A DNA stretch of 64,000 bases from Chthoniobacterales bacterium (lineage in GTDB: Bacteria > Verrucomicrobiota > Verrucomicrobiia > Chthoniobacterales > UBA10450), in assembly GCA_035274845.1 (NCBI GenBank), contig DATENU010000009.1:1-64000 (forward strand), written 5' to 3'. The position numbers and the translations under genes are program-made. The notes under the pieces are model-generated. The model was not told the DNA's origin. It saw nothing but the letters and a program-made list of their open reading frames with translations, and did no database searches. Below are positions 1-64,000 of this stretch, one piece after another. The first letter of the stretch is position 1; each line of letters opens with the position of its first letter.

Positions 1-1
1 C

Positions 2-2431
2 TTCGCTGCGACTCGGATTAGAGGTGCGAAACGCAACGCCGATCGACGGACGGACAACATCGTGGCGGCGCTGTTCGAACACGAGACTTCTCGGGCGCTC
101 GATCCCCACCTGCACACGCATTGCATCGTCTTCAATGCCACACACGATCCTGAAGAGCGGCGTTGGAAGGCGCTGCAAAATTATGAGATGCTCGGCGCGC
201 AGAAGTTCGTTGAGAACGTGTACTATCACGAACTCGCGCGAGCATTGGGGAGCTTCGGCTACACGATCGCGAACTCTGCGCGCGGTGACTTTGAACTCGC
301 CGAGATCCCGCGTGCTCTTTGCGAACGTTTCTCGAAGCGACATCGCGAGATCGACGACAAGACGCGTGAGTTTCTCGCGTCGCATCCAGACAAGCTGCCC
401 GGAAATCAGAACGCGATTCGCGAACACATCGCGCACAAAGAACGCGCGCGAAAAGGTGAGATGGCTGCCGCCGGTTTGTTGCGGAAGCTTTGGGAAGAGC
501 AAGTCACTCCTGAAGAATTGGCCGCGATACGCGAGCGCCACGTTGCTCGACCTGCAATTGAGCAGGGCGGCAGCGCCGAGAGCGCGTTGTCCTGGGCGGA
601 AGCGCATCTCTTCGAACGCCGCTCTGTCGTACGAGAACACGAGCTTTGGCGTCATGCGTTGGAGGCGATTCGAGGCAGCTCCGTTGGTCTCGCCGAGATC
701 AAGCGACTGAGTGCCTCTCGCGATTACCTCCGGGGCGACAACGACAGGGTCGCGCACCGCGAGATGCTCGCGCGCGAGTGGGAGATTGTTCGGGCGGCAA
801 CTGACGGCATCGGCATACATCCTCCGTTGGCCCGAGCGAGAGCAGAAATTCACAGCCAACTCGCGCCAGACCAGCAGCTCGCCCTCGGCTCCATCCTCTC
901 GTCTAGAAACTTCATCACACTATTTCGTGGCGGCGCCGGCACGGGGAAAAGTTTCGTCCTTCAGCGAGTTCAAGGCGCAGTCAACAAAAACGGTCGGAGA
1001 TCCGTTGTCGTCGCCCCGCAACGTCAGCAAGTGATCGACCTCATGCGCGATGGTCTGGTGGACGCGCAAACGGTTAGCGAATGCCTCCAGCGCGGAACGT
1101 TACCGGATGGCGGCGTCGTCATAGTCGATGAAGCGGGCCAAATCGGCGGTCGGCAGTTGCTCGATCTCATTCGCCTGGTTCGTGGAGTGGACGGGCGACT
1201 GATTCTCTCCGGCGATACCCGACAGCATGGCCCAGTTGAAGCGTCCGATGCCTTACGAGCAATCGAGCGTTACGCCGGGCTTCCTGCCGCGCAGTTGGAG
1301 CAGGTTCGGCGGCAGGAGCCGAAGCGCGCTCAATCGATCGAAGAACGCAAACGCATCGAACAGTACCGCGCCGCTGTGGAAGCAGCAGCGGCTGGCGATC
1401 TGGCGCAATCAGTTCGGAAGCTCGAAGGAATAAACGCGTTCGTCGAGTGCGGTCCCGCTGAGCAGAACGAACACATTCGCGACGCGTATCTCGATATCGC
1501 TAAACGCGGCGAATCAGCCCTCGTAATTTCGCAGACACGCGCTGAAGTGCGCGACATAAACAATGCGATTCGCGAGCAACTGCGCCAACGCGGAGTGCTC
1601 GGCGCAGAATCAGAAGTCACCGCTCTTGATCAGCTCGACCTTACCGCCGCTCAGAAGCTGGATGCGCGTCACTATCCGCCCAATTGCGTTCTCGTGTTCA
1701 ACCGCGATGTCGCTGGTTTCAAGCGCGGCGCGCAAGCGAAGCTGATTGGGATTACCGCGAATCGACTGGCAATCGAACTTGCCGGTAAAGTACGCCAGAT
1801 CCCGGTAGCGAAGATCGATCACTTGAACGTTTGCAGAGCGAGCGAACTCGCCATCGCTGCGGGAGACAAACTTCAGCTGAAAGCGAACGGCGCGACCGCT
1901 GACGGCCGGAAGCTCGCGAACGGCGAGATAGTCAACATCGCCGCGATCAAACCAAATGGAGCTATCCGCTTGCAGGACGGTCGCATCTTGCCGCCACACT
2001 ATCGTCAATTCGTGCTGGGGTATGCGGTAACGTCGTACGGATCACAGGGGAAAACTATCGATCACGTTCTGTTCTCCGACTCCGCAGTTCGGGCAGCGAC
2101 GAACGCGCAGCAATGGTACGTCACGATTTCGCGCGGTCGGAAGAGCATCAGAATCTTCACACCCGACAAGGAGCAACTCCGTCATGCGATTATGCGCAGC
2201 GGACAGCGAGAGCTCGCGCTCGATCTTCTTCCCCCCGGAGTTCGTCGCCATCGCGTCCGCGATCGAATGCTCCGCGCTGTACGTCGGGGGCGCGATTTCG
2301 CCCGCCGCGTATGTCGCATCGCAATGAGCGAGTGGACGACACGATTCATCGACTCGCGAACAACACTCGCAAATGAAATCCGACAGCAACAGAGAAGCCG
2401 TTCCGCCCGCCCCAACGTGCTGGCAGCGTGA
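2..2431 (+). CDS. MobF/TrwC-family conjugative relaxase-helicase (5' end outside window)
   Basis: Relaxase that would nick and unwind DNA for conjugation. The frame is open from base 2, so the gene enters from the left and the N-terminal catalytic tyrosines are not visible. The HLHTH metal-binding triad of the HUH relaxase is encoded at about 107-121, after a VAALFEHETSR segment typical of the family. The helicase half follows: Walker A GGAGTGKS near 930-952, Walker B VIVDEAGQ near 1117-1140, and a late motif YAVTSYGSQGKT near 2020-2055. At least 809 codons are present, in keeping with a near full-length TrwC-type protein. It heads a short set with the next small genes and belongs to the element ending at 5064. 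Family assignment is strong; activity is untested. Confidence 0.9.
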   Translation, partial: FAATRIRGAKRNADRRTDNIVAALFEHETSRALDPHLHTHCIVFNATHDPEERRWKALQNYEMLGAQKFVENVYYHELARALGSFGYTIANSARGDFELAEIPRALCERFSKRHREIDDKTREFLASHPDKLPGNQNAIREHIAHKERARKGEMAAAGLLRKLWEEQVTPEELAAIRERHVARPAIEQGGSAESALSWAEAHLFERRSVVREHELWRHALEAIRGSSVGLAEIKRLSASRDYLRGDNDRVAHREMLAREWEIVRAATDGIGIHPPLARARAEIHSQLAPDQQLALGSILSSRNFITLFRGGAGTGKSFVLQRVQGAVNKNGRRSVVVAPQRQQVIDLMRDGLVDAQTVSECLQRGTLPDGGVVIVDEAGQIGGRQLLDLIRLVRGVDGRLILSGDTRQHGPVEASDALRAIERYAGLPAAQLEQVRRQEPKRAQSIEERKRIEQYRAAVEAAAAGDLAQSVRKLEGINAFVECGPAEQNEHIRDAYLDIAKRGESALVISQTRAEVRDINNAIREQLRQRGVLGAESEVTALDQLDLTAAQKLDARHYPPNCVLVFNRDVAGFKRGAQAKLIGITANRLAIELAGKVRQIPVAKIDHLNVCRASELAIAAGDKLQLKANGATADGRKLANGEIVNIAAIKPNGAIRLQDGRILPPHYRQFVLGYAVTSYGSQGKTIDHVLFSDSAVRAATNAQQWYVTISRGRKSIRIFTPDKEQLRHAIMRSGQRELALDLLPPGVRRHRVRDRMLRAVRRGRDFARRVCRIAMSEWTTRFIDSRTTLANEIRQQQRSRSARPNVLAA

Positions 2432-2720
2432 AGCTCCCGTCGCGTGCGTGCGCATCGAGACATCTGCTCGCGAAGCACGTGTCTTTCCCTACCATCATCT
2501 CGTCACGGCTTCGCTGAATGAGACGGATGATTTAGAAACTCTAAATGTCGCGTTCTCGTCGCATGATGTGGAAATCCGCGGTCGAAACCTGCGGCCACTT
2601 CTGCTCGCACTGCAAGATTTCGGAGTGAAATGGCTGCGCGCCATTCCAGAGCGCTATCATGGCCTGGCCGGCGACAAGAACGGTCTAATCACGAGCATTC
2701 GAATCGAGGAAGCAGAATAG
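2373..2720 (+). CDS. Small hypothetical protein overlapping the relaxase gene
   Basis: 115-residue protein that I do not recognise. Its start lies 59 bases inside the 3' end of the relaxase gene, so the two are probably co-transcribed and translationally coupled. The sequence is soluble-looking with no membrane segment; the second half (residues 45-115) is well mixed in composition and ends in an acidic tail. Position suggests a relaxase accessory or regulatory role, but nothing in the sequence shows this. A later start is possible because the first 30 residues overlap the relaxase frame. Confidence 0.6.
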   Translation: MKSDSNREAVPPAPTCWQREAPVACVRIETSAREARVFPYHHLVTASLNETDDLETLNVAFSSHDVEIRGRNLRPLLLALQDFGVKWLRAIPERYHGLAGDKNGLITSIRIEEAE

Positions 2721-2847
2721 GCAGAAAGAATTCGCTCGTATCGTTGTTGGCTGCGGTATCGGCATCAATAAAGCCGCACGGGCATTCCCGCCCTAGTCGC
2801 TCCAATTCTTGCGCAATGGGCGACGACCGAAGGTTCACAATGCGGGC

Positions 2848-3072
2848 ATGAAATACTCGCAGCTGAGACGCGGTCTCTCGCCTGAGGATGCCGCGGCTTA
2901 CGTCGGCAGCAAGGAACTGCTTCGGCAGTTTGAGCGCGCGAAATGGGTGAAGCCTTTCATTCGCGGCAACCGTCTCACGCGTTTTGACATTCGCGATCTC
3001 GACACATGCATCGACCGACTAAAAGCCGGTGAACTGCTGCCGAACGGCGCTCACGCTGCGACTACACCGTGA
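2848..3072 (+). CDS. Xis/AlpA-like small DNA-binding protein
   Basis: 74-residue basic protein starting at MKYSQL; an in-frame ATG at 2809 would add 13 low-complexity residues and is less likely. The pattern SPEDAAAYVG...LLRQFERAKWVKPF followed by RFDIRDLDTCIDRL matches the layout of MerR-like winged-helix excisionase proteins, in which a helix-turn-helix is followed by a short wing. It converges on the integrase gene with an 11-base overlap. Role as excisionase or integrase regulator is inferred from this context. Confidence 0.6.
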   Translation: MKYSQLRRGLSPEDAAAYVGSKELLRQFERAKWVKPFIRGNRLTRFDIRDLDTCIDRLKAGELLPNGAHAATTP

Positions 3073-4078
3073 ACGCCTTCATGATCTCACGATCATCCGG
3101 TCGCAATTTGGCATAGTGTCGCTGCACCACGCGCACGTCATCGCCAAGCCAGGTCGCGATCCGGTAAATGTCGATTCCCTTGCTCGCACAGATGGAGGCA
3201 AAGGAATGCCGCATCACGTGTGGCGTGACCCACGGCACTCCCTGCGCCTTCATGTATTCGGAAAACGCACGTCGAAAATCGAATCGGTACCGATGCGATC
3301 CGTGCGTCACAGTTGGTTCGAGAACGTAAGGCGAGCGCAAGCCATACCGTTTCAGAAATTCAGCGAATTGATCGGTCAGCGGGACGGTTCGCGCATCGCG
3401 ATCCTTCGGCCGAAATGTCGCTGTCTGGCGAATCTCCACAGTCCGCCCTGACAGATTGAACCATTCGGGCACGGCTTCCACGATTTCCAATTTTCGCATT
3501 CCAGCATGAAAACCGGAGAACAAAATGAATCGTAGATCGTCGTTGGGCGCATTTTCGATCAAGCGTTGTGCGAGATCGAACTCAGCGAAGCGGGTCCTGC
3601 CTTTTCGATCAATCCGATCGAGCTGGACATCGAGAACCGGATTTCGCCGGCACAGATTCTCCCTCACGCACCAATTGAAAAATGAGCGCAACGTAAACAT
3701 GTAGCTTTCCGCCGTGCTCGCGGCGATGCGCGCCTTTGCCGCATTGTAGAAAGCCTTGCATTGATAGCCCGTCACGTTGGTTGGCGGGATATTTCTGACG
3801 CTATCCGCAAACAGATTGAGGGACGAGCGTTTGCTGTCTGCGCTCATTTTGCTGTAGCGGTTGGTTTCGTACTTGTGTTTCAAGAAGCGCTCGACCTCGG
3901 CGCGAAATGATTGCGCCGGCTGCAACTCGGGAGCGTCCATGATTTCCCGCGCGCGCTGAACGGCCTCAACGTAATCCCGCGTTTCAAGCGAGAGCATGCT
4001 GCGCCGTCCGTTTACTTGTTTTGCAAACCAGTAAATTTCACCGCGCAAATAAAGGCCTTTGATCCTGCCTTTGAGCAT
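3062..4078 (-). CDS. Tyrosine recombinase (integrase)
   Basis: 338-residue phage-type integrase expected to cut and rejoin DNA at the tRNA att site. An N-terminal arm/SAM-like core-binding region (about 50-150) precedes the catalytic domain. Catalytic residues visible: Arg195 (AGMRKLE), Lys225, His287 and Arg290 (HVMRHSF), and Tyr322 (QRHYAKL). The position normally held by the second His after LG is Asp313 (LGDD), a deviation from XerD-like enzymes. It lies about 0.9 kb from the tRNA-Val fragment and is convergent with the Xis-like gene. The family call is firm; the Asp substitution may or may not affect activity. Confidence 0.92.
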   Translation of the reverse strand: MLKGRIKGLYLRGEIYWFAKQVNGRRSMLSLETRDYVEAVQRAREIMDAPELQPAQSFRAEVERFLKHKYETNRYSKMSADSKRSSLNLFADSVRNIPPTNVTGYQCKAFYNAAKARIAASTAESYMFTLRSFFNWCVRENLCRRNPVLDVQLDRIDRKGRTRFAEFDLAQRLIENAPNDDLRFILFSGFHAGMRKLEIVEAVPEWFNLSGRTVEIRQTATFRPKDRDARTVPLTDQFAEFLKRYGLRSPYVLEPTVTHGSHRYRFDFRRAFSEYMKAQGVPWVTPHVMRHSFASICASKGIDIYRIATWLGDDVRVVQRHYAKLRPDDREIMKAFTV

Positions 4079-4164
4079 GGGCGGATGCTTGCGTGCCCGT
4101 ACCTTTTACCCGCTCCATGTGGGGAGCATCATCGGCGATCTGTCGGGCACTGAGTCAGTTTGAT

Positions 4165-4200
4165 GTCCCGGCAAAGGGATGAGTAAACCTTTGCCGGGAC
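4165..4200. repeat. Perfect 13-bp inverted repeat upstream of the integrase
   Basis: GTCCCGGCAAAGG (4165-4177) and its exact complement (4188-4200) are separated by 10 bases. It lies 87 bases upstream of the integrase start and 48 bases past the stop of the 89-residue gene. There is no T-run on either side, so it may be an operator or recombinase arm site rather than a classic terminator. Confidence 0.6.
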
Positions 4201-4247
4201 TCGTGCCTCAGAACGAAATTTTGCTGGAACGCGCGTTCCTTCTGAAG

Positions 4248-4517
4248 CTAATAGATTCCAAGCAGTCGCCGTGCCCTTTCAACGTCTTGGGGGTCACCGA
4301 CGAATTGCAGTTCGATTTGATTGCCGAGGCGTTTTTTGAGGATGATTTTTAGCCGGGCGAACTCGTGTCCGGTGAGGCGAGCTTTAATATCATCCTTCGT
4401 CTGCTCGACCCCGGCCTTTTCGAATGAATGCGGAACGAAATCGACTTCGAAACGAATCACTTCGCCACGTCTAGCACGTAAGTCATTTGTGCGCCAAGCT
4501 CCAAACGTGATCGGCAA
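4248..4517 (-). CDS. Hypothetical 89-residue protein
   Basis: Small soluble protein of unknown function on the integrase strand, upstream of it. It has regular alternation of charged and hydrophobic residues (for example ARLKIILKKRLG and DVERARRLLGIY at the C-terminus) and no membrane segment or signal peptide. Codon use looks coding. It is the last gene before the att region, a usual place for cargo or regulators in integrative elements. I cannot assign a family. Confidence 0.5.
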   Translation of the reverse strand: MPITFGAWRTNDLRARRGEVIRFEVDFVPHSFEKAGVEQTKDDIKARLTGHEFARLKIILKKRLGNQIELQFVGDPQDVERARRLLGIY

Positions 4518-5019
4518 CGCCTACTTCAATCGCCAGGGCAGCATTGTCGGCCTTATCGATGAAGCGACTAGATCAACACGAACGGGAGAGAAGCTCTGGC
4601 GAAAATTCTGGAAGACTGACCGCAGAAGTTGGCCATCCCACTCTGCTAGCGCGCCGGAAGGGAAAACTCGTAATGCGAGAATGAACTACAAGGAGCAATC
4701 CAAGGAGCTACTGAGCAGCATTATCCAAGATCGAAGCCACCGACCTCGCGTCCGACGTTGACGCGAGCCTGAAGTTTTCAGAGTTCGACCCCGAAACTCG
4801 CTCGATTCGGTCTGTCAAAAACCACGCGTTCTTGCCACTGCGGATTCGTCTCGCTTCTTGACAGTTGATTCGACATTACGAAGCGACGAAAAAGCGACTT
4901 TCCAGACAGATTTTTTTGTAACACTTTACTGTAACATTTTGCGTGTTTGCATGGGTTCGCATGGCTCCATATCGAGTTGCCCACGAGGGAAGAGAGTGCT
5001 CACGGAGGCTCTGGGCATG
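4518..5019. other. Gene-free stretch leading to the att site
   Basis: No convincing reading frame on either strand. Base composition drops towards the end, with T-rich runs and a near direct repeat around 4915-4937 (TGTAACACTTTACTGTAACA). Such AT-rich arms commonly flank att core sites, but no integrase-binding repeats can be proved here. Confidence 0.45.
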
Positions 5020-5064
5020 TTGACACGGTAGGGGTCACAGGTTCGAACCCTGTATCGCGCACCA
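5020..5064 (+). other. 3' fragment of tRNA-Val(GAC): probable att site
   Basis: Reads from the anticodon loop TTGACAC through variable loop GGGTC, T-arm ACAGG-TTCGAAC-CCTGT, acceptor strand ATCGCGC and ACCA. The bases upstream do not pair with the 3' anticodon stem, so the 5' half of the tRNA is missing. This is the duplicated 3' end left when an element integrates into a tRNA gene. The direct repeat partner should lie in an intact tRNA-Val left of the window. Confidence 0.8.
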
Positions 5065-5111
5065 TCTGCAATCCCTCGCGACATCGATTTACGTTGAGCA
5101 ACGAAAACGTA

Positions 5112-5536
5112 CGCGAGGCGAATGCGGATCGTTGCGGTCCCCGGCGCGAATGACTCCGTCTCCTCGCGTTCCGGAAGCGGCACGTCGACTGAGCGCACAC
5201 GTTTGCGGTCATCGCCCTGCGGGCCAAACCGCTGGCGATCATTGAGCGTCTGAAACTGTTTGCTTTGCGGAGTCGCTGCGTGCTTTGTCATATCCGGCAT
5301 CGTAGGCCTTGCGCGCCGAGCCGTTGCTCTGCGCCTGGAGCGTTTCGCTGGAGAAGCACACCGCCACCCGCGGCTGCCGTGGTGATCAGCGGGTTTCCGT
5401 TGCTCCGCTTATTTCCGATGAATGCGCCGCCGGATGCGGCGACGGTGTCGCCAACAATCCGTGTTGGACTAACGCCCGCGCAGTTCGTCAGCAGTGCGCT
5501 GACGAAGAGTAAAAAAAGAAGTGTCGCGTTTTTCAT
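5112..5536 (-). pseudogene. Frameshifted small lipoprotein, conjugation-associated type
   Basis: Begins with a lipoprotein signal peptide (MKNATLLFLLF..., lipobox LTNC) and a Gly/Ala-rich segment near GGAFIG and AAAGGG. The frame then breaks: coding sense continues in a second frame (ARKAYDAGYDKARSDS, around 5260-5315) and again in a third (TLNDRQRFGPQGDDRKR... to about 5115). At least two frameshifts are needed to read the whole protein. Similar lipoproteins with a DxGYDKGRSD stretch are, as I recall, found among conjugative transfer genes of Verrucomicrobiota; that link is from memory. It starts right beyond the att site, suggesting a second, older element. Confidence 0.6.
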
Positions 5537-5677
5537 TACGCGACCAGTTGTAGCGGTTCAGCGCGAGCTGGATGCTCTAATACGCGAGCAACCGCGCAGC
5601 ACGTTTAAGCCTCGTAAAATGTAATGCGGGTATCGCACAAAAGCACCGATATTGTGCAAAACCAGAGAATTGACTGA

Positions 5678-6733
5678 ATGCGTGTCGTCCATCTTACTGC
5701 CAATCCGGCGCTTCCGCGTTCGACATTCGCATATCTTGGCCGCAACGATGTCCCGATTGCGCTTGCCGCGCAAATTGCCAGATCAGCTACGTCCGCTGAC
5801 GAGTACGCAGCGCACTTTTCGACTCTCTTGATTGGCAGTGGCGTATTCGAACCGCTGTATTGTTTGCGGTCTCAACACCTCCCGTCGACCGCAAAGGTCT
5901 ATGCTGTCGATGCCGACGAACAAGTCGTTTCCCACCTTCGCTCACTGCGGAGTGGTCTGAGCTCGGTTCCGCATCAGGCGTCTCGAAGCACGAATGCTGT
6001 TGATGCCCTGAAAGGGCGGTCGGCAATGACTCCGTTCCCATCAGAGAATGAAGTGCTTCTGCTTAGATCGTCCGAGCGTCGTCGGCTATTCGTGGAACGC
6101 TGCGACATCAAAAAAGAGCGTCCTTTTAGCACCGTGAGACAGCGCTTCAGCCTAATAGTTTGCAACAATCTGCTTCCCAACCTCTTGATGATTCACCCGG
6201 TTGACGCGTTCCAGTCGCTCGTCAGGTGCCTCGCCGAACGTCTGGCGCCAGGTGGGTGTTTGCTGATTGGCACCATTGACAGTTCACTTTATCCCTCGGG
6301 ACAGCATCCCCGCGCCATCGGGAACTATTCACGCCGTTGCCGTTCTCTCTTCGAAGGGATTCCGCTTCGTCTAAGTCTTTGGTGTACTCGAGCCATCGTT
6401 TCAGAGAGGCTTGGATCTGCACGGGCGGTTGATGGTTACTCGTTTCTTTTCTTTACGCACGGGGACCCAAATGCATGCGCGATTCTTCGCGCGCGTCTCA
6501 ACGCCGGTTCTGTGAAATCCTGCGTGCGGCCAAGCTCGACTTCCAGGCGAATGGTTGGCAGGATTTGGAAAGTGTCTCGGGCACACTATATTTGGTTGGC
6601 TTTACCCGAACAGTCAGGAGTCGTTGGCATTTTTGGCGAGCGGTTTCCAAAAAGCAGCATTGCTGCGCTCCACGGGCGTGAGGAGTTTCACCCGCGCGTG
6701 ATGGAATGGGCGCTTAGGGCATTGAATCACTAG
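5678..6733 (+). CDS. SAM-dependent methyltransferase-like protein of a glycan cluster
   Basis: 351-residue protein. A class I methyltransferase pattern is visible: LLIGSGVFEP (glycine-rich loop), then VYAVDADEQVV (acidic residue after strand 2), FSLIVCNNLL, and LAPGGCLLIGTID. Spacing between the motifs is wider than in typical small enzymes, with an Arg/Ser-rich insertion around residues 95-150. The C-terminal half is unassigned. It lies 15 bases upstream of the asparagine-synthase-like gene, so the two probably form a transcript. The substrate is unknown. Codon use and GC are less biased than in the flanking core genes, fitting horizontal transfer. Confidence 0.55.
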   Translation: MRVVHLTANPALPRSTFAYLGRNDVPIALAAQIARSATSADEYAAHFSTLLIGSGVFEPLYCLRSQHLPSTAKVYAVDADEQVVSHLRSLRSGLSSVPHQASRSTNAVDALKGRSAMTPFPSENEVLLLRSSERRRLFVERCDIKKERPFSTVRQRFSLIVCNNLLPNLLMIHPVDAFQSLVRCLAERLAPGGCLLIGTIDSSLYPSGQHPRAIGNYSRRCRSLFEGIPLRLSLWCTRAIVSERLGSARAVDGYSFLFFTHGDPNACAILRARLNAGSVKSCVRPSSTSRRMVGRIWKVSRAHYIWLALPEQSGVVGIFGERFPKSSIAALHGREEFHPRVMEWALRALNH

Positions 6734-6748
6734 GCGGGACGGGCAGCG

Positions 6749-8425
6749 ATGTTCTGTATTATCGTCTCGCCGAACTCGACAGCCACCGCGCGAAACATGC
6801 AGCTCGCACTGCGGTATCTTCAGAGACGACTTCCACGCAGACCTTGCGTCCGCGTCGTTGACCAGAACGTCATCACCGTGACGGCGCCAGAGGAATTGTC
6901 ATTGTCGCGAGGTGAACGAGGCGAGTCACTGCTCATGCATGGACCGTATCGCATCAGGTCGTGTGCTCGAACCGAGATATTCCCAAATGCTGCATCGATC
7001 GACAGAATTGCGCATGCAAATCCAAATCACCACATCGTCTGGTCCTCCGTAAAACGGCGAACGGTTTTTGTGCGATGCGCTCGTGTAGGTTTTCGCCCAC
7101 TTTACTATCACCGGACTCGGGATGGCATCACGCTGATCTCGTCACATCTGATCTTCCAGCGTCTTCTTGCTGGTCCGCTTTCACCAGATCCGGTGGGAAT
7201 GATGCAGCAGCTTGGAGCCTCCGCGTGTACAGGAACGCGGACACTCCTACAGCGTGTATCGCGTATCCCCGCCGAGACTGTTCTCCAGATGACGGACAGC
7301 GACTACTCGGAGCACTGCTTTTCCGCATCCGATGGGGATTACGACGTGCCCACCTCCGAAGCGAATGAAGAGCGGCTTCTCGGAATCGCCCAGAAGGTCG
7401 TCCGCGACACTGTGCCTGAAAAGGATCTCTGCGTCGCACTTTCGGGCGGTTTTGACTCACGGTTTTTGTTATTCACGTCACTTCTCGCTCGCAAGCAGGC
7501 ATTCGCAATAACGCTCGGTCACCCGGGCTGGTTAGACGTTGATTTAGCGAAGGCGCTCACGTCTGCGCTCGGCATTCCACATGTTATTACAGCTCCTAAA
7601 CCGTCATCCACGGTGGCGCAGGTCCGCTATATTCTAGATGAGGTAGAACACCTTTCGGACTACTTATCCCCAATTTGGCTGAGCGAGTTTCGAACCGCGC
7701 TGATACAAACATCATTGCCAGTGTTGAATGGCTTCTTCGGCGGGCCGCTAACCGGCGGTCTCTCCTCACCGTCGTGCGATCCATCGACAACCTCGCCGTC
7801 CGCGGTCAGCCGATGGCTTCGCGAAGTTAACAAATGCTCGATTCGCTGGTCACTCCTCCGTCGCGTATGCCGAGTGCCCGTCACTCCAATCCGCCGGATG
7901 GTCGGAAAGCACGCATCAGCACTCGTGCACCTTGCCGAAGGATCAATACGTGCTCTGGAGTTCAATTATCGTCAGCGCGGTTTTGTGTACCTCAACACCG
8001 GGAATCTGTATTCGCTCTATTGCAATGTCCGTACACCGTTTGCGGACCTACGTCTCCGCGCACTTTTCGACGGGCTTACATCGCGAGACCTCCGACAGCA
8101 GGCGCTATACAGGCGCGTCCTGAAAATCTTGGACACCACCGGTGTTCCTGTGGCCTCGACAACTTCCCGCATGTACCGGCCGGAAACCTTTACCAGCGGA
8201 CCTCGTGAATTCCTTTTCCAGAGTTACAGGAGGCTTCGGCCGGCCATCCAAGACATGATTGCGAGCACGCGGGAGCAGCTCGACGACTTTTTTGATGTGG
8301 ACCAGTTACTCGTCATCACCAACGCCGCTAGGCGCGATCCGTTGCGGGGCGTCCCTGCCTTCACAGAAGCGCTTCTGCTGGTCAACGCTGCTCTTTGGTG
8401 GCTTTATGCCCGTGAGACGCCATAA
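6749..8425 (+). CDS. Asparagine-synthase-like amidotransferase/ligase
   Basis: 558-residue protein of the AsnB/PP-loop ATPase superfamily. The pyrophosphatase loop SGGFDSR is near residues 231-237, followed by the expected LGHPGWLDVDLAKALTSALG stretch. The N-terminal domain resembles a class II glutaminase fold in length, but the protein begins MFC rather than MC, so the N-terminal nucleophilic cysteine at position 2 is absent. It may use ammonia or another donor, or adenylate a sugar or lipid carboxylate, as distant AsnB relatives in capsule and exosortase-type clusters do. It overlaps the convergent glycosyltransferase gene by 22 bases. Confidence 0.7.
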   Translation: MFCIIVSPNSTATARNMQLALRYLQRRLPRRPCVRVVDQNVITVTAPEELSLSRGERGESLLMHGPYRIRSCARTEIFPNAASIDRIAHANPNHHIVWSSVKRRTVFVRCARVGFRPLYYHRTRDGITLISSHLIFQRLLAGPLSPDPVGMMQQLGASACTGTRTLLQRVSRIPAETVLQMTDSDYSEHCFSASDGDYDVPTSEANEERLLGIAQKVVRDTVPEKDLCVALSGGFDSRFLLFTSLLARKQAFAITLGHPGWLDVDLAKALTSALGIPHVITAPKPSSTVAQVRYILDEVEHLSDYLSPIWLSEFRTALIQTSLPVLNGFFGGPLTGGLSSPSCDPSTTSPSAVSRWLREVNKCSIRWSLLRRVCRVPVTPIRRMVGKHASALVHLAEGSIRALEFNYRQRGFVYLNTGNLYSLYCNVRTPFADLRLRALFDGLTSRDLRQQALYRRVLKILDTTGVPVASTTSRMYRPETFTSGPREFLFQSYRRLRPAIQDMIASTREQLDDFFDVDQLLVITNAARRDPLRGVPAFTEALLLVNAALWWLYARETP

Positions 8426-9864
8426 AGACGGTGTCTGCCGCTAAGCAAATTAGCGATCATCACGACGCCGTCATCCTGAACTGAACCCTGCGCCCGGTTG
8501 ATTGGGACCAGGTATTCGAAGACAAGGGCATAAAGAAACACATCGATTCGTCGCTTAACGTCCGGTGTCACATAATTTCCACTAAGCGCATGCTTTAACG
8601 CGGAAAGAAGCGTTTCTCGCCTCTGTACGTCAATGGTAAATCCATGGCCTGCATAGTAAGCCGGTCCCAGCGTGATTAGCGGCTTCTTTAGCCAAAGAAA
8701 CTCCAATCCCGCCTGTGACGTAAACGTAATTGCTGCGTCCGCCAATTGCATAAGGTCATACGTGTTACATTCAACTCCACGAAAGACAGTCACGTTCTTC
8801 ATGGGATGTGTCTCTGATAACCGCTCTGCCATAACGTCTTGACGCATGCTTGTGATCTCCCCTCCCGGGTGCAGTCGCACTGCCAAGTGCATCGAAGACA
8901 GTGGCGGCTTCGAGAATAGGTCGAATAGAGCGCTGATGGCCTCAGTTTGAGTCCGAAATGCCATGGCGTCCGAGAGCATGACTGAATCATGCGGAACCTG
9001 ACCGAGAAAAAGCGCTAACCGCGTACTTGCGTCTATCCCTAAGTCGGCCTTGAATCGGATACTTGATGGCGGCTGTGGAATTGTCCCGTTCCCCCCTTGA
9101 AGCTTCTCTGCGAAAAACTGTTCTAGGCGGGTCTGTTCGTGATAGAGCAACGCTCTTGCATACGCTAACTCTGCTCCCAAGCCACGAAGCTCGTTTCGAT
9201 TTCCTGCAACACCGGTTGTAGAATAGTGTTTTCGATCGGCAAATGTGCTGCTTTCGGTTCCTATTACTTGGACTGTAGCTTTTCGACAGGATTCGACCAT
9301 CAGTCGTTCCAGATAAAAGAAGCCGTTGAACAGAATGCAGTGGGTCGGCCGCTGCTCAGCCAAGAACTTTTCGAGAGCGATAAGACTTGCGCACGCAGCT
9401 TTAAATAGCTCGACGATTGAGGACCATTCGGTAGGGGTAGCGTGTTGAACACCGGTCTCGACGTCGTCCCATTGGAACAGCGCGCCGAGCGACGGCCTTA
9501 TCACGGCCCACATGTTCAGCCCGTTGAACTCTGCCGATAATAATTCGTTTGGAGAGGCAGGTGTGAAAGGAGGTGAGTCTCCGGGAGCCGAATAGTAGTC
9601 TTCGAGGCGATAGAACAATGATGTGTTTTGCTGAAGCCAATCCGCGGCGCATCCACGAACGCGCGCACACTCGGCTATAGTAGGCGGCTGCAACTGGTGA
9701 AAGTATGTGCAGGACGCTCCGGATGTTAGAAGATGCAGAAAGCTAACTGACCTGCCGGCCATCTGCCTTTCCAGCCGCGCGTTGAGCCTAATGGTGTCGT
9801 GGAAATAGCAGCATGTCGTATGGAAAATGACGACGCGGCAGTCAAGGGCAGCGTTCACGGTCAC
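8404..9864 (-). CDS. Capsule-type (KpsS/LipB-like) glycosyltransferase
   Basis: 486-residue protein. A longer start at 9966 is possible, but the GTG at 9864 overlaps the stop of the upstream gene (GTGA) and is preferred. The C-terminal half holds a GT-B-like nucleotide-sugar region: LFLGQVPHDSVM, LAVRLHPGGE, then DLMQLADAAITFTSQAGLEFLWLKKPLITLG, which is the usual layout of capsule polysaccharide biosynthesis proteins. No membrane segments. It is the third gene of a minus-strand run with the epimerase and GT-A enzyme. It probably adds a sugar to an exported glycan; donor and acceptor are unknown. Confidence 0.65.
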   Translation of the reverse strand: MTVNAALDCRVVIFHTTCCYFHDTIRLNARLERQMAGRSVSFLHLLTSGASCTYFHQLQPPTIAECARVRGCAADWLQQNTSLFYRLEDYYSAPGDSPPFTPASPNELLSAEFNGLNMWAVIRPSLGALFQWDDVETGVQHATPTEWSSIVELFKAACASLIALEKFLAEQRPTHCILFNGFFYLERLMVESCRKATVQVIGTESSTFADRKHYSTTGVAGNRNELRGLGAELAYARALLYHEQTRLEQFFAEKLQGGNGTIPQPPSSIRFKADLGIDASTRLALFLGQVPHDSVMLSDAMAFRTQTEAISALFDLFSKPPLSSMHLAVRLHPGGEITSMRQDVMAERLSETHPMKNVTVFRGVECNTYDLMQLADAAITFTSQAGLEFLWLKKPLITLGPAYYAGHGFTIDVQRRETLLSALKHALSGNYVTPDVKRRIDVFLYALVFEYLVPINRAQGSVQDDGVVMIANLLSGRHRLYGVSRA

Positions 9865-10817
9865 GGGTCCACAAACTGCGGCATCGCAAGGCCGAACGGC
9901 ACAAACGCTGATTGAATCGCCTCCGCGCGCACGTGTGACCACAAACGAAAACAAGGTCGATTCCAATTCGACGCGAAAGTAACAAAGTGGGCAATGCTTA
10001 CGTTCTTGGGCCAGGTGTAGGGCGGGCGCGGGGGCAAATAGTTGAAACGTCGCGGTAGAAAGCGGGCGACAACTTCGCCGCGGTGGATTCCGAGGGACAG
10101 CGCATTCTGCTCGGCGCTGTACGGGTTGAGCATGCCGGCCGGAACAGATGCATCAGCGTGGGCGAGGGCGTCATACGACCTGCGCCACTTTTCCGGCAAT
10201 GAGCTGCCTGCTCGCGCAAGCCAGACTCCGCTATTTACCGTCACCATGCATTGGAGTTCGCCAACCTCTAGATTTAGGAATTGCGCGAGGATTTTGTGAT
10301 GCTCTGGGATACAGCCGTTCTGAAATGACGATTCTCGGAGGAAGCGCATGAACCGCTGTTCGTTCGCCTTCGGTTCACCATTCCAATCCCACTCTGTTAC
10401 GCAACGAATATCTTCGCCCTGCCAGGGTTTGTCGAATGCAGCCGAGGGGTCACTTAAGAACAAAGTATCGGGATCGACGTGAAGAAACGCCTCGATTCGA
10501 GGCATGGCGGCTTCACAGACTGCGCGGTGCAAGATCGTCGAGAGCTCAATCCGCAAGCGCATAACCCGAGCGGGGCGTGACTCGCCTTTGCCGACCACTG
10601 AAGTCGGCGCAGGAAGAGCGACGCTGAGTAATTGAACCTCTGGCGCCGCCGCAGATAACCAGTTTTTGAATTCCGCCGAAACGCCGCAATCAACGACTAA
10701 CTTCAACGATCTGTTATAGAAGGCACGGCAGAACTTCTTAAGGGAGTAAATGCTGGTTGGGAAAAACCCCTCGGCGCCAGAGTCGAACATCCATACGACG
10801 GCGCGCGGCGAAGTCAT
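9861..10817 (-). CDS. GT-A type glycosyltransferase (GT8-like)
   Basis: 318-residue protein with an N-terminal pattern MTSPRAVVWMFDSGAE...SIYSLKKF seen in GT-A enzymes that read out nucleotide sugars. The metal-binding DxD motif appears as HVDPDTLFLSDP near the middle. A C-terminal VSIAHFVTFASNW segment gives the conserved late histidine. The gene starts 3 bases past the epimerase stop and overlaps the next gene at GTGA, so the three genes form one operon. Donor sugar is unknown. Confidence 0.65.
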   Translation of the reverse strand: MTSPRAVVWMFDSGAEGFFPTSIYSLKKFCRAFYNRSLKLVVDCGVSAEFKNWLSAAAPEVQLLSVALPAPTSVVGKGESRPARVMRLRIELSTILHRAVCEAAMPRIEAFLHVDPDTLFLSDPSAAFDKPWQGEDIRCVTEWDWNGEPKANEQRFMRFLRESSFQNGCIPEHHKILAQFLNLEVGELQCMVTVNSGVWLARAGSSLPEKWRRSYDALAHADASVPAGMLNPYSAEQNALSLGIHRGEVVARFLPRRFNYLPPRPPYTWPKNVSIAHFVTFASNWNRPCFRLWSHVRAEAIQSAFVPFGLAMPQFVDP

Positions 10818-10820
10818 TAC

Positions 10821-11720
10821 CTACGATCCGTTGACCAGCTGTTGCCGATACCAGTGGATTGTTCTCGTAAGTCCATCTTCCAGTGACACGAAATTAGCGG
10901 CATCCAAGCCGAGGCAGCGTAAGCTGTGTGGATCGCCCACGACTTCGCTGTCGACGGGCTCGCCAGGCCGCATAGGCAAGTGCTCAGTCCCGGCTAAACT
11001 CGCAGCGATTTCGTTAATGAGTTCGGCAACCTGCTTGATCGAAGTTCGTCGTCCTGTGCCCGCCTCGAGGATCATATCGTACGGAACATTCGGGTTCGTT
11101 GCGGCCAGAAGGAGAACACGCGCCACGTCTTCGACATAAATCATATCCATAATTTGTTCTCCCGACCCGAAAATCTTAATCGGTTGCCGCGCCAATGCAG
11201 CTGCAATGAAATTCGGAATTACTTTGCGAACGGGCGCCGCTTTTTGGTGCGGACCATACGTGTTTAAGGCACGAACGACCGCAATTTTAGTCCCATGTTC
11301 TTTGTTGTACATCAGCGCGAAGCGTTCGGCGGCGCTCTTTGTGATTGCGTAGGAGTTATTCATGAAGTGATTTCCTACAGTTATCTGGACGCACCGAATT
11401 GGTTGCGCTATCGACGCTGACCGGATGGCCTCATAGAGGTAGAGTGCACCGAGAAGATTGGTTTCAACGGAAGGGATAGGGTTTTCGACAGTTTCTGCCG
11501 TACCGAGCAAACCTGCTAAATTCACGACACATTCGAATTCCGGGACGAGAGACGTAAGTAAGTTCCTGTCCCGCACGTCTCCAAGGATGCGGGCGGTGGC
11601 GGCACCTGAGCTGTTGCGCGAGGCGCGGTAATCCAAAATCGTCACTGAGTGACCGGCCTCAACAGCGGCCTCGACGAGGTGGCGCCCTATAAAACCAGCA
11701 CCGATAATTAACATCTTCAT
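10821..11720 (-). CDS. NAD-dependent sugar epimerase/dehydratase
   Basis: 299-residue short-chain (extended) dehydrogenase. GAGFIGRHL at residues 7-15 is the NAD-binding loop; ILGDVRD and VVNLAGLLG are the next conserved blocks; the catalytic YAITKSA (YxxxK) sits near residue 125, with RALNTYGPHQ after it. This layout matches NAD-dependent epimerase/dehydratases of nucleotide-sugar pathways (GalE/RmlB-like family). First gene of the minus-strand glycan operon and likely provider of a modified sugar nucleotide for the two downstream transferases. The specific reaction cannot be told. Confidence 0.85.
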   Translation of the reverse strand: MKMLIIGAGFIGRHLVEAAVEAGHSVTILDYRASRNSSGAATARILGDVRDRNLLTSLVPEFECVVNLAGLLGTAETVENPIPSVETNLLGALYLYEAIRSASIAQPIRCVQITVGNHFMNNSYAITKSAAERFALMYNKEHGTKIAVVRALNTYGPHQKAAPVRKVIPNFIAAALARQPIKIFGSGEQIMDMIYVEDVARVLLLAATNPNVPYDMILEAGTGRRTSIKQVAELINEIAASLAGTEHLPMRPGEPVDSEVVGDPHSLRCLGLDAANFVSLEDGLTRTIHWYRQQLVNGS

Positions 11721-11820
11721 CGCAGTTCCGGCGCACGAGGCACGATTCCAAGCGACCGTCCTAATCGCTCAGCGGATGTCTTCGCGCAAAACAATATCCT
11801 CTCGCGTTCCGGAGGTCTTG

Positions 11821-12309
11821 TCAGCCCCGATTTTGGCCGTCGTGGGATGTGCTGTGGTGGCCGATAATCGATGCCACAATGTCGTCAGTTCCGCGCACGG
11901 CCTGTGATCGTTCATCGAACTGCGCGCCGCTGCTGCCATTGATGTGAAGCATCTCTGGTGAGGCGACATTGTGCGCCGTGCCGCAGATTGGATTCTGCAC
12001 GTCGTTATGCAGATATGTGAACGAAGCGAATTTTTCGCCGCTCTGCTGATCTGGGAGCGGATATGACAGGATTGCGTGTTTCGTTAATTCGGTCAGGCCG
12101 ATGTCGCGCGCCATATCGTCGAGATCGGCGCGATCGTTTTGGCGCATTAGGAAGAACGGACGACTGTTGCCGAACACGGTCGAGCGGATACGACTCTCTT
12201 TGAAGTGGCCGTATTGCTGAACAATGGAGATGTTTCGGCAATTGAACTTCCGCAACTGCGCGCAGCTCTCTTCGACGGCGTTTTTCACTCGCACCATGTC
12301 CGGCCTCAC
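11821..12309 (-). pseudogene. C-terminal fragment of a VirB4/TraC conjugation ATPase
   Basis: About 160 residues match the end of TraC/VirB4-type transfer ATPases as I know them: AQLRKFNCRNISIVQQYG, FKESRIRS, FFLMRQNDRADL and ASFTYLHNDVQNPICGT. The Walker motifs and the first roughly 600 residues are absent. The fragment begins exactly where the next stub stops (12306-12309), so a deletion or recombination junction lies there. It marks this block as former conjugative DNA. Confidence 0.75.
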
Positions 12310-12697
12310 GGGAGATGGTATGCCTCGACGAGCCCGACACCGGTAGTGCTGCCTTTGCCGGCGACAATCACGGTGTAAGCGCCCGGCGCGAGCGATTGAA
12401 ACAGGGCCGCCTCGCGATCGTCCGCAGGCGCCAGGCCTGCCGCCATGATCTCCGGTTGGCTAATCTCTCGCCAGTTGTCGTTGCTTTGCAGCATGTTCCC
12501 ATTGCTGTCGTAGAGCGAAAGCATCGGATCCTAGAGCGCGTTCGTTACGCCAAAACTATTGAGGGACGGGCCCATCGCACGGACCACGATGCCGGTCCGG
12601 TCGGCCGCGCTTCCGCCGATGGTGAAGCCTCCGATCATCACCTGGTCGCCGGTTTCGACAAGTGCTTGCGCCGGCGTTACCTCTTGAGGCGGCCCGT
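12306..12697 (-). pseudogene. C-terminal stub of a secreted PPC-like domain protein with an in-frame stop
   Basis: The frame reads TPAQALVETGDQVMIGGFTI..., RAMGPSLNSFG, then an in-frame TAG at about 12533-12535, then DPMLSLYDSNGNM and APGAYTVIVAGKG to a TGA. This is the terminal repeat unit of large exported Verrucomicrobiota proteins with pre-peptidase-like domains. It lacks any signal peptide or upstream part, abuts the membrane-protein gene at 12700, and carries the internal stop, so it is a decayed tail. Confidence 0.7.
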
Positions 12698-12699
12698 AA

Positions 12700-13032
12700 T
12701 CAGAAGCCTTCGCGCGCCAGCAAAACGAGCGCGGCCAGAATCACGTTAACGAGGAGAAGCAACCCGGCGTAGCCCCATTTTCCCCAACGCACGATTCGGA
12801 AATTGAGCCAGTGCAACGGCGCGAGCGTGAGCGGCCAGAGCGCGCCGACGTACATCACGCTGCCCAGGGCCGACCAGCCTTCCACCGGCGGATGATAACC
12901 GAGCAGCCGCAACGGCGGCGCCGCCAGGAAGAGCAACAACCCTGTCACCGGATTGACCATCCAAAAGAACATGCTGAGCACGGCGAGCACGACACTGAGG
13001 ACCGTAAACAAGAGATAGCCGGGCCAGCGCAT
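12700..13032 (-). CDS. Small integral membrane protein
   Basis: 110 residues with three to four hydrophobic helices (about 5-25, 28-45, 60-78, 88-106) joined by short loops with an RIVRWGKWG turn. No family recognised; it resembles short inner-membrane proteins of unknown role. It has its own stop just before the decayed stub on its strand. A long hairpin repeat starts 33 bases upstream of its start. Confidence 0.7.
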   Translation of the reverse strand: MRWPGYLLFTVLSVVLAVLSMFFWMVNPVTGLLLFLAAPPLRLLGYHPPVEGWSALGSVMYVGALWPLTLAPLHWLNFRIVRWGKWGYAGLLLLVNVILAALVLLAREGF

Positions 13033-13065
13033 TAGACTGCATCCTGAAACTCAAAGCCCGAATAT

Positions 13066-13265
13066 CAAGCACGCCGTAACGCAGCTCGCGGAGCGAGCGA
13101 GGCCGGGCTTTCCAATCCGAAACAAATACGAATCGTCAAAAGTCTGAATGACGGAAACGAAGCGCCCTTGTTTCGAGCCTTCCTCCTTTTCCTAATTCGA
13201 ACTTGTTTCGGGTTTCGGAATTCGGATTTCGAATTTCCACCGCAATTCTTCTCGACTGGGATCGC
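13066..13265. repeat. Long TTCGAA-type imperfect hairpin, copy 1, with nested palindrome
   Basis: The right arm (about 13170-13250) is rich in TTTCGG/TTCGAA words and partly complements the left arm near 13125. A GC-rich palindrome (CGCAGCTCGCGGAGCGAGCG, about 13079-13098) is inserted in the left arm; the same insert recurs in copy 3. It precedes the GH47 gene. Confidence 0.6.
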
Positions 13266-13287
13266 TTTTGCATTCGACTCTTGATCC

Positions 13288-14646
13288 GTGAACGGCCGTC
13301 CCGGTTTTGTTTGTCTCCTTGGCCTCCTCGCGCTTGTGACAGGCGGTTGTTCCCGTTCCTCCGATGACGCGCACGCGCGCGAAATGGCGGGGCGCGTGAA
13401 GACCGAGTGTCTCCACGCCTGGAACAATTACGAACGTTACGCCTGGGGTCACGACGCGCTGAAGCCGCTGAGCAGAACCCCACACGATTGGTACGGGCAG
13501 TCGCTCCAGATGACGCCGGTCGATGCGCTCGACACCCTCGTCCTGATGAAACTCAACCCCGAAGCTGACAAAGCGCGCGACCTGATCACCCGCGAGCTCT
13601 CCTTCGACCGCGACGTTTACGTGAAGAATTTCGAGATAACGATCCGGCTCCTGGGCGGATTGCTTTCCGGTTACCAATTAACGGGCGACAAGCGTTTGCT
13701 GATTCTGGCGGAGGACCTCGGCAACAGATTGCTGCCGGCGTTCAATTCGCTCACGGGGTTGCCCTACGTCTATGTCAATCTCCGCACCGGTCAGGTGCGT
13801 GAACCGGTTTCGAACCCGGCGGAAACCGGCACGCTTCTTCTCGAGTTTGGCACCCTGAGCAAACTGACCGGCAAACCGGCCTTCTACGACAAAGCGAAAC
13901 GAGCCCTGGTTGAAACTTACCGGCGACGTTCGCCGATCGGTCTTGTCGGCTCCGCCATCAACGTGGAGACGGGCGCGTGGACCGACACCGAGAGTCACAT
14001 CAGCGGCGGAATCGATTCCTATTACGAATACCTTTGGAAATGCTGGCTCCTTTTCGGCGACAAAGATTGCCTGGAAATGTGGAACGCGAGCATTCCCGCG
14101 GTCCACAAATATCTCGCCGATGAAATCCGCGGCGAACTTTGGTACGGCTACGCCGACATGAATAGCGGCCAGCGGACGCACACCAATTACGGCGCCCTGG
14201 ACGCCTTCTTTCCCGCGCTTCTCGCTCTCTCCGGCGATCGCGTCCGGGCCCGGCGTTTGCAGGATTCCAGTTTCAAGATGTGGCAGCTGCACGAAATCGA
14301 GCCCGAGGTGCTCGACTACAAAACGATGACGGCGACCGCGTTCACCTATCACCTGCGACCTGAAATTGTGGAATCCACCTATTACCTCCATCATTACACC
14401 GGCGAGGCGCAATATCGCCAGATGGGCGAGACCATCTTCAACGGCTTCGTGAAACACTGCCGCGTCGAGGCCGGCTACGCCGCGCTCCAAAACGTGGTCA
14501 CCAAAGAAAAGCGCGATGAAATGGAGAGCTTCGTCTTCGCGGAGACCTTCAAATATTTTTATCTGCTCTTCGCGCCGCCCGGCACGCTCGATTTCGACAA
14601 GGTCGTCTTGAATACCGAAGCGCATCCGCTCCGGCGGACGTGGTAA
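13288..14646 (+). CDS. GH47 alpha-1,2-mannosidase, lipoprotein
   Basis: 452 residues. A lipoprotein signal peptide (lipobox TGGCS, Cys about 21) places it on the membrane outside the cytoplasm. The family blocks of class I alpha-mannosidases appear in order: PVDALDTLVL (74-83), FEITIRLLGGLLS (112-124), ETGTLLLEFGTLSKLTG (about 180-196), GGIDSYYEYLWK (about 242-253), RPEIVEST (357-364), FAETFKYFYLLF (about 417-428) and NTEAH (442-446), whose Thr binds calcium in known enzymes. GH47 hydrolyses terminal alpha-1,2-linked mannose. The enzyme is common in eukaryotes and rare in bacteria. It is followed by a sugar symporter and a ROK kinase, suggesting uptake and phosphorylation of released mannose. 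Confidence 0.92.
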   Translation: MNGRPGFVCLLGLLALVTGGCSRSSDDAHAREMAGRVKTECLHAWNNYERYAWGHDALKPLSRTPHDWYGQSLQMTPVDALDTLVLMKLNPEADKARDLITRELSFDRDVYVKNFEITIRLLGGLLSGYQLTGDKRLLILAEDLGNRLLPAFNSLTGLPYVYVNLRTGQVREPVSNPAETGTLLLEFGTLSKLTGKPAFYDKAKRALVETYRRRSPIGLVGSAINVETGAWTDTESHISGGIDSYYEYLWKCWLLFGDKDCLEMWNASIPAVHKYLADEIRGELWYGYADMNSGQRTHTNYGALDAFFPALLALSGDRVRARRLQDSSFKMWQLHEIEPEVLDYKTMTATAFTYHLRPEIVESTYYLHHYTGEAQYRQMGETIFNGFVKHCRVEAGYAALQNVVTKEKRDEMESFVFAETFKYFYLLFAPPGTLDFDKVVLNTEAHPLRRTW

Positions 14647-14803
14647 ACTGGAAATTCGAAGTCCGAAATCCGAAACAAATTCCAATGATCGCAACAATCG
14701 GTAATGAGTGAAACGGAGACAGCTTCCCATTTCGAACCTTCGGTCTTTGTATTTCGGGAATTGTTTCGAGCTTCGGACTTCGAATTTCGAACTTAGCCCT
14801 TTA
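14645..14803. repeat. Long TTCGAA-type hairpin, copy 2
   Basis: The left arm CGAAGTCCGAAATCCGAAAC (from 14656) is nearly complementary to the right arm GTTTCGAGCTTCGGACTTCG (14762-14781), enclosing about 85 bases. It occupies the whole gap between the mannosidase and transporter genes. Confidence 0.7.
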
Positions 14804-14804
14804 G

Positions 14805-16187
14805 ATGTCCGCCGCGCCCGCTCTCTCTGCTCCCCGCCGCACCTATCGCGGTCCATTCGCGATCATGACTCTGCTTTTCTTCCTCTGGGGATTCATGACG
14901 GTCTTCAACGACATCCTGATCCCGCGCTTCAAGGATGCCTTCACCCTGGATTACTTCCACGCCATGCTGGTGCAGTTCGCGTTCTTCGGCGCCTACTTCA
15001 TCGGCTCGCTCCTTTACTTCGGGATTTCCGTCGCCATCGGCGATCCGATTGCGCGCCTCGGCTACAAGAACGGCGTGGTCACCGGATTGCTGATCTCGGC
15101 CGCGGGCAGCTCTCTCTTCTGGCCCGCAGCGACGTCACTTTCCTACCCGCTCTTTCTGGCCGCGTTGTTCGTGGTGGGCCTCGGTTTTGCCATGTTGCAG
15201 ATCGCCGCTAATCCGTACGTCACGATCCTCGGGCCGGAACGGACCGCTTCCAGCAGACTCAACCTGGCCCAGGCTTTCAATTCGCTCGGCACAACCCTGG
15301 GGCCGCTGGTGGGCGGCTATCTGATCTTTCAATACTTCGCCCGCACCGGCGCGCATGGCACCGAATCGGTCAAGGCGCCTTACCTCGCGTTTTGCATCGT
15401 CTTTTTGATTCTCGCCGGGATTTTTTTCTTCGTGAATCTCCCGCACGTTGGGGAAGGGAGGATCGAGCCCGGTTTTGCCGCGCTGAAATTTCCTCACGTA
15501 CCCTTGGGAGCGCTCGCGATTTTTCTCTACGTCGGCGGGGAAGTGGCGGTGGGCAGTTCCATCATTAGCTTTCTCGGGCAGCCCGGGGTCGCCGGCCTGA
15601 CGCCCCTGCAGGCGAGCGGATATGTTTCCCTCTTCTGGGGAGGAATGTTGATTGGACGTTTCATGGGTGCGGTGGAGTTGAGCGATCTGACGCCCGCGAC
15701 GAAACGGCTCCTGCTGGGCGCGATCCCGATCGCGGCCTGCCTGCTAATCGGGGCGATCCGGAGTTGGTCGATTGTTCTGATGTATCTGCCGTTTGTCGCG
15801 CTCTGCTGGCTGCTGTTCGTGGCGGGCAAATCACTGGCGGCACGGAGCCTGATGATTTTTTCGCTGACTGTGGTGGGATTGCTTCTGATCGCCATCCTGG
15901 CCGGAGGGAAACTCGCCATGTGGTGCGTGGTAGGCGCGGGCCTTTTTACCTCGATCGGCTGGTCGAACACGTTCTCGCTCGCGATCGAAGGAACGGGAAT
16001 CTACAAGAGCCAGGCCTCCTCACTTCTGGTCATGGCCATCCTGGGCGGCGCGCTTCTTCCACCCTTGCAAGGTCATATCGCCGATCGCTGGAACCTCCAG
16101 ATTTCCTATGTCGTTCCCCTGCTGGCCTACGCTTACGTCGCGTTTTATGGATGGAAAGGGCACAGGGTGGGACGGGGGATCGGATAA
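14805..16187 (+). CDS. MFS sugar/H+ symporter (FucP/GluP-type)
   Basis: 460 residues with about 12 hydrophobic helices in the inner membrane. The N-terminal block FFLWGFMTVFNDILIPRFK and the segment MLQIAANPYVTILGPERTASSRLNLAQAFNSLGTTLGP are hallmarks of the FucP/GluP/NagP branch of the major facilitator superfamily, which imports L-fucose, glucose, galactose or mannose with protons. It lies between the GH47 mannosidase and the ROK kinase, so mannose is the likely substrate. The predicted start follows the hairpin repeat closely. Substrate is inferred from context. Confidence 0.88.
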   Translation: MSAAPALSAPRRTYRGPFAIMTLLFFLWGFMTVFNDILIPRFKDAFTLDYFHAMLVQFAFFGAYFIGSLLYFGISVAIGDPIARLGYKNGVVTGLLISAAGSSLFWPAATSLSYPLFLAALFVVGLGFAMLQIAANPYVTILGPERTASSRLNLAQAFNSLGTTLGPLVGGYLIFQYFARTGAHGTESVKAPYLAFCIVFLILAGIFFFVNLPHVGEGRIEPGFAALKFPHVPLGALAIFLYVGGEVAVGSSIISFLGQPGVAGLTPLQASGYVSLFWGGMLIGRFMGAVELSDLTPATKRLLLGAIPIAACLLIGAIRSWSIVLMYLPFVALCWLLFVAGKSLAARSLMIFSLTVVGLLLIAILAGGKLAMWCVVGAGLFTSIGWSNTFSLAIEGTGIYKSQASSLLVMAILGGALLPPLQGHIADRWNLQISYVVPLLAYAYVAFYGWKGHRVGRGIG

Positions 16188-16390
16188 ACTCGAATCTCGA
16201 AGCACGCCGTAACGCAGCTCGCGGAGCGAGCGAGGCCGGGCTTTCCAATCCGAAACAATTTTCGAATGACCAAACCAAGATCAATACCGAAACGGTTTGC
16301 CGCTTCCCGTTTCGAGCCTTCGACCTTTGAATTTCGGAAATTGTTTCGAGCTTCGGATTTCGAGCTTCGGATTTCGCCCTCGAGCGCCTC
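16188..16390. repeat. Long TTCGAA-type hairpin, copy 3, with nested palindrome
   Basis: Same architecture as copy 2: left arm near 16190-16260, right arm near 16328-16375, similar loop including a CGCTTCCCGTTTCGAGCCTT block. The left arm is split by the CGCAGCTCGCGGAGCGAGCG palindrome also found in copy 1 (about 16211-16230). Fills the gap before the kinase gene. Confidence 0.7.
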
Positions 16391-17497
16391 ATGAGAACAG
16401 ATTATTCCAACGATTCCCGCATTGTCCTGACCCTCGACGGTGGCGGGACCAGCTTTCGCTTCAGCGCCACCCAGGGAAACCGTTCGATCGTTGAAACCAT
16501 TATCCTGCCTTCTTCCGGCGATAATCTGGACCGTTGTCTCGCGAACATTGTCGAAGGGTTTGATCGAGCGAAAGCGAAATGCCCGCAACCGCCGGTCGCG
16601 ATCAGCTTCGCTTTCCCGGGCCCGGCCGATTATCCAAACGGCGTCATCGGCGACCTGCAACATCTTCCGGCCTTTCGCGGCGGAGTGCCGCTGGGACCGA
16701 TCCTGGAAGAGCGGTTCGGGGTTCCGGTTTTTATCAACAACGATGGCGATCTCTTTGTTTATGGCGAAGCCATTGCCGGCTTTCTCCCCTGGGTGAATGG
16801 TTTGCTGGAACAGGCCGGGAACCCGAAACGCTACCAGAACCTTTTCGGAGTGACGCTTGGCACCGGTTTCGGCGGCGGCCTCGTCCGTCGGGGCGAGCTT
16901 TTTCTGGGTGATAACTCGTTAGGCGCCGAGATCTGGCTGCTGCGGAACAAGCTCAATCCGCAAAGCTGGGTCGAGGAAGCCACCGGGATCCGCGCGGTCC
17001 GCCGGGTTTACGCGGAGAAGGCGGCCATTCCGCTCGGCGAATCTCCCGAGCCGAAAGTCATCTTCGCGATTGGGCAGGGCCAACATCCAGGGGACAAGGC
17101 CGCGGCCCGCGAAGCCTTTCGTCAACTGGGCGAAGTTGTCGGCGACGCACTGGCCCAGGCGTTGACCATCGTGGATGGCCTCGCTGTGGTCGGCGGTGGT
17201 TTGTCCGGGGCGTGGCCTTTGTTTTCGCCTGCGCTCATGGCGGAATTGAACGGCAGTTACGCGAAGTCGGATGGCGAGGCCTTGCCTCGCCTGATTCCCG
17301 AAGCATTCAATCTCGAAGACCCGGAACAACGGCGGAACTTTCTCCAAACAACCGTGCGCCAGATCCCGGTCCCCGGCAGTCCGCGCCGCGCGACCTACGA
17401 TCCCCGTCCGCGTCTCGGTGTCGGGCTCTCCCGTCTCGGGACGAGCGAAGCCGTGGCGATCGGCGCCTACGCGTTTGCGTTGCAAAGACTCGTGTGA
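16391..17497 (+). CDS. ROK-family sugar kinase
   Basis: 368 residues. The ATP phosphate loop TLDGGGTSFRF is near residues 13-23; the sugar-binding and catalytic region shows INNDGDLFVYGEA, with the general-base Asp; GVTLGTGFGGGLV and the adenosine-site VDGLAVVGGGLSG follow. The usual ROK zinc motif (CxCGxxGC) is absent, and an insertion is present around residues 125-145. Such enzymes phosphorylate glucose, mannose, fructose or N-acetyl sugars. As the third gene after a mannosidase and a sugar symporter it probably makes hexose-6-phosphate from mannose. Confidence 0.85.
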   Translation: MRTDYSNDSRIVLTLDGGGTSFRFSATQGNRSIVETIILPSSGDNLDRCLANIVEGFDRAKAKCPQPPVAISFAFPGPADYPNGVIGDLQHLPAFRGGVPLGPILEERFGVPVFINNDGDLFVYGEAIAGFLPWVNGLLEQAGNPKRYQNLFGVTLGTGFGGGLVRRGELFLGDNSLGAEIWLLRNKLNPQSWVEEATGIRAVRRVYAEKAAIPLGESPEPKVIFAIGQGQHPGDKAAAREAFRQLGEVVGDALAQALTIVDGLAVVGGGLSGAWPLFSPALMAELNGSYAKSDGEALPRLIPEAFNLEDPEQRRNFLQTTVRQIPVPGSPRRATYDPRPRLGVGLSRLGTSEAVAIGAYAFALQRLV

Positions 17498-17595
17498 TCA
17501 CGGCAGCAGCTCAACGACATACGGCCAGAAAATAATCGCGCCAATCACCGCGGCGGCGAGAGCCGTGATCAGGACCGCGCCCGTTTGCGCGTCAT
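17498..17595 (-). pseudogene. Possible 30-residue membrane peptide gene broken by one base
   Basis: An ATG overlaps the ferredoxin stop (ATGA) and starts MTRK. After four codons the coding sense continues in the -1 frame as TGAVLITALAAAVIGAII... ending VVELLP and TGA. Read as one frame it would be a single-helix membrane peptide. Either a single-base loss, an assembly error or a frameshift site explains it. Confidence 0.35.
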
Positions 17596-17858
17596 TTCGG
17601 AATCAGTTGCGCTCGCCATGCAGGATCGTAGTGCGCGGCTCCAATAGATTCGGTGGGGCAGCTCTCAAGTGCTTCTGCTGCGAGGGCGAGTTCTTCGGCT
17701 GTGGCGGGCTGATGGAAAACGTATGCCCAGCCGCTCGCTCGGTCCTCGCGAAATACGGCGGGCGCGGCAAGGACACACAGCTCACAGTAAATGCAGCTGG
17801 AGTCCACGAAGAAACGACCAGGAACATTCTGCGGAACTCTGTCGTGCGAGTCAGCCAT
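17592..17858 (-). CDS. Single-cluster ferredoxin
   Basis: 88 residues. Cys22, Cys25 and Cys28 (CIYCELC) with Cys67 (ESCPTESIG) give the pattern of a one-cluster ferredoxin binding a [4Fe-4S] or [3Fe-4S] centre; the family is a cytoplasmic electron carrier. The AAPAVF segment after the cysteines is characteristic. A GTG/ATG choice upstream is possible, but the start used gives the usual length. The next bases on this strand hold a possible tiny membrane peptide gene overlapping its stop. Redox partners are not apparent nearby. Confidence 0.85.
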   Translation of the reverse strand: MADSHDRVPQNVPGRFFVDSSCIYCELCVLAAPAVFREDRASGWAYVFHQPATAEELALAAEALESCPTESIGAAHYDPAWRAQLIPK

Positions 17859-17994
17859 CGGTCTAACGAGAACAAGATGAGCGACGGCGGACGAGGGCGC
17901 GCGTCGCTCGGGGTGAAGGTGTGGAAGTCATCTGAAATGTGAATACTCAGCGGTCCGCCGTTCGCTCGATCGTCTGGTTAGATGCGTTGATAGT

Positions 17995-18387
17995 CTAGTG
18001 GACTTTCTTCATGCCATCCCCGAAATCAGAAAGCGGTATGTGAGGGTGCTCGAGAGCGAATGGGTAATGGGGATCATGGACGTAGACGAACTCAGCGCCC
18101 TCAATGCTCCAGCGCCCATGCGTGACGGACCGCGAGTCCGGATGATCCTCGTCGCGCTCCGATTCGAGGAACCACTCGTCGAACCGATGATTCGGCCGGA
18201 TTCTCATGCGCCCAACCGCATCAACGGTTGTCCACTCCCAGACGCCGATGATTCGCTTTTCTGTCGCGGAAAGATGCGAGAAAAGCACTGCGTCCCGAAT
18301 GCGGAGTGCGGCAAACGCTACGACCGAGCTACCAGCCAACAAGACAAGCGCAAGCAAAAGCTTCTTGTGTCGCGTGGCGCTTAGCAT
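17995..18387 (-). CDS. Membrane-anchored or exported hypothetical protein
   Basis: 130 residues with an N-terminal hydrophobic helix (LLLALVLLAGSSVVAFAAL, about 10-28) after a basic start, then a soluble domain with a GVWEWTTVDAVGRMRIRPNHRF pattern resembling small lipocalin-like or stress-adaptor folds that sense or bind ligands outside the membrane. No known family could be fixed. A perfect 9-bp inverted repeat lies directly upstream. Confidence 0.65.
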   Translation of the reverse strand: MLSATRHKKLLLALVLLAGSSVVAFAALRIRDAVLFSHLSATEKRIIGVWEWTTVDAVGRMRIRPNHRFDEWFLESERDEDHPDSRSVTHGRWSIEGAEFVYVHDPHYPFALEHPHIPLSDFGDGMKKVH

Positions 18388-18398
18388 CTAACGAGAAT

Positions 18399-18440
18399 TA
18401 GACGTAAGTTTGTCTTTATAGGCGTAAAGTTTTACGTCTA
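18399..18440. promoter_or_regulatory. Candidate operator: 9-bp inverted repeat
   Basis: TAGACGTAA (18399-18407) and TTACGTCTA (18432-18440) form a perfect inverted repeat with a third related word GGCGTAAAG between. It lies 12 bases upstream of the 130-residue gene start, in an AT-rich patch. No regulator gene is adjacent. Confidence 0.4.
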
Positions 18441-18592
18441 TCACGGCGCGTGAGGCGGACGCTCGAACCGGGGGCATGCCACGGAGGTTATCCGCCCCCT
18501 GCTTGCTGGACAAGGCGAAATCAGCCATGCAGGGCAGGCCGACGGTCTGAGACCGCGCTACATTGACATCGTGGCTGGAGCGACCGGCGCAA

Positions 18593-18877
18593 TCAGGCTT
18601 CGGCGGCCTGACTGAAATCCGAGTTCGGCTCTTTCCATTCCTCCAATGGCTCTCTGGTGGAATCGAGATCGGTAAAGCGCACGGTGCCGTCGGTGCGAAA
18701 CTCGAAACTCCATCGCTCTCGTTCGGCGGTCACAAAGATGTGGCCGAACTGCGCCTGGATGGAATCGTCTTTCGAAACCAAGACGAGCAATTTGTCGCAA
18801 CCGACAATGCTCTGCCCGTAGCGCTGAATTTCAGCGCGGATCTGGGCCAGTTGAGCTTCAGCCTGAGGCGAAAACAT
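18593..18877 (-). CDS. Hypothetical 94-residue protein
   Basis: Soluble, acidic protein of unknown function. It has an N-terminal helix with a QAEAQLAQIRAEIQR pattern and a beta-rich middle (WSFEFRTDGTVRFTDLDS). No signal peptide or known motif. It stands alone; the 200-base gaps on both sides show no gene. Confidence 0.5.
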   Translation of the reverse strand: MFSPQAEAQLAQIRAEIQRYGQSIVGCDKLLVLVSKDDSIQAQFGHIFVTAERERWSFEFRTDGTVRFTDLDSTREPLEEWKEPNSDFSQAAEA

Positions 18878-19094
18878 ACCGGCATTTAACGCATGGTGCG
18901 TGCCAACCAGCCTTCGTCGCCCGGGGCAGGACTACGGCGTTAAACGGGTTGTAGCGTGCGATGTCATCAGCGCACAAATCGCGTTCACCAGCCTCCGCTG
19001 ACGACAGCGGACACTACCAGCGCCCGGAGGACAATCGTCTGTCATTTAAAATCCTTGGTGTCCCTTTGCGATCGTTGTGTGAGGTTTCTTTAGA

Positions 19095-19793
19095 ATGAGA
19101 GACGCAAAGACAGCGCTGGTCACCGGCGCCAACAAGGGAATCGGCTTTGAAGTGGCGCGGGAACTTGCGCGGCTGGGCCGGCGGGTTTTTCTCGGCGCGC
19201 GAGACGCGAAAGCTGGACAGGCGGCGGCCAAGAAGCTCAGTCGCGACGGCGACATCGTTTTTCTCGAGATCGATGTCTCGGACGCCGGCAGCATCGCTCG
19301 CGCAGCGGAAGAGTTCGCTCGCCAGGCCGATCGACTCGACGTTCTCGTCAACAACGCCGGCATCCTCCTCGATGAGGACAAGAGTGCGGTCACCGTCACG
19401 CCGGAGATTTTCGAGACGACCTTGCGCACGAACACCCTTGGGCCCTGGTTAGTGGCGCAGGCTTTCGTGCCGTTGCTCAAAAAAAGCAGCGAACCGCGGA
19501 TCGTGAACGTTTCGAGCGGCGGCGGTCAGCTCGAGGACGGCGCCGATGGCTGGGCGCCGGCTTATTGCGTTTCGAAGACGGCGTTGAACGGCGTGACGGT
19601 GCAGCTCGCCGCCGCTTTGCCAAAGTGCGCGGTGAACAGCGTCTGTCCCGGCTGGGTCCGCACCGAAATGGGCGGGGAGAGCGCCACCCGTTCCGTCGCT
19701 GAAGGCGCCGCCACCATCGTCTGGCTCGCCACCGACGCGCCCCACAACCTGACCGGTAAATTCGTCAAGGACCGGAAAGTGATTCCTTGGTGA
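19095..19793 (+). CDS. SDR-family NAD(P)-dependent oxidoreductase
   Basis: 232-residue classical short-chain dehydrogenase. TGANKGIGFE at residues 10-19 is the cofactor loop, LEIDVSD the adenine-ring contact, NNAG the core motif, NVSSGGG carries the catalytic Ser, and AYCVSKTALN carries Tyr and Lys; PGWVRTEMGG follows. The closest pattern I know is the carbonyl-reductase-like group that acts on small carbonyl compounds with NADPH. It is monocistronic by orientation. Confidence 0.88.
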   Translation: MRDAKTALVTGANKGIGFEVARELARLGRRVFLGARDAKAGQAAAKKLSRDGDIVFLEIDVSDAGSIARAAEEFARQADRLDVLVNNAGILLDEDKSAVTVTPEIFETTLRTNTLGPWLVAQAFVPLLKKSSEPRIVNVSSGGGQLEDGADGWAPAYCVSKTALNGVTVQLAAALPKCAVNSVCPGWVRTEMGGESATRSVAEGAATIVWLATDAPHNLTGKFVKDRKVIPW

Positions 19794-19808
19794 GTTCCTC
19801 GCCCAATC

Positions 19809-20417
19809 CTACCCGTCCCAAGGCAGCCGCTTCATCTCCAGCTTCAGGATAGCTTCGGCCCGGTTCGAAAATCCCTGGCGAACCGCCCAACCTTTGCCCT
19901 GGAGAGTTTCAGGACCTTCGATCTCGGTCCATTTGCCATCCTTCTTTAAGACCGCGAGCCGGGCACAGCCAAAGTATTCCAACTGGTCACCGCCGGGCTC
20001 TGTGAATTGGGGGAAAGAAAGCACCATAGTCCCGTCGGCGATTTGATAGATGAGAAGATGCAGCAGAACCGGACCTCCAAAATGAGGCTTATCGAGCGAG
20101 AAGTATCCGGCGATCTCGATCTCTTTTGCCAATTGGAGAGCGAGCGCGTCGAAACGGCCGTCCAATTCCGAGTGCGCCACTCTCACGCCGGAGAGGCGCG
20201 TTCCGGATAGATTCCCGCGGACCGCCACCCATCCCTGGACGGGCGAAATCAGGAGGCTCCGATAGAATTTCGGGCTGATCGATCTTTGCAGCGCCCGGGT
20301 AGAGATAACATTCAGGTCCGTGATCGTGCGGGCTTTGCTTGGCGGCAGCGCAGCGAGGTTGGAGTGAGGGAATCCAGCAAGGACCACTACGCCCAAAAGG
20401 AGAAACAGCGTCTTCAT
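19809..20417 (-). CDS. Exported hypothetical protein
   Basis: 202 residues with a Sec signal peptide (MKTLFLLLGVVVLAGFPHSNLAA). The mature part has a mixed alpha/beta look, including EIEIAGYFSLDKPHFGG and a C-terminal ETLQGKGWAVRQGFSNRAEAI. No family recognised. Probably periplasmic. It converges on the SDR gene with a 15-base gap and is divergent from the peptide transporter. Confidence 0.65.
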   Translation of the reverse strand: MKTLFLLLGVVVLAGFPHSNLAALPPSKARTITDLNVISTRALQRSISPKFYRSLLISPVQGWVAVRGNLSGTRLSGVRVAHSELDGRFDALALQLAKEIEIAGYFSLDKPHFGGPVLLHLLIYQIADGTMVLSFPQFTEPGGDQLEYFGCARLAVLKKDGKWTEIEGPETLQGKGWAVRQGFSNRAEAILKLEMKRLPWDG

Positions 20418-20505
20418 GCGCCGAGTCTGACGAGGAGAAAACGCGATGTCGAGAAAATGTCACAGTCCGGTTCCTTGGTGACCTTGGTGAGGCCTCCCTT
20501 TGCAA

Positions 20506-20540
20506 CTCGTCACTTGTCACCTGTCACCCGTCACTTCACC
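20506..20540 (+). repeat. GTCAC heptamer tandem repeats
   Basis: Four to five tandem heptamers of the form CGTCACT/TGTCACC run up to 9 bases before the POT transporter start. A shorter array of the same unit follows the gene at 21963-21982, so the gene is bracketed. Confidence 0.7.
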
Positions 20541-20548
20541 ATCCTCCC

Positions 20549-21946
20549 ATGACCGCTACCGCCGAGCCCGATGACTCCGCACCGTTGACCGGGGAAGAAC
20601 ATACGCCCGGCTTGCTCGGCCACCCGCGCGGCCTCTGGTTCCTCGCCTTCACCGAAGCGTGGGAACGCTTTTCCTATTACGGGATGCAAACGCTCCTCGT
20701 CCTTTACATGGTGAAGTATCTCCTCCTCCCCGGACGGATCGAGCGCGTGATGATCTTCGACGCGTTTCGCCAGCTTCCTTTGTACAGCGGCCTCGATGGG
20801 CAACCACTCGCTTCGGCGATCTTCGGCACCTACACCGCCAGCGTTTATCTCAGCCCGATTTTCGGCGGCTTCCTCGCCGACCGCGTCCTGGGCCGGCGCC
20901 GGACCGTATTGCTCGGCGCGCTCACCATGGCGGCAGGCCATTTCCTAATGGCGTTCGAAACCGCGTTCCTTTTCGCGCTTCTTTGCCTGGTGCTCGGCTG
21001 CGGGATGTTCAAAGGCAACATCGCCAGCCAGGTCGGCGCGCTCTACAAACCCGAAGACCTCCGTCGCGCCGACGCCTTCCAGATTTTTTACATCGGCATC
21101 AACGCCGGCGTCATTATTTCGCCTCTCATTGTCGGTTCGCTGGGCGAAAAAGTCGGCTGGCATTACGGCTTCGCCGCGGCCGGCGTCGGAATGCTCCTCG
21201 CTATCGGGATTTATTTGTCGGGCCAAAAATATCTTCGGGCGAGCGACAACAACCCACGCCTTGCCTCCGTGAAGAAGGTGCCAAAGGCGAAGCTTACCAA
21301 GCAGGAATGGACTTCCGTCATCGCGCTGATCCTCCTCATCCCGGTCATGGCCGTCGCACTGATTCCGAACAACCAGATTTTCAACGCTTACCTCGTCTGG
21401 GGCGACCGGCAGTTCGATCTTGTCTTCATGGGCAAAACGCTGCCCACCTCCTGGCTCGTCACTCTCGACGCGATCGTCAGCGTCAGCTTCCTGGCAATCG
21501 TCGCGATCTTCTATCGCTGGTACGGCAAGCGTTGGCGCGAGCCGGATGAAATCACAAAGCTGATCATCGGCTCGGTTTTCTCGATCGGTGGCGCGCTCTG
21601 CCTTTTCACCGCGGCCGCGACCCAGGGGGCCGGGCAAAAAATCGGCCTCTTCTGGCCGGTCGCGTTCCATTTCCTGAACAGCATCGCGTTCGCCCACATG
21701 CTGCCGATTGGCCTCGCCTTGTTCGCGAAGTACGCGCCGAAATCGATTAACGCCACCATCATCGGCCTCTATTATTTGGCTTTCTTCACCGCGAACACCA
21801 TGGTCGGCTGGGTCGGCGGCTTCCTCGAGAAATGGCCCACGACCAACTTCTGGCTCCTCCACGCCGCCTTCGCCCTTGGCGCCGGAATTTGCTTCGTCTT
21901 GTTCAAGCTCCTCGTCAGCCGGCGTCTAGAAGTGGAGCCGGCCTAG
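20549..21946 (+). CDS. POT/PTR2-family proton-coupled peptide transporter
   Basis: 465 residues, starting at ATG 20549; an open frame runs further up but is non-coding repeat. About 12 membrane helices. AFTEAWERFSYYGMQTLLVLYM near the N-terminus carries the ExxER-type proton-coupling motif, ADRVLGRRRTVLLG is the MFS loop, and FYIGINAGVIISP is the PTR2 signature. Imports di- and tripeptides with protons at the inner membrane. It lies upstream of a dihydrouridine synthase without obvious functional link. Confidence 0.9.
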   Translation: MTATAEPDDSAPLTGEEHTPGLLGHPRGLWFLAFTEAWERFSYYGMQTLLVLYMVKYLLLPGRIERVMIFDAFRQLPLYSGLDGQPLASAIFGTYTASVYLSPIFGGFLADRVLGRRRTVLLGALTMAAGHFLMAFETAFLFALLCLVLGCGMFKGNIASQVGALYKPEDLRRADAFQIFYIGINAGVIISPLIVGSLGEKVGWHYGFAAAGVGMLLAIGIYLSGQKYLRASDNNPRLASVKKVPKAKLTKQEWTSVIALILLIPVMAVALIPNNQIFNAYLVWGDRQFDLVFMGKTLPTSWLVTLDAIVSVSFLAIVAIFYRWYGKRWREPDEITKLIIGSVFSIGGALCLFTAAATQGAGQKIGLFWPVAFHFLNSIAFAHMLPIGLALFAKYAPKSINATIIGLYYLAFFTANTMVGWVGGFLEKWPTTNFWLLHAAFALGAGICFVLFKLLVSRRLEVEPA

Positions 21947-21962
21947 CGGCGCCGCTACAACA

Positions 21963-21982
21963 CGTCACTCGTCACTTGTCAC
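21963..21982 (+). repeat. GTCAC heptamer tandem repeats, second array
   Basis: Three tandem units (CGTCACT, CGTCACT, TGTCACA) 17 bases past the POT transporter stop, matching the array before the same gene. Confidence 0.6.
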
Positions 21983-22031
21983 ATTCCAAAACCTGCTGCG
22001 CAGTGACGAACCCATCCTCGCCCTCGCGCCG

Positions 22032-23015
22032 ATGCAGGATGTCACGGACCTGCCGTTCATGCGGCTAATAAGCGGCTACGGCAACGCGGACGTTTATTTC
22101 ACCGAATACTTCCGGGTCCTGCCGGAATCGCGACTCGATCCGCAAATCCTCGCCTCCATTACCCAAAACCCGACCGGCCGTCCCGTCATCGCGCAGATGA
22201 TCGGCAATGATATCACTGCTCTGGTCCGCACTGCGCGCGAGCTCCAGCAGCATCCGGTCGCGGCGATCGATTTGAACCTCGGCTGCCCGGTGCCGATCGT
22301 GTATCGCAAATGCGCCGGCGGCGGGTTGCTCCGCGATCCCGATCGCATCGACCAAATCCTGGGCGCGTTGCGAGAAGCCATCGCCATCCCGTTCACGGTG
22401 AAAACGCGGATTGGTTTCGATGACGTGGCTGTTTTCGATGAGCTCCTGCCGATTTTTGTTCGCCACTCGCTCGACCTGCTCACGGTCCACGCCCGCACCG
22501 TCAAAGAGATGTATCGCAGCGCACCGCGTTACGAATTCATCGCGCGCGCCGTCGCCGCGATGTCTTGTCCAGTGCTGGCGAACGGTAACATTTACTCCGC
22601 TGGCAAAGCGGACGAAGTCCTCGGCCTCACCGGCGCGCGCGGGCTGATGATCGGCCGCGGTGTGATCCGTAATCCCTGGCTCTTCCGCCAGATTCGCGAG
22701 CAGCGTCGCGGCCAAGCCATCTTCCGTCCTACCGGCCGTGACGTCCTGGAGTACGTGCACGCGCTTTACGACGCCGTCAGCAAACCCGGCATCCGTGAGT
22801 CCGCCCAGATCAACAACCTGAAGAAGTACATGAACTTCATCGGTCTCGGCGTCGAACCGACCGGCGAATTCCTCCACCAAATCCGCCGCGCCACTACTCG
22901 CGCCGATTTCTTTGCGCTCTGTCGCGAGTTCCTCGATCACGACGACCCGATGCCGCTCGAGCCCTTCACGATTCCCTTGAAGCCCACGGACGTAATGGCC
23001 GGCGCGATGCGTTGA
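22032..23015 (+). CDS. dus: tRNA-dihydrouridine synthase
   Basis: Flavin enzyme that reduces uridine to dihydrouridine in tRNA. NLGCPVPIVYRKCAGGGLL carries the catalytic Cys in the CPxP/K pattern, FTVKTRIG and LTVHARTVKEMY are FMN and substrate blocks, and ANGNI plus GLMIGRGVIRNPWLF close the TIM barrel. The family N-terminus (LALAPMxDVTD) is encoded just before the ATG at 22032, in the same frame, with no ATG, GTG or TTG upstream; the true start may be a CTG at 21993 or 21996. About 327 residues, the usual family length. Subfamily (DusB or DusC) is not certain. Confidence 0.9.
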   Translation: MQDVTDLPFMRLISGYGNADVYFTEYFRVLPESRLDPQILASITQNPTGRPVIAQMIGNDITALVRTARELQQHPVAAIDLNLGCPVPIVYRKCAGGGLLRDPDRIDQILGALREAIAIPFTVKTRIGFDDVAVFDELLPIFVRHSLDLLTVHARTVKEMYRSAPRYEFIARAVAAMSCPVLANGNIYSAGKADEVLGLTGARGLMIGRGVIRNPWLFRQIREQRRGQAIFRPTGRDVLEYVHALYDAVSKPGIRESAQINNLKKYMNFIGLGVEPTGEFLHQIRRATTRADFFALCREFLDHDDPMPLEPFTIPLKPTDVMAGAMR

Positions 23016-23085
23016 GGGGGAAGCTATAGCGCCCTGCAACCTGAGCCATTGAACTCGCCCGCCAGAAGGGGAGAGTCCATCTCGC

Positions 23086-23541
23086 GTGCAATTCAAAATC
23101 GACGATCTTAGCGGGCCCGAGATAGTGGCGCTTCTGGCGGAGCATCTCGCCGGCATGCGCCGTCTGTCGCCACCGCAGAGTGTTCATGCTTTGCCCATTG
23201 AAGGCTTGCGTCGTCCGGAGGTCACGTTCTGGAGCGTGTGGGAAAACGGCGAGCTCCTGGGTTGTGGCGCGCTCAAGGAGCTGGGCCTGCAGCATGGTGA
23301 GATCAAGTCCATGCGGACGGCGTCACGCCATCTGCGCAAAGGAGTCGCGCGCGCAATGCTTCAGCACATTATCGAAGAAGCGGAGCGCCGAGGTTATCGC
23401 ACGCTGAGTCTCGAGACCGGCGCCCAGCCGGGGTTTGAGCCGGCTCGCCAGCTCTACGCGCGTGCTGGATTCACCGTCTGCGGACCATTCGCTGATTACA
23501 CCAATGATCCGAATAGTATTTTCATGACGAAGGAAATTTGA
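23086..23541 (+). CDS. GNAT-family N-acetyltransferase
   Basis: 151 residues with a GTG start preceded by GGGGAGAG. The acetyl-CoA site is visible as MRTASRHLRKGVARAMLQHIIE (motif A), and ETGAQPGFEPARQLYARAGF gives motif B. The pattern matches small YhfO/ElaA-type acetyltransferases acting on amines; substrate unknown. Its stop overlaps or nearly touches the start of the SNF2 gene, so they are probably co-transcribed. Confidence 0.85.
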   Translation: MQFKIDDLSGPEIVALLAEHLAGMRRLSPPQSVHALPIEGLRRPEVTFWSVWENGELLGCGALKELGLQHGEIKSMRTASRHLRKGVARAMLQHIIEEAERRGYRTLSLETGAQPGFEPARQLYARAGFTVCGPFADYTNDPNSIFMTKEI

Positions 23542-26500
23542 GTGCGCCCGCGATGACAACCGCGCCCCCGCTTACCGAAAGACTCCTGATCAACGCCGGC
23601 GGCTGGCCTGCGATGAAGGCTGCGCGCGACGTCGTGAAGGCGGGCCGCGTCACGGAAGCGCGCTACGAACCGCCGTTGCTCACCGGCTTCGTGCGCGAAG
23701 GGATAAAGAACTTCCGTTCCGGCCTGCGAATTAAGAGCGCGGAAGACGTGGAGAATCTTTGCACCTGTTGGGAATCCCGCTCGAGCGGCAAAATCTGCGC
23801 GCATTCCGTCGCCGTGGGTCTCTCGATTCTAAGGCCGGTACCGGCGATCGTTCCCACACAGCCGAAGATCGCGGAAGCTCCGGCCGGTCCAGAGTTCGCC
23901 GCCGCCGGAACCGCCAAAGCGAAACCGGCAAAACTCCATTTGATTCTGCCGCCGAATTTCATGTCGGCGTGGGCGAAAGGCCAGGTGATGCTGGTCGTCG
24001 AAGCCGAAGTGGGTGCAAACCGCACGTTGCTCTCTGCCTTGCCGAAGAACGCGACGTTCGCTTGCGACGAGGCGGACCTCGCCCTCGCGGAAGAATTGCG
24101 CGCCTTCCCCGCGCTCTTTTCCAGCGGCATGGCGTTGTCATCGCGTGACGCATTTTTGCGTCTCCTGCCCTCGCTTCAAAATCATCCGCGCGTCACCTTC
24201 GGAAAAGCGATCCCGGCGACGATTTCGTCGGCCGTAATTCGCCCCGAACTGGAGATCGAGCAGCGAGAAAGTGGGGGCATTATGGTGAGAGCGAAGTCGA
24301 TGCCGAACACGATGCTTCTCTGGAACGCGAGCGAGGCCTGGTTCCTCCGTGGCCACGAATTCGTGCGTTGCGGCGAAGCCTTGCCGGCGGGCGCAGCGCA
24401 TTTGCTCGGTTCGCCGCTCGAGCTGGCGGGGGATCGCGCTCTGCAATTCCTCGCGTTCGATCTGCCCCGCCTGCGCGAAGCGTTCGATATCAACGCAACC
24501 GAAGGCCTCCGGCTGCCCGAAGTGGTCCCGGCCACCCCCGCCTTCGCATTGCGATTAGCGGGCACGCTCAATAGCGTCACCGGCGAGTTGCTGTGCACGT
24601 ATGGCGATCGTCCCCCATTCAAGGCCTCGACCAACGAACAGGACCTGTTCGTGTTCCGCGATCCGCAGAACGCTGAACGCATCCTCCTGCGGAATATCGC
24701 CGCGGAACGAGCCGCCGTCACGCGCCTCGAACGGGTCGGATTCGCGCGCACGGACGCCGCCGGTTTCGTGTTGCACGGGCAACCCGAAGTCGTGCGCTTT
24801 TTCGCCGTCGATTACCCGAAGTTCCAGCGCGACTGGAACGTTACCCTCACCTCGCAGGTGGAGAAATGGAGCGGCGAAATTGAGCGCGTCACCCCCAGGC
24901 TCGAGATCGTCGGGTCGGGCGTGGATTGGTTCGAGGTCCGCTATTCGCTCGTCACTCCCGGCGGCCAGGAATTCTCGAATGCCGAGATCCAGCAATTGCT
25001 GCGGTCCGGCCGGAACCAGACGCGCCTTAAGAATGGGCGCCTTGTCGTCATCGACACCGCCGGGCTCGAGGATTTCGAGCAGGTGATCCGCGATTGCGAT
25101 CCGGCGCAAACCGAGCCCGGCCTTTACCGGATCAATCGGGCCCACGCGCCCTACGTTGAAGAAACGGCCCGCGAACTGGGATCGTCCATCGCCGATCGGC
25201 GGGAAGCGCTGAAGAAATTTATCACCACCCAGACCGCTTCGGTTGGCGACGCCAACAAGAAACTCGGCTCGCTCGCGACGACCTTACGTGAATACCAAAT
25301 CGCCGGGTTTGCCTGGCTCACCCGGCTGGCGGCCAACAATCTCGGCGGCATCCTCGCGGACGAGATGGGGCTCGGCAAAACCGTGCAGACGCTCGCGTTT
25401 CTCCGTGCTCATCAAGGCAACGGCCCGGCGCTCATCATTTGCCCGACATCGCTCGTCACAAACTGGCAGAGCGAAGCGCAGAAGTTCACGCCCGAGCTGA
25501 AGACGCTCGTGCTCGAAGGAGCGAACCGCGCGGCGCTCTTCAGCTCGATCGCCGACGCCGACATCGTCATCACCAGCTACGCGCTCCTGCGTCGCGACAT
25601 CGACGCTTTACGGGAAATCCAATTCTCCACCGCCGTGCTCGACGAAGCGCAGCACATCAAAAATCCCGAGACCCAGAATGCGCAGTCCGCTTTTGCCCTC
25701 CGGGCGAATCACCGTTTCGTCCTGACCGGTACGCCGATGGAAAATTCCGTGCGCGATCTCTGGTCGATCATGAATTTTTCTCTCCCCGGGTACCTCGGAC
25801 CGCACAAGGATTTTCGCGAACGTTACGAGCTGCCCCTCGCACGTGGCACTGCGCCCGACGTGCAGCGACGGCTCTCCCGCCGTATACAGCCCTTCCTCCT
25901 TCGACGCCGGAAACGCGACGTTGCCAAGGACCTCCCCGAGAAGATCGAACAGGTCGTCCCGTGCAGCCTGACCAGCAGCCAACGTAGCGCCTACGACGCG
26001 CTTCTTCGCGAAATCCAAAGCGGCCTCAGCAGCGTCGCTAAGGGCGCAAAGACAAACGCCGGCGCGCAACGAATGAAAATGCTGACCGGCCTGCTCCGCC
26101 TGCGCCAGGTCTGTTGCGATCTCCGCCTCGTCGGTCTCGAGAAGGAAGACCCCTCCGCCAAGATCGAGCTCCTCGACGAATTGCTAGAGGAGGCGATCGA
26201 CGGCGAGCATCGCGTTCTCGTCTTCAGCCAGTTCGTATCGATGCTCCACCTCGTCCGCGATCGCTTGGAGGAACGCAAACTCTCCTACTGCTACCTCGAC
26301 GGCTCCACGAAACAGCGGCAGGAAGAGGTGAACCGTTTCCAGGAAAACGCCAACATTCCGATTTTCCTGATCAGCCTGAAAGCCGGCGGCGTCGGCCTCA
26401 ATCTTTCCGCCGCCGACACCGTCATCCACTTCGATCCCTGGTGGAACCCCGCCGTCGAAGCCCAGGCCACCGACCGCGCCCACCGCATCGGCCAAACCCG

Positions 26501-26660
26501 CGTCGTCACCGCCTACAAACTCATCACCCGCGACACCGTCGAAGAAAAAATCCTGAAACTTCAGGAAAAAAAACGCGCCGCCATCGACGCCGCCATCGAC
26601 AGCGAAGAACCCCTGATGAACGGCCTCACAACCGAAGAACTCGAAGAACTGTTGAGCTGA
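23538..26660 (+). CDS. SWIM-SNF2 family helicase-like ATPase
   Basis: 1040 residues. The N-terminus has a SWIM zinc finger (CTCWESRSSGKICAHSV, about 73-90), then a roughly 450-residue region with no clear motif. The SNF2 ATPase follows: GGILADEMGLGKTVQTLAF (Walker A), AVLDEAQHIKNP (DExQ box), LTGTPMENS, and in the C-terminal half VLVFSQFVSMLHL, AGGVGLNLSAADTVIHFDPWWNPAVE and ATDRAHRIGQT. Acts on DNA-protein complexes, often linked to transcription or repair in bacteria. The start is TTG at 23538 (overlapping the previous stop, with AAGGA close upstream) or ATG at 23553. Confidence 0.92.
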   Translation: MSAPAMTTAPPLTERLLINAGGWPAMKAARDVVKAGRVTEARYEPPLLTGFVREGIKNFRSGLRIKSAEDVENLCTCWESRSSGKICAHSVAVGLSILRPVPAIVPTQPKIAEAPAGPEFAAAGTAKAKPAKLHLILPPNFMSAWAKGQVMLVVEAEVGANRTLLSALPKNATFACDEADLALAEELRAFPALFSSGMALSSRDAFLRLLPSLQNHPRVTFGKAIPATISSAVIRPELEIEQRESGGIMVRAKSMPNTMLLWNASEAWFLRGHEFVRCGEALPAGAAHLLGSPLELAGDRALQFLAFDLPRLREAFDINATEGLRLPEVVPATPAFALRLAGTLNSVTGELLCTYGDRPPFKASTNEQDLFVFRDPQNAERILLRNIAAERAAVTRLERVGFARTDAAGFVLHGQPEVVRFFAVDYPKFQRDWNVTLTSQVEKWSGEIERVTPRLEIVGSGVDWFEVRYSLVTPGGQEFSNAEIQQLLRSGRNQTRLKNGRLVVIDTAGLEDFEQVIRDCDPAQTEPGLYRINRAHAPYVEETARELGSSIADRREALKKFITTQTASVGDANKKLGSLATTLREYQIAGFAWLTRLAANNLGGILADEMGLGKTVQTLAFLRAHQGNGPALIICPTSLVTNWQSEAQKFTPELKTLVLEGANRAALFSSIADADIVITSYALLRRDIDALREIQFSTAVLDEAQHIKNPETQNAQSAFALRANHRFVLTGTPMENSVRDLWSIMNFSLPGYLGPHKDFRERYELPLARGTAPDVQRRLSRRIQPFLLRRRKRDVAKDLPEKIEQVVPCSLTSSQRSAYDALLREIQSGLSSVAKGAKTNAGAQRMKMLTGLLRLRQVCCDLRLVGLEKEDPSAKIELLDELLEEAIDGEHRVLVFSQFVSMLHLVRDRLEERKLSYCYLDGSTKQRQEEVNRFQENANIPIFLISLKAGGVGLNLSAADTVIHFDPWWNPAVEAQATDRAHRIGQTRVVTAYKLITRDTVEEKILKLQEKKRAAIDAAIDSEEPLMNGLTTEELEELLS

Positions 26661-26720
26661 CGCACGGGCACGCGAACAGCGGCGTTGTCTTATAGCGAAC
26701 ATTTCGCTACGCTTAAGAGT

Positions 26721-26906
26721 ATGAGCGTCAAAGAACAGGTCCTCCAGGCGATTAATCGCCTTCCGTCTGACGCGAGCTTCCGCGATGTCACCGAAGAGAT
26801 CGCCTTCCTTGCGGCGATCAAGGAAGCCGAGCAGGACATTGCGGACGGTCGCCTGATCACCAACGAGCAGATGAAAACTCGGATCGGTGAATGGACCGGA
26901 AACTAG
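26721..26906 (+). CDS. Type II antitoxin (ParD/RelB-like)
   Basis: 61 residues from ATG 26721 (a longer start would overlap non-coding sequence). Mostly helical: VLQAINRLPSDASFRDVTEEIAFLAAIKEAEQDIADG, a layout seen in prevent-host-death and RelB-like partners of ParE toxins. It overlaps the next gene by 16 bases. Predicted to bind the toxin and to repress the pair. Confidence 0.75.
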   Translation: MSVKEQVLQAINRLPSDASFRDVTEEIAFLAAIKEAEQDIADGRLITNEQMKTRIGEWTGN

Positions 26907-27193
26907 TCTGGACCGAGCGGGCTTCGAACGACATCGAAGCGATCGTTCGCTATATCGCGCGGCGCGACCCAGCCGCGTCGGCGCGCGTTGGGTTCGGCAT
27001 TTACGACCGCGCCCAAATTCTTCTCCAGCATCCCGAATCAGGAACGATTCTCGACGAATTAAGAGAGGGCGGGTGGCGCAAACTGATCTTTCTGCGATGG
27101 AAAATCGTCTACACCGTCCGCGGGGATAACATCATCATTGGCCGGGTGTGGCCAGCCGCGATGGGCGAAGCCGACTTCGAGACGCCGCTCTAA
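26891..27193 (+). CDS. ParE/RelE-family toxin
   Basis: 100 residues. The fold pattern is WTERASNDIEAIVRYIARRDPAAS, then GTILDELREGGWRKLIFLRWKIVYTV, ending IIIGRVWPAAMGE, typical of ParE toxins that poison gyrase or RelE-type RNases. It overlaps the antitoxin gene by 16 bases. Which target it has is not visible. Confidence 0.8.
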   Translation: MDRKLVWTERASNDIEAIVRYIARRDPAASARVGFGIYDRAQILLQHPESGTILDELREGGWRKLIFLRWKIVYTVRGDNIIIGRVWPAAMGEADFETPL

Positions 27194-27215
27194 AAACGCC
27201 GATTCTAACTCGCGG

Positions 27216-27258
27216 TTACTGAATGAATCGGATTGTCATCGGATAGCGGTAGAACTTC
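27216..27258 (-). pseudogene. C-terminal stub of a DUF4870 gene
   Basis: Encodes KFYRYPMTIRFIQ and a stop, identical in protein to the end of the gene at 30337-30726. Upstream sequence turns into TTCGAA repeat. Confidence 0.8.
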
Positions 27259-27340
27259 GGGGACTTTCGAATTTCGAGTGTCGAATTGCGATTGTTCTGT
27301 TGGCATTTGGACGTCTGACAGAACGCGAACTCTCTGGGAA

Positions 27341-27371
27341 CGCTTCGCACAGCGAAGCGACTACAGAAGAA
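27341..27371. repeat. REP, family A
   Basis: CGCTTCGCACAGCGAAGCG hairpin followed by (A)CTACAGAAG. One of at least ten family A units in the window. Confidence 0.85.
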
Positions 27372-27383
27372 GGCACCTTCGCT

Positions 27384-27470
27384 TACTGCGCTTCGCACAG
27401 TTTTTGAAAGCGAGGATCGTTCCGGATCGGGTTCCAGACAGGGTCGGCGCGGAGGAGGGCGGGGCTTGGG
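27384..27470 (-). pseudogene. C-terminal stub of a FlgO/TPR-type gene
   Basis: Encodes ALLRADPVWNPIRNDPRF and QKLCEAQ then TAA, almost the same as the end of the gene at 28162 (TDPVWNPIRNDPRFQKL). Nothing of the rest of the gene is present. Confidence 0.8.
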
Positions 27471-27564
27471 CAATTTTCGAATGTCGATTTTCGAGTGGCG
27501 ATTGATTTCTGTATGAGGAAAGACGAATTGACTCCCGTCGAGTTTATTGCTAGGTAGAATAGCG

Positions 27565-27822
27565 ATGGATTCTACCTATTCAGTCACTCAGGCGCAGACG
27601 AATCTGCCACGGCTGATCAAAGAGGCGGCGGATGAAGGGTCCATCGCCATCACCCGGCATGAGGAGACGGTTGCCTACCTGATCTCGCGTGGGCGGATGG
27701 ATGCGATCATGGAGACGTTGGATCTGCTGGGAAATTCGGCGGCGATGAAGGCGCTACGGGATTACGAGATGGGTAAGATGAAGTTTCTGCCGCTCTCGGC
27801 GTTGAATGGAGACAAAGGTTGA
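27565..27822 (+). CDS. Phd/YefM-family antitoxin
   Basis: 85 residues from ATG 27565. MDSTYSVTQAQTNLPRLIKEA is the Phd/YefM DNA-binding N-terminus and AITRHEETVAYLISRGRMDAIMETLD the following strand-helix. It probably represses its own operon and neutralises the toxin encoded next, which overlaps by 17 bases. Confidence 0.88.
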   Translation: MDSTYSVTQAQTNLPRLIKEAADEGSIAITRHEETVAYLISRGRMDAIMETLDLLGNSAAMKALRDYEMGKMKFLPLSALNGDKG

Positions 27823-28114
27823 GCTTTCGGAGCAGGTCGTCCGTTTTGTGGCAAGACGAGCTCCGGAGCCACGCCGGATGTTACGCGAAGCCTTGCGCGC
27901 GCTGAAACGCGAGCGGGGTGATATCCGCGCTCTCGAAGGACCGCTGGAGGATTACCATCGCCTGCGGGTGGGCGGTTACCGGATCATATTTGCTTACAAG
28001 GTTTCCGGGAAGCGCCGAACAATTCAGTGCATCTACGCGGAACGACGAAGCGCGGTTTACGAGACGTTCCAGCAGCTTCTGCGAAAGCACCTCTTGGAAG
28101 CAGGGAAGGAATGA
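27806..28114 (+). CDS. RelE-family toxin
   Basis: 102 residues. Pattern REALRALKRERGDIRALEG, then YHRLRVGGYRIIFAYK and CIYAERRSAVYETF matches the RelE/YafQ fold of ribosome-dependent mRNA interferases, with the basic RxGxYRIIF core. Overlap with the Phd-type antitoxin gene shows a linked pair. It is the second such pair within 1.5 kb; the two are of different subfamilies. Confidence 0.85.
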   Translation: METKVELSEQVVRFVARRAPEPRRMLREALRALKRERGDIRALEGPLEDYHRLRVGGYRIIFAYKVSGKRRTIQCIYAERRSAVYETFQQLLRKHLLEAGKE

Positions 28115-28122
28115 CGGGCGGG

Positions 28123-28153
28123 TCGCTTCGCACAGCGAAGCGGCTACAGGAGA
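28123..28153. repeat. REP, family A
   Basis: TCGCTTCGCACAGCGAAGCG followed by GCTACAGGAG, just after the RelE toxin stop and before the end of the FlgO/TPR gene on the other strand. Confidence 0.85.
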
Positions 28154-28161
28154 ACGCCTGG

Positions 28162-30159
28162 TTACTGCGTTTCGGACAATTTCTGAAAACGCGGATCGTT
28201 TCGGATGGGGTTCCAGACAGGGTCGGTGCGGAGGAGGGCGGGGGTGATGCAGTCGTCGCCGGGTTTCCCAAGGAGATCGCGGAGGATTGAGATGGCTTCG
28301 GCGGCCTGGCCGAGTTGGGCGCGGGCAATCGCGATGTCCAATTCGAGGGTCGGGCCTCCAAAGGCGTCCTTCGCGATCTTGTTTTGCAACTTCGCGGCAT
28401 ACTGGTCGACGGCGGCCCGGTTGCCGAGCGCGGCTTCCGCCATCATCAGATCTTCGAGGTAGCCTTCGCCGACGCTTTGCTGGCGCAAGGCTTCCAATTC
28501 GTCCCGCCCCTGGGTGAGGTCGCGCGTCCCGCCTTCGGTGTCGCCGGCCAGGCGTTTGGCCAGGCCGAGATGGGTGCGATAGACGGCCCGCAGATTAGGC
28601 GGCAGAGGTTCCTTGCTGGCGAGGAGCTGTTGCAACAACGCGACCGCCTCAGGGAATTTTCCGGTAGCCATGAGCTGGGTGAAGCGCGGCTGGAGGACTT
28701 CGGGCTCGCCAGGATCGACCGAGAGCCATTCGATTAATCTGCCGGCCGCGTCGAAATTGCCCTCGGCCTGGTTGAGCCTGGCCTTTCCAGCAAGAAGATT
28801 CTGATTGTCGGGCGAAATTGCGAGGGCGCGATCGAGCGACGCGTGCGCTTCCGGGAATCTGCGCAAGCTCCGATAGGTTACCGCCTGTTCCGCGAAGATG
28901 ATGGGGTTGCGCGGATCGAGCTTCGAGGATTGCGCGTGGTGAGCGAGTGCTTCGTCCCACTTGCCCTGCCGTCGTTTCACGTAGCCGGAGAATTCCAGCG
29001 ACATCGCGCGATTGACGCCGTGTTCAATCGCTTCCTCGAAGGCTTTCAGGGCGCCGTCGTAGTCGCTCAAGGCGCGATAACGGTAGAGTCCGAGCGCGAA
29101 CCAGGCGTCACCCAAGTCGGGCTGCAATTTCGTCGCGTTATCCAGGGCGCGCTTCGCCTCGGCCAGCCGCACGGCGGTCGGGTCGTAGGTTGCGTAGTTC
29201 AGCGTGTGCACGGCAGACAGGTTCGCCCATGCGACCGCGAAGCTCGGGTCCAGCTCGACGGCCCGTGAGTATGCCTCGGTCATTTTCTGGAGGCCTTCCG
29301 GTGAGAGACCGAACCCGCCCCAGATCGCCAGGCCGCGGAGAAAGGCATCGTATGCTTCCGGGTTCTCCGTGGGACGCAGGGCGACGGCTTGTTGCTCGCG
29401 GCTGGAGAGCTTTACCCGGAGCGCTTTGGCCACTTGCCCGGCGATGTCGCTTTGCACGGCGAAGATGTCGGCCAGTTTTCGATCGTAAACTTCGGCCCAG
29501 ACATGAGTGTCCGTCAGCGCGTTGATCAACTGCACATTGACGCGGATCTGATCGCCGACCTTCTGGACACTTCCTTCCAGGACAAACGCGACGCTGAGTT
29601 GCTTCGCGATCTCCGACAGGTTTTCGGGCGAGCTTTTGTAGCGTTGCGTCGACGTGCGCGAGATCACTTTCAAGTCATCGATCTTCGCGAGGCGTGTCAG
29701 GATTTCGTCCTGGATGCCGTCAGCCAGATAGGAGTTCGCCTTGTCTTCGCTCCGATTCTCGAATGGCAATACGGCGATTGATTTTGCGAGCGCCGTCGAG
29801 CCGGACGCTTGTTGCGAGGCCGTGTAGCGGCCGAGAAAGAAAAGCGCCAGCGAAAGAAGGCCGGCAGCGAGAACAACAAATATCCAGGCATGCCCTCTCG
29901 ACTGCGTCTGAGGCGCCGCGTCCGCTTCCTCCGTCCGCTTGATTCCTTCCGGCGTGAGCTCGAAGGCCCACGCGATGACGAGTGCGAGCGGGAAACCGAC
30001 AATGATCGCGAGCACGATCAAGCGCACCGCCCAATTCGGAATTTCGAAGAACGGAAAAACCTGGGTCGCGACCTGGACGATCAGCCAGCCGACGACGGTG
30101 TATGCGGCCGCAACCTTGTAAACGTTGCGTCGCTTCAGCTCGGCGAAAAAGGTAGCCAT
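28162..30159 (-). CDS. Membrane FlgO/TolB-like plus TPR-repeat protein
   Basis: 665 residues. N-terminus: MATFFAELKRRNVYKVAAAYTVVG with two hydrophobic helices (about 15-37, 42-66) and a third near 95-112. The next block IAVLPFENRSEDKANSYLADGIQDEILTRLAKI is the FlgO/TolB-like domain also found next to adenylate-cyclase and kinase domains. From about 260 to 640 there are repeated helical units (for example VAWANLSAVHTLN, AWFALGLYRYRALSDYDGALKAFEEAI) that look like TPRs. It is probably an envelope scaffold or sensor of unknown ligand. Many soil Verrucomicrobiota carry several such genes. A copied C-terminal end is found at 27384. Confidence 0.82.
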   Translation of the reverse strand: MATFFAELKRRNVYKVAAAYTVVGWLIVQVATQVFPFFEIPNWAVRLIVLAIIVGFPLALVIAWAFELTPEGIKRTEEADAAPQTQSRGHAWIFVVLAAGLLSLALFFLGRYTASQQASGSTALAKSIAVLPFENRSEDKANSYLADGIQDEILTRLAKIDDLKVISRTSTQRYKSSPENLSEIAKQLSVAFVLEGSVQKVGDQIRVNVQLINALTDTHVWAEVYDRKLADIFAVQSDIAGQVAKALRVKLSSREQQAVALRPTENPEAYDAFLRGLAIWGGFGLSPEGLQKMTEAYSRAVELDPSFAVAWANLSAVHTLNYATYDPTAVRLAEAKRALDNATKLQPDLGDAWFALGLYRYRALSDYDGALKAFEEAIEHGVNRAMSLEFSGYVKRRQGKWDEALAHHAQSSKLDPRNPIIFAEQAVTYRSLRRFPEAHASLDRALAISPDNQNLLAGKARLNQAEGNFDAAGRLIEWLSVDPGEPEVLQPRFTQLMATGKFPEAVALLQQLLASKEPLPPNLRAVYRTHLGLAKRLAGDTEGGTRDLTQGRDELEALRQQSVGEGYLEDLMMAEAALGNRAAVDQYAAKLQNKIAKDAFGGPTLELDIAIARAQLGQAAEAISILRDLLGKPGDDCITPALLRTDPVWNPIRNDPRFQKLSETQ

Positions 30160-30288
30160 CGGGCAGGCGCGAGCGCCCGGTCGTTTCTAGCGGAATTCGG
30201 ACGCGCGCGGCAATCGAAGACTGCGGTTCAGAATTTCGATTGATCGATGGAGCTGGAGCTCTGACCCAAAACGAGGCCGCCCCGAGGA

Positions 30289-30319
30289 CGCTTCGCACAG
30301 CGAAGCGCATACAGAAGAG
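30289..30319. repeat. REP, family A
   Basis: CGCTTCGCACAGCGAAGCG then GCATACAGAAG, between the FlgO/TPR gene and the DUF4870 gene. Confidence 0.85.
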
Positions 30320-30336
30320 GCCTCTATGCGCTCCGA

Positions 30337-30726
30337 CTACTGAATGAACCGGATCGTCATCGGGTAGCGGTAAAATTTGCCGTCGCTGGCCTGGATGGCG
30401 GCGATGATGACGAAGATGGCGTTCAGGATCCAGAGGATGGCGAGGAAGACGAAGCCGACCAGGACGAGGCAAAAGACCGCGGCGATGGCGTTGTAAATCA
30501 GCATCGAGATCTGGAAGTTGACAGCTTCCTTGCCGTGCGCGTCGAGCTCGGGGGCGTCGTCGCGTTTGATCAGCCAGAGGATGAGCGGTCCGAGGAGGTG
30601 GCCGGGGAAATGGATGAAGACCCCGAGGAGGGCGCTGGCGTGGATGAAGGCGCACCAGGTGCGGACATTCGCGACGGCGGAGACGTTGACGGGGGTGGGC
30701 GGCGGTTGTGGGTATGAGGTTTCCAT
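30337..30726 (-). CDS. DUF4870-type membrane protein
   Basis: 129 residues with four hydrophobic helices. The signature HASALLGVFIHFPGHLLGPLI...KRDDAPELDAHGKEAVNFQIS is that of the DUF4870/Tic20-like small membrane proteins, of unknown role. The proline-rich N-terminus (YPQPPPTPVN) is cytoplasmic by the positive-inside trend. Its last 13 residues are copied at 27216. Confidence 0.85.
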   Translation of the reverse strand: METSYPQPPPTPVNVSAVANVRTWCAFIHASALLGVFIHFPGHLLGPLILWLIKRDDAPELDAHGKEAVNFQISMLIYNAIAAVFCLVLVGFVFLAILWILNAIFVIIAAIQASDGKFYRYPMTIRFIQ

Positions 30727-30803
30727 GGCTTCTATTGAATGGACGAACCGAGGCGGGGGTTTGGATTCAAGAATTTGGGGGAAAGGGGCGAGGGACGAGG
30801 GGG

Positions 30804-31232
30804 CTATTCGGGCATTGTTTCGCCGGAGCCGCCGATCTCGGAGGGGAAGTCGCGCATTTTCGGGAGACCGTCCTTTATCGGCAGAACGGTTTCCTCGTAG
30901 TTAAGGTGGACGCCGGCCTTGAACGGCATCGTGGGAATTACAGCGGCGGGGACGTCGACCAAGCCCAGCGAATCGTGATCGGTCTTCACAATGCTGCCGC
31001 ATTCGGTGCAAAAACGGCGGTCGCTCATGGGCGAAGACATGAAGTGCCCGAGGGAATCTTCGCCTTTGGTCACCTTCACGTTCTCAGGTTTCCAGAGCGT
31101 GAAGGCATTGATCGGCGCGCCAAGGTAGGATCGGCAGGCCTCGCAGTGACAATAGCCCATGCCTTCGGGCGCGCCGGTCGTCTCGATGGTTACGGCGCCG
31201 CAATAACATTTTCCAGGGTATGTGTCGGCCAT
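30804..31232 (-). CDS. GFA-domain protein (CENP-V/GFA family)
   Basis: 142 residues. Zinc ligands are visible: Cys9 and Cys11 (GKCYCGAV), Cys28, Cys30, Cys33 (CHCEAC), Cys75 and Cys78 (CTECGS). This is the GFA/CENP-V domain, first linked to glutathione-formaldehyde adducts but often of unknown substrate. The start used is MADTYPG; a longer frame runs up through a palindromic repeat and is not used. Confidence 0.88.
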   Translation of the reverse strand: MADTYPGKCYCGAVTIETTGAPEGMGYCHCEACRSYLGAPINAFTLWKPENVKVTKGEDSLGHFMSSPMSDRRFCTECGSIVKTDHDSLGLVDVPAAVIPTMPFKAGVHLNYEETVLPIKDGLPKMRDFPSEIGGSGETMPE

Positions 31233-31285
31233 GGTTCTGATCGTAGAATCGACTCCGAATATTCGCAACCAGATCGGTTTTCTGG

Positions 31286-31368
31286 CTGTAGCGACGGCGC
31301 TCTGTCGCCGTAAACACGCGTCTCGCAAGCCACCCGTGGTACGCCGACAGAGCGGCGTCGCTACAACA
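31286..31368. repeat. Paired palindromic repeat, family C, copy 1
   Basis: TGTAGCGACGGCGCTCTGTC and its inverted partner ending CGTCGCTACAAC flank a 30-base spacer. The same pair occurs at 47671-47755. Confidence 0.85.
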
Positions 31369-31431
31369 AGGAGCATCGGCGAACCAGTTTTGGTTTGTCG
31401 ATCAGCGCCGGATTTTGGCAGGCTCTCCGGA

Positions 31432-31752
31432 ATGAAATATGTGACAGCGATCGCAATCGCGGCGCTCGCGTTTCTCGCGCTCGCGGTCCGGGCGGGCGAC
31501 AAGAAGGGCGCTGCTTCAAAAGTCCATGGGCGCATTCAGTACGTGACCAGTTTCCCTGATTACAAGGTGCAGGCGGTCACGAGTTTCCCCGATCTGCGGG
31601 TCCAGATCGTGACGAGCTTCCCGGACAAGCCGGGGATGTGGCAGATCGTCGATTCGTTCCCCGATTACAAAATTCAGATGGTGAATTCCTTCCCCGACTT
31701 CACCATCCAGTACGTGGAGAGTTTCCCGGGAGCAGCGAAATGGGTCATATAG
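31432..31752 (+). CDS. Exported SFPD-repeat protein, possible 7(1)-knot fold
   Basis: 106 residues from ATG 31432. A Sec signal peptide (MKYVTAIAIAALAFLALAVRA) precedes six short repeats with cores SFPD at 40-43, 51-54, 62-65, 75-78, 86-89 and SFPG at 97-100; spacing is 11, 11, 13, 11, 11. Each repeat reads like (I/V)VxSFPDxxxQ. This pattern resembles, from memory, the small septoil-knot family (DUF6150), a beta protein with a 7(1) knot. The protein should lie in the periplasm. It is followed after 5 bases by another exported protein, and by a third, as one operon. Confidence 0.8.
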   Translation: MKYVTAIAIAALAFLALAVRAGDKKGAASKVHGRIQYVTSFPDYKVQAVTSFPDLRVQIVTSFPDKPGMWQIVDSFPDYKIQMVNSFPDFTIQYVESFPGAAKWVI

Positions 31753-31757
31753 GTCGT

Positions 31758-32732
31758 ATGCGACTTATTTTGAACCTTGCGCTCGCTGCGGTTGCCCTGA
31801 CCCAATCGCAGGGCGGCTTCCCGGTCATTGGGAAAAAAACGGTCGTGCAGTTTCTTTCGGCGAAGGAGAGCCAGCCGCTGATCACGGCCCAGGATGATTT
31901 TGTTAAGCGACTCAGTCCGTTCGATCGCGCTGCTCGACTGAAAGTGGGCCGGCCCGTGTCCGAAGCCGAGTACCTCGCCTTTGTTGGAAAAAACGTTCGG
32001 GATTGGACCGAGCCGGAGATCCAGAAACTTCGAGCGGTTATCGACGAAATCCCGTCGCTCCCGGTTGAGTTCCCGTTTCCACCCGCGATCCAACTCATCA
32101 AGACCACCGGCGTCGAAGAGGGGAACGCCGCTTACACCCGCGGCACCGCCATCATGATTCCGGTCGAGCTATTGGCCAAGCCTCCGCCTGACCTCAAGAA
32201 GCTCGTGTGTCACGAGATGTTCCATATTCTCTCCCGGGCGAACCCGGCCTTGCGCGAGAAGCTCTATTCCGTGATCGGCTTCACCGAGTGCGAGGAGATC
32301 GAGCTTCCTCCTGAGCTGGCCTCGCGAAAGATCACCAACCCCGACGCGCCCCGGAACGATCATTTTATCCAGTTGAAAATTGGGGACGAAAGTTTTCTGG
32401 CCGTCCCGGTCTTGTTCTCGACTTCGGAACAGTACGATGAAAAACGAGGCGGCGAATTTTTCGCTTACCTGAAGTTCCAGTTTCTGGTGGTCGAGAAAAC
32501 CAGCCAACCGGGCCGGCTCAAAGCTGTTTCCCGGACCGGCTCGCCTCGCCTGGTCGAGGCACGGGCCGTAACCGGCTTCTTCGAGCGGATCGGCCGAAAC
32601 ACGGACTACATCATTCATCCGGAAGAAATCCTGGCGGACAATTTTGCGCTTCTGGTCTTAGGCGGAGAGAAGGTCGCGTCGCCGGAGATTTTGGAGAAGA
32701 TGAAAACGATTTTGTTCCCTAAAGTGAAGTAG
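31758..32732 (+). CDS. Exported HExxH metallopeptidase-like protein
   Basis: 324 residues with a signal peptide (MRLILNLALAAVALTQSQG). His152-Glu153-x-x-His156 (CHEMFHILSR) is a zinc-peptidase motif, with downstream acidic HPEEILADNF possibly supplying the third ligand, as in gluzincin-like proteins. The rest is unassigned. It starts 5 bases after the SFPD-repeat gene and is followed 5 bases later by the exported oxidoreductase-like gene, so the three form an operon of exported proteins. Peptidase activity is inferred from the motif only. Confidence 0.7.
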   Translation: MRLILNLALAAVALTQSQGGFPVIGKKTVVQFLSAKESQPLITAQDDFVKRLSPFDRAARLKVGRPVSEAEYLAFVGKNVRDWTEPEIQKLRAVIDEIPSLPVEFPFPPAIQLIKTTGVEEGNAAYTRGTAIMIPVELLAKPPPDLKKLVCHEMFHILSRANPALREKLYSVIGFTECEEIELPPELASRKITNPDAPRNDHFIQLKIGDESFLAVPVLFSTSEQYDEKRGGEFFAYLKFQFLVVEKTSQPGRLKAVSRTGSPRLVEARAVTGFFERIGRNTDYIIHPEEILADNFALLVLGGEKVASPEILEKMKTILFPKVK

Positions 32733-32737
32733 ATCGT

Positions 32738-33718
32738 ATGCGATTTGCACTAGTTCTGCTCGTTTGCGCATTCGCGCTCGCACAAGCCAACGCTTCCAAC
32801 ATGAAGGCCGTCGTCCTGCACGAGTACGGCGAAGACGCGCCTCGGCCGGCACCGAAGGATAACGAGGTGCTGGTACGGGTGATCGCGTGCGGAGTGAATC
32901 CAGCGGATCCGCTCGTGATCTCCGGGCGATTGGCGCAGGAATTTGGAACCCACCTGCCGCTGATTCCCGGTTACGACGTCGCGGGGGTGATCGAGAAGAC
33001 CGGCGCCAAGGTCACAAAGCTCAAGGTGGGCGACGCCGTGTATGGTTATGCGCTCTTCGGCGGCGGTTGGGCGGAGTACGCGGTCCTGGCGGAAAACGAG
33101 GCGGCGCTCAAACCGAAGTCGGTCGGCTTTGTGGATGCGGCGGCGGTGCCGCTGGCGGCGTTAACGGCCTGGCAGGCGTTGCTCGACGTGGCGAAACTGA
33201 GCGCCGGCCAGACGGTGCTTATTCACGGCGGCTCGGGCGGAGTGGGCAGTTTCGCGATCCAGATTGCAAAAGCCCGCGGAGCGCGAGTGATCGCGACGGC
33301 GTCCACCGCAAACCAGGACCTGCTGAAGCAGCTGGGGGCGGATGTCGCCATCGATTACACGAAAACAAAATTCGAAGAGGTGGCGAAGGACGTGGATGTG
33401 GTTCTGGATGCGGTCGGGCGCGATACCCTGGCCCGATCCTACGCGGTCGTGAAAAAGGGAGGAATCATTGCGACGCTGGTGGCGCGGCCAGGCCAAGCGG
33501 AACTCGATAAGCATGGAATCCGTGGCGCGTCGATTTGGGGAAAGCCGGATGCAAGCGAACTGGCTGAGATCACCAGGCTGATCGAGGAAAAGAAAATCAA
33601 GCCGATCGTGAGCGAGGTCCTGCCGTTGAGCGACGCCGTCAAAGCGAGCCAGCAGGCGGCGACCCATCACACGCGCGGCAAAATCGTGCTCAAGATCGCG
33701 GAGGAACCGAAGAGTTGA
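32738..33718 (+). CDS. Exported quinone-oxidoreductase-like (MDR) protein
   Basis: 326 residues. The core is a zinc-free medium-chain dehydrogenase: NMKAVVLHEYG, VKVGDAVYGYA, AWQALLDVAKLSAGQTVLIHG, GGSGGVGSFAIQIAKARGA (Rossmann loop), ATASTANQDLLKQLGAD and KKIKPIVSEVLPLSDAVKA. This layout is that of NADPH:quinone oxidoreductases. Unusually, it begins with a Sec signal peptide (MRFALVLLVCAFALAQANAS), so it would work outside the cytoplasm, where NADPH is not expected. The next Met, NMKAVVL, would give a normal cytoplasmic enzyme if used as start. Confidence 0.85.
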   Translation: MRFALVLLVCAFALAQANASNMKAVVLHEYGEDAPRPAPKDNEVLVRVIACGVNPADPLVISGRLAQEFGTHLPLIPGYDVAGVIEKTGAKVTKLKVGDAVYGYALFGGGWAEYAVLAENEAALKPKSVGFVDAAAVPLAALTAWQALLDVAKLSAGQTVLIHGGSGGVGSFAIQIAKARGARVIATASTANQDLLKQLGADVAIDYTKTKFEEVAKDVDVVLDAVGRDTLARSYAVVKKGGIIATLVARPGQAELDKHGIRGASIWGKPDASELAEITRLIEEKKIKPIVSEVLPLSDAVKASQQAATHHTRGKIVLKIAEEPKS

Positions 33719-33779
33719 CGCGATCTTTTTTGTGGATCGGACTCGTCACCGCCCCAGTCTGGACTAAACTCTCAGGATC

Positions 33780-33998
33780 ATGCCTGACGTAACGATCGAG
33801 ACTATCAACAACGGGCCTTACATCGTGACCGGCCGCGTGGAGCTGAAAGACGATGATGGGAACGCCTATCCGGCAAAGGACCGGATCGCGCTGTGCCGCT
33901 GTGGCGCGTCGACGACGAAACCGTTCTGCGACGGCACCCATTCCAGGATTGGATTTCAGGCGGCGGAGAAAGCAGTCCCCGGTTCCGCCGAGGGTTAA
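33780..33998 (+). CDS. CDGSH iron-sulfur protein
   Basis: 72 residues. Cys39, Cys41, Cys50 and His54 (LCRCGASTTKPFCDGTH) are the three-Cys one-His ligands of a [2Fe-2S] cluster, so it belongs to the CDGSH (NEET) family of redox or Fe-S transfer proteins. It lies just past the exported operon and is likely cytoplasmic. Confidence 0.92.
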   Translation: MPDVTIETINNGPYIVTGRVELKDDDGNAYPAKDRIALCRCGASTTKPFCDGTHSRIGFQAAEKAVPGSAEG

Positions 33999-34012
33999 CA
34001 AGAACGAACTCG

Positions 34013-34213
34013 ATGCCCAAGCCAAACCCCAAAGCTGTCGCCGGCCCCAGACCGGCCAAGGGGAAACCGGTCATCCTCCTGCTCGAGGAATACGAGGATT
34101 TGCTGGACGAAATGCAGGACCTCGCGACGAACGCGCGCCGCCTGAATCAGACCACGATCCCGCTCGCCGAGGTGCGGAAGCGGATGAACAAGGTCGCCGC
34201 CTTGCGTCGGTAA
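34013..34213 (+). CDS. Small hypothetical protein next to the CDGSH gene
   Basis: 66 residues, 14 bases after the CDGSH stop and probably co-transcribed. A basic, Pro-rich N-terminus (MPKPNPKAVAGPRPAKGKPV) is followed by two charged helices (LLEEYEDLLDEMQDLATNARRL and LAEVRKRMNK). No family assigned; the helical part resembles antitoxin or scaffold tails. Confidence 0.5.
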   Translation: MPKPNPKAVAGPRPAKGKPVILLLEEYEDLLDEMQDLATNARRLNQTTIPLAEVRKRMNKVAALRR

Positions 34214-34310
34214 GAGTGGATCGCGGATCGGTTGCGCGAGACAAAATCAGCACGCCTTCAGTGCCAATTCTGCCAACGCACAGAGCGCACGATCCACCCC
34301 ACCGAAATCA

Positions 34311-36632
34311 TCAGAATTCGACCGACAAGCCGAGGTGACCTGAGCGGCCCGGAGCGGGATCGATGCTGCCCCCGCCGAACGGGAACACGCGAGAGTAGTA
34401 TTTCTCATCGCTCAGGTTGGAGATGCCGCCGAAAACACGGACGTTGTGGGTGATGTAGAATTCGCCGGAAAAGTTGAAGACCTCGTAAGACGGAATGGTT
34501 GTCAGCGGAATGGACGCGCTGCCCAGGTTTGAGTCCTGCCAGAACTGCTCGGACACGTGGACGGCTGAAAACGTGATGTTGAAACACTGATCACGCTTAA
34601 AGGTGATCCCGCCTTTGACGACGACGTCAGGCGCGTAGGCCGGTTCGTTACCGACAAAGGTCTGTGTCGTCCCGGGAATGATTTGGGTGCTTTCGGTGAA
34701 CTCGGCGTCGAGCAGCTGGAGGTTAGTGAAAACGATCAGCTGGAGCGGATGCCACGGACGGGTAGTCGCTTTCACCGTCGCTTTCGAATCTTTCGCATCC
34801 TTCGCTTCAGTGACCGCCGCGAGCGGCTCATGCTGGAACGGGGCGAGGAGGTCGTAGGCGATTTCGCCTTCGAAGCCACGGTGGCGGGTGTTGCCGCTGT
34901 TGAAAGCGAGGGTGTCGAACGGACCGCCGAGTGGGTCGGGGCGAGTCTCGATGCGGTTATCGAATTGCATCCAGAAGAGGCCGACATCGTACCAAAAGCC
35001 CTTGATCGGGGTGCCGTGGACGCCCAACTCGATGTCCAGGGAACGGAACGGATCGGGCGTGGTTCCCGGAGTAATGGCCGTCCGGGTGCCGGCTACGTCA
35101 AAGAAACGAACGGGACGCCATCCGGATGAGGCGCTGAAATAGGTTTCGTTGCCCTTTCCGAAGTCGTTCCCGAGTCCGATGCCCCAAAGCGGGATCAGCT
35201 TGTCCGCGCTGCGGCCGGAGGGCGTGCCGGGCGTAAAGTAGGGCGCGACCCTGGCGTCGACATCGACGCTTTCATGATCGAGCCGGAACGAGGGCACGAT
35301 GTGGAAAGCACCGAAACGGAAAACGTTTTCGATAAAGAACGCCTGGTAATCAGCGCTGCGCTCCTGATCGAGCGCGACCAGGCCGGAAGTGGTTCCGCGC
35401 GGCGCGGTGAGGAAGCCGGGACCAACATTGCCCAGACTGCCAGCGGTGTTGTTCAGCGTGTAACGCTGGAACGGTGCGTCACCATGGTAAACCAACCCGC
35501 CGAACGTTAGGGCGCTCCCACGGAGCATGGTGCCTTCGCCCCAACGCAGCCGCGCGCGCAGGTCAAAGCCACCGTTATTGAATTCCTCGTATCCAAACGT
35601 GGTGTTAGTGGGGAACGCGCCGGTTACCGGGTTGATGTTCGCGGCCGAGCGCGCGTCGATGTCCTGGTGCGTGTACCAACCTTTGGCCTGGATTAGCCAG
35701 TCGCCCAATTCCAGTTCGTATCGGAGCACGGCGGTATAACGATCTACCCAGTTGTGGTTGTAGGGCGTGACAGCCTGGTCCGGGTTGGCCAACCACTGCG
35801 CGTAGGTCAGCCGGCCCGGATCTTCGCCGTCGAATTCGCTGGCGTGCACGTCAAGGGCGAGGAGCTGGTGCGAGTCTGGACGCCAACCGAGGTAGCCGTT
35901 CGCCTGCCACAGATCGTAATGATTGGAGTCGCGCTGGGTGTCTGAGGTGCGATAAAAGGCGTCCGCCCGGAACTCCACCGGGCCGTTTGCTTCTTCGACA
36001 GACGCGTAGCTGGAATAAGTGTCATCAGGACCGCCTGTCTGTTCCAGGTAAGCGTGCCAGGGGGTGCCGGGAGCCGGACGCTTGGTGACGTAGTTGATCG
36101 CTGGGGCGGGTTCCGGTCCGTAAAGGAGACTGCTACCGCCGCGGATGATCTGGATTTCACTGACACTTTGCGGAACGGGCACGTAGTAAAGCGTCGGGAA
36201 CCCAATCCAGTCGCTCATCAAGGGGAGACCGTCCTGGAGGAAAAGGGTGTATTCGGATTCCTGCGGGTTGCCGAGGCCGCGGTAGGTAAAGTTGTACTGC
36301 CCCGGGTTTTGCTGCTCGCTGACGATAAGGCCGGGGGCTTTAACGAACTGCTCCTGCAGGTTGTTGTTTTGGATGGGTGGCTGCTTATCGAGCTTAATCA
36401 CCGTCGCTTTCTTCGTGACGGTGATTTGCGTGCCATCCACTTCCCGCATGATGTGCTCGAGCTTTGGCCGGGTGTCGTCGTGCGGATGCGGAGTGGCGGT
36501 TGCCGTCACCACGATCCGCTCTGAGGTCACGTCCTGGGCGAAGAGCGACGGACTCAGGGCCAGACAGGCCAGAAGAACGAGGCTGCTCGCCAGCAGGCTG
36601 CCTTTTGATCGGGACAGGATTTTGTGGTGCAT
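34311..36632 (-). CDS. TonB-dependent outer-membrane receptor (FecA-like)
   Basis: 773 residues with a signal peptide (about 1-32). Plug domain: QEQFVKAPGLIVSEQQNPGQYNFTYRGLG, then SEIQIIRGGSSLLYGPEPAPAINYVTKRP. The remaining 550 residues have the aromatic alternation of a 22-strand barrel, ending HLGLSVEF with C-terminal Phe. Closest known pattern is ferric-siderophore or Fe(III)-dicitrate receptors; the N-terminal signalling domain of FecA is lacking. Divergent from the outer-membrane protein gene at 36868, with a palindrome between. Expression by the two-component system at 37893-39945 is likely but unproven. Confidence 0.9.
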   Translation of the reverse strand: MHHKILSRSKGSLLASSLVLLACLALSPSLFAQDVTSERIVVTATATPHPHDDTRPKLEHIMREVDGTQITVTKKATVIKLDKQPPIQNNNLQEQFVKAPGLIVSEQQNPGQYNFTYRGLGNPQESEYTLFLQDGLPLMSDWIGFPTLYYVPVPQSVSEIQIIRGGSSLLYGPEPAPAINYVTKRPAPGTPWHAYLEQTGGPDDTYSSYASVEEANGPVEFRADAFYRTSDTQRDSNHYDLWQANGYLGWRPDSHQLLALDVHASEFDGEDPGRLTYAQWLANPDQAVTPYNHNWVDRYTAVLRYELELGDWLIQAKGWYTHQDIDARSAANINPVTGAFPTNTTFGYEEFNNGGFDLRARLRWGEGTMLRGSALTFGGLVYHGDAPFQRYTLNNTAGSLGNVGPGFLTAPRGTTSGLVALDQERSADYQAFFIENVFRFGAFHIVPSFRLDHESVDVDARVAPYFTPGTPSGRSADKLIPLWGIGLGNDFGKGNETYFSASSGWRPVRFFDVAGTRTAITPGTTPDPFRSLDIELGVHGTPIKGFWYDVGLFWMQFDNRIETRPDPLGGPFDTLAFNSGNTRHRGFEGEIAYDLLAPFQHEPLAAVTEAKDAKDSKATVKATTRPWHPLQLIVFTNLQLLDAEFTESTQIIPGTTQTFVGNEPAYAPDVVVKGGITFKRDQCFNITFSAVHVSEQFWQDSNLGSASIPLTTIPSYEVFNFSGEFYITHNVRVFGGISNLSDEKYYSRVFPFGGGSIDPAPGRSGHLGLSVEF

Positions 36633-36742
36633 AATATTTGTTTTGAAACGGATGTTTAGGTTAAGAAAAGTCGTTTAAGGATTGATGGTTCGCCCAGCGC
36701 GCGGCGCCCGGGGCGGGTCCCCCGGGCCAAGCACGGCGAGTG

Positions 36743-36760
36743 GATTACAGAGTCGTAATC
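36743..36760. promoter_or_regulatory. Candidate response-regulator box GATTAC-N6-GTAATC
   Basis: A perfect palindrome in the divergent gap between the TonB-receptor and outer-membrane protein genes. Related half-sites TTGTAAT (36787-36793) and GATTACAA (36853-36860) follow. Spaced TTAC-GTAA pairs of this sort are used by CopR/CzcR-type regulators, and such a regulator is encoded at 39274-39945. Confidence 0.5.
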
Positions 36761-36867
36761 TCCAGCGCAAGCCTTTTTTTACGTTCTTGTAATGTTCCGG
36801 CCGGCCTTCCCTTAGGGGCGAAATTTTCTTCTTGTTAGGCAAGCCGTCTTTCGATTACAAAAGCGTC

Positions 36868-37896
36868 ATGTCCGCCTTTCGCCCTCTTCTCCTGGTCCTG
36901 TGCGCGCTTTTTGCCGTCACAGTCATCCCCGCTATTGCCCAAACGCCGCAAACTCCAAGTGTCGTCGTCACCGGCGAAGAAATTCCCAGCGCCTACGGCG
37001 CGCCGCCCGGCATTTCGCGCACCCGATTTTCACCTTCCGTAACGGCCTATGTTCTGCCGCCGTGGTGTTTCTATTTCGGATCGATCTGGCAAGGTGACAT
37101 CAGCGGTCAGCCGCCCTTCCATCAGTTTACCCAGGAAGTCGAGATGGGGTTGCCCGGCCGTTTCGGACTGGCCGGCGAAGTGACCTTCCAACGATTTGGC
37201 GGCGGCGGCGATGCCCGGAGCATTTCGCTCGAAGCGCGTTATGCCCTGGCCGATTGGAACAAGATTCCGCTCAACCCGACTATCTTCCTTGAATACAAAT
37301 TCGGGACGGGTCGCATTCTCCAGGAGGAAGGCGGCGACGAGGGCGAAAAGGAGATGGACTCGGCTCTCGCCCTGGTGCGGAAGCAAAAAGTCGCGACGCG
37401 CTTCCAATCGATCACGGGCAAAGGGGGTGGTGGCGACGACGATAAGGACAAGGAGGACGATGAGGAAGAGGGCAGGCCACGCCAACCTGACGCCGCCGAA
37501 TTTCGTCTTCTCCTGGCCCAGGATTTTGGTGAGCACGTGGAATGGGCATTGAACGGATTTGTCGAGCAGGAGGTCATGGGCGACCGCGGACGGGAATGGG
37601 GCTTCGCCCAAAGCGCGGTCATCCCGCTCACCCGAAACGAGAGACTCAAGGCGGGGGTCGAGATGCAGTACAAGAATTTTACCGATAAAGACACCCGCGA
37701 CGATCCCACGCACAGTTTCGTGATCGGGCCGACGATTGCGTGGAAGCCTTCCAAGAGCACCCGGCTGGATGTTTCGACCCTCTTCGGGCTCACGGAAGAC
37801 TCGCCGGATCTCCAGGCGTTCGTCGTTTTCTCATGGCTGCTCGGCAATCCCGGGAATGGCGAAGCCGAGGCGCCGGTTTCGACGCGCAATCGTTAG
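36868..37896 (+). CDS. Outer-membrane beta-barrel-like protein
   Basis: 342 residues from ATG 36868 with a signal peptide (MSAFRPLLLVLCALFAVTVIPAIA). Multiple amphipathic strands (WCFYFGSIWQGD, RFGLAGEVTFQRFGG, PTIFLEYKFGTG, VEWALNGFVEQEVMG) suggest a barrel. A highly acidic insert (DDDKDKEDDEEEG) at about 202-214 sits where a long surface loop would be and may bind cations. Function unknown; it faces the TonB receptor gene and precedes a metal-type two-component system on the other strand, so a role in metal transport is a guess. Confidence 0.65.
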   Translation: MSAFRPLLLVLCALFAVTVIPAIAQTPQTPSVVVTGEEIPSAYGAPPGISRTRFSPSVTAYVLPPWCFYFGSIWQGDISGQPPFHQFTQEVEMGLPGRFGLAGEVTFQRFGGGGDARSISLEARYALADWNKIPLNPTIFLEYKFGTGRILQEEGGDEGEKEMDSALALVRKQKVATRFQSITGKGGGGDDDKDKEDDEEEGRPRQPDAAEFRLLLAQDFGEHVEWALNGFVEQEVMGDRGREWGFAQSAVIPLTRNERLKAGVEMQYKNFTDKDTRDDPTHSFVIGPTIAWKPSKSTRLDVSTLFGLTEDSPDLQAFVVFSWLLGNPGNGEAEAPVSTRNR

Positions 37897-39293
37897 CGCT
37901 CGGCCGATTTGGGAAACGAAAGGGTGACCACGGTTCCCCGGCTAAGGTCGCTTTCGATCCTGGCCGTGCCGCCGTGTAAATCCATGATCGACTTTACGAG
38001 CGCCAATCCGAGGCCCAGACCGTCGGAGGCGCGCGAGGCATCAGCGCGATAGAAACGATCGAATACGCGCGGCAAGTGTTCCTTCGCTATGCCGCTGCCA
38101 GTGTCCTTGACCGAGACTTCTGACTGGTTGGCCCGCTGGGCGACCGAAATCGCAATCGTGCCGCTGGGGGGCGTGTGGTGCAGAGCGTTTTCCACGAGAT
38201 TGCTTACCGCCCGGCCAAAGAGCATCTCGTCGGCGAGGATGTCCCCTTCACCGGTGCAGGTAATGGTGAGCTTCTGTTCATCGGCGACGGGTTCGTAAAA
38301 CTCCGCGATCTTTTCGATCGCAGCGCGCCCGGGGAACGGTGCGCGCTGGACGTGGCCTTCAGCCGCCTCGGTGCGGGCGAGGAAAAGCAGGTTATCGACG
38401 ACGTGGCTGAGCCTCTGGCATTCTGCCACGGAAGATTCGATCACGTCGCGGTATTCGTCCGCCGTTCGGCTGCGGGTGAGCGCGACCTCCGCTTCGCCGC
38501 GAATATTCGCGATCGGAGTGCGGAGCTCGTGGGCGAGATCGGCGGAGAATTGCGAAAGACGGGTGAAGGAGTTTTCGAGGCGGTCAAGCATGTCATCAAA
38601 AGCGACCGCTAGCGGCTGAAGTTCCCGGGGCCAGCCAACGGCGGTAACGCGCTCGTGGAGTTGCTTTGGACCGACCCGCTTTAGCGCGCGCGTCATTTCA
38701 CCAAGCGGCCGGAGTCCCCGTTTGGTGACGGTAATTGCAATCAGGGCCGAGGCCAGGACACCGAGGGCCAGCACCGCAACGAGCAGCCCGGCGAACTGCT
38801 TCATGAATTGGTCGTCCGCAGAACGGTCCTGGGCGAGTTGGATGATATAGGATTGGCCGGTTGGTTCCTGGGCTTTCGTGATAAGGGAAAACAAATGCCC
38901 GCTAGTCCGAAGATTTGTCGGGTTAGGCGTGGACGAATTGGAATTCCCGGGTTTAGGAAAAACCTGGGGCGGCAAGAGCGCAGTCATTCCCGGGGTCTCT
39001 GCGACAATCTGATTTGCTCCATCCAGGATCCGAATCCAATAGGTGGCGCGGTCCCCGGCGCGCTCGACCTTTAGTTCCTCGTTAATGATCCGGAGGCCGC
39101 CGGTCGCTTTCAGATCCGCCTGCACAGCGAGGAGTTTGTCGATCAACACCGCATTGTCTTCCTCGAAGGCGTGCCCCACGACGATCCAGTAGAGCGTGCC
39201 CAAGCCGCAGGTGAGGAGCAACGCCGCCGCCAGCGTAAAGAGCACGACCAGCTGCGACGCGATCGACCGCGGTTCAGCCGGTTTTGAGGACAT
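37893..39293 (-). CDS. Sensor histidine kinase, heavy-metal (CusS-like) type
   Basis: 466 residues. Two membrane helices (about 14-36 and 165-190) enclose a periplasmic domain, followed by HAMP, H-box FSADLAHELRTPIANIRGE (phospho-His), N-box LVENALHHTPPSG, DTGSGIAKEHLPRVFDRFYRAD and GLGLALVKSIMDLHGG. The layout is that of CusS/PcoS-type kinases for copper or silver. Its start overlaps the regulator gene by 20 bases, so both are one operon. Its 3' end overlaps the outer-membrane protein gene by 4 bases, tail to tail. Confidence 0.92.
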   Translation of the reverse strand: MSSKPAEPRSIASQLVVLFTLAAALLLTCGLGTLYWIVVGHAFEEDNAVLIDKLLAVQADLKATGGLRIINEELKVERAGDRATYWIRILDGANQIVAETPGMTALLPPQVFPKPGNSNSSTPNPTNLRTSGHLFSLITKAQEPTGQSYIIQLAQDRSADDQFMKQFAGLLVAVLALGVLASALIAITVTKRGLRPLGEMTRALKRVGPKQLHERVTAVGWPRELQPLAVAFDDMLDRLENSFTRLSQFSADLAHELRTPIANIRGEAEVALTRSRTADEYRDVIESSVAECQRLSHVVDNLLFLARTEAAEGHVQRAPFPGRAAIEKIAEFYEPVADEQKLTITCTGEGDILADEMLFGRAVSNLVENALHHTPPSGTIAISVAQRANQSEVSVKDTGSGIAKEHLPRVFDRFYRADASRASDGLGLGLALVKSIMDLHGGTARIESDLSRGTVVTLSFPKSAER

Positions 39294-39945
39294 AACCGGC
39301 GCCGCGGACGGTATGGATCAGCTTTGTCTTGAACGGGTCGTCCACTTTCGCGCGCAACCGCCGCACCATCACGTCCACCACGTTGGTGCTGGTGGCGAAA
39401 TTAATGTCCCAAACATGCTGGGCGATTTCCCCGCGCGAAACGACTTCTCCCGCGGAACGGACCAGGTGGGAGAGGAGAAGAAATTCCTTGGCCGTAAGGT
39501 TGAGCGCGGTGCCGGAACGGGTGGCCTTGTTCCGGCGCGTATCGATTTCCAGGTCGTCGATTCGAAGGTGCTCCGGCGGCTGGTCCGGCGAGCGCCGCAA
39601 TAAGGAACGCACCCGGGCGAGCAACTCCGAAAACGCGAACGGCTTCACCAGGTAATCGTCCGCGCCAAGCTCGAGACCTTTCACGCGGTCGCGCACGCTG
39701 TCGCGCGCCGTGAGAAAAAGAATCGGGGTGCGCATGCCGCCTTTCCGCAGTTCCGCGACCACGGTCCAGCCGTCCATTTTTGGCAACATCACGTCCACGA
39801 TGAGGAGATCGTGTTTTGAGCCGCGCGCGAGTTTCAGGCCGTTTTCGCCATCCTGGGCGATCTCGACCGTGTAGCCATCTTCCAGAAGGCCCTTGGCAAG
39901 AAAAGCCGCGGTCTTTTTCTTGTCCTCGATTAGCAGCACTCGCAT
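39274..39945 (-). CDS. OmpR-family response regulator (CusR/CopR-like)
   Basis: 223 residues from ATG 39945; a longer frame exists but MRVLLIED is the family start. Asp51 (LLIVDVMLPKMDG) is the phosphoacceptor, and the C-terminal winged helix shows LTAKEFLLLSHLVRSAGEVVSRGEIAQHVW. It is the first gene of a kinase-regulator operon and probably binds GATTAC/GTAATC sites such as 36743-36760. Confidence 0.92.
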   Translation of the reverse strand: MRVLLIEDKKKTAAFLAKGLLEDGYTVEIAQDGENGLKLARGSKHDLLIVDVMLPKMDGWTVVAELRKGGMRTPILFLTARDSVRDRVKGLELGADDYLVKPFAFSELLARVRSLLRRSPDQPPEHLRIDDLEIDTRRNKATRSGTALNLTAKEFLLLSHLVRSAGEVVSRGEIAQHVWDINFATSTNVVDVMVRRLRAKVDDPFKTKLIHTVRGAGYVLKTG

Positions 39946-40054
39946 TTGCGCAGTATAGGGCTTACCCCGCAGCACTCAAGATTCCGCGACGGTCGAGGCA
40001 AGCTCACGCAACATTTACTTCGCAAAAGGGCTCGGGGAGGGCCAATGATCGCCT

Positions 40055-41398
40055 GTGTTTGCGCGTTTCCGACGGCAGGGTTGGTGGAAGGGGTTCGCCG
40101 TTCTTGGAATATTCGCAGCGCTTGTCGGGGCGAGCATTATTCTCTTCAATCCGCGTCTGACCCGCTACGTGGAGAGCGATGCGTTTCGGGAAGAGCTGGA
40201 GAAGCAGACCGCGAAGGGGCTTCATTTTCCGGCGGGCCAGTTTGCTCCGATTCGGCGGACCGGCTTTTTGTCAGCGGCGTCCGAACGATTTCAGGCCCGG
40301 GAAGGACAAAAGGCGCTGAAGGCGTTGGATGCGCGGCGGATCACGGCCCATTTCAATCCGCTTGGGGTGTTTCTGCGGCGGTGGGAACTCGACGCCCTGC
40401 ATATCGACGGCGGTGAAGTGGGCATTCAGGTTTACGAGCCCAAGCCGGAGCCGTCGCCCAGCAAACCGTGGTATCACCTGTTTCTCCCGAATCGCGTTTA
40501 CCTCCGGCGAGTTTGGTCCGAGCCCGCGGATGTGACCTGGCAATTTCGAAACGAGAAAGGCGGTTTCTTCGGGACCCGGTTGCTGATCACTCCCCACGGC
40601 CGTGATTTCGAATACCAGGCGACGGGCGGCATGATGAAAGGCGCACTTATTCCCGACCTTCCTCTGCGCCATACCCACCTGCTTATCACCCGGACACTCC
40701 TCACGCTTTACACGCTCGATCTTTCGCCCGGCGCGGAGGGCGGCGGATTCATCCATGGGGAAGGCACCGCGGGAACGCGTGAGGACAAGAGCATCGATTT
40801 CAAAGTGCGATTCGGCGAAATACCGTTGCGCGAATGGTTGCCCGCCAGCTGGCGCGACCAGGCGAGCGGCCTGGCTGCCGGCGATGTGCATTGGCACGGC
40901 AAGAATCCTAAGCTCGAGAGTTCGCAGGTGGAGGGATCGTTCCAGGTCGATGGCGGACGCGTCCGGCAATTGCCGTTCCTGGAAAAGCTCGCTTCGATCA
41001 CCGGCCGGAAATCGATTGCCTCGCTGGAACTCAATGAATGTTCTGCGGAGTTGGTTTGGAAAAGTCCCCAGCTTGAAATCAAGAAAATTGCCGTGGAGGA
41101 CAAAGGGAAATTTCGAATCGAAGGGGCGTTGTCGATCCGGGACAAATCGCTGGAGGGCGCGCTCCAGTTGGGCCTGGCCCGTGAATATCTGGAATGGCTC
41201 CCGCACGCCGAGGAAGTTTTCCCGAAGGAGAGCGCGGGCTACCTTTGGACCACTGTGCATTTGTCGGGAACGATCGACAAACCGGAGCAGGATCTCAGCC
41301 CTCGCCTTGTCGAAGCGCTGAAGGAATCGCCGGGCGCATTCCTCGGCCTTATCTTTCGTCAGCTCGGAGATTGGCTGAAGGATGCTTTCGGAGAATGA
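40055..41398 (+). CDS. AsmA/TamB-like envelope protein
   Basis: 447 residues from a GTG. A basic start and one N-terminal membrane helix (about 13-31) are followed by a long beta-rich region without Cys pairs; blocks such as ALHIDGGEVGIQVYEPKP and LRIEGALSIRDKSLEGALQLGL resemble AsmA-like proteins that span the periplasm and move lipids. The next gene starts inside its stop (ATGA). Function in outer-membrane maintenance is inferred. Confidence 0.6.
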   Translation: MFARFRRQGWWKGFAVLGIFAALVGASIILFNPRLTRYVESDAFREELEKQTAKGLHFPAGQFAPIRRTGFLSAASERFQAREGQKALKALDARRITAHFNPLGVFLRRWELDALHIDGGEVGIQVYEPKPEPSPSKPWYHLFLPNRVYLRRVWSEPADVTWQFRNEKGGFFGTRLLITPHGRDFEYQATGGMMKGALIPDLPLRHTHLLITRTLLTLYTLDLSPGAEGGGFIHGEGTAGTREDKSIDFKVRFGEIPLREWLPASWRDQASGLAAGDVHWHGKNPKLESSQVEGSFQVDGGRVRQLPFLEKLASITGRKSIASLELNECSAELVWKSPQLEIKKIAVEDKGKFRIEGALSIRDKSLEGALQLGLAREYLEWLPHAEEVFPKESAGYLWTTVHLSGTIDKPEQDLSPRLVEALKESPGAFLGLIFRQLGDWLKDAFGE

Positions 41399-42267
41399 AC
41401 TTTGACGACTTCCGGTTGGACAAGCGCGGTCGAGCCCGATTTGATGGCAGCGTGAAGGGATTCACCCTTTTCCGCCTTCTGCCCTTGGTCATTTCGGTTT
41501 GCTGGCCAATGGGCGCAATTGAATCCGCCACTCTCGCCGGTCAGCAGGTTGCAGGTGGGAAAACGGTGGAGATTCGTTTCCCGGTTTCAAAATATTTTCA
41601 GGACATCGCGGCCCAGGGCGGTAATCCGCGGGTCGAAACAGGAAGGGCCGTCCTGACTTTTCCGCCCGGTTTTGATCCGGCGCGGCGCTGGCCGCTTCTG
41701 ATCGTGACTTCCACGACGGATTATCACCGCACGAGTCCGATGGACGCGGAGTGGTATCGCCCGCCCGCGGATGCCGAGGGCTGGGTGATTCTCGCCTCGG
41801 ACGCGACGGTCAAGGCCCGGCAGGATTCGACTCCCTGGCGGCTCGGAATGTTGGGCGCGGCGTTGGAAGCCATGCGCAAAGACTGGCCGCAGTCAGCCCG
41901 GTGGCCGGTCGCGTTCGCCGGAATGTCCGGCGGAGCAAAGCGCAGCGGCCTGCTGGGCGCGATGCTGGCCAAGGCCGGAGTGGTAAATATCTGCGGCTTT
42001 TATTTCAGCGGAATCAACGACGACAGATTGAGCCCCGCCTACAAGACCTACCAGCCGGGGGCGGATTTCCTGAATATCCCGATTTGGATCAGTGGCGGCA
42101 TGGACGACACAATCGCCACTCCCTCCTCGGAAGGCGCCGTCCAGGCCTCTCTGCAACGCACCGGCTTCAAGCGAATTCGCATCGAAAGATTCATGGGCGG
42201 TCACCGCTTGAAACGATCCGAAGTGCGGCTGGCCCTGCGCTGGTTCCGGGAACTCGGCGGATTCTGA
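41395..42267 (+). CDS. Exported alpha/beta-hydrolase-like protein
   Basis: 290 residues. The ATG overlaps the stop of the AsmA-like gene. A basic N-terminus with a hydrophobic segment (LFRLLPLVISVCWPMGAIESA, about 26-46) suggests a signal peptide or anchor. GMSGGAKRSGLLG (nucleophile elbow GxSGG), WISGGMDDTI and FMGGHRLKRSE supply probable Ser, Asp and His. The family is esterase or peptidase-like; substrate unknown. Confidence 0.7.
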   Translation: MNFDDFRLDKRGRARFDGSVKGFTLFRLLPLVISVCWPMGAIESATLAGQQVAGGKTVEIRFPVSKYFQDIAAQGGNPRVETGRAVLTFPPGFDPARRWPLLIVTSTTDYHRTSPMDAEWYRPPADAEGWVILASDATVKARQDSTPWRLGMLGAALEAMRKDWPQSARWPVAFAGMSGGAKRSGLLGAMLAKAGVVNICGFYFSGINDDRLSPAYKTYQPGADFLNIPIWISGGMDDTIATPSSEGAVQASLQRTGFKRIRIERFMGGHRLKRSEVRLALRWFRELGGF

Positions 42268-42269
42268 AC

Positions 42270-42420
42270 GGAAGTTAGGCTTCCAGCCTGACTCGGACGA
42301 CATGCTTCTAGCTTGTCGACATTTGTTGCGGATGGCGCTGCGAGAATCGCTTGTCGACATTCTCGCAATTCCGACAGCCTGGCAGGCCGTCGGCCGAGTC
42401 AGGCTGGCAGCCTAACCTCC
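42270..42420. mobile_element. Non-autonomous REP element, family B
   Basis: 151 bp bounded by GGAAGTTAGGCTTCCAGCCT... and the near-perfect inverse ...GGCTGGCAGCCTAACCTCC. The ends match those of the RAYT element inside carB. Two more short inverted words (CTTGTCGACATT) lie inside. Sits between the hydrolase and carB genes. Confidence 0.85.
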
Positions 42421-42515
42421 GTTTCCAGAATCGATCAATATTTTCAAGTCGCGGAGCGGCGCCCGCGTTTAGCTCGTGATCTTCGCGTGATTTCGTCTAT
42501 CGTCCGCTCGCTCCA

Positions 42516-45500
42516 ATGCCGCGGAACAACGATCTCCACAAGATCCTCCTGATTGGCTCCGGCCCGATCGTCATCGGGCAGGGCTGCGAATTTGATTATT
42601 CCGGCGTCCAGGCCTGCAAGGCTTTGCGCGAGGAAGGCTACCAGGTCGTTCTCATCAATTCGAATCCCGCGACGATCATGACCGATCCGGAATTCGCCGA
42701 TCGGACCTATGTCGAGCCGATCACGCCCGAAGTCATCGAAGCGATCCTGGAACGGGAAAAACCGGACGCGATTCTGCCGACGATGGGCGGCCAGACGGCG
42801 CTGAATGCGGCCATGGAGTTGAATCGCAACGGGGCGCTCGCCCGGCACAACGTGAAATTGATTGGGGCGAACGCACAGGCCATCGCGAAGGGCGAAGACC
42901 GCCAGCTGTTCAAGGAAGCGATGCTTCGGATCGGGCTCGATGTTCCGCGCTCGGGCATCGCGCATTCAATCGCGGACGCCATCCGCATCGCGGGCACGAT
43001 CGAGAAGTTTCCGCTGATCATTCGCCCCGCTTTCACTTTGGGCGGATCTGGTGGCGGTATCGCCTATAACCGCGATGAGCTGGAGGAAATCGTCGACCGC
43101 GGCCTGGCGCTTTCGCCGGTTACGGAGGTGCTGATCGAGGAATCGCTCGTCGGCTGGAAGGAATTCGAGATGGAGGTGATGCGGGACCGCGCGGACAACT
43201 GCGTCGTCATCTGCTCGATCGAGAACTTCGATCCAATGGGTGTGCACACCGGCGACTCCATCACGGTCGCGCCCGTCCAGACCCTTTCCGACAAGGAATT
43301 CCAGATGATGCGGGATGCGTCGTTCGAGGTCATTCGGGAGATCGGGGTGGAGACCGGCGGCTCGAACATCCAGTTTGCGGTCAACCCGCAAAACGGACGC
43401 ATGGTGGTGATAGAGATGAATCCGCGCGTCTCGCGTTCGAGCGCGCTGGCCTCGAAAGCCACCGGGTTTCCGATCGCCAAAATCGCGGCGAAACTGGCCG
43501 TCGGCTACACGCTCGACGAAATCCGAAACGACATCACGCGCGAAACGCCGGCGAGCTTCGAGCCGACGATCGATTACTGCGTAGTCAAGGTGCCACGGTT
43601 CACCTTCGAGAAATTTCCCCAGGCCGATCCAACGCTCACCACCCAGATGAAGAGCGTCGGCGAAGCGATGGCCATCGGGCGCACCTTCAAGGAAGCGTTG
43701 CAAAAGGCGCTCCGTTCGCTCGAGATCAAACGTTTTGGATTATGCGGCGATGGGAACGAGAAACGGGTGGATGCCGAGACATTGCGCCTGAAACTCGCGA
43801 CTCCGAATGCCGAACGCATTTTCCACATCGCCCAGGCCTTCCAGGACGGAATGTCGATCGAGGAAGTTTTCGAGCTGACCAAGATCGATCGCTGGTTCCT
43901 CCATAACGTGCGGCAGATTGTGGAGGAGGGCCAACGGAGGTTAGGCTGCCAGCCTGACTCGGCGGACGGGCTACAAGCCTGTCCTGCCAACTCGTTCCAA
44001 CCTTTCGACGAACAAACTTCCATTCACCAAACCAAACGCCACCTGCCTCATTGGGAGCAACCCGGCGCCACTTATTTCGTCACCTTTCGCCTAATCGACT
44101 CAGTCCCGCAGAACGTTCTCGTGCAATGGCGCGAAGAGCTTCAGCAATGGCTCAAAGTGCATCCGAAGCCTTGGGACTGGCGAACCGCTCGTGAGTACAT
44201 GCGCTTATGCGAAGAAAGCCGGGAGGAATGGCTCGATCGCGGCCATGGCTCCTGTTTGCTGCGCGATGCGGCGGTCGCCGCCATCATCGCGGCCGGTCTG
44301 AAGCATTTCGACGGTGACCGGTACTTGCTGGACGCGTTCGTCATTATGCCGAATCACGTTCATGTTCTGTTCAAGCCCAGGGCCGGCAACTCACTTTCGT
44401 CAATTCTGCATTCGTGGAAATCGTTTTCGGCAAACGCGATAAACCGCCAGGTAGCTCGGCAGGGGCCGCTCTGGATGTCGGAAAACTTCGATACGATTGT
44501 CCGGGACGCGGCACATCTGGTCGCCTGCCGCGAGTACATCGCGCAGAACCCAGTAAAGGCGAGACTGGAATCCGGAGATTTTATTTTGGAGGTGCGTGGG
44601 ATGTTGCGGATTGAGGACGGGAACGAACGACAGGCTGGTAGCCTGCCGGCCGAGTCAGGCTGGAAGCCTGACCTCCGGGAGCTGCGTCGCCTCAAGAAGC
44701 TTGGCTTCTCCGACCGCCAGCTCGCGATCGCGCGCGGAATTTCAGAAGCCGAGGTTCGCGCGGAACGAAAAGCCGCCGGTGTCATTCCGACGTATCGCTT
44801 GGTCGACACCTGCGCTGCGGAGTTCGAGGCCTTCACGCCTTATTACTACTCAACCTACGGCACCGAGAACGAAATGCGGCGAACCGAGAAGCCCAAGATC
44901 ATGATTCTGGGCGGCGGACCGAACCGGATCGGACAGGGAATCGAATTCGATTACTGCTGTGTCCACGCGGCTTTCGCCCTGCGTGAGATCGGGTTTGAAA
45001 CCATCATGGTCAATTCGAACCCGGAGACGGTTTCGACCGATTACGACACGAGCGACAAACTCTATTTCGAGCCGCTGACGCTCGAGGACGTGCTCAACAT
45101 TTACGAGCAGGAGCGCCCCGAAGGCGTGATCGTGCAGTTCGGCGGACAAACGCCGCTCAACCTGGCGGCGGGCTTGAAAGCCGCGGGAGTCAGGATCATC
45201 GGCACGCAGCCCGAAAGCATCGAGATGGCGGAGGACCGGAAGCTTTTTGCCGCCATGCTCGACAAACTCCTCCTGCGCCAGACGCCGAGCGGCTCGGCGG
45301 TCAGCGCCGACGAAGCTCTCGCGATCGCGGACCGGATTGGCTACCCGGTGCTCGTCCGGCCGTCGTTCGTGCTGGGTGGCCGGGCCATGGAATTGGTTTA
45401 CAACGGCGACGACCTGCGCCGCTACATGCAGAGCGCCATCGAAGTCAGCCCGGACCGGCCAGTGCTGGTGGATCGGTTCCTCGAAGATGCGATTGAGGTC

Positions 45501-46436
45501 GATGTCGATTGTATTGCCGATGGCGAAACGAGCGTCATCGGCGCGATCATGGAACACATCGAGCAAGCCGGCATTCACAGCGGCGACAGCGCCTGCGTGA
45601 TTCCGACGTTCTCGCTGCCGGGCGCCGTCCTGCAACAGATCCGCGCCGCCACGACAGCAATGGCGCGGGAACTGAAGGTTCGCGGACTCATGAATGTCCA
45701 GTTCGCCGTGAAAGGGGACGACGTTTACGTGCTCGAAGTGAACCCGCGGGCCTCGCGGACGGTCCCTTTTGTGAGCAAGGCCATCGGAGTGCCGCTCGCG
45801 AAACTGGCAGCGAAAGTGATGACTGGAAAGAATCTGACCGAGCTCGGTTTTACCAGCGAGATCGTGCCGAGACATTTCTCCGTGAAGGAAGCGGTCTTTC
45901 CGTTCCTGCGCTATCAGGGCGTCGACATCGCGCTCGGCCCGGAAATGAAATCGACTGGTGAGGTGATGGGGATCGACGCAGATCTCGGCCTGGCCTACGC
46001 GAAGTCACAAATGGCCGCCCCGCCGCCGCTGCCAAAATCCGGCCGCGTCTTCGTCAGCGTGAAGGATAGCGACAAGCAAAGCGTGATTCCGCTGGCGCGT
46101 GAATTTGTCGAGCTCGGTTTCCAGATCGTTTCGACGAGCGGGACGGAAGCGGCCCTGCGTGCGGCCGGCGTTCCGGTGACGAAGGTGTACAAGATTCGCG
46201 AGGGCCGTCCGAACGTGCTCGATCTCGTGACCAATCGGGACATTGATTTCATTATCAACACCCCGAGCGGGAAGATTCCCCGGGAAGACGAAGTCAGGAT
46301 TCGGAACGCTTCGCTCGCCCAAAAAATCCCGATCATGACGACGGTGCGGGCCGCGCAGGCCAGCGCCAACGGGATTCGTTCATTGCAGCGGAGCAAGGTG
46401 CAGGTGAAGACCCTCCAGGAATATCATGGGAAATGA
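42516..46436 (+). CDS. carB: Carbamoyl-phosphate synthase large subunit with in-frame RAYT insertion
   Basis: CarB makes carbamoyl phosphate from bicarbonate, ammonia and two ATP for pyrimidines and arginine. The two ATP-grasp halves look intact: [30 protein letters not shown] and [12 protein letters not shown], then [46 protein letters not shown] and [20 protein letters not shown]-like allosteric domain ends the protein. Normal length is about 1070 residues; this frame has 1306. Codons 474-721 hold a RAYT transposase with HUH motif MPNHVHVLF (His614, His616) and Tyr674 ([10 protein letters not shown]), in the linker between [16 protein letters not shown] and [14 protein letters not shown], the oligomerisation region in E. 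coli CarB. No stop or frameshift interrupts the frame. carA is not in the window. Confidence 0.93.
43936..44676 (+). mobile_element. RAYT (REP-associated Y1 transposase) element inside carB
   Basis: 741 bp, exactly 247 codons. It is bounded by GGAGGTTAGGCTGCCAGCCT (43936 on) and the inverse ending GGCTGGAAGCCTGACCTCC (to 44676); 28-bp ends differ at two sites. Inner inverted words (GGCTACAAGCCTGTC at 43969-43983 and ACAGGCTGGTAGCCTGCC at 44631-44648) make REP hairpins. The coding part has the RAYT sequence [23 protein letters not shown] (HUH) and YIAQNPVKA (Tyr). No target duplication is apparent, as expected for this class. The element lies in the carB frame and direction. Confidence 0.95.
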
Positions 46437-46465
46437 CGAATGCCGAATGACGAATGCCGAAGGGA
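46433..46465 (+). repeat. GACGAATGCC tandem unit, copy 1
   Basis: ATGACGAATGCCGA twice in a row, starting with the carB stop codon TGA. Related words occur at 58083-58127. A second inverted pair GTTGAACGTTC/GACGTTGAAC follows at about 46473-46492. Confidence 0.6.
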
Positions 46466-46506
46466 GAATCGGTTGAACGTTCGACGTTGAACGCTACGGT
46501 CAACGC

Positions 46507-47130
46507 ATGAAACTGACATTGGTTTGTTGCGTGCTGGGGCTGGCGTTCGTCGCCGCGCCGGTGCGGAGCGAGGAAAAAAAAGAAGAAAAGAAAGACACCG
46601 CCACGACCACTGAAGTGAAGGAGGTTGCGGTATTCAAAACGAGCGAAGGCGAATTGGTGGCCGAGTTCTGGCCGGACGTGGCCCCGAAGACGGTCGAGAA
46701 TTTCAAAAAGCTGGCGAAATCCGGCTTTTATGACGGCACGGCGTTTCACCGCATCATCAAAGGATTCATGGCCCAGGGTGGCGATCCGCTGACCAAGGAT
46801 GCTTCGAAGGAAAGCATGTGGGGGACCGGCGATCCGGGATACAAGATCAAAGCCGAATTCAACGCGAAGAAGCACGAGCGTGGCGTGCTTTCGATGGCGC
46901 GCTCCGCCGATCCGGACTCAGCCGGCAGCCAGTTCTTTCTCTGCTTTGGTCCGGCACCGGCCCTCGACAACAAATACACGGCCTTTGGCAAGGTGATCAA
47001 AGGCGATGCCGTCCTCGACAAGCTGGCCAATGTGCCCGTCACGCAGAGCGCGAGCGGTGAGAAAAGCAAACCGGTGAATCGCGTCGCGCTGGAAAGCGTG
47101 AAAATCGTTCCGGCCGATTCGGTGAAGTAG
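46507..47130 (+). CDS. Exported cyclophilin-type peptidyl-prolyl isomerase
   Basis: 207 residues with a signal peptide (MKLTLVCCVLGLAFVAAPVRS) and a Lys/Glu-rich linker, then a cyclophilin domain: PDVAPKTVENFKKLAKSGFYDGTAFHRII, GFMAQGGDPL, SMARSADPDSAGSQFFLCF and LDNKYTAFGKVI. Catalytic Arg and the Phe/Gln residues are present in FHRII and QFFLC. It speeds proline isomerisation in the periplasm. The next gene is a close copy without signal peptide, so the pair arose by tandem duplication. Confidence 0.92.
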   Translation: MKLTLVCCVLGLAFVAAPVRSEEKKEEKKDTATTTEVKEVAVFKTSEGELVAEFWPDVAPKTVENFKKLAKSGFYDGTAFHRIIKGFMAQGGDPLTKDASKESMWGTGDPGYKIKAEFNAKKHERGVLSMARSADPDSAGSQFFLCFGPAPALDNKYTAFGKVIKGDAVLDKLANVPVTQSASGEKSKPVNRVALESVKIVPADSVK

Positions 47131-47151
47131 CCTGGGAAACTCATTTTTCCA

Positions 47152-47664
47152 ATGACTGCATCACAAAACGAAGTGGCGGTAATCAAAACCAGCGAAGGCG
47201 AAATGGTCGCTGAGTTCTGGCCGGACGTGGCCCCGAAGACGGTCGAAAATTTCAAGAAGCTGGCGAAATCCGGGTTCTACGATGGGACGGCTTTCCATCG
47301 CATCATCAAAGGCTTTATGATTCAGGGCGGTGATCCGCTGACCAAGGACGAAAGCAAGCAAGCGCGCTGGGGCACGGGCGACCCGGGTTATAAGATCGAC
47401 GCGGAGTTCAATAAGAAGTCTCACGAGCGCGGGGTGCTTTCGATGGCCCGCTCGCAGGATCCGAATTCAGCCGGCAGCCAGTTTTTCATTTGCCATGGCC
47501 ACCCGAAGTTTCTTGACGGGCAATACACGACCTTCGGGAAACTGATTAAAGGGGACGAGGTTCTTGAGAAGATCGCGACCACGAAAACGCTCCCGGGCGA
47601 TCGGCCGGAAAAGCGAATGAACGTCGAGAGCATCAAGATCGTTCCGGCGGACTCGGTGCAATAG
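47152..47664 (+). CDS. Cytoplasmic cyclophilin-type peptidyl-prolyl isomerase
   Basis: 170 residues, beginning MTASQNEVAVIKTSEGEMVAEFWP without signal peptide. The cyclophilin blocks are PDVAPKTVENFKKLAKSGFYDGTAFHRII, GFMIQGGDPL, SMARSQDPNSAGSQFFICH and LDGQYTTFGKLI. Nearly identical in DNA to the preceding exported gene over long runs, so a recent duplication with one copy retargeted. The 21-base gap suggests one transcript. Confidence 0.92.
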   Translation: MTASQNEVAVIKTSEGEMVAEFWPDVAPKTVENFKKLAKSGFYDGTAFHRIIKGFMIQGGDPLTKDESKQARWGTGDPGYKIDAEFNKKSHERGVLSMARSQDPNSAGSQFFICHGHPKFLDGQYTTFGKLIKGDEVLEKIATTKTLPGDRPEKRMNVESIKIVPADSVQ

Positions 47665-47670
47665 TTTCTT

Positions 47671-47755
47671 GTTGTAACGACGGCGCTCTGTCGCCGTAAG
47701 ATCGCGTAAATTACAGGCAGCGCTTGTTACGCCGACAGAGCGGCGTCGCTACAAC
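47671..47755. repeat. Paired palindromic repeat, family C, copy 2
   Basis: TAACGACGGCGCTCTGTCGC and the inverse ending GGCGTCGCTACAAC flank about 34 bases. Same family as 31286-31368. Lies between the cyclophilin and AguB genes. Confidence 0.85.
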
Positions 47756-47764
47756 TACGGATAT

Positions 47765-48649
47765 ATGCACGCCAATAAAACGACCATCGCGTTGGTCCAG
47801 ATGCAGTGCGGGACCGATCAGGCCGCAAATCTGGAGAAAGCGATCGCGCGGATTCGAGACGCGGCGAGAGGCGGCGCCCAGATCGTTTGCCTGCCGGAGC
47901 TGTTTCGCTCGCAGTATTTTTGCCAGGCGGAAGATCACGCGAACTTCGCGTTGGCCGAGGAAATCCCGGGGCCGACCACCGCGGCGCTGGAAACCGTGGC
48001 CCGCGAGACTGGCTTGGTGATCGTTGCCTCGCTTTTCGAGAAGCGGGCCGCGGGCGTTTACCACAACACCGCTGCCATCATCGACGCCGACGGCAAATAT
48101 CTCGGGAAGTATCGCAAGATGCATATTCCTGACGACCCTTCTTATTTCGAGAAGTTTTACTTCGCGCCCGGGGATCTCGGTTTTCAGGCCTGGCCTACCG
48201 CGCACGGAAAAATCGGCGTCTGCGTTTGCTGGGACCAATGGTATCCGGAATCCGCCCGGCTGACGGCGTTGCGGGGGGCCCAGCTTTTATTTTATCCCAC
48301 CGCGATCGGCTGGCATCCGCGCGAGAAGGAAAAGTACGGCGTGGCCCAACATGCCGCCTGGGAAACGATGCAGCGCAGTCACGCGATCGCGAATGGCTGT
48401 TACGTGGCGGCGGTTAATCGGGTCGGCCACGAAGCTCCGGCCGGCGGCGACGGAATCGAATTTTGGGGGCAAAGCTTCGTCGTCGCGCCCAGTGGGGAGA
48501 TCCTGGCCAAAGGGAGCGTCGATCGGGAAGAGGTCGTCATGGCTGAGATCGACTGGCAGCGGGTGGATGAACACCGGACGCACTGGCCATTCCTGCGCGA
48601 TCGAAGAATCGACGCTTACTCCGGAATCGAGCAGCGCCTGATCGATTAA
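47765..48649 (+). CDS. aguB: N-carbamoylputrescine amidase
   Basis: 294-residue nitrilase-family enzyme that turns N-carbamoylputrescine into putrescine, CO2 and ammonia in the agmatine route to polyamines. Catalytic triad visible: Glu45 (CLPELF), Lys118 (KYRKMHIPD) and Cys155 (CVCWDQWYPE). The tail PFLRDRRIDAY is typical of AguB. The partner agmatine deiminase is not within the window; the guanidino enzyme at 55461 belongs to a different branch. Confidence 0.9.
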   Translation: MHANKTTIALVQMQCGTDQAANLEKAIARIRDAARGGAQIVCLPELFRSQYFCQAEDHANFALAEEIPGPTTAALETVARETGLVIVASLFEKRAAGVYHNTAAIIDADGKYLGKYRKMHIPDDPSYFEKFYFAPGDLGFQAWPTAHGKIGVCVCWDQWYPESARLTALRGAQLLFYPTAIGWHPREKEKYGVAQHAAWETMQRSHAIANGCYVAAVNRVGHEAPAGGDGIEFWGQSFVVAPSGEILAKGSVDREEVVMAEIDWQRVDEHRTHWPFLRDRRIDAYSGIEQRLID

Positions 48650-48650
48650 T

Positions 48651-48744
48651 CTCCTGTAGCCGCTTCGCTGTGCGAAGCGTCAGAGAACGGGCAACGGTTC
48701 ACCAACCTTCATTGAGTCGCCCACAGGGCGACTGCTACAGAAGA
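48651..48744. repeat. REP pair, family A
   Basis: CTGTAGCCGCTTCGCTGTGC... (48653-48681) and an inverted variant GTCGCCCACAGGGCGAC... CTACAGAAG (48715-48743). Confidence 0.85.
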
Positions 48745-48802
48745 TCGGCTCGAGGATCGTCCCGATGTTTACATGACGCCGTTCACGGCTGTAATGTCGG
48801 GC

Positions 48803-49336
48803 ATGAAAATGAACTTCTCCAAGCTGCTTGTTGTCGCGCTCATCGCAACCGCGCTGATGTTCTCGCTGGGGAACGCGGGCGCCCAGGAAATTACCAAGGC
48901 GGTCGCGGTTATGCATCCTGCTTCCGGAACCCAGGTAGCGGGAAGAGTCACGTTCACCAAGAGCGGTGACTCCGTCCTGATCGTTGCCGACATCACCGGC
49001 CTCACGCCCGGCAAACACGCATTCCATATTCATGAGTTCGGCGATTGCTCAGCGGCGGACGCGACCTCGGCAGGCGGACATTTCAACCCAATGAACAAGC
49101 CCCACGGCGCTCCCGACGCCGCGGAACGGCATGTGGGCGACATGGGCAACCTCGAAGCGGATGCCTACGGCAAAGCGCATTTGGAATTGAAATCCAACTT
49201 GATGAAATTGAGCGGCGAACACTCAATCCTGGGCCGGGGCGTGATTGTGCACGAGAAGGTCGACGATTGGTCGCAGCCGACAGGCAACGCCGGGGCCCGG
49301 CAAGCGTGCGGCGTGGTCGGCGTCGCGAAACCGTAG
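48803..49336 (+). CDS. sodC: Copper/zinc superoxide dismutase
   Basis: 177 residues from ATG 48803 (an in-frame ATG at 48773 is the alternative) with a signal peptide (MKMNFSKLLVVALIATALMFSLG). Copper and zinc ligands are present: HAFHIHEFGDC, GGHFNPMNKPHG, RHVGDMGN and GVIVHEKVDDW; paired cysteines in FGDC and ACGVVG form the usual disulfide. Removes superoxide in the periplasm. Stands downstream of a REP pair. Confidence 0.92.
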   Translation: MKMNFSKLLVVALIATALMFSLGNAGAQEITKAVAVMHPASGTQVAGRVTFTKSGDSVLIVADITGLTPGKHAFHIHEFGDCSAADATSAGGHFNPMNKPHGAPDAAERHVGDMGNLEADAYGKAHLELKSNLMKLSGEHSILGRGVIVHEKVDDWSQPTGNAGARQACGVVGVAKP

Positions 49337-49382
49337 CGGCAACCAACAGCTGATCGAAAGACCCCCGGACAGATCGGCGCTG

Positions 49383-50486
49383 ATGGCGCCAACAGAGATG
49401 GACCTGCTCACGCTTACTGAAATTCGCCGCCACGCCCAGAACGGCGCGGTCGTTGAGGCGCGCGTTCATGTCCAGGTGGAGGGCGCCTCAGCCAAAGTTA
49501 CGCGCGAGCAAAAACCCTATTGCGAGCTGAGCCTGGCGGACGCCGCCGATCGGATGACGCTGCGGGTCTGGAGCGATCACCCGGAATACAAGGCGTGCGA
49601 CACCCTCAAAACTTCGGACTTCATCGAGCTCAGTGGCGAATTCCTGCAGCACCAGCAATTTGGGCTCGATGCCAGGAAATGGAAGGTGCGGCATCTCACC
49701 GCGCCAGAGCGCTCTGAGCTGTTGCAGGGACCGCCGGCTTTGCGCGCGAGACAGGCGGCCGACTGGGAATACATCGTGGAGCGGACGCGTTCTCTCGAAG
49801 ATCCGCGCCTCCGCGCCCTCGGCGAAGCTTTCATTGCCGAGCACGGCGACCGGTTCCGGCGGACGGCCGGGGCGCGTTCCTACCATCACGCCCGGCGGGG
49901 CGGACTGGTTGAGCACGTTGCCCAAATGATGCGAGTCGCGACGGAACTGGTGCCGCTTTATCCGCAATTGAATCTCGACCTGCTCATCGCCGGAGTTTTG
50001 TTTCACGATGCCGGCAAGCTTTGGGAAAATCATCTGCCCGACACCGGGTTCACGATGGGATACGACGAACGCGGCGAATTGATGGGCCATATTTCGATTG
50101 GTCTCGAGTTGGTAAATTCTCTCTGGCGCAAAGTGCTCACGGAGGAAAATGCGCGAACCTGGAGCCCGCTCAGGCCAGCGTCCGAAGATGTGCGGATGCA
50201 TCTGCTCCATTTGGTGGGCGCGCATCACGGCGAACCGCAATTTGGCTCGCCCGTCTCCCCCAAGACGCCTGAAGCAATGGCGCTTAATTACATCGATAAT
50301 CTCGATGCCCGGATGGAAATGTTCGCGGCCGGATATTTGGTGGCGAAACCGATCGCCGAGCGGATCTTCGATCGAGTTCGGCCGTTGCCGGGGAACCTGG
50401 TGAAACCGCTGGAGAAATATCAGGCGCCCGGTTCCAACGGCCCGCCGCCTTTGCCGAAAACGAACGAGACGGGGACGCTGCTGTAG
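49383..50486 (+). CDS. YhaM-like OB-fold/HD 3'-5' exoribonuclease
   Basis: 367 residues from ATG 49383. An N-terminal OB-fold nucleic-acid-binding domain (VHVQVEGASAKVTREQKPYCELSLAD, about 23-48) precedes an HD phosphohydrolase: SYHHARRGGLVEHVAQMM and LIAGVLFHDAGKLWE give the metal His and Asp, and LLHLVGAHHGEPQFG the later ones. This layout is that of YhaM, an RNA exonuclease. It ends in LL followed by TAG, close to a REP. Confidence 0.88.
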   Translation: MAPTEMDLLTLTEIRRHAQNGAVVEARVHVQVEGASAKVTREQKPYCELSLADAADRMTLRVWSDHPEYKACDTLKTSDFIELSGEFLQHQQFGLDARKWKVRHLTAPERSELLQGPPALRARQAADWEYIVERTRSLEDPRLRALGEAFIAEHGDRFRRTAGARSYHHARRGGLVEHVAQMMRVATELVPLYPQLNLDLLIAGVLFHDAGKLWENHLPDTGFTMGYDERGELMGHISIGLELVNSLWRKVLTEENARTWSPLRPASEDVRMHLLHLVGAHHGEPQFGSPVSPKTPEAMALNYIDNLDARMEMFAAGYLVAKPIAERIFDRVRPLPGNLVKPLEKYQAPGSNGPPPLPKTNETGTLL

Positions 50487-50489
50487 CGT

Positions 50490-50575
50490 CTTCTGTAGCC
50501 GCTTCGCGCAGCGAAGCGTTCGTTGATTTCCTGCAGCCGCCAACGCTTCGCACAGCGAAGCGGCTACAGAAGACG
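50490..50575. repeat. REP pair, family A
   Basis: CTTCTGTAGCCGCTTCGCGC... (50490 on) and an inverted copy ending GCGGCTACAGAAG. On the minus strand its CTGTAG gives the stop codon of the methyltransferase gene. Confidence 0.88.
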
Positions 50576-51409
50576 CCTCCGCGCCTCCGCCAGATATTCC
50601 TCGTCGATCTCGAACCCGATGAAGTTCTTCACGCCGCAGCGCTTTGCGGCGACGGCGGAGTTCCCGATTCCCAGGAATGGGTCGAGCATCGTTTCCACGC
50701 GATCGATGCCATGCAGCTTGATGCACCATTCCGCGAGCTGCACCGGGAAGGTGGCCGGATGCGGGCGCTCCTTGGCGCGGCGTTGGATTGTTTGATACGG
50801 AATAAACCAGGTGTTCCCGCGGCAGCGTCGGTCCTTGCCTTTTGTATGGCCCCAGCGCGCGATGTTGCTCTTGTCGGCGTACGGTACCCCGAGCGCGAGG
50901 CGGTCGATCGGGGTCCGGCCCTCCGGCGTGAGATGAAAGATGTATTCGTGGCAATCGTTTAGGTAACGCGGCGAGCTGATCGGTTTGAAATGGCCGCGCG
51001 AAGTCGTCTGTCCAGCGTCGTCCTCGATCGAGATAGCCTTGATCCAGTGGATCGTATTCTGAAGTATGAACAGATCGCGCAGGCGGAGAATCAACTCATG
51101 GGGAAAAAGTGGATTTGAGGGTGCTGCGCCGAGATTAAGAAAGAAAGAACCTTGAGGTCTCAGGACACGCCGAACTTGTGTGGCCCATTCATGGCACCAC
51201 TCAAGGTATTGCCGGCGGTTCTGTCGATCGGAGTAGCGTCCATACACAATCCCGAGATTGTATGGCGGCGAGGTGACCGCTATGTCGATGCAGTCATCAG
51301 GTAGCTGCGCCATTCCGGAGACGCAATCCTCCAGCCGAAGATTAGGCTCAAAGAACCTGAACAATTCTTGGCCAACCGGATGTCGGATTCGAACCATCGT
51401 CGAACCCAA
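50564..51409 (-). CDS. Site-specific DNA methyltransferase, probably N4-cytosine
   Basis: 281 residues (possibly 277 from the second ATG). Catalytic motif TSPPYNLGIVYG (SPPY favours N4-cytosine) near residue 50, and the SAM loop DPFLGIGNSAVAAKRCG near the C-terminus, so the motif order is that of the beta class, with a variable target-recognition region between. No restriction nuclease is beside it. An 85-residue gene precedes it by 32 bases on the same strand. The stop TAG falls within a REP. Confidence 0.88.
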   Translation of the reverse strand: MGSTMVRIRHPVGQELFRFFEPNLRLEDCVSGMAQLPDDCIDIAVTSPPYNLGIVYGRYSDRQNRRQYLEWCHEWATQVRRVLRPQGSFFLNLGAAPSNPLFPHELILRLRDLFILQNTIHWIKAISIEDDAGQTTSRGHFKPISSPRYLNDCHEYIFHLTPEGRTPIDRLALGVPYADKSNIARWGHTKGKDRRCRGNTWFIPYQTIQRRAKERPHPATFPVQLAEWCIKLHGIDRVETMLDPFLGIGNSAVAAKRCGVKNFIGFEIDEEYLAEARRRLL

Positions 51410-51441
51410 ACTCCGACAAAAACGAGAAAGTACAAGTGGAA

Positions 51442-51699
51442 CTACCTGCCGAGTTCTGGCCCTAATGTGCGCTCAAAAATAGCCTTCAAACGGTCCTCCC
51501 ATCCTCCATTTTTGTAGTCAAAGCCATACCGCGGGATTCTCTCTTCGTGCTCCTCGGTAAGTGCAAGCGCGCCCGTTTCTCGGTTAACGGCATTCTGGAG
51601 ATCAACAAGGAGTTTCTGAAAGCCGCCATCACGTTCCGTCATTGGATCCTGTCGGTCCAGAATTTCTATTTCGGCGGCAGTCAGGGTCACAGTTTGCAT
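51442..51699 (-). CDS. Small protein upstream of the methyltransferase gene
   Basis: 85 residues from ATG 51699 (a longer start at 51732 adds 11 residues). Acidic, soluble: LTAAEIEILDRQDP, GGFQKLLVDLQNAVN, then RYGFDYKNGGWEDRLKAIFERTLG. No family known. Its place 32 bases before the methyltransferase suggests an operon, so it may be a regulator or partner of that enzyme. Confidence 0.6.
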   Translation of the reverse strand: MQTVTLTAAEIEILDRQDPMTERDGGFQKLLVDLQNAVNRETGALALTEEHEERIPRYGFDYKNGGWEDRLKAIFERTLGPELGR

Positions 51700-51893
51700 C
51701 TTAAAACATCGCAAAGCGTTTCCAAATTTCAACGCGGATGGGGCGTGATAATGCGCGTGATCCGCCTATGTTATCGGCGCTTGGGGGCGAGAAGTTATTA
51801 ACACGTTATTCCCTTTTTTGCTAGACTAGCGTCGTTGCGGGAATACCTTTGCGCCGTGGGCGGTTCCGATAATTTTGCGGCGTCCCTCCTGAA

Positions 51894-52154
51894 ATGGATC
51901 CAACTCAACAGGCGGAACTCAGCCGCGTCATCCCTCAATATCTCCACGACGGACGTTATCTCGAATTACTTTCGTTTCTTGCGGTCTTGTATCTGCCCTT
52001 TGTCCCAGCATTCTGGAAGGAGTGGCGAAATCGTCGTGAGGTGAAGCAGCTTTACAAGGATCGTTTGTCTGACAAGGATAAGGAGATCGAGCGCTTGGCG
52101 CAGCGCATAAAGGAACTGGAAAACGCCAGTCTAAAAACGGTCCGTAGAAAATGA
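51894..52154 (+). CDS. Small membrane protein with coiled-coil tail
   Basis: 86 residues. A hydrophobic helix (YLELLSFLAVLYLPFVPAFW, about 22-41) is followed by a basic stretch and a predicted coiled coil (KDKEIERLAQRIKELENASL, about 61-80). No family. Its stop overlaps the start of the next membrane gene by 4 bases (ATGA), so the two work as a pair. The region is AT-richer than neighbours. Confidence 0.65.
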   Translation: MDPTQQAELSRVIPQYLHDGRYLELLSFLAVLYLPFVPAFWKEWRNRREVKQLYKDRLSDKDKEIERLAQRIKELENASLKTVRRK

Positions 52155-52738
52155 TAGCCCTCCAACTAATCGCTCTTTGGCTCTTTGTTCCGGTCGTTCT
52201 CTTCGCGACCGCGACAGTTCGGATTCGACGACTGCGCCGCGAACGCGAACATGATCTCATTCTGTACGCGCTATGCGATGCTCGGGACACAGTGGCTGTC
52301 AAAACGGTCCGTGGAGAGATTGACGAACGATCCCAAACATTTCGGTACTTCTATAAGCAGCTATCCGAGATCATTCACGAACACAGGCAACATCCGATTG
52401 GATTCGCGCACCTCGCGAAGAATCTTGCCGACAATCGAAATAGACCGACTCCCACTTGGGTGCTCCGTTTGATGCGTGAACTGAAGAAAAGTGATGTAGA
52501 AACAAAGCAGATGGTGAAACGCTACATTGATTCGATCCAGCTTATCATGGAGCAGGACTCTCTCGTCGTGATGTTAGACAAACTGCCGTTTTGGCTTCGT
52601 AAACACGGCGGATTTTTCCGCGCGATTGCCGACCAACCACTATTACCGAAGAGACAGCGAACGTTCGCCCGGTTCAATCTAGCTCTTGCAAACACCGTCG
52701 GATATTATTCCGACGATATTTGCGCCGCCGCAGCATAA
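52151..52738 (+). CDS. Membrane-anchored hypothetical protein
   Basis: 195 residues. An N-terminal membrane helix (LQLIALWLFVPVVLFATATV, about 4-23) precedes a cytoplasmic helical domain with many His, Lys and Arg (REREHDLILYALCDARDTVAVK, QLSEIIHEHRQHPIGFAHLA, LMRELKKSDVETKQMVKRYID). No known motif. Paired with the preceding coiled-coil gene by a 4-base overlap. Function unknown; small paired membrane proteins beside an orphan methyltransferase may be accessory or defence genes. Confidence 0.65.
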   Translation: MIALQLIALWLFVPVVLFATATVRIRRLRREREHDLILYALCDARDTVAVKTVRGEIDERSQTFRYFYKQLSEIIHEHRQHPIGFAHLAKNLADNRNRPTPTWVLRLMRELKKSDVETKQMVKRYIDSIQLIMEQDSLVVMLDKLPFWLRKHGGFFRAIADQPLLPKRQRTFARFNLALANTVGYYSDDICAAAA

Positions 52739-52850
52739 CGCGTCACCTTAAAGGTGGGTGCGTGGGGTGGGGTCAACACATTGTTCGCCGAGCTGACATC
52801 GGTATTGCGCGACTTTTTCGATCCCGCGAAGTGTGTGATAGATTGAGGCC

Positions 52851-53660
52851 ATGTCCGACAAACCTGCCAAGCTGAAGATCGCCGATCGCGAATTCACTTC
52901 GCGACTCCTGGTCGGCACGGGAAAGTTCGGCTCGAACGAATTGATGCGGGACGCCCTCATCGCCAGCGGAACGGAAATCGTGACGGTGGCGCTGCGGCGC
53001 GCCGATCTTTCGGGGAAACACGATGCCTTCGCGAACATTCTCGACTTCATCGATCCGGAACGTTTTCTCCTTCTGCCCAATACAAGCGGCGCCCGGAATG
53101 CGGCTGAAGCAGTGCGTCTCGCCCGCCTGGCCGCCGCTGCCGGACTCCCTAAGTGGGTCAAACTCGAGATTCATCCCGATGCTCGTCATCTTCTGCCCGA
53201 TCCGGTCGAAACCCTGGCGGCCGCGGAAATTTTAGTGAAAGAGGAATTTGTCGTCCTTCCCTACATCAACGCCGACCCGGTTCTCGCTAAGCGATTGCAG
53301 GATGTCGGGACGGCCACGGTCATGCCGCTCGGCTCGCCGATTGGGAGCAATCGCGGCATCGAAACCCGCGCGCAGATCGAGATCATCATCGAACAGGCCA
53401 CGGTGCCGGTGGTGGTGGACGCCGGCCTGGGCGCTCCGAGCCAGGCCGCCGAGGCGATGGAAATGGGAGCAGACGCCGTTTTGGTGAATACCGCGATCGC
53501 TATCGCGTCGGATCCGAGCCGGATGGCGCATGCCTTCCGGAAAGCCGTCGAGGCCGGACGGGAAGCGCGCGAGATCGGATTGGCCGAAGCCAGGTCGAGC
53601 GCGTCCGCCACCAGTCCGCTCACCGGGTTCTTTTCGAGCGGGGATTCACCTCTTCTGTAG
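52851..53660 (+). CDS. thiG: Thiazole synthase
   Basis: 269 residues. ThiG forms the thiazole phosphate of thiamine from deoxyxylulose phosphate, glycine or tyrosine-derived dehydroglycine, and sulfur carried by ThiS. Conserved blocks: [49 protein letters not shown] (Schiff-base Lys104), [30 protein letters not shown] and [11 protein letters not shown]. No ThiS, ThiF or ThiO gene is adjacent. The stop TAG is in a REP. No TPP riboswitch is seen upstream. Confidence 0.93.
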
Positions 53661-53742
53661 CCGTCGCCCTGTGGGCGACGCCGGGATTGGAGGGCCTGTG
53701 CGCCCCGCATTCGCTTCGCACAGCGAAGCGGCTACAGAAGAA
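53651..53742. repeat. REP pair, family A
   Basis: TCTTCTGTAGCCGTCGCCCT... (53651 on), holding the thiG stop codon TAG, and an inverted family A copy ending GGCTACAGAAG. Confidence 0.85.
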
Positions 53743-53749
53743 CGCCGCC

Positions 53750-53980
53750 CTACAGCGGCCGAAAATTAACGCCGGCGTCGTTGTAGAATTCGATCTGCCT
53801 CCCGCCAACGCGGCGCACAACCCGCCAGCCCTGCCGTCGGGTAATGTCGCGCAATTCGGAGTCGGACAGCGCCTGGACGACCTTAAGTTCCGCCGGATGG
53901 GTCACAAAATATTCTGGCTTGATCGCGAGCATGCGCGCGATCTTCGCGATAACGGCCGGCAGCTGTTCCTTCGCCGTCAT
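53750..53980 (-). CDS. Small hypothetical protein
   Basis: 76 residues. A helical first half (MTAKEQLPAVIAKIARMLAI) and a basic beta-like end (GWRVVRRVGGRQIEFYN). Its start overlaps the stop of the upstream 53-residue gene by ATGA. Stops just before the REP pair, as several genes here do. Function unknown. Confidence 0.45.
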   Translation of the reverse strand: MTAKEQLPAVIAKIARMLAIKPEYFVTHPAELKVVQALSDSELRDITRRQGWRVVRRVGGRQIEFYNDAGVNFRPL

Positions 53981-54138
53981 TGGCCTGTCATGCGCCGCTT
54001 GGCCGGCGGATTCTTCGGCAATTTCCCGGGCACTGCCGGGGGTTGTTTCGCGGGCCGATTGAGCTTCGATCCCAGCGCCAGATGGGCCTTACGCGAGGGC
54101 GAAGGTCCACGGGCTGTTGGCTTTTCGTTACGTCGCAT
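53977..54138 (-). CDS. Tiny basic Pro/Lys-rich protein
   Basis: 53 residues (MRRNEKPTARGPSPSRK...), strongly basic and Pro-rich, with no hydrophobic segment. The ATGA overlap with the next gene supports a small operon. It could be a nucleic-acid-binding peptide; equally it might be a chance frame. Confidence 0.3.
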   Translation of the reverse strand: MRRNEKPTARGPSPSRKAHLALGSKLNRPAKQPPAVPGKLPKNPPAKRRMTGQ

Positions 54139-54229
54139 CTTCTCTCTAAAAACGATTCCCGGCCACGTGCCGGCCTTGTTAGTCCCGGCAAACTTGGCGA
54201 AATGGGGACGCTGGTCTAGGTTCGGCCCG

Positions 54230-55447
54230 ATGTTTTCCGAAACCGTTGTCCTGCGAGGCCATATTATCGATTCCCTGATTCTGCCCAAGGTCCTCGACCA
54301 AATCCTGACCCAGGGAGGCGATTTTAAGATAGGCGAAATCAAGATCGGCCAGAATCGGGTCGACCAAAGTTATGCCCGGATTGAAGTCTCCGCGCCCTCG
54401 CATGAAACGCTCGACGATATCGTCCTGCGGCTGCGCCAGCATGGCGCGGAAGTCATGGAAAAGGCGGACGTGCAACTCGCTCCGGCCCCGGCGGATGGAG
54501 TTTTCCCCAAGGATTTTTACGTCACGACGAATCAACAGACTTTCGTCACGCTGGATGGCGCCGAGATCGAAGTCCAACCGGCGCTGATGGATTGCGCGGT
54601 GGTGGTCGATCGCGCCGCTCGCCGGGCTACCGCGAAGAAATTCCACGAGGTCAATCGCGGGATGGAAATCGTGGTGGGCCACCAGGGGATCAAGGTGGTT
54701 CCGGTGCAGCGATCCACTTCGCACACCGATGTGTTTGAGTTCATGTCGACGAACATTTCCCTGGAGAAACCGAAGAGCGGCATCATCCGGGAAATGGCGA
54801 CCGAGCTTCAGCGGGCCCGGACGGACGGCGGCAAGATCCTGGTCGTGGCAGGTCCGGCGGTCATCCATTCGGGCGCGGCGCCGCACCTGGAAAAGTTGAT
54901 CGAAATGGGATTTGTCGATCTGCTTCTCGGAGGGAACGCGCTGGCGCTCCACGACATCGAGAACGCTCTCTTTGGCACCTCGCTGGGAATTAATCTGGAA
55001 CGCGGCTCGCTGGCGGAGCGCGGCCATGAGAATCAAATGCGAGCGATCAACGCCATTCGGGAGGCGGGCAGCATTTCGCGCGCGGTCGAAACGGGCGCGC
55101 TCAAGAGCGGAATCATGGCGGCGTGCGTGCGCCACGGCGTGGAATTTGTCCTGGCCGGATCAATCCGAGATGACGGCCCGCTACCGGAAGTTATTTCCGA
55201 TACGCTCCAAGCGCAGGACGCGATGCGTGAGAAAATAACCGGGGTCAGCACCGCCCTGATGATGGGGACGATGCTGCATTCCATGGCGGTGGCGAATTTG
55301 CTTCCTGCCAAGGTAAAAACGCTTTGCGTGGATGTGAATCCGGCGGCCGTAAGCCGGCTGACCGAGCGAGGCTCCTTCCAGTCTCTCGGGTTGGTTTCCG
55401 ATCTCGAGCCGTTCCTCCGCGAGCTAATTGTCATCCTGGGGCGTTAA
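54230..55447 (+). CDS. LOR/SDH-type ornithine cyclodeaminase (TIGR00300-like)
   Basis: 405 residues from ATG 54230; the open frame runs far upstream but through repeat and opposing small genes. The N-terminal domain (ETVVLRGHIIDSLILPKVLDQI) and VTTNQQTFVTLDGAEIEVQPALMDCAVVV match the LOR/SDH bifunctional-enzyme conserved region. The C-terminal part shows ILVVAGPAVIHSGAAPHL, LLGGNALALHDIENAL and a nucleotide-site DDGPLPEVI. In cyanobacterial ArgZ/AgrE this domain follows an arginine dihydrolase and is an ornithine cyclodeaminase making proline. The dihydrolase partner is the next gene. Confidence 0.85.
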   Translation: MFSETVVLRGHIIDSLILPKVLDQILTQGGDFKIGEIKIGQNRVDQSYARIEVSAPSHETLDDIVLRLRQHGAEVMEKADVQLAPAPADGVFPKDFYVTTNQQTFVTLDGAEIEVQPALMDCAVVVDRAARRATAKKFHEVNRGMEIVVGHQGIKVVPVQRSTSHTDVFEFMSTNISLEKPKSGIIREMATELQRARTDGGKILVVAGPAVIHSGAAPHLEKLIEMGFVDLLLGGNALALHDIENALFGTSLGINLERGSLAERGHENQMRAINAIREAGSISRAVETGALKSGIMAACVRHGVEFVLAGSIRDDGPLPEVISDTLQAQDAMREKITGVSTALMMGTMLHSMAVANLLPAKVKTLCVDVNPAAVSRLTERGSFQSLGLVSDLEPFLRELIVILGR

Positions 55448-55460
55448 ACCCGTTCTCGAT

Positions 55461-56276
55461 ATGCGCAACCTTCTCCTCTGCCCGCCGGATTACTACGGCA
55501 TCGAATACGAGATCAATCCCTGGATGAGTCGCGCCCGCGGCGCTGACACGCCGCTGGTGCAGGCGCAGTGGAAAGGTTTGTTCGAGACCCTTTCCAAGCT
55601 CGATTGCCAGATCGAACTGGTCCCGCCCCGCCCGAAACTACCCGACATGGTTTTCACCGCCAACGCCGGGCTGACCGTCGGACGCCGTTTCATCCCGAGT
55701 AATTTCCGGCATGAGGAACGGGCCGGCGAAGCGCCGCATTTCGCACGCTGGATGGAAGAACACGGCTACGAAATCGTCTGGCTCCCGAAGAATTACTATT
55801 TCGAAGGGGAAGGCGACGCTCTCTTCGGCGGTGACGTGCTCTTTTGCGGCTACAAATTCCGTTCCGATATCAACTCGCATCGGGCGGTCGCCGATATCCT
55901 TGGCTGCCTGGTCATTTCCGTCGAGCTGGTCGACCCGCGTTTTTATCACATCGACACCTGCTTTTGTCCGCTCCCGGATGGAGGCGCCTTTTGGTTCCCG
56001 GCCGCGTTCGATGACTACGGGCAGCGGACGATCCGTGATCACCTGCACGATTTGATCGACGTGGAGCCGGAGGAAGCAGTCCACTTTTCTTGTAATGCCG
56101 TGGTGCTCGGCCGCGACATCGTTCTGCCGGAGGGCGCCCCGAAGCTGGTCGCGACGTTGAAAGATCGCGGCTACACCTGTCATCCGCTTCCGATGACTGA
56201 ATTCCTCAAAGCCGGCGGCGCCTGCAAATGTCTGACCATGTTCATGCCGCAAAGGGAGAAGATTGGTGATAAGTGA
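55461..56276 (+). CDS. Arginine dihydrolase-like guanidino-modifying enzyme
   Basis: 271 residues from ATG 55461, 13 bases past the previous stop. Guanidine-group-modifying fold: DMVFTANAGL (Asn68), FEGEGDALFGG (Glu117, Asp119), FYHIDTCFCPL (His163), and GGACKCLT (Cys255 nucleophile). The set of motifs is that of the ArgZ/AgrE N-terminal domain, which splits arginine into ornithine, CO2 and two ammonia. With the ornithine cyclodeaminase-like gene just before, it forms a two-protein version of the fused cyanobacterial enzyme. DDAH or amidinotransferase activity is the alternative. Confidence 0.82.
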   Translation: MRNLLLCPPDYYGIEYEINPWMSRARGADTPLVQAQWKGLFETLSKLDCQIELVPPRPKLPDMVFTANAGLTVGRRFIPSNFRHEERAGEAPHFARWMEEHGYEIVWLPKNYYFEGEGDALFGGDVLFCGYKFRSDINSHRAVADILGCLVISVELVDPRFYHIDTCFCPLPDGGAFWFPAAFDDYGQRTIRDHLHDLIDVEPEEAVHFSCNAVVLGRDIVLPEGAPKLVATLKDRGYTCHPLPMTEFLKAGGACKCLTMFMPQREKIGDK

Positions 56277-56330
56277 AGGGTGATCGGTGATTGGTAATTC
56301 CATTCACCATTCACTAATCACTATTCACCT
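56264..56330. terminator. Imperfect hairpin between convergent genes
   Basis: GGTGATAAGTGAAGGGTGAT... and ...CATTCACTAATCACTATTCACC are approximately complementary. The TGA stop of the arginine-enzyme gene lies within the left arm. It ends in CTTTTTC-type T-rich sequence, so it may serve as terminator for the plus strand and, less clearly, for polX. Confidence 0.5.
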
Positions 56331-58081
56331 TTCCTTTTTCTCCCCAGTGCCGATTCAATCTTCCCCAGCGGCAAACAGTTCATCACGTCCTGCTTCGTCA
56401 GCCATCCTTTGCGGGCGACGCTGACGCCGAACCAAAGATCCTGGAGCCGCTCGATCTCGTGGGCATCGGGGTTGATCACGCATTTTGCTCCTTTTTCTTT
56501 TGCGAGCGGCCACCAACGCCAGTCGAGATCGAGCCGCTTTGGCGCCGCGTTGATCTCGATCCAGGTGCCGGTCTCGGCCGCGGCTTCGATGACGGCGGGG
56601 ATGTCGATCGCGTAGGGATCGCGTTTCAAAAGCAGGCGCCCGGTGGGATGCGCCAGCATGGTCACGTGCGGATTTTGCAGGGCGCGAATTACGCGCTTCG
56701 TCATCTCGGCTTCCGACAAGGTGAAAGCGGAGTGGATCGAGGCAACGACATAATCGAGTTCCGCCAGGAGGGTGTCGGGGAAATCGAGCGAACCGTCGCG
56801 GAGAATATCGCACTCGACTCCGGCGAAGAGCCGGAAGTTTTCGAATTGCTGGTTGAGTTTACGAATCATCGCGAGTTGAACCCGGAGTCGCGCGTCATCG
56901 AGCCCGTGCGCCTGGATCGAGCTGCGGCTGTGATCGGCGATCCCGAGGTATTGCAAGCCCAGTTCCTGCGCGGCCGTCGCCATTTCTTCGAGCGAATTGC
57001 GGCCGTCACTCGCCGTGGTGTGGCAATGAAACGTGCCCCGCAGGTTCTCGGTTTCGATGAGACGCGGAAGCTTTCCCGCCGCCGCCGCCTCGAATTCGCC
57101 GCAGTTCTCCCGCAGCTCCGGCGGAACATAATCGAGCTCGAGCGCGCGGTAGAGATCGGCTTCTTCGCGGATGGTAGGGACGTCGCGCTGCGGCGTCCGG
57201 TCGGCCCGTCGGTCCGACCCTGCCAAAGGCGCGAGGCGATACTCATTCAAGGTCCAGCCCCGTTGGAGCGCGCGGCTCCGCACCGTGACGTTGTGTTCCT
57301 TGCTCCCGGTAAAGTAGTTCAGCGCGAACGGATACTCGGCCGCGGTCACGACCCTCAGGTCGCACTGGATTCCCGATCGCAGCCGGACGCTGGATTTCGT
57401 CGGCCCGTGCGCGATGACTGATTCCGCCAGCGGATGCTGGACGAACAACGCCGAGATTTCAGCCGGAGCGTTGGTCGCCACGATGAAATCGAGGTCCCGC
57501 ACGATTTCCTTCCGCCGCCGATAACTCCCAGCGATGCAAACGTGCAGCGCGTCGGGGTGGGCGCGCAGATCGTTTTGCAGTTGTTCTGCTTCGCCGGCGA
57601 TCTTCCCGAGTTGGAATGAACCTGAGTATTTCTGCCGTTCATCAATCGCGCGGCAAAGTTTCTCCTGCGTTGTTTTCCCAAATCCCGCCAGCTCGGCCAC
57701 CCGGCCCGCGACGCAGGCTTCGTGCAACTGGGCGATCGAGCTGACCTGCAATTTCTCATGCAGCGCCTTGATCTTTTTCGCGCCCAGGCCGGGCAGCGAA
57801 AAAAGTTCCAGGATATCGGCGGGAAATTCGGCGCGCAGATCGTCGAAAAACTTCAACGAGCCGGTTTCGACCAGCTCCTTGATTTTCGCCGCGATCGCCT
57901 TGCCGATGCCTGGAATTTTCTCGAGGACTTCCTCATTGCCGAGGTCGGCAATATTCCCGCCCCAGGTTTCGAGTGAGCGAGCAGCGTTCGTGTAGGCCCG
58001 GATCTTGAACGGATTCTCATCCTTCAGCTCGAGCAAGGTCGCGATCTTCTCGAGCACATCTGCGATCGTGGCCTTATCCAT
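56321..58081 (-). CDS. polX: Family X DNA polymerase with PHP domain
   Basis: 586 residues from ATG 58081. Two helix-hairpin-helix units (LEKIPGIGKAIAAKI and LFSLPGLGAKKIKALHE) bind DNA. The Pol-beta-like active site is AGSYRRRKEIVRDLDFIV with the metal-binding Asp pair. From about 335 a PHP phosphoesterase follows: GTFHCHTTASDGRNSLEEMA, IADHS, GVECDIL, ASIHSAF and NPDAHEI, giving 3'-5' nuclease metal ligands. Role in base-excision repair. It converges with the arginine-enzyme gene. Confidence 0.93.
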   Translation of the reverse strand: MDKATIADVLEKIATLLELKDENPFKIRAYTNAARSLETWGGNIADLGNEEVLEKIPGIGKAIAAKIKELVETGSLKFFDDLRAEFPADILELFSLPGLGAKKIKALHEKLQVSSIAQLHEACVAGRVAELAGFGKTTQEKLCRAIDERQKYSGSFQLGKIAGEAEQLQNDLRAHPDALHVCIAGSYRRRKEIVRDLDFIVATNAPAEISALFVQHPLAESVIAHGPTKSSVRLRSGIQCDLRVVTAAEYPFALNYFTGSKEHNVTVRSRALQRGWTLNEYRLAPLAGSDRRADRTPQRDVPTIREEADLYRALELDYVPPELRENCGEFEAAAAGKLPRLIETENLRGTFHCHTTASDGRNSLEEMATAAQELGLQYLGIADHSRSSIQAHGLDDARLRVQLAMIRKLNQQFENFRLFAGVECDILRDGSLDFPDTLLAELDYVVASIHSAFTLSEAEMTKRVIRALQNPHVTMLAHPTGRLLLKRDPYAIDIPAVIEAAAETGTWIEINAAPKRLDLDWRWWPLAKEKGAKCVINPDAHEIERLQDLWFGVSVARKGWLTKQDVMNCLPLGKIESALGRKRKGE

Positions 58082-58082
58082 T

Positions 58083-58127
58083 TCGTCATTCCTTCGGCAT
58101 TCGTCATCCGAACTTCGACATTCCTCA
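58083..58127. repeat. GACGAATGCC-type unit, copy 2
   Basis: TCATTCCTTCGGCATTCGTC is the inverse of the unit at 46433-46465. Occupies the gap between polX and the transglycosylase gene. Confidence 0.6.
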
Positions 58128-58739
58128 TCACATCTTCCCGCGGCGTTTGAAGAATTTGTAACGGGCCATGATCGAGTCGACGTACTTCCGGGTCCCCGGA
58201 AAATCGATGTTCGCCAGGAACACTTTCGTGGCGACTGGCTTGGTGTCGTCGCCCCCGGCCCAGCGCAGGGCGCGGCTCGCCCCGGCGTTGTATTCGGCCA
58301 AGGCGAACGGAACCGGGTTCGACTGGTTCTGCCAATGCTCAATCGCGCGGCGCAAATACCACGTTCCTGCTTCGAGGTTCGTTTTGGGATCGAACAATTC
58401 TTCCACGCGAAAATTCTCCGCTTTCGTTTCGCGGGCCCATTCTCCGGCCGCTTTTTCGCTTACCTGCATCAGGCCGCGCTCTCCCGCCGTCCCAAACTTC
58501 TGGGCGTCGAACCGGCTCTCACGCCAGACGACCGCTTTCACGAGCATGGGATCGACCTGGTGCTCGGCGGCAACGGTGCGAATGAGAGCGTCGTGCTGCT
58601 GGAAGCGCTGCGGACTGATCCATTCATAAAGGGTGTAGAGCGGATCTCCCGAGCGCATCGAGAGATACGTCATGCCGGCGGCACCCGCGAGGAGCGCGCA
58701 GATGAGTAGCTTTAGTAGAAATCGTGCTATTTCCCTCAT
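58128..58739 (-). CDS. Lytic transglycosylase (SLT family)
   Basis: 203 residues with an N-terminal membrane anchor or signal (FLLKLLICALLAGAAGMTYLSM). The SLT domain shows VDPMLVKAVVWRESRFDAQKFGTAGERGLMQVSE, where Glu in RESRFD is catalytic, and FALAEYNAGASRALRW. It cleaves peptidoglycan with formation of anhydro sugars in the periplasm. Divergent from priA across a short hairpin. Confidence 0.92.
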   Translation of the reverse strand: MREIARFLLKLLICALLAGAAGMTYLSMRSGDPLYTLYEWISPQRFQQHDALIRTVAAEHQVDPMLVKAVVWRESRFDAQKFGTAGERGLMQVSEKAAGEWARETKAENFRVEELFDPKTNLEAGTWYLRRAIEHWQNQSNPVPFALAEYNAGASRALRWAGGDDTKPVATKVFLANIDFPGTRKYVDSIMARYKFFKRRGKM

Positions 58740-58797
58740 GCTCGTGCTCGCAAAAGTTTCGTGGGAGAATAGTCGAACCCACGCAGAAGCACGAGCA
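58739..58797. promoter_or_regulatory. Divergent promoter gap with nested inverted repeats
   Basis: TGCTCGTGCT (58739-58748) and AGCACGAGCA (58788-58797) pair perfectly; GTGGG and CCCAC pair within. The gap lies between the divergent transglycosylase and priA genes, so it must hold both promoters. Confidence 0.45.
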
Positions 58798-58805
58798 CGA
58801 TTAGG

Positions 58806-61055
58806 ATGACCAACGCTGAGCCGACTACCAAACCCTCCTTCGTCCGCGTGATCATCGACCGGGCGATTCAGCGGGAACTCGACTACGCGATTCCCGAATC
58901 GTTTCTGGAAAAGGTCGGCATCGGATCGCGTGTCCGGGTTCCGTTTCGGGAACGCTCGGCGCTCGCCACGGTTGTCGGATTGCTGGAAACCACCGAGGCG
59001 ACCGGGATTCGTCCGATCGAAGCGCTCGTGGGCGACGCGCCCATTCTGAACGAGAAGCTCATCGAGCTGGGGCGCTGGATGAGCGTGTATTATTGTTGCC
59101 CGATCGAGACGGTCATGCGGAGCCTTCTGCCGCAGGTGATTCGCCGCGCCGAGGTGAGCTGGAAGAAACAATTGTTTGTCAGCGCCGCGAAAGAGATCGC
59201 CGCCGAAGAGATCGAAAAACTGCGACGCCGCGCCCCGAAACAGGCGCAACTGCTGGAGGCGGTCTCGAAATTGCGCGGAGCAACCCCCGCCGCGGAACTA
59301 TTGCGAAGGAACGCGCTCGATAACCAGACGCTCCGGGCCCTCGAAAAGCGCGGCTTCATTCGCCTCCACGAAGAATCCGTGGCGCGCGACCCCCACGGTG
59401 AGGAGGAATTCGTCGCATCGAGCCATCTCGTTTTGAATCCCGAACAGGCTGCCGCGCTCCGCACGATCGAAGGAGATCTGGTCGATCCGGCAAAGGCGAA
59501 GCCGGTCCTGCTTCACGGCGTAACCGGAAGCGGAAAGACCGAAATCTATTTGCAGGCCATCCGCGCGGCTCTGGCTTGCGGCAAGACGGCCATCGTCCTC
59601 GTTCCGGAGATTTCGCTTACGCCGCAGACGGTGGAGCGGTTCAAGTCCCGATTTGCCGAAACGCAGGAGATGGTGGCGGTATTGCACAGCCATTTGTCCG
59701 AAGGCGAGCGGCACGATGAATGGCATAAGATCCATGCCGGGCGCGCGCGCATCGTAGTCGGGGCCCGCAGCGCGGTCTTCGCGCCACTGGAAAATCTCGG
59801 ACTCATCGTGGTCGATGAAGAGCACGAGACTTCCTACAAGCAGGAAGAAGCGCCGCGCTATCACGCCCGGGACGTCGCGGTGGTGCGGGCGAAGTTGGAA
59901 AATTGCGCGGTGTTGCTCGGCACGGCGACGCCGTCGCTGGAGAGCTATCACAACGCGGTCCAGGGGAAGTATCGGCTCCTGAAACTCACCCAGCGCGTGG
60001 ACAACTGCCAGATGCCGCTGATGCGGATCGTCGATCTGCGCCAGGAACGCCGAAAGGAAAAGATCGCGCCGATTTTGTCCGAGCGCTTACGGAACGCGAT
60101 CACGCAGCGCCTGGAGAAACGCGAACAGACGATCCTGTTCCTGAACCGGCGCGGTTTCTCGACTTCGTTGCTTTGCAGCAATTGCGGCGAAGCGCGCGAA
60201 TGCCCGAATTGCAGCGTCGCGCTCACCTTTCATCGGCACGCCGCCCGGTTGAGCTGCCATCTCTGCGGGCATACCGCCGCCGTGCCGAAGAAATGTCCGG
60301 CCTGTTCGCAGGACGCGCTGATCTATGCCGGCTTCGGCACCGAGAAGGTCGAGGCGACGGTCACACAAATCTTCCCCGGCGCGGCCGTCCGCCGAATGGA
60401 CGCCGACTCGATGTCGCGCAAGGACGCTTATCGCGAGACGCTCCACGCTTTTCGCGCCGGCAAGATCGACATCCTGGTCGGCACCCAGATGATCGCCAAG
60501 GGGCTCCATTTTCCGAACGTGACCCTGGTCGGGATCATCAACGCCGACCTGGCGCTGCATCTCCCCGATTTCCGGGCCGGCGAACGGACTTTCCAATTGC
60601 TCACTCAGGTGGCGGGTCGCGCCGGTCGCGGAGAGACGCCCGGCGAAGTGTTTGTCCAGACTTACACGCCGTTCAGCCCCTCGATCCAGTTCGCCCGGCA
60701 GCACGATTTCGCCGGTTATTTCGAGCAGGAACTGGAATTTCGAGAGCGCTGTGATTTCCCGCCGTTTCGGCATGTGATCCTGATCACGGTCCGTTCCGCG
60801 CACGAGGGCCGGGCCAAGCTTTCCGCCGAGACGATCGCCCGCCGCTTACGAGAAAATATCGGCGCCGAATTCCTGGTGGGGGACGCCACGCCGGCGCCGC
60901 TGGAAAAATTGCAGGGGCAATTTCGTTTCCATGTCTTGCTCCGCGGCGAAGCGATCATGCGCCTGACCCGGCTCGTCCGCGAAACGTTGGATAAGCTGCC
61001 CTTGCCGGAAGACGTTCTCGCCGCGGTGGATGTCGATCCGTATCAACTGCTGTAG
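58806..61055 (+). CDS. priA: Primosomal replication restart helicase
   Basis: 749 residues. PriA reloads the replisome at stalled forks. N-terminal DNA-binding region (VRVIIDRAIQRELDYAIPESF), then helicase motifs LLHGVTGSGKTEIYLQAI (Walker A), LIVVDEEHETSYKQ (DEEH), LLGTATPSLES, zinc ligands in CSNCGEARECPNC and CHLCG...KKCPAC, GTEKVEATVTQIFP, ILVGTQMIAKGLHFPNVTLVGI and LTQVAGRAGRG. It ends QLL followed by TAG, the stop lying in a REP. Confidence 0.94.
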   Translation: MTNAEPTTKPSFVRVIIDRAIQRELDYAIPESFLEKVGIGSRVRVPFRERSALATVVGLLETTEATGIRPIEALVGDAPILNEKLIELGRWMSVYYCCPIETVMRSLLPQVIRRAEVSWKKQLFVSAAKEIAAEEIEKLRRRAPKQAQLLEAVSKLRGATPAAELLRRNALDNQTLRALEKRGFIRLHEESVARDPHGEEEFVASSHLVLNPEQAAALRTIEGDLVDPAKAKPVLLHGVTGSGKTEIYLQAIRAALACGKTAIVLVPEISLTPQTVERFKSRFAETQEMVAVLHSHLSEGERHDEWHKIHAGRARIVVGARSAVFAPLENLGLIVVDEEHETSYKQEEAPRYHARDVAVVRAKLENCAVLLGTATPSLESYHNAVQGKYRLLKLTQRVDNCQMPLMRIVDLRQERRKEKIAPILSERLRNAITQRLEKREQTILFLNRRGFSTSLLCSNCGEARECPNCSVALTFHRHAARLSCHLCGHTAAVPKKCPACSQDALIYAGFGTEKVEATVTQIFPGAAVRRMDADSMSRKDAYRETLHAFRAGKIDILVGTQMIAKGLHFPNVTLVGIINADLALHLPDFRAGERTFQLLTQVAGRAGRGETPGEVFVQTYTPFSPSIQFARQHDFAGYFEQELEFRERCDFPPFRHVILITVRSAHEGRAKLSAETIARRLRENIGAEFLVGDATPAPLEKLQGQFRFHVLLRGEAIMRLTRLVRETLDKLPLPEDVLAAVDVDPYQLL

Positions 61056-61130
61056 CCGTCGCCCTGCGGGCGACGCCGGATTTGCCACAAAGCCACTCTC
61101 ACGCTTCGCACAGCGAAGCGGCTACAGAAG
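61050..61130. repeat. REP pair, family A, right of priA
   Basis: CTGTAGCCGTCGCCCTGCGG... supplies the priA stop TAG; an inverted CGCTTCGCACAGCGAAGCG...CTACAGAAG copy follows, 5 bases before the end of the RAYT gene. Confidence 0.88.
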
Positions 61131-61135
61131 CAGGC

Positions 61136-61621
61136 TCACACGCGGTCGATGACGATGATTTCGCCGGCGTACGGCCAGTCATCAGCGTCGGTAACGAAAC
61201 CAGCTCGAACCGGATTGTCGCGGACGTAATTCCATTTTTGCGAGTAGCTCTCCTCGCTTCGCAGGACATGATCGAAAAACCGCCGCTGCCAGAATGGCTT
61301 CTGTAGCCGTCGCCCTGTGGGCGACGCCGTAGCTGGCGCGGCTTTCTCCAAGCATTGTTTCAGAATTCCCATCCATCGACCGAGCTCGAAGTCCGGCGGA
61401 CCGCAGACAAATAGGTGGATGTGATCGGGCATGATGACGTACCGGCCGACGGCAATGCCATTTTCGTCGTAAGCACGTTGGGAAAAACGCATGAACGCGT
61501 TGTGAACTGCGTCCGTCGTCAACAAGGGCCTTCGGCGATACGTGCACGCCGTTACGAAGAAGATGGGGTCGGCTGGAAAAAGAAAATGAAGCCACGGAGG
61601 AACCTGGGGGTATTTCTTCAC
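61136..61621 (-). CDS. RAYT: REP-associated Y1 transposase
   Basis: 161 residues. IFFVTACTYRRRPLL, then YVIMPDHIHLFVCGP (HUH motif, His67 and His69), PFWQRRFFDHVLRSEESYSQKWNYVRDNPVRAGFV with the catalytic Tyr132 (YVRDNP). This is a single-strand transposase that acts on REP palindromes. Family A REPs lie at both ends. About 10 residues ([10 protein letters not shown], near 99-108) are encoded by a REP copy within the gene, between the CLEKA and PFWQR blocks. Confidence 0.9.
   Translation of the reverse strand: MKKYPQVPPWLHFLFPADPIFFVTACTYRRRPLLTTDAVHNAFMRFSQRAYDENGIAVGRYVIMPDHIHLFVCGPPDFELGRWMGILKQCLEKAAPATASPTGRRLQKPFWQRRFFDHVLRSEESYSQKWNYVRDNPVRAGFVTDADDWPYAGEIIVIDRV
61299..61329. repeat. 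REP, family A variant, inside the RAYT gene
   Basis: TTCTGTAGCCGTCGCCCTGT and GGGCGACGCCGTAG within the RAYT reading frame. The same variant lies at 53656-53683 and 61050-61078. Confidence 0.8.
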
Positions 61622-61674
61622 TGGAGGGCCGAGAGATTATGCCAATCAGCGATTCGCGAGGCAATGCCGCTCTC

Positions 61675-61707
61675 TCGCTTCGCACAGCGAAGCGGCTACA
61701 GAAGAGC
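61675..61707. repeat. REP, family A, left of ABC genes
   Basis: TCGCTTCGCACAGCGAAGCG followed by GCTACAGAAGAGC. The 61622-61789 gap otherwise holds only fragments of the same repeat (a second TACAGAAGAGCGG at 61723-61735). Confidence 0.85.
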
Positions 61708-61789
61708 CGCTCAGGAGATCGTTACAGAAGAGCGGCCGAAGAGCGGCCTGTTCTTCGGGCTGGAGTATTGCGGTATTTGATTTAACTCT

Positions 61790-62920
61790 ATGGGCCGCAT
61801 GCGTTTTCCGAAATCAATACTCGTGGCCGGGATGACGATCATGGTCGTGGCCGGGTGCCGGAAGAGCGCCTCAACCGGCGGCACGTCGAACCGGATTCGG
61901 GTCGGTTATATCGGACTGACCTGCGAGGCGCCGATCTTCAGCGCGGTCGCGAACGGATTCTTCAAGGAGGAAGGTCTCGAGGTCGATCTGGTGAAATGCG
62001 AATGGGCCAACTACAAGGACGTGCTCGCGCTTGGCGGCTACGACATCACCCATCACCTGGTGATGTATTTCCTGAAGCCGATCGAACAGGGCCTCGATGT
62101 CCGGTTCACGGCCGGCATTCACAAGGGTTGTCTCCGGGTCCAGTCATCGACCAAGGGCGATATCCGCACTGTCCAGGACCTGCGCGGCAAGCGGATCGGC
62201 GTGCCGGGAATGGGAACGCCGCCGTTTATTTTTGCGAATCGAGTCCTGGGTGCGAATGGGATCGACGCCAGCAAGGATGTGAGCTGGCGGGTTTTCCCCG
62301 CCGGCGAGCTCGGCCTCGCGCTCGACAAGGGCGAAGTCGACGCGGTCGCTAACGCGGAACCAATCGGCAGTTTGCTTCTGGCGGACGGGAAGGTGCGCAA
62401 TGTCGCGGACCAGGCCGCGGATTCGCCCTACAAAGATGAGTATTGCTGCGCTGTGATCGTGAACGGCAAATATTTGGCCGCGAATCCAAAGAACACGGCG
62501 GCCGCGACCCGGGCGTTGTTGAAAGGGGCGAAATGGGTGGAGGCGAACCCCGCGGCGGCGGCGCGGTTGTCGGTCGAGAAAAAGTATCTCGCCTCAAATC
62601 CTGAGCTGAACACCGTGGCGATCTCCCACCTCCGTTATGTTCCGAGCGTCAGCGGCGCGGACGACGCTGTGAAATCGGCCGCGGCGGAGATGAAAGTGGC
62701 GGGCATGCTGAGCCCGAGCACCGATGTTCCCGCCCTGGCGAAAAAGGCGTTCGTTCATCTCGAGGGCGTCACGGACGAATGGATCAACAATCTGACAGTC
62801 GAGAAAGTGGCGGGCGGCCAAATACCTCCCGATCAGGACATCCGCCTTTACGCGGAGTTAATTCTCGCCGACCACGAAGATTCATGTTGCAAGAAGCCAG
62901 TCGTCGCGGAGCAGAAATAA
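61790..62920 (+). CDS. ABC transporter substrate-binding lipoprotein (NMT1/SsuA-like)
   Basis: 376 residues. A lipobox (VVAGC) follows the signal helix. The binding-protein core shows IRVGYIGLTCEAPIFSAVANGFFKEEGLEVDLVKCEWANY, LRGKRIGVPGMGTPPFIF and VDAVANAEPIGSLLL; Cys residues in YCCAV and SCCKK are unusual. The family binds nitrate, sulfonates, or thiamine precursors at the outer face. Permease and ATPase genes follow. Substrate not evident. Confidence 0.88.
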   Translation: MGRMRFPKSILVAGMTIMVVAGCRKSASTGGTSNRIRVGYIGLTCEAPIFSAVANGFFKEEGLEVDLVKCEWANYKDVLALGGYDITHHLVMYFLKPIEQGLDVRFTAGIHKGCLRVQSSTKGDIRTVQDLRGKRIGVPGMGTPPFIFANRVLGANGIDASKDVSWRVFPAGELGLALDKGEVDAVANAEPIGSLLLADGKVRNVADQAADSPYKDEYCCAVIVNGKYLAANPKNTAAATRALLKGAKWVEANPAAAARLSVEKKYLASNPELNTVAISHLRYVPSVSGADDAVKSAAAEMKVAGMLSPSTDVPALAKKAFVHLEGVTDEWINNLTVEKVAGGQIPPDQDIRLYAELILADHEDSCCKKPVVAEQK

Positions 62921-63915
62921 ACCAGGCGAGACCGGATGCGACGTTGGCCGATCGTTCGGCCGAACGGGAAGGCCGACGCTGGCGAACCTGGCTTCCGGTC
63001 CCAATCGCGAACCTCATTTGCCTGGCGGTGCACTGGTTCGTTTCCAAGACGGAGCCGCCGATGGAAACGCGATCCTATTTCGTTTTCCTTTTGAACTTTC
63101 TCGCGGTCTCGCTCCTCCTCGCGATCGCGCAACTATGGCTGCCGGGTTTGAGAAAACGGATGCGCCAAGCCGGGCCGATCTTTGCCGCTGCCCTGCTGAC
63201 ATTGTGCGCCTGGGAACTGATTACGTCCGGGTTTCGCCTGCTGCCGCTCCCGTATTTTCCGGGTCCCGCAGCCGTGTTCCAAAGTCTGATTAACGATCGG
63301 GCTCTTCTATTCGACAGCACGTGGCACTCGCTGGTTTTGTTGCTCGGCGGTTACGCGCTCGGGGTCGTCGCCGGCCTCATCAGCGGGATCTTCATTGGCT
63401 GGTCGACGCCAGTCCGTTATTGGGGAATGCCAATCCTGAAGATCGTCGGGCCGATTCCGGCGACCGCCTGGATTCCGTTGGCCATGGTGGTCTCGCCTTC
63501 CGCGGTTATTTCCGCGGCGGCCCTGATCGGACTCGCCGTTTGGTTTCCGGTAACGATGCTGACCGCATCCGGCATTTCGAACACGCGGGCCTCGTATCTC
63601 GACGTGGCGCGCACTCTCGGGGCCGGGCGGAGCTACTTGATTTTTCGAGTCGCGATTCCCGCGGCGCTCCCGAGCATTTTCATCGGACTCTTTATGGGGT
63701 TGGGGGCGTCGTTTCTAACCCTCGTGGTGGCGGAAACCGTCGGCGTGAAATCGGGACTCGGTTGGTATGTCGCCTGGGCGCAGGGGTGGGCCGAATACGG
63801 CAAAGTTTTTGCCGCGCTCGTGATCATGGCCGCGTTTTTTTCCACGATCATGACAGTGCTCTTCAAAGTGCGGGACCGGATGCTGGTCTGGCAAAAAGGG
63901 GTCATCAAATGGTAG
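62884..63915 (+). CDS. ABC transporter permease (SsuC/NrtB-like)
   Basis: 343 residues from ATG 62884, overlapping the binding-protein gene by 37 bases. Eight or so membrane helices. LPYFPGPAAVFQSL, TWHSLVLLLGGYALGVVAGLISG and LDVARTLGAGRSYLIFRVAIPAALPSIFIGLFMGLG (the EAA-like loop that docks the ATPase) are typical of nitrate/sulfonate/taurine permeases. The N-terminal part has two extra helices. Next comes the ATPase gene, overlapping by 7 bases. Confidence 0.9.
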   Translation: MLQEASRRGAEINQARPDATLADRSAEREGRRWRTWLPVPIANLICLAVHWFVSKTEPPMETRSYFVFLLNFLAVSLLLAIAQLWLPGLRKRMRQAGPIFAAALLTLCAWELITSGFRLLPLPYFPGPAAVFQSLINDRALLFDSTWHSLVLLLGGYALGVVAGLISGIFIGWSTPVRYWGMPILKIVGPIPATAWIPLAMVVSPSAVISAAALIGLAVWFPVTMLTASGISNTRASYLDVARTLGAGRSYLIFRVAIPAALPSIFIGLFMGLGASFLTLVVAETVGVKSGLGWYVAWAQGWAEYGKVFAALVIMAAFFSTIMTVLFKVRDRMLVWQKGVIKW

Positions 63916-64000
63916 CCGACCCAGGGATCGAGGCGTCGTCGCTCCGAGTCCGCGACGTCACCAAAACATTTCCGGCGCCTGACGATACCTCAGAGCGGCG
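63909..64000 (+). CDS. ABC transporter ATP-binding protein (cut by window end)
   Basis: Begins ATG 63909 over the permease stop and reads MVADPGIEASSLRVRDVTKTFPAP, the start of an ABC ATPase (RVRDVTKTF strand before Walker A). The rest lies beyond the window. The three genes form an importer operon. Confidence 0.75.
   Translation, partial: MVADPGIEASSLRVRDVTKTFPAPDDTSER

Follow-up and report, generated by a model that had tools for sequence, protein, structure and literature searches.

To our knowledge, no other known protein has a knot as intricate as that of UU089.1 (Q9PR55) of Ureaplasma. The PDB holds entries 8IWA, 8IWB, 8IWC, 8JRM and 8W68 for this protein, with 8JRM carrying a title that names a 7(1) knotted solution structure. 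The 7(1) knot, with a core at residues 27-83, was predicted by AlphaFold (PMC9278004) and later confirmed by crystallography (PMC11223836, PMC13352647). Its relative P73136 of Synechocystis (112 aa), to which it is 48% identical, has been predicted to form a 5(1) knot (PMC9278004). Two passes of repeats round a central axis are also the layout chosen for the design of (2,N) torus knots (PMC10598012). Previously, the 7(1) knot had a single solved representative, and the 5(1) knot related to it was known by prediction only.

We describe here a small repeat protein encoded in a 64,000-nucleotide stretch of DNA from a Chthoniobacterales bacterium (the window). Judged by its sequence, it is a homologue of the UU089.1/Q9PR55 - P73136 (phrog_6462) family. 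The knotted family as such is already known; new are its sporadic spread, its carriage by prophages, a variant with a pair of cysteines and a copy from the same genus that has three repeats only.

The gene, its product and its family

The product of the gene (Table 1) is MKYVTAIAIAALAFLALAVRAGDKKGAASKVHGRIQYVTSFPDYKVQAVTSFPDLRVQIVTSFPDKPGMWQIVDSFPDYKIQMVNSFPDFTIQYVESFPGAAKWVI. It begins with a hydrophobic segment, MKYVTAIAIAALAFLALAVRA, followed by GDKK, by eye a plausible signal-peptidase site, and the mature protein after cleavage would have about 85 aa. The export signal named in the initial annotation is clear by eye, and the relatives also have a hydrophobic N-terminus. The same annotation had described six SFPD-type repeats at a uniform spacing of 11 residues; six near-identical repeats are present, but a central step of 13 residues had been overlooked. 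The motif SFPD occupies residues 40-43, 51-54, 62-65, 75-78 and 86-89, with SFPG at 97-100, giving a spacing of 11-11-13-11-11 that is common to nearly all complete relatives. Among the sequences inspected, none exceeded six units; longer members could give higher knots.

A chance pattern can be dismissed, as 80 SFPD loci were found in many phyla at 44-79% identity, the spacing is shared by nearly all complete ones, and dN is far lower than dS (dN about 0.14 between the window gene and each of its two nearest relatives, with dS values of 1.3 and, close to saturation, 2.2). These comparisons indicate strong purifying selection on a gene that is conserved across phyla.

The link to a small family that includes a 7(1) knot was borne out by homology to the solved Q9PR55 (8IWA/8JRM). 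A phmmer search of the PDB with the window protein matched this protein (8IWA, E 2.3e-12, residues 34-91), and a profile built from 67 relatives retrieved Q9PR55 at E 1.8e-18 and no other PDB match. In the alignment, the knotted core of Q9PR55 corresponds to residues 35-89 of the window protein. The profile of phrog_6462 matches residues 27-100 (E 4.6e-24), and all 67 aligned members match it as well.

The proposed assignment to DUF6150 (PF19647) was not supported by the Pfam check: the window protein has no match at E<=10 and does not reach the 27-bit Pfam threshold, and among the matches listed none of 66 aligned relatives has one at E<=1, with HMM comparisons negative in both directions; the matching profile is phrog_6462 instead. 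DUF6150 is nevertheless probably a remote, divergent cousin of the SFPD family, as a locus that does match it (L094, 1318-1749) encodes FAD-type repeats and an APGHW step resembling the PGxW step of the window protein. Searches of Pfam, NCBIfam and PADLOC gave no family for the window protein. Weak matches shared by several members, such as that to PF22372 (22 members, best E 3e-4), are probably chance results driven by the repeats. A literature search retrieved no paper on phrog_6462 or the SFPD repeat, and the papers searched give neither a function nor a description of the family.

Table 1. Positions of the features described, in window coordinates
Feature	Position	Strand	Remarks
REP-like inverted repeat pair	31291..31361	.	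upstream of, not part of, the SFPD gene
SFPD-repeat exported protein gene	31432..31752	+	translation of 106 aa plus stop; homologues; dN well below dS
Signal peptide, about residues 1-21	31432..31494	+	Sec type by eye; hydrophobic N-terminus retained among relatives
N-terminal lead-in, residues 24-32	31501..31527	+	position 24 is Cys in most relatives, not in the window protein
Six-repeat domain, residues 33-100	31528..31731	+	three repeats, +2 step, three repeats (from spacing)
+2 step (P67, G68) between repeats 3 and 4	31630..31635	+	position 67 is Cys in 44/67 members
Exported HExxH protein	31758..32732	+	starts 5 nt past the SFPD stop codon; leader peptide
Zinc-binding-dehydrogenase-like protein with leader	32738..33718	+	also directly downstream in the same-genus locus L086

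Repeat arrangement, structure model and knot order

Two cysteines set 43 residues apart, Cys24 in the lead-in and Cys67 in the step, are both present in 44 of the 67 members, while the loop cysteine (67) is never found without Cys24 (0/67). Both are absent from the window protein, which belongs to a branch of 20 rows without the cysteines (SH-aLRT 99). Since only four changes of the Cys-pair state suffice on the tree, a Fisher p-value for the co-occurrence of the two residues overstates the evidence. The tree, built from 77 columns, is poorly resolved, so that a transfer of the gene between phyla is only suggested by it.

Covariation between equivalent positions of different repeats was scored on 101 distinct core sequences, which form 67 clusters at 80% identity; Ser-Ser pairs and the two inserted positions were excluded. 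The z values were highest for units four and three apart (1.33 and 1.30), followed by those one (0.96) and two (0.60) units apart, while units five apart did not covary (0.17). The covarying pairs include residues 44-90, 37-72, 37-83, 47-91 and 59-94. In 99.7% of cluster bootstraps the mean for separations of three and four exceeded that for one and two, and each of the former exceeded each of the latter in the subsets with and without the cysteines, taken separately; a set of 32 strongly non-redundant sequences was too small for these classes to separate. A ring of seven positions that is traversed twice predicts that units three or four apart adjoin, that those one apart are further away and that those two and five apart are the furthest. 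As the observed order is the predicted one, a two-pass torus-knot layout of the repeats is indirectly supported at the level of sequence covariation. In part, the covariation may reflect a lineage-wide preference at equivalent positions, because pairs 11 residues apart are also enriched. We regard the assignment of the window protein to this fold class as highly probable.

Structure prediction, which had been named as a check on the knotted fold, gave a divided answer. With an alignment of 67 rows, AlphaFold2 returned block-mean pLDDT values of 94-97 over residues 31-100 and a model with a single short strand per unit, and four Q9PR55 structures were the only confident matches of this model in Foldseek (prob 1.00); its superposition on the Q9PR55 crystal structure, however, is poor (TM 0.28-0.43, rmsd 9.8-10.1 A). 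Either the AlphaFold2 model is wrong, or the assumption of a single shared topology is. The misfit could stem from another crossing pattern or handedness in the model, from a plain stack, or from families that are further apart than their sequences imply. A search of viral predicted structures with Foldseek gave nothing at E<=0.001, and the model obtained from the single sequence (pLDDT 66) was, like its Foldseek search, uninformative.

The poor superposition, the single short strand per repeat and the covarying pairs 11 residues apart would all suit an unknotted, sequential beta-solenoid with rungs of 11 residues. Such a stack should rank neighbouring repeats first, whereas the covariation is stronger at three and four repeats than at one and two; the clear homology to a solved knot and the 43 residues that separate the Cys pair in most members also argue against it, and we consider a solenoid unlikely. 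A closer competitor shares the two-pass fold and differs only in its knot, which would be 5(1), as in the AlphaFold model of P73136, rather than 7(1). The knot type cannot be read from homology alone, since P73136 is predicted as 5(1) despite its identity of 48% with the 7(1) protein Q9PR55 (PMC9278004), and the Synechocystis salina relative (L053) has six repeats at the spacing of the window protein. On a toy (2,7) curve, which is a geometric illustration and not a protein model, open chains with six units mostly yield determinant 5 on closure and those of at least 6.5 units mostly 7, which would place the family at the border between 5(1) and 7(1), like both members in the literature. Against 5(1), the window sequence aligns across the entire published 7(1) core of Q9PR55, and its domain exceeds that core in length. 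Because a homologue with the same number of repeats is predicted as 5(1) and the model does not superpose on Q9PR55, we give a 7(1) knot in the window protein slightly less than even odds, and 5(1) is likewise a serious candidate, held tentatively.

Distribution, phage carriage and neighbouring genes

The family is widespread but sporadic. It occurs in at least nine phyla (Verrucomicrobiota, Planctomycetota, Pseudomonadota, Bacteroidota, Myxococcota, Cyanobacteriota, Bacillota, Thermodesulfobacteriota and Spirochaetota), and at E<=1e-8 it was found in just 8 of 388 genomes across the phylum of the window and in 6 of 398 across the phylum of a Pseudomonas relative. Four of the eight genomes of the window's genus, its own included, carry the gene, which was found in none of the 29 other genomes examined from the same taxonomic family. 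Leaders also vary: three relatives (L006, L007, L084) have by eye an RR-x-F-L leader, which would fit Tat export of a folded chain, and two (L023, L035) have no evident leader. Three divergent matches to the family profile were noted in one genome of the Verrucomicrobiota (G219, with L118, L122 and L124), and two matches in another genome (G373).

A same-genus locus (L086:1495-1692, genome G006) encodes only three repeats. Relative to the complete members it lacks 35 residues in frame, corresponding to three units plus the +2 step, while the leader and the SFPG end are retained. This may be a naturally unknotted member, a gene in decay or an artefact of assembly.

Thirteen viral contigs encode an SFPD protein, with flanking genes for terminase, portal, minor tail, baseplate hub, tape measure, endolysin and spanin. 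Prophage-like surroundings were seen at loci L101, L102, L103, L105, L106, L110, L112, L113, L132 and L133:3938-4252. The copies there adjoin genes for terminase, tail, baseplate-hub or lysis proteins and are often encoded on the other strand; in a plasmid-borne prophage of Leptospira weilii, the gene stands in line between two baseplate-region genes. A tblastn search of isolated phage genomes with four different members as queries gave no match. Around the window copy, there is no recognisable prophage.

The window gene is followed closely by the gene for an exported HExxH protein (Table 1). Clustering of the neighbourhoods of SFPD loci revealed no conserved partner gene; we read the largest clusters as frames antisense to the SFPD gene and as a mixed group that includes transporter ATPases. 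In three same-genus relatives the SFPD gene follows a gene for an exported amidohydrolase (Pfam), the orthologue of which lies in the window genome on another contig (C10) and not at the SFPD locus. Members of the zinc-binding-dehydrogenase family are usually cytoplasmic, and a leader peptide is unusual for them; the zinc-binding-dehydrogenase-like protein of Table 1 has one in two species (32738-33718 in the window; from about 1700 in L086). The REP-like pair GCGACGCCGCTCTGTCG is present at 31291-31361 and at 47677-47749 and has 41 matches genome-wide at up to one mismatch, compared with none for the reversed control sequence. Elsewhere in the window, two pairs of small genes (26685-27193 and 27547-28114) resemble by eye toxin-antitoxin modules of the RelE/ParE type.

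The operon with an exported HExxH protein that the initial annotation had proposed is real as an adjacency in the window genome, but it is not conserved as a partnership. The gap of 5 nt, the common strand and the leader peptides on both products speak for a dedicated operon in which the HExxH protein has the SFPD protein as its partner or substrate. Yet no relative of the HExxH protein occurs at any other SFPD locus examined, and across 58 related genomes, of which six have each gene, both are present only in G000 and G004, and in the latter they lie on separate contigs; in the three same-genus relatives it is the amidohydrolase gene that precedes the SFPD gene. Since relatives of the two proteins do not accompany each other, we take the adjacency as incidental and a dedicated partnership as extremely unlikely. 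The SFPD protein might instead be a structural or assembly part of a phage that was captured by the chromosome, for which the in-line position in Leptospira weilii and the copies adjoining baseplate-hub genes in Bacteroidales phages can be cited. Most phage-borne copies have a leader peptide, however, and in Bacteroidales the tail genes and the SFPD copies are on opposite strands, while other copies are near terminase or lysis genes, an arrangement expected of cargo and not of a virion part; we consider such a structural or assembly part very unlikely.

Proposed role and comparison with known knotted proteins

The explanation that we favour, and consider likely overall, is that of an exported family member with a two-pass fold and a torus-type knot that serves in binding or shielding at the cell envelope. 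The chain would circle a common axis twice at about 3.5 repeats a turn, which would pack each repeat on those three and four positions onward, and the +2 step would sit where the first pass turns into the second. The chain would close as a torus-type knot, 5(1) or 7(1), the order being set by the extent to which the last repeat and the lead-in at the N-terminus continue the winding. The product would be secreted unfolded via Sec, and the knot would be tied outside the cytoplasm.

No catalytic motif is apparent in the sequence of the window protein, and Q9PR55 is reportedly, in a 2024 structure paper, exceptionally stable and resistant to ClpAP. The mature protein may bind or shield at the cell envelope and would resist proteases and unfolding. 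Prophage copies would then be cargo for lysogenic conversion or superinfection exclusion, and chromosomal copies such as that of the window captured versions. This functional proposal, envelope binding or shielding together with phage cargo, is in itself doubtful. A broader scheme, in which phages carry exported torus knots whose order follows the number of wound units, with the three-unit protein of L086 as a naturally unknotted form, is possible although we would not count on it; if it were true, the purpose of the knot could be tested by comparing natural relatives.

The exported, sporadic and prophage-borne relatives, together with the covariation, would provide independent evidence of selection on torus layouts. 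They also supply many small homologues, with and without the Cys pair, that are probably easily made, and with these it can be asked why the knot persists and how tying proceeds after secretion.

Among known systems, Q9PR55 has the same SFPD units as the window protein, likewise with a step of 13 residues from motif 3 to motif 4; it differs in being 89 aa long, in a third motif that is degenerate and comes with a second +2 step, and in stopping before the sixth motif. For P73136, as judged via the Synechocystis salina relative, the likeness extends to a leader region, six repeats and identical spacing, but that relative belongs to the branch with the Cys pair and the window protein to the one without. 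The PHROGs family phrog_6462 is listed as of unknown function and has no structural or functional annotation; the window copy differs from it in lying outside any recognisable prophage. De novo knotted tandem repeat proteins (PMC10598012) resemble the window family in that two passes of repeats give (2,N) torus knots. They are, however, designed and helical, and their 5(1) designs did not adopt the intended fold, whereas the window family is natural, of beta type and built from units of 11 residues.
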